Assembly (NCBI GenBank): GCA_030841025.1
Contig: JAVEDJ010000179.1
Span: 1-35,584 of the forward strand
Direction of reading: 5' to 3'
DNA: 35,584 nucleotides
Origin: Actinomycetota bacterium
Lineage (GTDB): Bacteria; Actinomycetota; Actinomycetes; JACCUZ01
Under the pieces are notes generated by a model. It was not told where the DNA came from. It saw only the letters and a program-made list of their open reading frames with translations, and ran no database searches. Positions 1 through 35,584 of this stretch are shown in pieces (the stretch's first letter is position 1; each line of letters opens with the position of its first letter). The translations under genes were made by a program, and so were the position numbers.

Positions 1-831
1 GAGGCCGTCGAGGACGCGTTCGTCGCCTTCAGCAAGCGGGTGGCGCCGACCGGGTTCCTGGTCACGTGCGCGGACGACGACGGCGCGCGCCGGCTCGCCC
101 GCTCGGCCCGTGACCGCGGCATCGCCGTGCACACCTACGGCGAGAGCGAGGACGCCGATGTTCGCGTCGCCGACCTGTCGATGACGGGCAGCACGTCGAC
201 CTTCGAGCTCGTCGCCCGCGGCCGCCGGCTCGGTCCGGTGACCCTGCAGATCCCCGGACGGCACAACGCCTTGAACGCCGCCGCGGCGATCGCGGCCGGC
301 CTCGGGCTGGGCTACCCGATCGTGGGGCTGCGGGCCGGGATCGAGGCTTTCAGCGGAACCCGGCGGCGCTTCGAGCTCAAGGGCGTTGCTGGTGACATCC
401 GCGTCTACGACAGTTATGCCCACCACCCGACCGAGGTGCGGGCCGACCTGACCGCAGCTCGTGAGGTGGCTAGGCCCGGTCGTGTCGTGGCGGTGTTCCA
501 GCCCCACCTCTACAGCCGCACCAAGGCGTTCGCCACCGAGTTCGGGCAGGCGCTCGGGCTCGCGGACGACGTCATCGTGATGGAGGTGTTCGCTGCCCGG
601 GAGGATCCGATGCCCGGCGTGACAGGTGCGAGTGTCGCGGCCGCGGTGCCGCTGGACCGCGACCACGTGCTCTTCGAGCCGTCGTGGTCGGCCGTGGCCG
701 CACAGCTGGTCGCGCGGGCGCGCCCCGGCGACATCGTCATCACCCTCGGCGCGGGCGACGTCACGATGATCGGTCCCGAGGTGCTCGCGCTTCTCGCGCG
801 CCCCGCAGCGGAAACCGGGACCGGGTCATGA
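1..831 (+). CDS. murC: UDP-N-acetylmuramate--L-alanine ligase, C-terminal part (5' truncated by window)
   Basis: Frame 1 is open from base 1; motifs GRHNALNAAAAIAAGLGLG, YDSYAHHPTEVRADL, FQPHLYSRTKAF typical of MurC; followed directly by ftsQ-ftsZ. Confidence 0.95.
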   Translation, partial: EAVEDAFVAFSKRVAPTGFLVTCADDDGARRLARSARDRGIAVHTYGESEDADVRVADLSMTGSTSTFELVARGRRLGPVTLQIPGRHNALNAAAAIAAGLGLGYPIVGLRAGIEAFSGTRRRFELKGVAGDIRVYDSYAHHPTEVRADLTAAREVARPGRVVAVFQPHLYSRTKAFATEFGQALGLADDVIVMEVFAAREDPMPGVTGASVAAAVPLDRDHVLFEPSWSAVAAQLVARARPGDIVITLGAGDVTMIGPEVLALLARPAAETGTGS

Positions 832-1562
832 CCGCGTCGGCCACCACCGGCCGTCTCGTCGACCGCCGGGCCGGTGCCCCCCGTGCCCGGCGCTGGTCGC
901 GACTGCGGGTGATCGTCGTGCTCGGTCTGCTGCTCGCGCTCGTGGGCACGGCCGGCTGGGTGGTGCTCGAGTCCACGCTGCTCTCGGTCAGGTCCGTGCA
1001 GGTCGCCGGCGCCTCCCGGGTGACGCCGGCCCAGGTGCTGGCCGTGGCCGACGTCGCGCCGGCAACCCCGTTGGCCCGGGTGGACACCGGCGCGGTCGCC
1101 CGGCGGGTCGGCGCGCTGGCCGCCGTACGCAGCGTCTCGGTCTCGCGGCAGTGGCCGCGGTCGGTGCGCATCGTGGTGCACGAGCGGGTCCCCGCCGCCG
1201 TGCAGCGCAGCGGCCCGGCGTACCTGCTCGTCGACCCGACCGGGGTCGCGTTCGCCACGGTGAGCAGGCGGCCGAAGGGTCTGCCTCTGGTCACCGCTCC
1301 GGTGGCCGCGGGGGAGCCGGCCCTGCGCGCTGCACTGGCCGTGCTCACCTCCGTGCCGGACGCCGTCCGCCGCCAGCTGGTCGAGGTGCGCGCCGCCTCG
1401 CCCGAGCAGGTGACCCTGCGGCTCACCCGCGACCGCACGGTCATGTGGGGGAGCCCCGAGCGGGGTGACCGCAAGGCCGCGGTGCTGACGGCCCTGATGT
1501 CGCAGCGCGCCACGGTGTACGACGTGAGCGCACCGGACTCGCCGACGACCCGTCAGCACTGA
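828..1562 (+). CDS. ftsQ: Cell division protein FtsQ (POTRA domain)
   Basis: MTASATTGRLVD...; ATGA overlap with murC stop; single TM then LLSVRSVQVAGASRVTPAQVLAVADV POTRA-like; synteny. Confidence 0.9.
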   Translation: MTASATTGRLVDRRAGAPRARRWSRLRVIVVLGLLLALVGTAGWVVLESTLLSVRSVQVAGASRVTPAQVLAVADVAPATPLARVDTGAVARRVGALAAVRSVSVSRQWPRSVRIVVHERVPAAVQRSGPAYLLVDPTGVAFATVSRRPKGLPLVTAPVAAGEPALRAALAVLTSVPDAVRRQLVEVRAASPEQVTLRLTRDRTVMWGSPERGDRKAAVLTALMSQRATVYDVSAPDSPTTRQH

Positions 1563-1566
1563 CGAC

Positions 1567-1610
1567 TTGTCAGACTCTCGCCCCCTGCCCGCGCCACGAG
1601 AGTCTGACAA
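1567..1610. repeat. 14-bp perfect inverted repeat (TTGTCAGACTCTCG / CGAGAGTCTGACAA), 16-nt loop; possible terminator or REP-like element between ftsQ and ftsZ
   Basis: Arms at 1567-1580 and 1597-1610 read directly. Confidence 0.75.
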
Positions 1611-1696
1611 CCGTGGGGGCATTGCGACACGCCCGGCACGCGGGCCCGACCCGCCGGTCGTTGAATCAGGTGCGGTCGAGACCTACCGTCCTGCTC

Positions 1697-1737
1697 AACC
1701 TCGAAGTTGACATAACTATAAGGCTCAACTTGAGGGT
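1697..1737 (+). promoter_or_regulatory. Likely ftsZ promoter/regulatory region: AT-rich spot (TTGACATAACTATAAGG) flanked by inverted repeat CCTCGAAGTTGA / TCAACTTGAGG
   Basis: Only clearly AT-rich island in the intergenic region upstream of ftsZ; TTGACA at 1707-1712, TATAAG at 1717-1722. Confidence 0.5.
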
Positions 1738-1784
1738 GAGGGTTCCGGGCACGGCCAGGCGAGACCACAACGAGAGGCACCGAC

Positions 1785-3047
1785 GTGGCAGCACCGCAGA
1801 ACTACCTCGCGGTCATCAAGGTCGTCGGCATCGGCGGCGGCGGCGTCAATGCCGTCAACCGGATGATCGAGGTCGGCCTGAAGGGCGTCGAGTTCATCGC
1901 GATCAACACCGATGCGCAGGCGCTGCTGATGTCGGACGCCGACGTGAAGCTGGACGTCGGTCGCGAGCTGACGCGGGGACTCGGCGCCGGCGCCGACCCC
2001 GAGGTGGGCCGCCGGGCCGCTGAGGACCACGCCGAGGAGATCGAAGAGGTGCTCAAGGGCGCCGACATGGTCTTCGTCACAGCCGGCGAGGGCGGCGGCA
2101 CCGGCACCGGCGGTGCGCCGGTCGTGGCCAAGATTGCGCGCTCCCTGGGCGCCCTGACCATCGGCGTCGTGACCCGTCCCTTCGGCTTCGAGGGCAAGCG
2201 GCGCGCCACGTCGGCCGAGACCGGCATCGACGAGCTGCGCGAAGAAGTCGACACGCTGATCGTGATCCCCAACGACCGGCTGCTGTCGATATCGGACCGG
2301 GGCATCAGCATGCTGGACGCCTTCAAGTCCGCCGACCAGGTGCTGCTGCAGGGCGTCTCCGGCATCACCGACCTGATCACGACGCCCGGCCTGATCAACC
2401 TGGACTTCGCCGACGTCAAGTCCGTGATGTCCGGTGCCGGCTCGGCCCTCATGGGCATCGGCTCCTCGCGCGGCGACAACCGCGCCGTGGAGGCAGCCGA
2501 GATGGCCATCTCCAGCCCGTTGCTCGAAGCCTCCATCGACGGGGCCCACGGCGTGCTGCTGTCCATCTCGGGTGGCTCGGACCTGGGCCTGTTCGAGATC
2601 AACGAGGCCGCTCAGCTGGTCGCCGAGGCGGCGCACACCGAGGCCAACATCATCTTCGGAGCGGTCATCGACGACGCGCTCGGTGACGAGGTGCGCGTGA
2701 CGGTCATCGCCGCCGGGTTCGACGGCGGCATGCCCAAGCGCACGGCCCCCACCACGGCGCGGCGTCCGGAGGTGGCCGCTGCCGCCGCCGCGCAAGCCGG
2801 GCGGCCGGAGGACCGCCAGGCAGGGCGCCCGGAGGATCGGGCGGTGCCGGCGAGCCGGCGTACCGACGACGCCGAGGTGCCACGCGTGCCCGAGCCGGCC
2901 ATGGCGAGCGCCAACGGTCACTCCTCGCAGATCGACCTGAACCGCGAACGTGACCGGGAGCAGGCGGCCGCCCGCACTCCGCGGCCCTCGCGCACGATCG
3001 TGTTCGACGACAGCGACGACCTGGACGTGCCGGACTTCCTCAAGTAG
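1785..3047 (+). CDS. ftsZ: Cell division protein FtsZ
   Basis: [41 protein letters not shown] tubulin signature, C-terminal [10 protein letters not shown] peptide. Confidence 0.99.
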
Positions 3048-3056
3048 CAGCGAACT

Positions 3057-3093
3057 GCCACAGCCGCGGCGCCGGGGGGCCCGCGGCTGTGGC
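3057..3093 (+). terminator. Strong hairpin after ftsZ (13-bp perfect stem GCCACAGCCGCGG / CCGCGGCTGTGGC)
   Basis: Arms 3057-3069 and 3081-3093; no T-tract, so terminator role inferred. Confidence 0.65.
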
Positions 3094-3127
3094 TTGCCCG
3101 CCCTCGGCCGGCGGCGGTGTCTGCAGG

Positions 3128-3163
3128 GCCCGGGGTGTCGACAGGGCCTGGGGTGTCGACAGG
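3128..3163 (+). repeat. 18-bp tandem duplication (gccYggggtgtcgacagg x2, one mismatch) upstream of pgeF
   Basis: 3128-3145 and 3146-3163 read directly. Confidence 0.8.
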
Positions 3164-3175
3164 AAGGATGAGCGC

Positions 3176-3952
3176 ATGTTCCTCACCACGGGCTCGGTCG
3201 CTGGGGCCCAGCTCGTGATCACCGACCGGGTCGGCGGGGTCAGCAGCGGTCGCTACGACTCGCTCAACCTGGGCGACCACGTCGGCGACGACCACGATGC
3301 CGTGGGTCAGAACCGGCATCGGGTCGCCGCCGCCCTCGACCCGTCGGCCGGCCCGTTGGCCCTCATGCGGCAGGTGCACGGCGCCGTCGTCGCCGTGATC
3401 GACGGCCCTGGCGACGCCGGCCAGCCCGTTGCGCGCCGGCCGGTCCAGGCGCCCGAGGCCGACGCGATGGTCAGCACGGCGCGCGGGCTCGCCCTCGCGG
3501 TGCTGGTGGCGGACTGCGTGCCGGTGCTGTTCGCGTCGGCCGAGCCCGAGGTCATCGCGGTCGCGCACGCCGGCCGCCGTGGCGTGCAGGAGGGCGTCGT
3601 CGCGGCGACCGTCGCAGCAATGCAGTGCGCGGGCGCGCGGCCCGCCAGCATCCAGACGCGGGTGGGGCCGGCCATCTGCGGGCGCTGCTACGAGGTGTCC
3701 CCGCAGGTGCAGGCAGAAGTCGTGCGCACGGTCCCCGAGGCGCGGTCCACGACGCGGGCGGGTACGCCGGGCCTGGACATCCGTGCCGGAGTGCGTGCCC
3801 AGCTCGAGGCCTGCGGGGTCGGCTCCGTCGAGATGGACCCGCACTGCACCGCCGAGCACGGCGCGCTCTACTCCTACCGTCGCGACGGCGTCACCGGCCG
3901 GTTCGCGGGGATCGTCTGGCTGCCGCAGGGCACCGATGCAGCAAATGCCTGA
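3176..3952 (+). CDS. pgeF: Multicopper polyphenol oxidase/laccase-domain protein, peptidoglycan editing factor PgeF (YfiH family)
   Basis: MRQVHGAVVAVI, ADCVPVLFA, HAGRRGVQEGVV, GPAICGRCYEV motifs; downstream of ftsZ. Start uncertain within ORF 3089..3952. Confidence 0.9.
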   Translation: MFLTTGSVAGAQLVITDRVGGVSSGRYDSLNLGDHVGDDHDAVGQNRHRVAAALDPSAGPLALMRQVHGAVVAVIDGPGDAGQPVARRPVQAPEADAMVSTARGLALAVLVADCVPVLFASAEPEVIAVAHAGRRGVQEGVVAATVAAMQCAGARPASIQTRVGPAICGRCYEVSPQVQAEVVRTVPEARSTTRAGTPGLDIRAGVRAQLEACGVGSVEMDPHCTAEHGALYSYRRDGVTGRFAGIVWLPQGTDAANA

Positions 3953-4673
3953 CCCGGCGGCGGGCCGGCGGGCCGTGCTGGCCGCCCAGCTGGAGCAGCT
4001 GGAGGCACGGGTCGCCACGGCGTGCGCGGCTGCCGGACGGGACCGCGCGGACATCACGATCATCGCTGTCACCAAGACGTTCCCGGCGACCGACGTGCAG
4101 CTGCTCTGCGAGCTGGGGCTGACCGACTTCGGTGAGAACCGCGACCAGGAGGCCGCGAGCAAGGTCGCCGAGTGCGCGGGGATGGGCGTCACGGGACTGC
4201 GATGGCACTTCGTCGGCCAGCTGCAGACCAACAAGTCCCGCTCGGTCGCCGGCTATGCCGACGTCGTGCACTCCGTGGACCGGGTCCGTCTCGTGGGCGC
4301 GCTGGACCGAGCGGCCGGCGAGCACGGCCGCCGGCTCGACTGCCTGGTACAGATCGACCTGGCAGAAGGCCGTTCGGACCGTGCCGGCCGGGGAGGCGCG
4401 CTCCCGGCCGAGGCCGATCAGGTCTGCGCCGCCCTGGCGGAAGCCGAACAGCTACGCCTGGCCGGCGTCATGGCCGTGGCCCCCCAGGGCGTCGCTGCCA
4501 CCGACGCCTTCGCCCGGCTTGCCGACCTGCACGGCCGGCTGCGGTCGTCGTACCCCTCGATGACCGTCGTGTCGGCGGGGATGAGTGGTGACCTCGAGGC
4601 GGCCATCGCGCACGGCGCGACACACCTGCGTGTCGGGCGCGCGTTGCTCGGTTCGCGCCCGCCGCTCCGGTAG
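3945..4673 (+). CDS. yggS: YggS family pyridoxal-phosphate homeostasis protein
   Basis: IIAVTKTFPATDVQLLCELGLTDFGENRDQEA, LRWHFVGQLQTNKSR, GMSGDLEAAIAHGATHLRVGRALLG; overlaps pgeF end. Confidence 0.92.
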   Translation: MPDPAAGRRAVLAAQLEQLEARVATACAAAGRDRADITIIAVTKTFPATDVQLLCELGLTDFGENRDQEAASKVAECAGMGVTGLRWHFVGQLQTNKSRSVAGYADVVHSVDRVRLVGALDRAAGEHGRRLDCLVQIDLAEGRSDRAGRGGALPAEADQVCAALAEAEQLRLAGVMAVAPQGVAATDAFARLADLHGRLRSSYPSMTVVSAGMSGDLEAAIAHGATHLRVGRALLGSRPPLR

Positions 4674-4735
4674 CGTCGCTCGCAAGCAAGCACGATCGGA
4701 GCAGCGATCGTCCAGCACGACCGGAGGGGTCAGGC

Positions 4736-5257
4736 ATGGCCGGCGGGATGCGTAAGGCGATGGTCTACCTCGGCCTCGTGGAGGACGAGGAACGCTACGA
4801 CTACGACGAGTACGACCAGTACGACCAGGGCGGGCCGGACGCTGACGGCGACCGCCGGGACGGGCGCTCGGGGGCCGCGGGTCCCGCGGGAGCGCGCACG
4901 CTGGCTCCGCTGCGCGAGGACCCGCGATCGTCGGTCGCCACCATGCCGGAGCGGCGCCCCTCCGCCAGCTCCCGGGCGTTCGACCGGATCACGACGATCC
5001 ACCCGCGCACGTACAACGAGGCCAAGCAGATCGGTGAGAGCTTCCGCGACAGCACGCCGGTCATCATGAACCTCTCGGACATGGACGACTCGGACGCCAA
5101 GCGGCTCGTCGACTTCGCGGCCGGGCTTGTGTTCGGACTCCGTGGCACGATTGAGCGGGTGACCAACAAGGTGTTCCTGCTCTCACCAGCCAATGTGACG
5201 GTGACGGCCGAGGACAAGGCGCGAATGGCCGAGAGTGGATTTTTCAACCAGAGCTGA
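4736..5257 (+). CDS. sepF: Cell division protein SepF
   Basis: MAGGMRKAMVYLGLVEDEERYDYDEY...; FRDSTPVIMNLSDMDDSDAKRLVDFAAGLVFGLRGTIERVTNKVFLLSPANV. Confidence 0.95.
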   Translation: MAGGMRKAMVYLGLVEDEERYDYDEYDQYDQGGPDADGDRRDGRSGAAGPAGARTLAPLREDPRSSVATMPERRPSASSRAFDRITTIHPRTYNEAKQIGESFRDSTPVIMNLSDMDDSDAKRLVDFAAGLVFGLRGTIERVTNKVFLLSPANVTVTAEDKARMAESGFFNQS

Positions 5258-5293
5258 TGGTGTCCCGGACCCGGGACCGGGCCGGCGGTCGCG

Positions 5294-5578
5294 ATGAGCG
5301 CCGTGGGGTCGTTCCTGGTCTTCCTGCTGCAGATCTTCTTCTTTCTGCTGATCGCGCGGCTGGTGCTGGACTACGTCCAGATGTTCGCTCGCTCCTGGCG
5401 ACCGCGGGGGATCGTGCTGGTGATCGCCGAGATCGTCTACACGATCACCGACCCGCCGCTGCGGGCACTCCGCAAGGTGATCCCGCCATTGCGGCTGGGC
5501 GGCATCTCGCTGGACCTGTCGTTCCTGGTCCTCATCGTTATCGTGCAGATCTTGAGCTACTTCGCGGCCCGACTGTGA
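5294..5578 (+). CDS. YggT family membrane protein
   Basis: Two hydrophobic segments, DPPLRALRKVIPPLRLGGISLDLSFLVL motif; conserved position between sepF and divIVA. Confidence 0.9.
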   Translation: MSAVGSFLVFLLQIFFFLLIARLVLDYVQMFARSWRPRGIVLVIAEIVYTITDPPLRALRKVIPPLRLGGISLDLSFLVLIVIVQILSYFAARL

Positions 5579-5705
5579 GCGGTACCGTGCCGTGTAACAC
5601 AATGGTGCCGCCTACCGGCACCGGTCGCTGCAGCGTGCGCGCTGCAGGGACCCCCGTGCAGGACCGTCGAGCACCATCTACCGAGGAGACTCCAGAGGTG
5701 ACGCC

Positions 5706-6587
5706 ATGCCGCTGACCCCCGAGGACGTGGCCAACAAGCAGTTCACCAGCACGCGGCTGAAGCCGGGCTACGACGAGACCGAGGTGGACGAGTTCCTCGA
5801 CGAGGTCGAGGCCGAGCTGACCCGGCTCTACCGCGAGAACGACGAGCTGCGCAGCAAGCTGGCCCAGGCCGAGCGCGCCCAGGCCGACGGCGGTGACCGG
5901 GGGGCCACGCAGCAGATCGTGCCGCCCGCTCCCCAGCCCGAGCCGCAGCCGACGCCTCCTCCGGCACCGACACCTGCGCCGGCGGCCGCCGCGGCCGGTG
6001 CGGGCAACTCGACCGAGACCGCCACCGGCATCCTGGCGCTGGCTCAGCGCACCGCCGACGAGCACATCGCCGAGGCGCGCACCCAGGCCGACCGCATGAT
6101 CGGGGAGGCCCGCAGCCGGGCCGACCAGCTCCGGCGCGAGGCAGACGACACGCACCGGCAGATGATCGGCTCGCTCGAGAGCGAGCGGGTGCACCTCGAG
6201 CGTGAGGTCGAGAAGCTGCGTGCCTTCGAGCGTGAGTACCGCACGCGCCTGAAGTCCTACCTCGAGGGTCAGCTGCGCGAGCTCGAGGGCCACGGCAGCC
6301 AGGCCCCGGCGGCCCGGCCCGGCGGGCAGCCCCCGCCGGGTGGCGGACAGCAGCAGGCCGGCGGACAGCAGCAGGCCGGCGGCGCGCCGCAGGGCGGGCC
6401 CCAGCAGGGTGGCGCGCCGCAGGGCGGGTCCCAGCCGGGTGAGGGCGGCGTCGGCCAGTCGGCACCCCGCAGTCCGTTCTCACCCGGCGCACCGGTCGGC
6501 GGCGCGGGCAGCAACAGCCCGAGCGGCCCGCCGCAGCAGGCGCAGAGCGGCTTCGCCCTCGAGGACGGCCGCGAGCCGCGCGGCTAG
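5706..6587 (+). CDS. wag31: DivIVA/Wag31 polar growth protein
   Basis: MPLTPEDVANKQFTSTRLKPGYDETEVDEFLDEVEAELTRLYREN N-terminal DivIVA domain; coiled coil; Gln/Gly/Pro-rich tail. Confidence 0.95.
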   Translation: MPLTPEDVANKQFTSTRLKPGYDETEVDEFLDEVEAELTRLYRENDELRSKLAQAERAQADGGDRGATQQIVPPAPQPEPQPTPPPAPTPAPAAAAAGAGNSTETATGILALAQRTADEHIAEARTQADRMIGEARSRADQLRREADDTHRQMIGSLESERVHLEREVEKLRAFEREYRTRLKSYLEGQLRELEGHGSQAPAARPGGQPPPGGGQQQAGGQQQAGGAPQGGPQQGGAPQGGSQPGEGGVGQSAPRSPFSPGAPVGGAGSNSPSGPPQQAQSGFALEDGREPRG

Positions 6588-6597
6588 GCAGCACGCA

Positions 6598-6644
6598 ACG
6601 ACGGACGCCGGTGGGCCTGGGGGAGGCTCACCGGCGTTCGTCGT
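6598..6644. terminator. Terminator-like hairpin between convergent divIVA and minus-strand ORF (16-bp stem, one G-U)
   Basis: ACGACGGACGCCGGTG (6598-6613) pairs with CACCGGCGTTCGTCGT (6629-6644), followed by CTTGTT. Confidence 0.75.
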
Positions 6645-6680
6645 CTTGTTCCCGGGGGACGGGACGGGGGAACGGGCAGA

Positions 6681-7160
6681 TCAGCCGGGCGCCATGCGCC
6701 GGAACGGGTCCCGGGGCGGCGGGACCGGCATCGAGATGCGGTTGCCGTCGGCGTCGATGCCCGACAGGGCCAGTACCTGGGTCATCACCGAGAGCACCGA
6801 CTCGCCGGCGTCGATGCCGGCCTGAGTCACCATGACGCGGTAGATGGTCACGTAGTGCTTGGTGGGGGTGTCGTAGCTCCAGTCCACCGAGCCGAGGTGT
6901 CGAGCGCTGCCGTGCGTCCCGCTGGGCCCGTCGAACGGGCCGCTCCACAGCTGGATACCGGCCGGTCCGGCGGCGAACCGCCCGCCGGACCCCACGTCCT
7001 GGCGCCCGGCCGCAGCCAGCAGCTCGCGGGTCTCCCGCTCGGCGAGCACCAGCGCGGGGCGAACCTGGCTGGCGAGCGCGGGGACAGCGACGACGCCGTC
7101 CTTGAGCTGCAGCCCGTGCGTCCCGGAGCGGACGGGCCGTACGACGGTCAGAGTCGTCAC
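6681..7160 (-). CDS. Conserved-looking hypothetical protein (159 aa)
   Basis: Open frame with GGAGG Shine-Dalgarno 5' of GTG start (reverse strand ggaggtagcgGTG); MTTLTVVRPVRSGTHGLQLKDGVVAVPALAS...; no family recognised. Confidence 0.7.
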   Translation of the reverse strand: MTTLTVVRPVRSGTHGLQLKDGVVAVPALASQVRPALVLAERETRELLAAAGRQDVGSGGRFAAGPAGIQLWSGPFDGPSGTHGSARHLGSVDWSYDTPTKHYVTIYRVMVTQAGIDAGESVLSVMTQVLALSGIDADGNRISMPVPPPRDPFRRMAPG

Positions 7161-7218
7161 CGCTACCTCCTGGGCTACCAGCGGCCGGTCATCCGCAGGC
7201 CCGGTTGCCCGCGGACGG

Positions 7219-7249
7219 CACCGGCCGTCAGAAAAAGTATCGGCCGGTG
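7219..7249. repeat. 9-bp perfect inverted repeat CACCGGCCG / CGGCCGGTG with A-rich loop (tcagaaaaagtat)
   Basis: Read directly; lies between ileS stop and the downstream minus-strand ORF. Confidence 0.6.
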
Positions 7250-7357
7250 ACCCCTGCCTTGCTCAGTACGCCAACCGGGTGAGAGGCCGTTCCGCCGCCC
7301 GAACGGCGCACCGAGAAAGCAGGAGCAGAGCGCCCCATGGGCGAACCTTTACGGGGC

Positions 7358-10300
7358 TCACTGCGCCGACCGGGTGACCGAGAAGGCCAGGCCGAGCCCC
7401 TCGTCCCTCGTCACGCCGCCGTCCGCGCCGTCCAGCACCGCCGCGTCGACCCGGTCGACCGACACCGCGAGCACCTCGTCGGCGATGCTCGCCTGGTGCT
7501 CCTCGAGTGCGGACGCCGTCTCGCCGTCGGCTGCCCACACCAGCGTGACGCGGTCGGTGACGTCGAAGCCGGAGGCCTTGCGCGCCTCCTGCACCAGCCG
7601 CACGACCTCGCGGGCCAGGCCGGCCCGGCGCAGCTCCGGGGTGATCGTCAGGTCGAGGGCCACCGTGAGACCCGGCTCGCTGGCCACCGCCCAGCCCTCG
7701 CGGGGGGTCGCTGTCACCGTGAAGTCGTCGGCCTGCAGCGGCACCGGCGCACCGTCGAGCTGCACCGACTGGCTCTCGAGCAGCTCGTCGATGTCCGCGC
7801 GCACGATGGCCTCGGCCACCCGGGGGGTGTCCTTGCCCCACCGCTTGCCCAGCTCCCGGTAGTTGGCCTTGGCGGACCGGTCGATGACGTGGACGACCTC
7901 GTTGAGCACGGCCTCGCCCTGGACGTTCAGCTCGTCACGAGCGATGGCGCGGACGTCCTCGGGCAGCTCGTGCCATGCGTTGTTGAAGACCACGAGGTCC
8001 TGCAGCGGCTGGCGGCCGCGCACCTTGGACTCGGCGCGAGCGGCGCGGCCCAGCTCGACAACGCGCCGCACCAGGGCGACCTGGCGGGACAGCTCGTCGT
8101 CGACCAGGTCCGCGGCCACCTCGGGCCAGCCCGCCAGGTGGACCGAGTCGGGCTGCTCCGGGCTGACCGGCCGTACGACGTCCTGCCACACCCGCTCGGT
8201 GACGAACGGCACGATGGGGGCCATCAGGAGGGTGAGCGTCTGCAGGCACTCGTGCAGCGTCGCGAGGGCGGCCGGGTCGCCTTCCCAGAACCGTCGCCGC
8301 GAGCGGCGTACGTACCAGTTGGACAGGTCGTCGACGTATGCCGCCAGCAACCGCCCCACCCGCTGCGTGTCGAACGCCTCGTAGGCCGACGTGACGTCGG
8401 CCACCAGGCCGTTCAGCTCGGACAGCGCCCACCGGTCCAGCAGCGCCCGGTCGGCGACCGGCGGTGCGGTGGCCTCGCCCGGCGCCCAGTCGTTGGCGCC
8501 GGCGTACAGCGTGAGGAAGGAGGCGGTGTTCCAGTAGGTCAGCAGGGTCTTGCGGACGATCTCCTGCAGGGCGGTGTGCCCGACGCGGCGCATCTGCCAC
8601 GGCGAGCCGCTGGCCGCCATGAACCAGCGCAGGGAGTCGGCGCCGTGCTGCTCCATGAGCGGGATCGGCTCGAGGATGTTGCCGAGGTGCTTGCTCATCT
8701 TGCGGCCGTCCTCGGCCAGGATGTGGCCCAGGCAGACGACGTTCTCGTACGACGACCGGCCGTGCACGATCGTGTTGACGGCCATCAACGTGTAGAACCA
8801 GCCCCGCGTCTGGTCGATCGCCTCGGAGATGAACTGCGCCGGGAAGGCCCGCTCGAACTGCTCGACGCTGCCCGGAGCGTGGGGGTAGCCCCACTGGGCG
8901 AACGGCATGGAGCCGGAGTCGTACCAGCCGTCGATGACCTCCGGCACCCGCCGGAAGGTGCCCGGCACGCCGGGCTTGGTGAAGGTGATGTCGTCGACGA
9001 AGGGCCGGTGCGGGTCGGTGCCGGTCAGGTCACGCCCGGCCAGCTCGCCGAGCTCGGTGAGCGACCCGACGGCCACCAGTTGCGAGGGGTCCTCGTCGTT
9101 GACCCAGATGGGCAGCGGCGTACCCCAGTAGCGCGAGCGCGACAGCGCCCAGTCGATGTTGTTGTGCAGCCAGTCGCCGTAGCGTCCCCACTTGATGTTC
9201 TCGGGCACCCAGTTGGTCTTCTCGTTCTCGGCCAGCAGGGCGTCCTTGACCTGGGTCGTGCGGATGTACCACGACGGCTGCGCGTAGTAGAGCAGCGCCG
9301 TGTGGCAGCGCCAGCAGTGCGGATAGGCGTGCTCGTAGGGCACGTTGCGGAACAGCAGCCCGCGCTGGTCGAGGTCGTGCACCAGGTGCTTGTCGGCGGC
9401 CTTGAAGAACGTGCCGCCGACCAGCCGAACGCTGTCGGCGAAGTGCCCGTCCGGGCGCACGGGGTTGACGACCGGCAGCCCGTAGGCCCGGCCCACGGCG
9501 AGGTCCTCGGCGCCGAACGCCGGTGCCTGGTGCACGAGTCCGGTGCCGTCCTCGGTGGTGACGTAGTCGGCCAAGACGACGAAGTGCCCCGGCTCGCCGC
9601 GCGGCCAGTCGACCAGCTCGAAGGGACGCTCGTAGGCCCAGTGCTCCATGTCGGATCCGGGGAACCGGTCCGCGACGGTCCAGCCCTCGCCGAGCGCCTG
9701 CTCGACCAGCGCCTCGGCGACCACCAGCGTCTCCTCGCCGTTGGTTGCGGTCACGTAGGTCACGTCGGGGCGGACGGCCACCGCGGTGTTGGACACCAGC
9801 GTCCAGGGCGTGGTCGTCCAGACGAGCAGCGCGGCGTTCCCGGCGTACGGCCCACCGGTCAGCGCGAAGCGCACGTAGACCGAGGGGTCGACCACCGTCT
9901 CGTAGCCCTGCGCGAGCTCGTGGTCGGACAGCCCGGTGCCGCAGCGCGGGCAGTAGGGGGCGACGCGGTGGTCCTGGACCAGCAGCCCCTGGTCGAAGAT
10001 CTGCTTGAGGGACCACCAGACGCTCTCGACGTACGACGGGTCCATCGTGCGGTAGGCCTGGGACATGTCGACCCAGTAGGCCATCCGCTCGGTCATCGCC
10101 TCGAACTCGCCGACATGGCGTTCCACGGACTCGCGACACCGGGCGTTGAACTCGGCGACGCCGTAGGCCTCGATGTCGCCCTTGCCGCTGAAGCCGAGCT
10201 CCTTCTCGACGGCGATCTCCACCGGCAGCCCGTGGCAGTCCCAGCCCGCCTTGCGCACGACGTAGCGGCCCTGCATCGTCCGGAACCGGGGAAAGACGTC

Positions 10301-10534
10301 CTTGAAGACCCGTGCCTCGACGTGGTGGACGCCCGGGGTGCCGTTGGCGGTGGGCGGGCCCTCGTAGAAGGTCCACGGCTCGTTGCCCTCGGTCCGGGCC
10401 AGGCTCCGGGCGAAGGTGTCGTTCTCGCGCCAGAACGCGAGGATGTCGCGCTCCATCGCCGGCAGGTCGACCTGCGGCGGCACCGTCGTGTACCGGGCGT
10501 GGTCCGGGTGCGGCGGCCGCTCTTGCTCTGACAC
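7358..10534 (-). CDS. ileS: Isoleucyl-tRNA synthetase
   Basis: GPPTANGTPGVHHVEARVFKDVF HIGH-region, GRKMSKHLGN KMSKS motif; start taken at GTG 10534 (VSEQERPPHPDH) with SD GAAGGAG 4 nt upstream. Confidence 0.98.
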   Translation of the reverse strand: MSEQERPPHPDHARYTTVPPQVDLPAMERDILAFWRENDTFARSLARTEGNEPWTFYEGPPTANGTPGVHHVEARVFKDVFPRFRTMQGRYVVRKAGWDCHGLPVEIAVEKELGFSGKGDIEAYGVAEFNARCRESVERHVGEFEAMTERMAYWVDMSQAYRTMDPSYVESVWWSLKQIFDQGLLVQDHRVAPYCPRCGTGLSDHELAQGYETVVDPSVYVRFALTGGPYAGNAALLVWTTTPWTLVSNTAVAVRPDVTYVTATNGEETLVVAEALVEQALGEGWTVADRFPGSDMEHWAYERPFELVDWPRGEPGHFVVLADYVTTEDGTGLVHQAPAFGAEDLAVGRAYGLPVVNPVRPDGHFADSVRLVGGTFFKAADKHLVHDLDQRGLLFRNVPYEHAYPHCWRCHTALLYYAQPSWYIRTTQVKDALLAENEKTNWVPENIKWGRYGDWLHNNIDWALSRSRYWGTPLPIWVNDEDPSQLVAVGSLTELGELAGRDLTGTDPHRPFVDDITFTKPGVPGTFRRVPEVIDGWYDSGSMPFAQWGYPHAPGSVEQFERAFPAQFISEAIDQTRGWFYTLMAVNTIVHGRSSYENVVCLGHILAEDGRKMSKHLGNILEPIPLMEQHGADSLRWFMAASGSPWQMRRVGHTALQEIVRKTLLTYWNTASFLTLYAGANDWAPGEATAPPVADRALLDRWALSELNGLVADVTSAYEAFDTQRVGRLLAAYVDDLSNWYVRRSRRRFWEGDPAALATLHECLQTLTLLMAPIVPFVTERVWQDVVRPVSPEQPDSVHLAGWPEVAADLVDDELSRQVALVRRVVELGRAARAESKVRGRQPLQDLVVFNNAWHELPEDVRAIARDELNVQGEAVLNEVVHVIDRSAKANYRELGKRWGKDTPRVAEAIVRADIDELLESQSVQLDGAPVPLQADDFTVTATPREGWAVASEPGLTVALDLTITPELRRAGLAREVVRLVQEARKASGFDVTDRVTLVWAADGETASALEEHQASIADEVLAVSVDRVDAAVLDGADGGVTRDEGLGLAFSVTRSAQ

Positions 10535-10790
10535 GGTGCTCCTTCGTCGGTCTGGCTGTGACCAGCACTCCAACGAAGGGACGAAGCAGGCGTACGACGG
10601 CGGGCCTGCCCGACCGTCGTACCGCGTGCCCCGCGGTACCACCCTCCTTGGCCCCACCCGGCGGACGCCGGGCGTAGCCCACTCGTTCGCGCCCTGCTGC
10701 CGGTTCTACTGGGCCGGGACTGGCCGTTCTTCCGGCGACTCCGAGGTGATGGCCTCATCGCTGCCGTGCCGGTGCGCCGTATGAGCCTAA
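10535..10790 (-). promoter_or_regulatory. T-box riboswitch upstream of ileS (translational, ultrashort Stem I class)
   Basis: Minus strand contains AGGGTGGTACCGCG (10632-10645, T-box consensus), specifier hairpin TGAGG-CCATCA-CCTCG with ATC (Ile) codon at 10748-10750, and SD-sequestering stem at 10541-10579. Confidence 0.93.
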
Positions 10791-10965
10791 CGCGTCGATG
10801 GGATGGCCGCTTGGGCCGCATTGCGGGTGATCTGGGGGTGCCTGGCGCGGCGCGCCGGTTTGTCGGGCGGGGAAGGGCGACCTATCCTGCGGCTCACATT
10901 GTGACCTTGGTCGCCCAGCCCACAGGGGCCGCCGGGTCCTCGCCCACGCAAGGGGGCTCGGGAAG

Positions 10966-12059
<1,094 letters not shown>

Positions 12060-12063
<4 letters not shown>

Positions 12064-12611
12064 GCGAGTCAGACCGCGCACGGCGCCCCCGGCTGCCGCT
12101 GCTGCTGGCCGTGGCCGGTGCCGTGCTGGCGCTGGACATCGGCTCCAAGCACCTCGTGGTCGACCGGCTCTCGGGCCGCGACCCGATCGAGGTCATCGAC
12201 GGCCTGCTCACGCTGCGCCTGGTGCGCAACCCAGGCGCCGCGTTCGGTCTGGCCTCCGGCCTGACCGTCGTCCTGACCGTGGTGGCGGTCGTCGTGGTCG
12301 TCGTCATCCTGCGTGCCGCGCGCCGGCTGCGCAGCACCGGCTGGGCGGTGGCGCTGGGTCTGGTGCTCGGCGGCGCCGTGGGCAACCTGGTGGATCGCGT
12401 GTTCCGCGACCCGGCCCCGTTGCGCGGCCGGGTCATCGACTTCATCGCGCTGCCGCACTGGCCGGTGTTCAACCTCGCCGACTCGGCCATCGTGAGCGGG
12501 GGAGCGCTGCTCGTGCTGCTGTCCCTGCGCGGTGTGCAGTACGACGGGCGGCGTGCGGGCGACCCCGGGCCGCAGGACCCTGATCACACCCCGGCCGGCC
12601 CAGCCAGCTGA
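12060..12611 (+). CDS. lspA: Lipoprotein signal peptidase II; start uncertain (CTG 12060 overlapping upstream TGA, or ATG 12027 inside the dksA-like gene)
   Basis: [60 protein letters not shown] catalytic motifs. Confidence 0.92.
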
Positions 12612-12817
12612 CCTGCCGCCCGCGAGGTCAGGTCAACTCGTCCGAACCCCCGTGCCCGCGGCTGCGTCCTTGCCTCCGTGGTGATCAACCCAGGCACCGG
12701 CGGGCCGTACCCCAATGTGACGAACAGATCTCACTCCGCTACGCTGCTGACGCCCCGTGGTCGAACCTTCCTACTCACCTGCGTTCAGACCGACCGCAAC
12801 GAGGGAGGGGGACAGGG

Positions 12818-14332
12818 ATGACGGTTGCGCCCGAGCGGGCACGCCGATCCGGCGTCGCGACAGCGCTGCGCCCCGACCTCGCGGTTGCCACCCGCGGCGT
12901 ACGCACCACGGCCTGGCTGCCCAGGCTGGCCCGCCGCCTGTCCGTCCTCGACTTCGTGCTGGTCACGGTGGCCATCAGCACCTCCGCGGTCGCGCGCTTC
13001 GGGCTCGACTTTCCGATGGCTCAGGTCACGGGCACGCTCGACGTCCTGCCGGTGACGTCCTACCTCGCCCTGTGCAGTGCACTGATCGCGGCCTGGCTGG
13101 TCCTGCTCTACGTCGCGCGCACCTACGACGCCCGCGTCATCGGGGTCGGGGCCGACGAGTACAAGCGCGTGGTGCGCAGCAGCCTCTGGCTGTGGGGCAC
13201 CGTCGCCATCGTGTGTTACCTGGGCCGCATCGAGGTGGCCCGCACCTTCTTCGCGCTCGCCTTCCCGCTGGGCATGCTCCTGCTGCTGCTTGGCCGCTGG
13301 GGGGCGCGCAAGGCGCTGCACCGGGCCCGGCTGCACTCGCAGGACTGGTCGCACCGGGTGCTCGTCGTCGGCGGCACCAAGGAGGTCGACGAGCTGGTCG
13401 CGGAGTTCGCGCGCGAGCCGTACGCCGGGCTGCACGTCGTGGGCGCCTGCGTCCCCGGTGAGTACGACGGCGCCGTCCCCTGCGTCCCCGTGGTCGGCAG
13501 CCTGACCACCGTGGTCGAGGCCGTGGCCCACACCGGAGCCGACACCGTCGCGGTGACCGCCTCCCACGGCGTGACCAGCAGCGTGCTCAAGCGACTCGGC
13601 TGGGAGCTCGAGGACGCGGGCGTCGACATCGTCGTGGCGCCCGCGCTGACCGACGTGGCCGGTCCGCGCGTGCACGTCCGCCCCGTCTCGGGCCTCTCGC
13701 TGCTCTACGTCGAGCAGCCGGAGTTCTCCGGCCCCAGCCGCTTCGTCAAGGAGGTCTTCGACCGCCTCGCCGCGGGTGTCGGCCTGCTCCTGACCCTGCC
13801 GCTCTTCCTGCTCATCGCCGTGATGATCAAGGCGACCAGCCCAGGGCCGGTCATCTTCCGCCAGGTGCGGGTCGGTCGCGAGGGCAAGAGCTTCACCGTC
13901 TACAAGTTCCGCTCGATGGTCGCCGACGCCGAGGACCGCCTGCACAGCCTGCGGGCGATCAACGACAGCGACGGCGCGCTGTTCAAGCTGCGCCAGGACC
14001 CGCGGATCACCAGCGTGGGCCGCTGGCTACGGCGCTGCAGCCTCGACGAGCTGCCTCAGCTGGTCAACGTGCTCCGCGGCGAGATGAGCCTGGTCGGCCC
14101 GCGCCCGGCGCTGCCGAGCGAGACCGAGGAGTACGGCCGGTCGGTGCGCCGCCGGCTGCTCGTCAAGCCCGGCATCACCGGCCTGTGGCAGGTGAGCGGC
14201 CGCTCCGACCTCTCCTGGGAGGACAGCGTCCGGCTCGACCTGTACTACGTCGAGAACTGGTCGTTCACGGGAGACATCCAGATCCTCTGGAAGACGGTCT
14301 ACGCCGTGACCACCAGCCGCGGTGCCTACTGA
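12818..14332 (+). CDS. Exopolysaccharide biosynthesis polyprenyl glycosylphosphotransferase (sugar transferase, WbaP/WcaJ type)
   Basis: N-terminal TM segments; C-terminal FDRLAAGVGLLLTLPLFLLIAVMIKATSPGPVIFRQVRVGREGKSFTVYKFRSM and PALPSETEEYG...KPGITGLWQVSGRSDLSWEDSVRLDLYYVENWS. Confidence 0.96.
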   Translation: MTVAPERARRSGVATALRPDLAVATRGVRTTAWLPRLARRLSVLDFVLVTVAISTSAVARFGLDFPMAQVTGTLDVLPVTSYLALCSALIAAWLVLLYVARTYDARVIGVGADEYKRVVRSSLWLWGTVAIVCYLGRIEVARTFFALAFPLGMLLLLLGRWGARKALHRARLHSQDWSHRVLVVGGTKEVDELVAEFAREPYAGLHVVGACVPGEYDGAVPCVPVVGSLTTVVEAVAHTGADTVAVTASHGVTSSVLKRLGWELEDAGVDIVVAPALTDVAGPRVHVRPVSGLSLLYVEQPEFSGPSRFVKEVFDRLAAGVGLLLTLPLFLLIAVMIKATSPGPVIFRQVRVGREGKSFTVYKFRSMVADAEDRLHSLRAINDSDGALFKLRQDPRITSVGRWLRRCSLDELPQLVNVLRGEMSLVGPRPALPSETEEYGRSVRRRLLVKPGITGLWQVSGRSDLSWEDSVRLDLYYVENWSFTGDIQILWKTVYAVTTSRGAY

Positions 14333-14393
14333 CCGGTGCTGACCGGCCCGACCGGTCGCGCAGCGGCCGCGCCCGGACCGGCATACTCGACAA

Positions 14394-15323
14394 GTGAGTG
14401 ACCACCGCACCCTGCCCGTCCCGGACGGCCTCGCCGGCGAGCGTCTCGACGCCGCCCTGGCCCGGCTCTTCGGCTTCTCCCGCACGAAGGCCGCCGAGCT
14501 GGTGGCCAGCGGTGCGGTGCTGCTCGACGGGGCGGAGGCGGCCAAGTCCGACCGGGTGAGCGCCGGCGCCTGGCTCGAGGTCGACCTTCCCGCGGCCCGG
14601 GCGGCGCCGCAGATCGTGGCCGAGCCCGTGCCCGGCATGCGGGTGCTGCACGACGACGACCACATCGTCGTCGTCGACAAGCCGGTCGGTGTCGCGGCGC
14701 ACCCGAGTCCCGGCTGGACCGGTACGACCGTCGTGGGCGGCCTCGCCGCGGCCGGGTTCCGCGTCTCCACCAGCGGAGCCGCCGAGCGCCAAGGCGTCGT
14801 GCACCGCCTGGACGTCGGCACCAGCGGCGTGATGGTCGTGGCGAAGTCCGAGCGTGCCTACACCGTGCTCAAGCGGGCCTTCAAGGAGCGGACGGTCGAC
14901 AAGATCTACCACGCCATGGTGCAGGGCCATCCCGACCCGCTGCGGGGGACCGTCGACGCCCCGATCGACCGGCATCCCACCGCCGACTGGAAGTGGGCCG
15001 TGGTCGCCGACGGCAAGCCCAGCGTGACCCACTACGACACGTTGGAGGCGCACCGGGCGGCCAGCCTGCTCGAGGTCCGCCTGGAGACCGGCCGCACCCA
15101 TCAGATCCGGGTGCACATGGCCGCGCTGCACCATCCCTGCGTCGGCGACCTGACCTATGGCGCCGACCCGAGCCTCGCCGCCCGCCTCGGCCTGACCCGG
15201 CAGTGGCTGCACGCCGTACGGCTCGGGTTCGACCACCCCGACAGCGGCGAGCGTGTCGAGTTCACCAGCGGCTATCCGGAGGACCTCACCGGCGCGCTCC
15301 AGGCACTGCGGGGCCCGGCGTGA
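14394..15323 (+). CDS. RluA/RluD family 23S rRNA pseudouridine synthase
   Basis: S4-like N-terminus, [22 protein letters not shown] catalytic HRLD motif, [25 protein letters not shown]. Confidence 0.95.
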
Positions 15324-15781
15324 CCGACATCAGGCTGGCCGGGACGCCGGCGGAGGTCCTGCTCGCCTACGCCGTACGGATCGAGGTGTTCGTCGACGAA
15401 CAGGGTGTGCCGCGGGACCTCGAGATCGACGAGCTCGACGACTCGGCCGATCACTTCGTCGCGTACGACGACGCGGGGGTGCCCGTGGGTGCCGCGCGGC
15501 TGGTGGTGGAGCCGGCCGGCTTCGAGGGCGCCCCCTCGTCCACCGCTCCCGTCGGACATCTCGGGAGGCTGGCCGTGCTCGAGCCGGCGCGGGGGACCGG
15601 CCTTGGCGTGCAGCTCGTGCAGGCGATCGAGCGCCGCGCGGCCTCGCAGGGGCTCGACCTGATCGCCCTGTCGGCACAGACCCAGGCGCTGGGCTTCTAC
15701 CAGCGGCTCGGCTACGTCGCGCACGGACCGGAGTTCGACGACGCCGGTCTGCCGCACCGGTGGATGACCCGCCCCCTCTAG
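15320..15781 (+). CDS. GNAT family N-acetyltransferase
   Basis: [50 protein letters not shown]...[32 protein letters not shown] overlap with upstream gene. Confidence 0.92.
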
Positions 15782-15870
15782 GACCCGTGCGGCCATTGCG
15801 CGCGTTCCGCGCCGCTGACCGGCCCGAGTGGGGCAGCATCGGAGGCGTACCCGACCGGGGGAGCTTTTCC

Positions 15871-16971
15871 GTGCACCACCACCGCGCGCCGCTCGCTGCG
15901 GCCGTCTCCGCCGTGCTCGTGACGACGCTGCTCGCACTGGCCCCGGGCGCCAGGGCCGCCACGGCCGGCACCGAGCCGGTCGCCGGGCAGCGGCGAAGCG
16001 GTGGCGACATCTCCTGGCCCAACTGCCCGAAGGGCATGGGCATCGCGAGCCGGCGCAGCCAGGGCATGCCGCTGCCGCTGGGCTCGGCCTCGTTCGTCGT
16101 GGTCGGGCTGACCAACGGCCCCGGCTTCGTGCCCAATCCCTGCCTCGCCGACCAGGTCACCTGGGCCCGCAGCCGCGCCGTCTGGACGGCGGCCTACGCG
16201 ATGACGACGTACCCCACGTCCGCGCAACGCGCAGCCTTCGCCGCCAGCGGACCGTGGAGCGCCCTGACGGCGGCCGGGCAGCTGCGCAACGCCGGCTACC
16301 AGCAGGCCCTGTCCAACGTCGCCTCCATGCGCGCCACCGGCCTCGACGTGCCGCTGGTCTGGGTCGATGTCGAGCCCTACCCCACACATCCATGGCCGGC
16401 GAACCGGGCGCGCAACCGCGACGTCGTCCGCGGTGTCGTGCGCGGTTACGAGGACAGCGGCTACCGGGTCGGCTTCTATTCGTACGACGGCGGCTGGCGC
16501 GCCGTGGTCGGGGCGTGGCGGCAACCGGCGTACCCGACGTGGGTCCCCGTCGGCGGCGGTGCCGGTGGTTGGACGCGGGCGTCGCGGGCCTGCGGCGGCG
16601 CCAGCTTCTCCGGCGGGCCGGTGATGATGGCGCAATGGGTCGAGGGCGGGCGTGACCGCGACATCACCTGCGCCGCGCTGCACGGACGTGCCGCCGCGTG
16701 GCACCCGCTGACCAACCTGCTCGCCCGCCGCCTGCAGCTCGGGTCGCGCGGGACCGCCGTGATCCGGCTGCAGCGGGCGCTGGGCATGACGGGGCGTCAG
16801 GTGGACGGACGCTTCGGGGCACGTACCCGGCGGTGGCTGATCTCCTTCCAGAACCGCCACGGCCTGGCTCCCACCGGCATCACCGGGCAGGACACGTGGC
16901 GCGCGCTCGGCGCGGGGCAGCGGCTGCCGGAGCGGCCGTCACGGCTGGCCGAGGCTTTCCGGGCGTACTGA
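15871..16971 (+). CDS. Secreted protein: glycoside-hydrolase-like (DUF1906/GH25-like) domain plus C-terminal peptidoglycan-binding domain
   Basis: Signal peptide APLAAAVSAVLVTTLLALAPGARAA; GGDISWPNCPKGMGI, VPLVWVDVEPYPTHPW; C-term LGSRGTAVIRLQRALGMTGRQVDGRFGARTRRWLISFQ; SD gggggag upstream of GTG. Confidence 0.8.
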   Translation: MHHHRAPLAAAVSAVLVTTLLALAPGARAATAGTEPVAGQRRSGGDISWPNCPKGMGIASRRSQGMPLPLGSASFVVVGLTNGPGFVPNPCLADQVTWARSRAVWTAAYAMTTYPTSAQRAAFAASGPWSALTAAGQLRNAGYQQALSNVASMRATGLDVPLVWVDVEPYPTHPWPANRARNRDVVRGVVRGYEDSGYRVGFYSYDGGWRAVVGAWRQPAYPTWVPVGGGAGGWTRASRACGGASFSGGPVMMAQWVEGGRDRDITCAALHGRAAAWHPLTNLLARRLQLGSRGTAVIRLQRALGMTGRQVDGRFGARTRRWLISFQNRHGLAPTGITGQDTWRALGAGQRLPERPSRLAEAFRAY

Positions 16972-16998
16972 CAGGGGCTTGCGGTGCCGGCCTGCCGG

Positions 16999-19479
16999 TC
17001 AGGCGCGGCGGACGGTCAGCCGCGCGTTCGTGCAGGTCGCGGCCAGTGTCGCCAGCTGGCGCTTCTCGGCGGCGTCAACGGTCAGGCCCCAGCGGACCTT
17101 CACTGCGACCCACTGCGCGACGTACTGGCAGCGTGCGGCCTTGACGGGCAGCCACCGCGTCGGATCCTGGCTGCCGCGGGCCCTGGCCACCTTCGTGCTG
17201 ACCGCGACGAGGGTGCGGGGGTCGGAGAGGTCGTTGGCGAAGGCCAGCCGTCGCGCCGCGGACCAGGACCGAGCACCCGACTCCCACGCCTCGCGCAGCG
17301 GCACGGTGGCGGTCACCGTCACACCCGAGGCCGCCTTGATGTTCGTGCGGTCGAGGTAGGAGAACCAGTCGCCGGTCCGGACCGTGCATCGTCGAGAGCC
17401 TGTGAAGGCCGCGGACCGGCGGGTCTCGGACACGAGGACCTCCGTGCGCGTGCTCTGGCAGTCGCGGTCGGCGTCCACCAGCGGGAAGCGCCTGGCCGAG
17501 TAGCCGGCACGAACCTCGCCGCGCACGGTAAGGGAAGCGACCGCGCTGCGGAGCGTGCCGCCGTAGGTCCGCGGCTGCACGGTGGGGGTCGTCGGGCCGG
17601 GTCCGGGCACGGTGACCGTGGGAGGCGGTACGACGACGACGGGATCGGCCACGACGGGTGGCGGAGCTGTGACCGTCGGCGGATCAGCGACCGCCGGAGG
17701 TTCGCTGGTGGTCACACCAGGCGCCGGGTCGACGCGGAGACTGAGCTGCCTCGTGGCGGCTGCTGCGGTGTCGGGGTTGGTGACCTGCACCGTGACGGGG
17801 GACGAGCCGGCTGACGACGGCGTCCCCGAGATCGTGCCCGTGCCGGAGAGCGTCAGCCCGGCCGGCAGCGAGCCGGAGGCCAGCGCCCAGCTGTAGCTGC
17901 CCGAGCCGCCGACCGCCGTGAGGTCGGCCTGGTAGGCGGCGCCCGACTCGGCGGCCGGCAACGCACTGGTCGCCACGGAGAGCGGGACGACGGTGTCGAC
18001 GACGCCGATGGTGTAGCGCCCGAGGCTCGCGTAGTCGCTGTAGCCGGTGGCCGTGGGACTGCCGGAGCCGACGCCGTCCACCTTCGCGAGGTAGGTGCCA
18101 GGCTCCAGCGTCCGGGTGAGGCCGGCGTTCAGGCCCTTGACGGAGTCGGCCGACTCCTTCGCGGCGGCCGGGTCGTCGGTGCCGAGCGGCGCGCCGGCGG
18201 CGTCGTACAGGTCGAGGCGTGCGTCCAGGTTCCCGCCCACGGTCTGGGGGGTGACCCGCACGGTGACCGGGCGCGCGGCACCGGACACCGTGAAGCTGAA
18301 CCAGTCGGTGTCCTGGCGCGAGGAGATGAGCCCGTCGGTGAGCGTCCCGTCGACCGGCAGCGTGGTCGCGCTGCCCGCGGCGTCCGCGTGGTCGTCGGCC
18401 ACGGGGGCCGCACCGTGGGCCGCGATGACGGCCAGGTCGTCCTCGGTGTTGTTGCTGTTGCTGTACTCGCCCTTGCTCCACTGCGTGACGGGCAGGTAGT
18501 AGCCCACTCCCATGATCGGCGCCCAGGCACCCTGGCCCGCGTAGTAAGGCTTTGTGGTCGTCCCGTCGTGGTTGAGGCCCAGGTTGTGCCCGATCTCGTG
18601 CGAGGCGGCCTCGGCCAGGGACTTCGGCTTGGCCGAGGTGCCGCGCTGGAAGATCAGCGCCGGCTGGTAGTAGGCAGGGCTGGAGGGCCGGTCGAAGACA
18701 CCGATGTAGGCGACACCGCCGCAGGAGCTGTTGCATCCCGCGGGATCGCCGTAGACGACGGTGTCGTTGGTGATGAGCGCGCGGGTGCCGTAGACCTGGT
18801 CGCTCACGCCCGAGCGGGTGATGGCGTCCGCGGCCGGCTCCTGCGTGGTGACGTTCACGTCGAACGGCGCGTAGTCCTCCGCGACCCGCTGCCAGACGCT
18901 GCGGATGGTGTCCTGCTCGGTGGGGCTGAACGACGCGGGCGCTCCATCGGTGTCGAACGGCGCCGCGACGAAGTCGCTGTTGCCGGTGTCCCGGTTCCAG
19001 ACGGTGCCGACGAGCCGTTCGCCGGTGAAGTCGAGGTAGATCGTCCGCTGCGACGCGGGCCGGCTGCTGAGCGCGAACGGGTTACCGCTCGGGTCCAGGC
19101 CGGCGAACTCAGGGGCCCCGGCGTCTGTCGGGGCTCCGGCGGGGTCCGGCTCGGCCGCCGCCGGCTCAGCGCGGATCGGCTCGACGACGACCGTCTCGCC
19201 GCACTCGTCGACCAGCACGGTTTCGTCGGTACGCAGCAGGGTGCGGTACTCGGACGGCGTCATGTCGACGTTGGCGGCCGCGGTCGGCAGGTCCGCGCCC
19301 AGCTCGCGGACGGCCGCAGCGCCGCCCACGGGGTCGGCCACGACGGCCTCGGCGCACGGCCGGGGCCTCGCGGGCTCGGCCTGGCCACCCGCCGCCCACG
19401 CGGGAGCGGACCCCAGCAGCGGACCGAGGAGCGTCGTGGCGGTGGCGAGCGTGGCCAGGCGCCGCGTGCGGGCACGCAT
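16999..19479 (-). CDS. Secreted metzincin-type zinc metalloprotease with PPC-like and putative Ig domains and a C-terminal DUF1524/HNH-like domain that looks catalytically degenerate
   Basis: [15 protein letters not shown] (HExxHxxGxxHD) and Met-turn APIMGVGYY; signal peptide [23 protein letters not shown]-term CQSTRTEVL...[26 protein letters not shown]. Alternative start at 19524. Confidence 0.88.
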
Positions 19480-19627
19480 CAGGCCGTCCTCACCCGCACG
19501 CACCCGAGCCCAGCCGAAAGCCATGGTCGGTTCATCGCCTGAGCGGGCCGGGATCTTTAGCCCCTGGGGCTGTGTGCCTGCTCACGCGCCGGCCCAGCGG
19601 TGCGGGCCGGGCCGCCGCGATTGGGCC

Positions 19628-19667
19628 GACACGCCGGGTGGCCTGCTCGCGGCCACGACACGCCGGG
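19628..19667. repeat. Two 11-bp direct repeats GACACGCCGGG, 29 bp apart, upstream of dnaE
   Basis: 19628-19638 and 19657-19667 read directly. Confidence 0.7.
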
Positions 19668-19741
19668 GCTGTCGGTCCGGCCACCTAGACTCAGCACGCC
19701 AAACGGCACCCCGAAACGATCATCAGAGGCACTGCGACCAC

Positions 19742-22700
19742 ATGGGCTCCCGAGACTCCTTCGTGCACCTGCACGTGCACACCGAGTACTCCATGCTCGA
19801 CGGCGCCGCCCGCCTGACCGACCTGTTCCACGAGGCCGGCCGCATGGGGATGCCCGCCCTGGCGATGACTGACCACGGCAACGTCTTCGGCGCCTACGAC
19901 TTCTGGAAGAAGGCCAACGCCGCCGGCGTGAAGCCGATCATCGGCACCGAGGCCTACCTCACGCCGGGCACCCACCGCACCGACCGCAGCCGGGTCCGAT
20001 GGGCCGACGGGGGCGACGACGACGTCTCCGGCGGCGGCGCCTACACCCACATGACGATGTGGGCCGAGAACACCCCGGGCATGCACAACCTGTTCCGGCT
20101 CTCCAGCCTGGCGAGCCTCGAAGGGCAGTACTACAAGCCGCGCATGGACCGCGAGCTGCTGCAGACCTACGCCAAGGGCATCATCGCGACCACCGGCTGC
20201 CCCGGCGGCGAGGTGCAGACGCTGCTGCGCATCGGACGCTACGACGACGCGGTGCGCTCGGCCGCGGAGTTCCGGGACATCTTCGGCAAGGACAACTTCT
20301 TCTGCGAGGTCATGGACCACGGCCTGCCGGTCGAGCAGCGGGTCCGGGCCGACCTGCTGCGGCTGGCCAAGGACCTCGACCTGCCGCTTGTCGCCACCAA
20401 CGACCTGCACTACACCTACGCCAAGGACGCGGAGGCCCACGCGATCCTGCTGTGCGTGCAAGCGGGCCGCACCCTCGCCGACCCCAACCGGTTCAAGTTC
20501 GACGCCGACGACTTCTACCTCAAGACGCCCGAGGAGATGCGGGACGTCTGGCGCGACCTGCCGGAGGCCTGCGACAACACGCTCGCGATCGCCGAGCGCT
20601 GCGACGTGGCCTTCACCGAGGGCGCCAACCTGATGCCGCGCTTCCCGGTGCCCGAGGGCGAGTCCGAGGAGTCGTGGCTGGTCAAGGAGGTCGAGCGCGG
20701 ACTCGTACGCCGGTTCGCCGACCGCGAGGGCGGGGTCCCCGAGGAACACCGCAAGCAGGCCGCGTACGAAGTCGGTGTCATGGTTCAGATGGGCTTCCCG
20801 GGCTACTTCCTGGTGACCGCCGACCTCTGCGGCTACGCGAAGAAGAACGGCATCCGGGTCGGCCCGGGTCGCGGGTCGGCCGCCGGCTCGCTCGTCGCCT
20901 ACGCGCTGGGCATCACCGACCTCGACCCGATCCAGCACGGCCTGCTGTTCGAGCGCTTCCTCAACCCCGAACGCATCTCGATGCCCGACATCGACCTGGA
21001 CTTCGACGAGCGCCGCCGCGGCGACATGATCCGCTACGCCACCGAGCAGTACGGCGAGGACCGCGTCTCGCAGATCATCACCTACGGCACCATCAAGGCC
21101 AAGCAGGCCATCAAGGACTCCGCCCGCGTGCTCGGGTTCCCCTTCGCCATGGGTGACCGCATCACCAAGGTGATGCCACCGGCCGTCATGGGCAAGGAGA
21201 TCCCCCTCGCCGGCATCTTCGACAAGAGCCACGGGCGCTACAAGGAGGCGGGGGAGTTCCGGTCGCTCTACGAGAGCGATCCCGATGTCACCCGCGTCGT
21301 CGACAACGCGCGTGGGCTCGAGGGCCTCAAGCGGCAGTGGGGTGTGCACGCAGCCGGCGTCATCATGTCCAGCGAGCCGCTGCTCGACGTCGTACCGATC
21401 ATGCGCCGGGAGCAGGACGGCGCGATCATCACTCAGTTCGACATGGGTGCGTGCGAGACACTCGGGCTGCTGAAGATGGACTTCCTCGGCCTGCGCAACC
21501 TCACGGTCCTCGACGACTGCCTGGCCAACATCGAGGCCAACCGCGGCGAGACCTTGGTGCTCGAGACCCTGGGGCTCGACGACACGAAGGCCTACGAGCT
21601 GCTCGCTCGAGGCGACACGCTCGGCGTCTTCCAGCTCGACGGTGGACCGATGCGGTCGCTGCTGCGGTCGATGAGGCCCGACAACTTCGAGGACATCTCG
21701 GCAGTCCTGGCGCTCTACCGACCCGGGCCGATGGGCGCCAACGCGCACATCGAGTACGCCGACCGCAAGAACGGCCGCAAGGCCGTCGTCCCCATGCACC
21801 CCGAGCTCGAGCAGGCGCTGTCCGAGATCCTCGGCGACACGCACGGCCTGATCGTCTACCAGGAACAGGTCATGGCGATCGCCCAGCAGCTGGCGGGCTA
21901 CACGCTGGGTCAGGCCGACCTGCTGCGTCGCGCCATGGGCAAGAAGAAGAAGGAGATCCTCGACAAGGAGTACGTCCCCTTCTCCGACGGGATGCGGGCC
22001 AACGGCTACTCCGACGCGGCGATCAAGAAGCTGTGGGACGTGCTCGTCCCCTTCTCTGACTACGCCTTCAACAAGGCCCACACCGCGGGCTACGGCCTGG
22101 TGTCCTACTGGACGGCGTTCCTCAAGGCCAACTACCCGGCCGAGTACATGGCCGCGCTGCTGACCAGCGTTCGCGACGACAAGGACAAGTCCGCCCTCTA
22201 CCTCGGCGAGTGCCGCCGCATGGGCATCAAGGTGCTCCCGCCCGACGTCAACGAGTCCGACTCCAACTACACGCCGCGCGGCACCGACATCCGCTTCGGT
22301 CTCGCCGCGATCCGCAACGTCGGCGAGAACGTCGTTGCCTCGATCGCGGCCACCCGCAGCGTCAAGGGCAACTTCACCGACTTCACCGACTTCCTCGTCA
22401 AGGTCGACCCGGTCGCCTGCAACAAGAAGACCATCGAGTCTCTGGTCAAGGCCGGTGCCTTCGACTCGCTGGGCCACACCCGACGCGGGCTGCTCACCGT
22501 GCACGCCGAGGCGATCGACGCTGTCATGGACACCAAACGGGCCGAGGCCATCGGGCAGTTCGACCTGTTCGGCGCGGACGACGACGGCGGCACGCCGTTC
22601 GGGCTCGATCTCGCGATCCCGGTCGGCGAGTGGGACAAGACGGCGTTGCTGGCCTATGAGCGAGAGATGCTCGGGCTCTACGTCTCCGACCACCCGTTGT

Positions 22701-23266
22701 TCGGCATCGAGCACCTGCTGGCCGCCGCGGTCGACTGCTCGATCGCCACGCTGACCGGCTCCGAGGAGCGACAGGACGGCTCCCAGGTGACGATCGGCGG
22801 CCTGATCACCGGCCTGCAGCGCAAGGTCACGAAGAAGGGTGACGTCTGGGCGATTGCTGCCGTCGAGGACCTCGAGGGCGCCATCGACGTCATGTTCTTC
22901 CCGCAGACCTACCAGCTCTACGCGACCAGCCTCGCCGAGGACGCGGTCGTCGTGATCCGCGGCCGGCTCGACCGGCGCGAGGACGTACCCAAGCTCGTCG
23001 CGATGGAGCTGAGCCTGCCCGACCTGTCCGAGGGGCCCCGCGGCCCGGTCGTGATCTCGCTGCCGGTCGCGCGGTGTACGCCGCCGGTGGTCGAGCGCCT
23101 CAAGGAGGTGCTGGCCACCCACCCCGGCGCCACGGAGGTGCACCTGCGGCTGCAGGCGGCTGCCCGTACGACCGTGCTGCGCATCGACGACGGGTTGCGC
23201 GTCAACGCCACCCCGGCCCTGATGGGCGACCTCAAGCAGCTCCTCGGGCCCGCCTGCCTCAGCTGA
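19742..23266 (+). CDS. dnaE: DNA polymerase III subunit alpha
   Basis: [28 protein letters not shown] domain, [40 protein letters not shown] catalytic region. Confidence 0.99.
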
Positions 23267-23322
23267 CCCGCCGTCGACTGGGCTGTCCGGCGGGGGGCCG
23301 GACGGGCTGCGAGACTGGACGG

Positions 23323-24099
23323 GTGACCTCCGGCGCCCGTTCCGAGCTGCGCACCGGCGCCCTGGTGGCCGCCGCGCTGCTCGTGGCGGGCGTCCCCGTG
23401 GCCGTGGTGTGGCGGCTGATCGCGCCGCTGCCCCGGCTCGTCGTCAACACCGGGGGAGTCTTCTTCGCGGAGCAGAACGCCGAGTACGCCGTCGCCGCGG
23501 ACGGCTGGTTCGCCGTGTGCAGTGCCACGGCTGGGCTGGTCGCTGCGCTCGTCGTCTTCGCCCGCGCCCGCCACTCGCGGGTCGGCGCCCTGGTCGGGCT
23601 GGCAGTCGGCGGGCTGCTCGGTTCGGTCGTGGCCTGGCGGCTCGGCATGATCCTGGGCCCGGGCGACGCGCTGGTGACGGCGAATGGGCTCGACGTCGGC
23701 ACCCGCTTCGACGGACCGCTGCGCCTCTCGGCCTTGGGGGTCCTGTTCGCCTGGCCCATCGCGGCGGTCGTGGCGTGGTTCGCCCTCACGGCGGGGCTGG
23801 AGCCGCCGGAGCAGCCCGGCGCCGACCTCGAGGACGTCACCGGGCCGCCGTTCCCCGTCACGGTGCTGCGGCCCGGCTACGCCATCGACGAGGTCGACGA
23901 GCTGTTCCGTCGCCTGGACGGCGGGGAGCTGAGCGCCGAGGACGCGCGCGCGGTGCGCTTCTCACCGACCAGGCTGCGCCGCGGCTACGACGGCGTGAGC
24001 GTCGACGGGGCGCTCCAGGCGCGGGCCGACGCCCACGACAGGAGCGACCTCAGCCGTCCGGACCCGGCCGGCGGATCGGTGCCACCGTCGCCCCGGTGA
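23323..24099 (+). CDS. Membrane protein (DUF2567-like) with two C-terminal DivIVA-like short motifs
   Basis: Four hydrophobic segments; C-term FPVTVLRPGYAIDEVDELFRRL and VRFSPTRLRRGYDGVSVDGAL. Confidence 0.75.
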   Translation: MTSGARSELRTGALVAAALLVAGVPVAVVWRLIAPLPRLVVNTGGVFFAEQNAEYAVAADGWFAVCSATAGLVAALVVFARARHSRVGALVGLAVGGLLGSVVAWRLGMILGPGDALVTANGLDVGTRFDGPLRLSALGVLFAWPIAAVVAWFALTAGLEPPEQPGADLEDVTGPPFPVTVLRPGYAIDEVDELFRRLDGGELSAEDARAVRFSPTRLRRGYDGVSVDGALQARADAHDRSDLSRPDPAGGSVPPSPR

Positions 24100-24574
24100 C
24101 CCGCACGAGCTCGTCGGGCGCGAGCGAGACCTGCAGGCCGCGCCGGCCCGCGGACACGTAGACGACCGGCTCGTCGCTGACCGTCTCGTCGATCACCGTG
24201 CGCAACCGCGTCCGGCTCCCGACCGGGCTGATGCCACCGACGACGTACCCGGTCGCCCGCTCCGCGTCGGCCGGGTCCGCCATCGCCGCCCGCTTGCCGC
24301 CGGCCGCAGCCGCGAGCGCCTTGAGGTCGAGGCGGGCGCTGACCGGTACCACGGCCACGACAAGTCGCTCGTCGACCCGGGCCAGCAGCGTCTTGAAGAC
24401 CCGGTCCGGGGAGAGGTCCAGCGCGGCGGCGGCCTCGTGGCCGTACGACGGCGCCGCGCCGCGCCCGTCGTGGGGCTGGGTCCGGTAGGTGTGCAGCTCG
24501 AAAGGCACCCCGGCGGCGGTCAGCGCCGTGGTGGCCGCAGTGCCACCGGTGGCGGAGCGGGCGCGCTTGGTCAG
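24050..24574 (-). CDS. ybaK: YbaK/EbsC family Cys-tRNA(Pro) deacylase; probable non-canonical CTG start
   Basis: TALTAAGVPFELHTY, YGHEAAAALDLSPDRVFKTLLARVDERLVVAVVPVSARLDLKALAAAAGGKRAAMADPADAERATGYVVGGISPVGSRTRLRTVID; no ATG/GTG/TTG at the expected N-terminus. Confidence 0.92.
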   Translation of the reverse strand: MTKRARSATGGTAATTALTAAGVPFELHTYRTQPHDGRGAAPSYGHEAAAALDLSPDRVFKTLLARVDERLVVAVVPVSARLDLKALAAAAGGKRAAMADPADAERATGYVVGGISPVGSRTRLRTVIDETVSDEPVVYVSAGRRGLQVSLAPDELVRVTGATVAPIRRPGPDG

Positions 24575-25254
24575 TTGGGGCTCACCACCGTCCGGGTCAG
24601 ATGGACGGCCGGCAGCGACGGGAGCAGCCGGAGCAGGGCGGCCTCGCGCCGCAGCACCGCGAGCTCGGCGCGCAACCGGGTCGTGGTGTCCGGCGCCTCG
24701 AGCAACCGCTGCTTGTCGGTGAGGTCGAGAATCGCGGAGGCGGCGACCAGGTAGGACAGCACGGCGGGGTCTGCGGGCAGCTCCCGCTCGGGGCCCATCC
24801 CCATCTCGTCGCCGCGGTCCGGGCCAGGTCGGGTCAGCGCCGCCCGGTAGGCGTTCCACACCGAGCGGACGCTGCGGGCCACGATCGGCGCCGCCGCTCC
24901 CTCGGGCTCGTCGAGGAACTCCACCTGGGCCCGCAGGTAGGGGCCGGTCTCGTCCAGCGACCCGACGACGAAGCGGCGGGTCCCCGTCCCCACGACGTCG
25001 AACCGGCCGTCGGCGTACGGCTCGACCTGGCGCAGCCGCGCCAGGCAGCCGACGGCGTGCAGCGCGCGGACGCCGTCGGCACCGACCTCGCGGCCCTCGC
25101 GGATAGCGACCACCCCGAAGACGCGCTCGCCGTCGGGTCCCTCGATCAGGTCACGCATCATGGCGCGGTAGCGGTCCTCGAACACGTGCAGCGGCAGCAG
25201 CAGGCCCGGGAAGAGCACCGTTCCCAGCGGGAAGAGGGGCAGCGGCTGCGACAC
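24571..25254 (-). CDS. LON peptidase substrate-binding domain protein
   Basis: MSQPLPLFPLGTVLFPGLLLPLHVFEDRYRAMMRDLI. Confidence 0.92.
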   Translation of the reverse strand: MSQPLPLFPLGTVLFPGLLLPLHVFEDRYRAMMRDLIEGPDGERVFGVVAIREGREVGADGVRALHAVGCLARLRQVEPYADGRFDVVGTGTRRFVVGSLDETGPYLRAQVEFLDEPEGAAAPIVARSVRSVWNAYRAALTRPGPDRGDEMGMGPERELPADPAVLSYLVAASAILDLTDKQRLLEAPDTTTRLRAELAVLRREAALLRLLPSLPAVHLTRTVVSPN

Positions 25255-25323
25255 CGCGCCAGCCTACGGTCCGCAGAGCGTGCACCTGCTCGCTCGCAAG
25301 GCCTTGCTCCGTAGACTCGCACC

Positions 25324-26622
25324 GTGATTTCCCGAGTCGACCTGCGCGGCAAGCAGCCGAGCACCGCCGAGCTGCGGCGGGTCCTGCCCCGGGCCGAGCT
25401 GGGCGTCGAGGTCGCGCTCGACGTCGTACGGCCGATCTGCGATGACGTACGGCGTCGCGGCGCCGCCGCCGTGCGCGAGCACACCGCGACCTTCGACCAC
25501 GTCGACGTGCCCACGACCCGCGTGCCCGCCGAGGCGCTGCGGCAAGCTCTCGACGGGCTCGACCCGGACGTCCGCGCCGCCCTCGAGGAGGCGGCCCGCC
25601 GCGCCCGCCAGGTGCACGAGGCGCAGCGCCGTACCGACGCGACGGTGGAGGTGGCCCCGGGGGGTGTCGTGACCGAGCGATGGGTGCCGGTGCGCCGGGT
25701 CGGCCTCTACGTGCCGGGCGGCCTGCTGGCCTATCCCTCCAGCGTCGTGATGAACGTCGTCCCGGCGCAGGTCGCCGGGGTGGGCTCGCTGGCCGTCGCC
25801 AGCCCGCCCCAGGCCGACGGCCGGCCCGACCCGGTGATCCTCGCGGCCTGCGCGCTGCTCGGCGTCGAGGAGGTGCACGCCGTCGGTGGTGCCCAGGCGA
25901 TCGCGATGTTCGCCTACGGCACCGAGGACTGCGAGCCGGCCGACCTGGTGACCGGTCCGGGCAACATCTACGTCGCGTCCGCCAAGCGGCTGCTCAAGGG
26001 CGTCATCGGCACCGACGGCGAGGCCGGGCCGACCGAGATCGGGATCCTCGCCGACGACACGGCCGACCCCGTGTTCGTCGCGGCCGACCTGATCGCCCAG
26101 GCCGAGCACGACGCCAACGCCTCCTGCCTGCTGGTGACCACGAGCCCAGGGCTGCTCGACGAGGTCGACGCCGAGCTGGCGCGCCGGGTGCCCGCCACCC
26201 GGCACACCGAGCGCGTCGCGACCGCCCTGCGCAACCAGTCGGCACACATCCTCGTCGACGACCTCGAGCAGGGACTCGCTGTCGTCGATGAGTGGGCCGC
26301 CGAGCACCTCGAGGTCCTCACCCGCGACGCCTCGTCGTGGGCCGCCCGGGTCACCAATGCCGGCGCCGTGTTCGTCGGTCCCTACGCACCGGTGTCCCTC
26401 GGCGACTACCTGGCCGGGTCCAACCACGTGCTGCCCACGGGTGGCACAGCCCGGCACACGGGCGGCCTGTCGGTGCAGTCCTTCCTGCGCAGCCAGCACG
26501 TCATCGACTACACCCGCGACGCGCTCGCCGATGTGGCTCCGCTCGTCGACGCCCTCGGCGGCAGCGAGGACCTGATCGCCCACGTCGATGCCGTGCGAGC
26601 CCGCATCCCCCGCACGCCGTGA
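25324..26622 (+). CDS. hisD: Histidinol dehydrogenase
   Basis: [59 protein letters not shown]. Confidence 0.98.
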
Positions 26623-27707
26623 GCATCAACGACCTGCTGCGCCCCGACCTGCGCGGCCGCACCCCCTACGGCGCGCCGCAGCTGGACGTCGCCGTACGCC
26701 TGAACACCAACGAGAACCCGCACGCGCCCTCGCCGGGCCTGATCGACGACCTCGCCAAGCGCGTCGCCGACGCCGCCCGCCACATGAACCGCTACCCGGA
26801 CCGCGACGCGGTGGCGCTGCGGGCCGAGCTCGCGGCCTACCTCAGCCGCACGACCGGCCAACCGCTCACCGCCGAACAGGTGTGGGCGGCGAACGGCAGC
26901 AACGAGGTCATCCAGCAGCTGCTGCAGGCGTTCGGGGGAGCCGGGCGCACGGCGCTGGGCTTCGAACCGACGTACTCGATGCACGGCTTGATCTGCCAGG
27001 GCACCGGAACCGGCTATGTTCCGGCGGCCCGGCTGCCCGGCTTCCACCTCGAGCCCGACTCCGCGGCGCTGGTCGTGCGCGAGCACGCCCCCGAGGTCGT
27101 GTTCCTCTGCTCGCCGAACAACCCGACGGGCACCGCGTTGGACCTCGAGGTCGTCGAGGCGGTGTACGACGCCGCGGCCGGCATCGTCGTGGTCGACGAG
27201 GCCTACGCCGAGTTCTCGCACCGCCCCTCGGCGATCACGCTGCTGCCGGGCCGCGAGCGGCTGGTCGTCACCCGCACCATGTCCAAGGCGTTCGCGTTCG
27301 CGGCGGCCCGCCTCGGCTACCTCGCCGCCGACCCGGCCGTGGTCGACGCGCTGCAGCTCGTGCGGCTGCCCTACCACTTGTCGGTGCTGTCGCAGGCCGC
27401 CGCACTGGCCGCCCTCGCGCACGCCGACGAGCTGCTCGCGACGGTCGAGGACGTCAAGGAACAGCGCGACCGACTGGTCCGCGAGATCCGGGCGCTCGAC
27501 CTCGAGGTGGTCGAGTCGGACGCCAACTTCGTGCTGTTCGGTGAGTTCGCCGACCAGCGGCTCACCTGGCAGGCCCTGCTCGACCGTGGGGTCCTGGTGC
27601 GCGACGTGGGACTGCCCGGCTGGCTGCGGGTGTCGGCCGGGACCGAGGACGAGACGGGTGCCTTCCTCAAGGCGCTTGCCGATGGGATGAGAGAGGTGCA
27701 CGGATGA
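26619..27707 (+). CDS. hisC: Histidinol-phosphate aminotransferase
   Basis: [57 protein letters not shown] overlap with hisD. Confidence 0.97.
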
Positions 27708-28291
27708 GCCGCAACGCTGTGGTCACGCGGGCGACGAAGGAGTCCGACGTCCACATCGAGCTCGACCTCGACGGCTCCGGCCGGGCCGAGATCGAGACGG
27801 GGGTGCCGTTCTTCGACCACATGCTCGGGCAGCTGGGCAAGCACGGCGGCTTCGACCTGACCGTGCGCACCAAGGGCGACCTCGAGGTCGACGCGCACCA
27901 CACCGTCGAGGACACGTCGCTCGCGCTCGGTCAGGCGCTGCGGGAGGCGCTGGGCGACAAGGTCGGCATCCGGCGCTTCGGTGACGCCCTGGTGCCGCTG
28001 GACGAGTCGCTCGTGCAGGCGGCCGTCGACCTGTCGGGGCGTCCCTACCTGGTGCACGAGGAGCCGCAGATCGTCGAGCTCATCGGCAGCTACGACACGA
28101 CGCTGACCAAGCACATCTGGGAGTCCTTCTCCGCCAGTGCACAGATCTGCCTGCACGTGCGGGTCCTCGGCGGGCGCAACGCGCACCACGTCGTCGAGGC
28201 GCAGTTCAAGGCCGTCGCGCGGGCACTGCGCGACGCGGTCGCCCTCGACGGCCGGGTCGCCGGCGTCCCCTCCACCAAGGGCACGCTGTAA
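27704..28291 (+). CDS. hisB: Imidazoleglycerol-phosphate dehydratase
   Basis: [54 protein letters not shown] overlap with hisC. Confidence 0.98.
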
Positions 28292-29106
28292 CCGAGCAGC
28301 CCAGCACCGTCTCGGTCGAGCCGGACCCCGACCGCCGGTCGGGCCGGCTGCTGGTCATCGACGGCACCCCGCAGTCGCACGTCGACCTCGCGGACCCCAC
28401 CTACCTCTCGTTCGAGTACGTCCGGCGCCTGGCACATGTCGTCGACCTCGTCGCGGAACCCGGCAAGCCACTGACCGTCGTGCACCTGGGGGCCGGGGGA
28501 CTCACCCTCGCGCGGTACGTCGCCGCCACGCGCCCCGGGTCGCGCCAGCGGGCGGTGGAGGTCTCGGCCGAGGTGGCGCAGCTCGTGCGGCAGGAGCTGC
28601 CGTTGCCGCGCGGCACCACGGTGCCGGTGCAGGTGGCCGACGCACGGGAGGCAGTGGGCCGGATGCGTGCGGACAGCGCCGACGTGGTTGTGCTCGACGT
28701 GTTCGCGGGCGCGCGGACGCCGGCGCACCTCACGTCGACCGAGCTGCTGTACGACGTCGCGCGGCTGCTGGTCGCGGGCGGTGTGTTCGCGGCCAACGTC
28801 GCCGACGGGCCGCCGCTGCGGTACGCCCGCAGCCAGGTCGCCGGGGCGACCGAGGTGTTCCCGCACGTGGCCGTGGCGGCCGATCCGGGAGTCTGGCGTG
28901 GGCGCCGGTTCGGCAACCTGGTGCTCGTGGGCTCGGACCAGCCGCTGCCGGTGGCGGCGCTGGCGCGGCGCTGTGCCGGCGACCCGCTGCCGGCCCGGGT
29001 CACCGCCGGCGCCGACCTGCACCGGTTCGTGGCCGGGGCGCCCACGATCACCGATGCGACAGCGCAGGACTCGCCCGCTCCGCCGCCCGAGCTGTTCCGC
29101 CGCTGA
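28288..29106 (+). CDS. Spermidine synthase-like (SAM-dependent, fused-type) protein lacking a canonical start codon at its apparent N-terminus (GTA at 28288)
   Basis: Open frame continues upstream of ORF-track start 28480: [54 protein letters not shown]...[28 protein letters not shown]. Confidence 0.8.
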
Positions 29107-29134
29107 CCGGCCCGCTGCGAACAGGGCCGCTGCG

Positions 29135-29341
29135 TCAGGACATGACGGGCGGTGGGAACAGCACCCAGAGCGCCGTGACCATCAGCAGGACCGTCATCGC
29201 GACGGCGGTGTGGCGCAGCAGCGGGTGACCGGGCGGCAGCTCCGCGGGCGGCAGGGGCTCCAGCGCGACCCGGTGCTGCAGTTCGATGGACTCGGCGAGC
29301 ACCCGACGTCCGATGTCGCGCTCATGCATGAGGCCGCTCAT
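29135..29341 (-). CDS. Small membrane protein (about 68 aa)
   Basis: MSGLMHERDIGRRVLAESIELQHRVALEPLPPAELPPGHPLLRHTAVAMTVLLMVTALWVLFPPPVMS; SD-like aggaagg upstream of ATG 29341. Confidence 0.6.
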   Translation of the reverse strand: MSGLMHERDIGRRVLAESIELQHRVALEPLPPAELPPGHPLLRHTAVAMTVLLMVTALWVLFPPPVMS

Positions 29342-29424
29342 GCCTAACCTTCCTACTCCGCCGAGCGGGGGCCCGCCATGACACACCAGGACCATGCGCC
29401 TAGTCACTCCCGTAACCTTGGCGG

Positions 29425-30060
29425 GTGAACAAACCGCGTGTGGTGGTGCTCGACCACGGCTCGGGCAACCTGCGTTCGGCCGAGCGCGCGCTGTCCGTCG
29501 CCGGGGCCGACACGGTCGTGACGGCCGACCGGGCGGCAGCCGAGGAGGCCGACGGTCTCGTCGTACCGGGCGTCGGTGCCTTCGCCGCCTGCATGGCTGG
29601 GCTGCGCGAGGTCCGCGGGCCGGAGATCATCGGCCGGCGCCTCGCGGGTGGCCGGCCCGTGCTCGGCATCTGTGTCGGCATGCAGGTGCTCTTCGACAGC
29701 GGCAACGAGCACGACGTGCACACCGAGGGGTGCGGCGAGTGGCCCGGCACGGTGGAGCGGCTCAAGGCCCCCGTGCTGCCGCACATGGGCTGGAACACGG
29801 TCGATGTGCCGGAGGGCAGCACGCTGTTCGCCGGCGTCGAGAGGGAGCGCTTCTACTTCGTGCACTCCTACGCCGCCCGGACCTGGGACCTGGACCCTGA
29901 CTCGGCGCTGATCCGCCCGCCGCTGGTGACGTGGGCCGAGCACGGTGAGCCCTTCGTCGCCGCCGTCGAGAACGGCGCCCTCTCGGCCACCCAGTTCCAC
30001 CCCGAGAAGTCCGGCGCGGCCGGGGCGCGGCTGCTGGCCAACTGGGTCGCCGCGCTGTGA
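29425..30060 (+). CDS. hisH: Imidazole glycerol phosphate synthase glutamine amidotransferase subunit
   Basis: [48 protein letters not shown]. Confidence 0.97.
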
Positions 30061-30395
30061 GCAAGGAACGGGCGCGGCGGCGGGCCCTGCGTGAGCAGGA
30101 GGCAGCCGCCCGGCGCGCAGCGGCCCAGCGCCACCAGACCAGGACCGCTCGCCGCCGCGCCGCGGTTGCGACCGTGGGCCAGCGGCTTCCGCGGCGCACC
30201 CGCTGGGGCCGCCACCAGGGGCTGCTGGCCCGACGCCGACGGGTGCAGAACGGCGTGATCCTCTGCGTGCTGCTGGCCTCCCAGCTGGTCGTCTGGCTGA
30301 TCACCCCCGACCCGTGGATCCGGGGCGCGGCCGCCCTGCTCGCCGTGTTCGCGACACCCGTCCTTGTCACCCTCGTTCTCGACCGGAGGCCTTGA
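30057..30395 (+). CDS. Small Arg-rich membrane protein (112 aa) inside the his operon
   Basis: GTGA overlap with hisH and abuts hisA; Arg-rich N-terminus then two hydrophobic segments. Confidence 0.75.
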
Positions 30396-31121
30396 ATGCC
30401 CGAGCTCGTCCTGCTACCCGCCGTCGACGTCGCCGACGGGAGAGCGGTCCGGCTGGTCCAGGGCGCCGCGGGCACCGAGACGTCCTACGGTGACCCGCTC
30501 GCGGCAGCCGAGGCGTGGCAGTCCGGCGGGGCCGAGTGGATCCACCTGGTCGACCTCGACGCCGCATTCGGCCGCGGCGAGAACCGCCAGCTGCTGGCGG
30601 ACGTCGTCGGCCGTCTCGACGTGCAGGTCGAGATGTCCGGTGGCATCCGCGACGACGCGACCCTCGAGGCGGCGCTGGCCACGGGCTGCGCCCGGGTCAA
30701 CATCGGCACCGCCGCTCTCGAGGATCCCGAGTGGTGCGCCAAGGCCATCGCGCGGCACGGTGAGCGCATCGCCATCGGCCTGGACGTGCGCGGGACGACG
30801 CTGGCGGCCCGCGGCTGGACCCGGGAGGGCGGCGAGCTGTTCGAGGTGCTCGGCCGGCTGGACTCCGAGGGCTGTGCACGCTACGTCGTCACCGACGTCG
30901 GTCGGGACGGCACCATGACCGGGCCCAACCTCGACCTGCTGCGCGAGGTGTGCGTCGCGACCGACCGGCCCGTCGTCGCGTCCGGGGGGGTGTCCAGCCT
31001 CGAGGACCTGCGGGCCATCGCCGCCCTCGTGCCCGAAGGGGTGGAGGGCGCCATCGTCGGGAAGGCGTTGTACGCAGGGGCCTTCACGCTCGAGGACGCG
31101 CTGGCTGCGGTGCGCGCATGA
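30396..31121 (+). CDS. hisA: Phosphoribosyl isomerase (HisA; probably bifunctional PriA as usual in actinobacteria)
   Basis: [66 protein letters not shown] ggagg upstream. Confidence 0.95.
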
Positions 31122-31522
31122 CGCGCAAGGTGTCCAGCGGCGCTCCGTGGGAGGCCGTCGTCGGCTACAGCCGCGCGGTCGCGGCCGGCGACCACGTGTG
31201 GGTCACCGGCTGCACCTCGATCGTCGACGGCGAGGTCGTCCACGAGGGCGACATGGAGGCGCAGACAGCCCAGGCCATCCGCAACGTCGAGTCGGCGCTC
31301 GCCCAGCTCGGGGCCGCGCTCACCGACGTCGTACGCACCCGCCTGTTCGTGCTCGACATCTCCCGCTGGGAGGAGGTCGGCCGCGCGCACGGCGCGGCCT
31401 TCGGCGACGTCATGCCTGCCACGTCGCTGCTGCAGATCTCCGCCCTCATCGACCCGCGGATGCTGGTCGAGGTGGAGGCGGTCGCGTACAAGCCCGGCGT
31501 CGGGGCCGAGGTGTCGCAGTGA
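31118..31522 (+). CDS. RidA (YjgF/YER057c/UK114) family protein
   Basis: [61 protein letters not shown] overlap with hisA. Confidence 0.9.
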
Positions 31523-32289
31523 CTGTGGCGGTCCGGGTCATCCCGTGCCTTGACGTGGACGCCGGCCGGGTGGTCAAGGGGGTCAACTTCACCGACCTGC
31601 GCGACGCCGGTGACCCCGTGGAGATGGCGCGCGTCTACGACGCCGAAGGCGCCGACGAGCTGGTGTTCCTGGACATCACCGCCTCGAGCGGCGCTCGGGA
31701 GACGACGTACGACGTCGTCCGGCGCACCGCCGAGCAGGTGTTCATCCCCCTGACGGTGGGCGGCGGGGTGCGCAGCCCCGAGGACGTCGACCGGCTGCTG
31801 CGCGCGGGCGCCGACAAGGTGGGGGTCAACACCGCCGCGGTCGCCCGGCCCGAGCTGGTGGCCGAGATCGCCGCCCGCTTCGGTGCGCAGGTGCTGGTGC
31901 TGTCGGTCGACGCCCGCCGGTGCGCCCGCGGGACCGTCACCGACTCGGGCTACGAGGTCACGACCCACGGTGGGCGGCGCGGCACGGGCATCGACGCGGT
32001 CGCCTGGGCGGCCCGGTGCGCGGCGATGGGCGCGGGCGAGATCCTGCTCAACTCCATGGACGCGGACGGCACGCGCGCCGGCTACGACCTCGAGATGGTG
32101 CGTGCCGTGCGCGCCGCGGTGACGGTGCCGGTCGTGGCCAGCGGTGGGGCCGGTGCCCTCGAGGACTTCGCACCCGCGGTCGAGGCCGGTGCTGACGCCG
32201 TGCTCGCGGCCAGCGTGTTCCACTTCGGACAGTTTCGGATCGGCGAGGTCAAGGACTCGTTGCGGGCGTCCGGTCACCCCGTCCGCTGA
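31519..32289 (+). CDS. hisF: Imidazole glycerol phosphate synthase cyclase subunit
   Basis: [86 protein letters not shown] overlap. Confidence 0.98.
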
Positions 32290-32291
32290 CC

Positions 32292-32402
32292 AGCGACCTT
32301 TGGCCGGTGACACGCCGGCGTGTCGCAACCGAAGGTCGCTGGCCACCCGGGCGAGCGACCTTTGGCCGGTGACACGCCGGCGTGTCGCAACCGAAGGTCG
32401 CT
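32292..32402. repeat. Two perfect 49-bp copies of a palindromic element (period 62 bp) between convergent hisF and TIGR03085-like gene
   Basis: agcgacctttggccggtgacacgccggcgtgtcgcaaccgaaggtcgct at 32292-32340 and 32354-32402, each followed by ggcc. Confidence 0.95.
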
Positions 32403-32413
32403 GGCCGGACGGG

Positions 32414-33073
32414 TCAGACGTCGAGGGAGGCCTGCGCCAGCGCCTCGAGGGCCTCGGGCGATCCGGTGACCTCGACCCGGGCGTGGTCGCGACGCCCGAA
32501 CAGGTAGAGCAACAGCTCGGCCGGCTCACCGGTCAACGTCGCCGTCGGCTCGCCCTCGGATGCGACGTGCGTCTCGCCGTCGGGTCGCGCGAGGGTGACA
32601 CCGAAGTCGGCGCCGCGGAACGACAGGCGCGCCCGGCCCTTGACCGCCGACCACAGCGCGCCCTGGACGGCCACGGGCAGCTCACGCGGCTCCCAGCCCG
32701 GCTGCGCGCGGCGCACGTCCTCGTGGTGCACGAAGAACTCCGTCGCGTTCAGCAACCGGTCCGCGCCGGGCAGCGCAAACCCCGACCACCAGGGCGGGCC
32801 GTCACGCACCAGGCGGACCACCTCGTCGTACGGCCGCTGGGCGTAGGTCGCCTGCACGGATGCCAGATACCCCGCCATCGGTGTGAACGTGATGCCGGCC
32901 GTCGCGTCCATCCGACGTTCCCGTACGGCGAGGTGGGCGGCGAGGTCGCGGGTCAGCCACCCCGTGCAGAGCGTGGGCGCGTCGGGCCCGGCCTGCAGGA
33001 GCAGGTCGGCGAGGGCGCGCCGCTCGTACTGCGCGATGGACGGGTGCGAATCGGTCGTGCCTGGATCGGCCAT
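32414..33073 (-). CDS. TIGR03085 family / mycothiol-dependent maleylpyruvate isomerase-fold protein
   Basis: LCTGWLTRDLAAHLAVRERRMDA, NATEFFVHHEDVRRAQPGWEPREL. Confidence 0.88.
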   Translation of the reverse strand: MADPGTTDSHPSIAQYERRALADLLLQAGPDAPTLCTGWLTRDLAAHLAVRERRMDATAGITFTPMAGYLASVQATYAQRPYDEVVRLVRDGPPWWSGFALPGADRLLNATEFFVHHEDVRRAQPGWEPRELPVAVQGALWSAVKGRARLSFRGADFGVTLARPDGETHVASEGEPTATLTGEPAELLLYLFGRRDHARVEVTGSPEALEALAQASLDV

Positions 33074-33099
33074 GGCTTGATCGTATGGTTGCCGGCCGG

Positions 33100-34536
33100 T
33101 CAGCGCCGTCCGCTGAACGCCTCCCCGACCGCCGCCGCGAGCTCGTGGTAGGCGTCGAGCGTCGAGGGGTCGAGGTCGGCGAGATCGAGCACGCCACCCG
33201 CCTCGAGGTGGGGGTCGTACGGGATCGTCACGACGTTGCGGCAGCGCGCCGCGAAGTGCTCCTCCAGCTGCAGCACGTCGACGAGGCCGCCGCCGGGCCG
33301 GACCGACGAGATGACGACGACGGCGTTCCTCGCCAGGCCGTCGAACCCGTGCGCCTCCAGCCAGTCGAGCGTGGCGCTCGCGCTGCGGGCGCCATCGAGG
33401 CTCGCCGAGCTCACGACCACCAGCGAGCTGGCCAGGCCGAGGATGCCGCGCATCGCATCGTGCAGCAGACCGGTGCCGCAGTCGGTGAGCACCAGGTTGT
33501 AGAACCGCTCGAGGGTCGTGATCGTGTCGCGGTAGTCCTGCTCGCTCAGCGCGGCGGACACCCGCGGGTCGGAGTCGGAGGCCAGCACCTCGAGCCGCGT
33601 GGGTGACTGCGAGGTGAACTCGCGTACGTCGGCGTAGCGGTGCAGCTGGTCACGGGCGTCGAGCAGGTGCCGGACCGTGGCGCCGTTCTCGCGCGGCACC
33701 CGCTCGGCGAGCGTGCCGCGGTCGGGGTTGGCGTCGACAGCGATCACGCGGTCGCCGCGCAGGTCGGCGAACATCGCGCCGAGTGCCGCCGTCGTCGTGG
33801 TCTTGCCCACACCGCCCTTGAGGCTGATGACGGCAAGCCGGTGGCAGCCGCTGACCGGGGTGCGAGCGCGGGTCACCAGCTCGGCACGGTGAAGGTCGGC
33901 TGGTGAGAGACCAAGGTTGATGCGGCCACCGCTCAGCGCGAAGAGGCCCTTGCGCCAGCCCGAGCGTGGGCGCGCCTTGGTGCTTCGCAGGATGGTGGCG
34001 GCCGTCAGCGACTCGGCACCGGACAGGCCGGCGCCGCTCGGCACCGAAGGGATGTCCCAGGTGGGCGCGGCCGGAGGCGCAGCTGGCGGCTCGGGCCGGG
34101 CGGGCGCAACCGGCTGGGCCTGGACGGGTGCGGCGTGGCGGGCTCGACCGTGCTCGGCTGCCTGGTCGAGTCCGGCCTCCCGGGCGAACCCGTTCCCGTT
34201 GGGCGACGCAGCGACCGGCTGCGGCGCCGTCAGGTCGACCACGAAGGAGCCGGTGGTCGGCCCCAGGTCGTAGGAGGGAGTGGCCAGCGTCTGCTCATAG
34301 CCGGTGTCGAGGTCGTGCAGGCCCCCGGGGCGGTACTCGCCGCCGCCGAGCGGGTCGACGCCCAGCGGGTCCACGCCCAGCGGGTCGGCTCCGAACGGGT
34401 CCGCGTCTCGCGGGTCCGCGCCGTCCCGGAGCTCGTCCGTGTCCGCGTGGTCCGTAGGAGCGTCAGGCCAGTTGTCGTGCTCGTCAAACCGAGGGAGACC
34501 GCTGGTTCTTTGCGGGTCGCCATCAGGCAGTGCCAT
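33100..34536 (-). CDS. MinD/ParA-like (EspI-type) ATPase with long disordered N-terminus
   Basis: [21 protein letters not shown]...[51 protein letters not shown] deviant Walker [15 protein letters not shown]. Confidence 0.9.
34347..34421 (-). repeat. Five imperfect 15-bp tandem repeats encoding DPLGV/DPFGA-type pentapeptides in the N-terminus of the EspI-like ATPase
   Basis: gccgagcgggtcgac/gcccagcgggtccac/gcccagcgggtcggc/tccgaacgggtccgc/gtctcgcgggtccgc. Confidence 0.8.
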
Positions 34537-34723
34537 GGAAATGGTCCTTCCGGGTGCGACGGGTGAGGAAGACGGAACCCATGTGTCGACGACGGATCGT
34601 GACCAGGGTAAGCCAGAGCGTGCTCAAGACCTCACCCACAGCGGTCCAGAAGCCCCTGACCTGCAGCGGTCCGCGAGGCGTCCGTTCCCGCGCGAGCCAG
34701 TCCGAACCGGTCACAATGGGATC

Positions 34724-35107
34724 ATGTCCAACCGCGTCGCCCACAGTGATCTTGACCCTGCCATCGCCGCGCGGCTCAAGCGCGACTCCGACGGCCTCGT
34801 CGCCGCGGTGGTGCAGCAGCACGACACCGGTGAGGTCCTGATGGTGGGCTGGCTGGACGACGAGGCCCTGCACCGCACCCTCACGACGGGCCGCGCGACC
34901 TACTGGAGCCGCAGCCGTCAGCAGTACTGGCGCAAGGGCGACACCTCCGGCCACGTCCAGCACGTCCACGACGTCCGGCTCGACTGTGATGGTGACGCGG
35001 TGTTGATCAAGGTGGACCAGGTCGGCGCCGCCTGCCACACCGGTGACCACACCTGTTTCGACGGCAGCCGGCTCCCGACCCGGGCCGAGACCCCGACGCA
35101 GAACTGA
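34724..35107 (+). CDS. hisI: Phosphoribosyl-AMP cyclohydrolase
   Basis: [88 protein letters not shown]. Confidence 0.98.
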
Positions 35108-35267
35108 CGCAGCCGAACCGGACCCAGCGCAACCAACGATCGATCGTCCGCACCCTCACCCGCAGCTGGCCCGGCAGGGGCGTCCGGTGCCGACCTACGA
35201 CCTGGATCGGGAGCGCCGCGACAAGCGGCGTTGGGCCGGGGCGCGGGCACTCGTCACAATGGGTCGC

Positions 35268-35584
35268 ATGGACCAGCGCACAACCCCGGACCTCGCTACC
35301 TTCCGTGAGCTGGCGCGCACGCGACGAGTCGTCCCGGTCACGCGTCGACTGCTCGCAGACGGCGAGACGCCGGTCGGCGTCTACCGCAAGCTCGCGGCCA
35401 ACCAGCCGGGAACCTTCCTGCTGGAGTCGGCGGAGCACGGGCGCGTCTGGTCGCGCTACTCGTTCATCGGGGCGAAGTCCCGCGCGACGCTGACCGAGCG
35501 CGGCGGTGAGGCGCACTGGCTGGGTGAGCCGCCGACCGGTGTCCCGACGTCCGGCGATCCGCTGCGCGCTCTGCGCGAGACCAT
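35268..35584 (+). CDS. trpE: Anthranilate synthase component I, N-terminal part (3' truncated by window)
   Basis: [73 protein letters not shown]. Confidence 0.95.

Follow-up and report, generated by a model that had tools for sequence, protein, structure and literature searches.

The stretch of DNA considered here, hereafter the window, comprises 35,584 nucleotides from a member of the Actinomycetota and encodes a protein, P0001, in which a secreted metzincin protease ends in a region resembling the DUF1524 (GmrSD_C, PF07510) family of HNH nucleases. Why a secreted protease should carry such a tail, and what the tail may do there now that its catalytic residues appear to have gone, are the questions addressed below.

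Domain Architecture

The features of P0001, all on the minus strand, are as follows (window coordinates first).

16999..19524, minus: open reading frame of P0001, a secreted metzincin with a predicted C-terminal pseudo-nuclease, 841 residues
19479, minus: likely true start, Met16; ggtgagga stands 7 bases upstream of this second ATG, with a canonical signal peptide behind it
19393..19479, minus: predicted signal peptide, residues 16-44, read from the sequence
18409..19047, minus: metzincin protease domain, about residues 160-372 (PF13582 Reprolysin_3, 26.8 bits against a cut-off of 22.4)
18600-18565, minus: zinc motif of the HExxHxxGxxH/D type, residues 309-320, by motif reading
18516-18499, minus: Met-turn IMGVGY, residues 337-342, by motif reading
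18073..18312, minus: PPC domain, residues 405-484 (PF04151, 28.6 bits against a cut-off of 25.9)
17737..17976, minus: putative Ig domain He_PIG, residues 517-596 (PF05345, E 7e-12, above cut-off)
17560..17727, minus: Pro/Thr/Val-rich linker, about residues 600-655, from the sequence
17002..17559, minus: HNH domain of the DUF1524/GmrSD_C family, degenerate, residues 656-841, without His and with a net charge of +17, from homology, fold and charge
17308..17319, minus: position of D-x-D-H, now T736-V-T738-A739, by alignment
17170..17190, minus: position of N..K.D, now V-A780-R-A-R783-G-S785, by alignment

With zinc motif and Met-turn both present and PF13582 over its cut-off, the protease belongs among the metzincins (M12B reprolysin-like). 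The protease motifs and C-terminal sequence on which an earlier, sequence-only reading had drawn were all found in place. That reading had set the domain border at 17530; a domain does lie there, but it begins slightly upstream, at about residue 656 (17559), and runs to the stop codon.

Relatives of the metzincin, sought with the protease part alone, included secreted Actinomycetota proteins with PPC and Ig or fn3 domains (L178, L183, L185, L206). These share the protease and PPC domain of P0001, and often He_PIG-like repeats, but their tails consist of Ig or fn3 repeats or an LPXTG-like anchor and, in the loci read, never of DUF1524. A metzincin orthologue from the same family as P0001 (L047/L048, G006:C143) ends, without DUF1524, in three near-identical repeats of ~145 residues (GNPGFENGSA...PWTSSYGVIDSSTAQPARTG), which look like a recent tandem duplication. 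Convergent with P0001, on the plus strand at about 15800-16971 of the window, lies the gene of an apparently secreted protein (GDISWPNCPKGMG...); PG_binding_1 forms its C-terminal domain, and its N-terminal part has no Pfam match.

Identity and Catalytic State of the Terminal Domain

The PF07510 profile gives P0001 weak scores, with E-values of 0.19 when the whole protein is searched and 0.014 when its last 204 residues are; the domain alone, at 15.7 bits, misses the cut-off of 23. The host genome, however, encodes two apparently secreted DUF1524 proteins whose DIDH...N motifs are intact. The domain matches them by BLAST at 5e-32 and 7e-27, and the first of the two itself scores 1.1e-11 against PF07510; the DUF1524 homology is thus not due to chance. 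A chance resemblance is likewise ruled out by the tree and by the fold. Judged by these comparisons, the last ~186 residues of P0001 are a true homologue of the secreted DUF1524 HNH nucleases. The closest intact relatives are secreted nucleases of the Micrococcaceae (Arthrobacter, Micrococcus; DRDCQNTR...QIDHxVPVHEAW), with ~50% identity over the whole domain, the same predicted fold and cysteines, and the signatures DRDCQxTR and CTVRTG. Unlike the tail of P0001, these are short, secreted proteins which retain D-H-N. The family denoted f3 is tied to the same group, the L071 domain being identical in sequence to that of Micrococcus lacusdianchii (L107) and the L026 domain to that of Arthrobacter ipis (L170).

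An AlphaFold2 model built with 53 homologues (mean pLDDT 95.7, pTM 0.91) places the former D-H site in a strand (residues 735-739) and the former N site in a helix (777-783). Foldseek comparison of this model with the PDB ranked Vvn, a periplasmic endonuclease, at the top (E 0.09, probability 0.87), followed mostly by Cas9 HNH domains; such modest E-values, of 0.09 and above, are to be expected for a branch of the His-Me finger fold that is still uncharacterised. Sequence searches of the PDB with the domain, or with its alignment, gave nothing credible. As modelled, the domain has the beta-beta-alpha-Me core of a His-Me finger (HNH) nuclease, and the nuclease fold proposed from the sequence is upheld in place of an unrelated one.

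The active site of GmrD, from the Type IV restriction enzyme GmrSD, has been placed at an E/D-H-N-N motif, and Eco94GmrSD loses its activity when D, H or N is mutated (PMC4619093). GmrD shares its Pfam family and predicted HNH fold with the P0001 domain but, unlike it, retains E/D-H-N-N, is cytoplasmic and targets modified phage DNA (PMC4619093). In P0001, alignment puts T738 at D, A739 at H and A780 at the second N, with K783 changed to R and D785 to S; of the motif only N764, probably its structural Asn, is left. Among columns at least 95% conserved in intact DUF1524 members, all four at the catalytic site have changed against 2 of 25 others (Fisher p=6e-4), the remaining 23 and the cysteines being retained. 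Conserved catalytic residues are thus gone from a kept scaffold with enzymatic homologues, the pattern by which pseudoenzymes are recognized, and the domain is predicted to lack nuclease activity. Third-codon GC in the domain (0.91) matches that in the protease (0.94), which is what a coding region still being maintained should show.

Much of this had been anticipated from the sequence alone. The replacement of NxxKGD by VARARGS holds, with A780, R783 and S785 standing at N..K.D, as does the claim of a retained scaffold. The lost D-H pair had been equated with VTAT; the loss stands but the register was off by one, D-H aligning with T738-A739 (DIDH to TVTA, 736-739). The suspicion of dead catalysis gains weight from the change of D, H, N and K alike, and intact HNH residues were not found elsewhere in the domain.

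Distribution and Origins of Degenerate DUF1524 Domains

DUF1524 matches, mostly in short open frames, occurred in 307 of the 395 genomes sampled from the class, the larger DUF1524 searches having scored eight candidates per genome. D/E-H-N was kept in 182 of the 195 non-identical domains gathered, and nine of the 13 without the full motif belong to the small actinobacterial family of P0001 itself, which was represented by eight genomes from seven genera. Widening the search from family to order level brought in no further genomes, so the lineage of the host is small.

The hosts of these nine domains comprise the metzincin P0001, six proteins combining a calcineurin-like phosphoesterase with fn3 (L007, L008, L011, L012, L013, L015), one heparinase II/III-like protein (L066) and L005, where the domain follows a long TP-repeat linker and the start lies beyond the contig end. 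One phosphoesterase protein was confirmed by Pfam, and all six could be aligned with one another from end to end. Like P0001, they are secreted and end in a degenerate, basic DUF1524 domain; unlike P0001, they recruited a separate nuclease lineage, and four of the six keep E/D-H. In L066 (G003:C179) the domain sits at the N-terminus, so the module is not confined to C-termini.

N is lost in all nine domains. H is lost as well in P0001, L005, L007, L009 and L011, and E/D-H is kept in L008, L012, L013 and L015; in these four phosphoesterase copies, which lack N, the loss of catalysis is therefore graded. Among the domains joined to the metzincin, the six phosphoesterases or the heparinase-like lyase, N is absent throughout and H from half.

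A tree built with the catalytic columns masked, the label "degenerate" being taken from the very motif whose columns were left out, places these domains in three positions. The P0001 domain groups next to nucleases of the Micrococcaceae (support 99/80). The phosphoesterase-type clade adjoins the intact paralogues L001/L006 (100/95), and L009 stands alone. A single ancestral dead module common to all the fusions was rejected by an AU test with the same masking (p-AU 2e-4). The degenerate domains of the family derive from at least three separate lineages.

Further metzincin-DUF1524 fusions, for which the sequence-only reading had suggested a search, were not found in the sampled genomes beyond that of P0001. 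Nor was the phosphoesterase, fn3 and degenerate DUF1524 combination found outside the family in the class sample, with three candidates scored per genome; at eight or three candidates per genome, other fusions may have been missed. The titles and abstracts listed from the open literature yielded no description of DUF1524 or pseudonuclease fusions of this kind.

Two observations fall outside the family. L050 (G018:C1:4544191-4545651) pairs a degenerate DUF1524 domain lacking N (TVERLVP...SAAKRKG) with Excalibur; in the two genomes sampled from its genus, the closest matches are intact nucleases. L054 (G114:C2) keeps D-H, has N replaced by T, and lies behind a secreted HEWLH region without a Pfam match; it is possibly another protease-DUF1524 fusion, of a separate family. 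L164, a broken fragment, and L171, standalone with N replaced by K, were treated as isolated cases and not considered further.

Charge of the Degenerate Domains

Intact DUF1524 domains (n=149) average a net charge of -5.3, with a median pI of 4.8, against +8 to +18 for the nine degenerate domains; the associated p-value of 4e-6 is descriptive only, as related sequences were treated as independent. Outside these domains the host enzymes are acidic (-32 for the P0001 protease, -10 to -20 for the phosphoesterases), against +17 to +20 for the domains they carry. The size of the gain differs between lineages. The nearest intact relatives of the P0001 domain are already basic, at +8 to +11, so that part of its charge was inherited and the gain is modest, whereas those of the phosphoesterase clade stand at 0 and +3, making the gain there clear. 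Beside the dead site, position 744 is Arg in P0001 (R744), in L009 and in four of the seven members of the phosphoesterase-type clade; among intact domains, only 7% have Lys or Arg there. Against the argument from charge, it should be noted that GC-rich genomes favour Arg.

Discussion

Building on the computed homology, fold, catalytic loss and charge shift, and on the separate recurrence of such domains on other secreted enzymes of the family, we propose that a secreted metzincin acquired a secreted HNH nuclease as its C-terminal domain. On this view the residues for metal binding and general-base catalysis were lost, the fold and presumably both disulfides persisted, and the nuclease turned into a basic binding module without catalytic function. 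The module would most likely keep the protease attached to polyanions outside the cell or at a surface (extracellular DNA, teichoic acids or acidic exopolysaccharide), allowing the enzyme to act in place and not diffuse away. We put the probability that the domain is a captured, catalytically dead nuclease tethering its protease to polyanions at roughly 55%. That the degenerate domains bind is our inference, and their positive charge makes polyanions the likeliest ligand.

Tethering as the use is favoured mainly by a reversal of roles. Elsewhere in the actinobacteria, intact DUF1524 domains are fused to surface or accessory modules, namely CWB2 (L051), SLH (L053, L077), P-domain (L113), LTD (L112) and Excalibur (L103); in those proteins the nuclease provides the enzyme and its partner serves as anchor or accessory. 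The roles are exchanged in the family of P0001: the enzyme is now the partner, with the former nuclease sitting where a binding module usually would. The SLH- or CWB2-bearing proteins (L053, L077, L051) are apparently nucleases anchored on the cell surface. The binding module suggested in the sequence-only reading gains support from the three dead lineages on secreted enzymes and their consistent gain of positive charge. That the metzincin fusion is known from one genome only counts against our proposal.

A dead domain might instead bind a protein partner or the protein substrate of the protease, or fold back to regulate the protease. Pseudoenzymes commonly serve as scaffolds or allosteric regulators (PMC10211241), and the tight conservation of the scaffold would suit such a role. 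We nevertheless consider it unlikely, as modules of this type on three enzymes with unrelated substrates argue for a general surface or matrix ligand, and positive charge is the feature they have in common.

Rather improbable, in our view, is that the domain is the decaying leftover of an accidental fusion, its activity lost under relaxed selection and no role gained. The single metzincin fusion and the graded losses among relatives, some without N but with E/D-H, are what decay might leave. The near-complete retention of non-catalytic conserved columns and cysteines, the normal coding composition, and a recurrence in at least three lineages and six genera are not. The P0001 copy alone may nonetheless be a recent, relaxed domain without use.

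Continued nuclease activity through relocated residues is very improbable. The fold and many residues of the cleft (R759, N764, D765, K809) remain, but D, H, N and K have become T, A, A and R, respectively. Substitutions at the corresponding D, H and N are reported to inactivate Eco94GmrSD (PMC4619093), and residues 649-841 contain no histidine, which rules out a relocated general base. Least credible is an assembly chimera of a protease and a nuclease gene: the genome is fragmented (433 contigs) and the fusion unique to it, but the frame is single and open, third-codon GC is consistent, the degenerate motif is absent from every intact gene found in that genome, and analogous dead fusions occur in other genomes of the family.

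To return to the tether, its extension beyond P0001 is more tentative: the HNH fold may have been converted separately, several times within one actinobacterial family, into a general basic anchor for extracellular enzymes, which would make it a nuclease-derived counterpart of carbohydrate-binding modules.

Conclusions

To our knowledge, enzyme-derived binding domains are usually regarded as isolated cases. Here, separate nuclease lineages have lost their catalytic residues in secreted proteins of one small family, joined to other enzymes and all basic. This suggests a testable rule, whereby a DUF1524 nuclease joined to an enzyme becomes a binder and one joined to a surface module remains an enzyme. 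If confirmed, the finding would offer a small, disulfide-stabilised tag and would explain how some actinobacterial enzymes stay on DNA-rich or anionic matrices.
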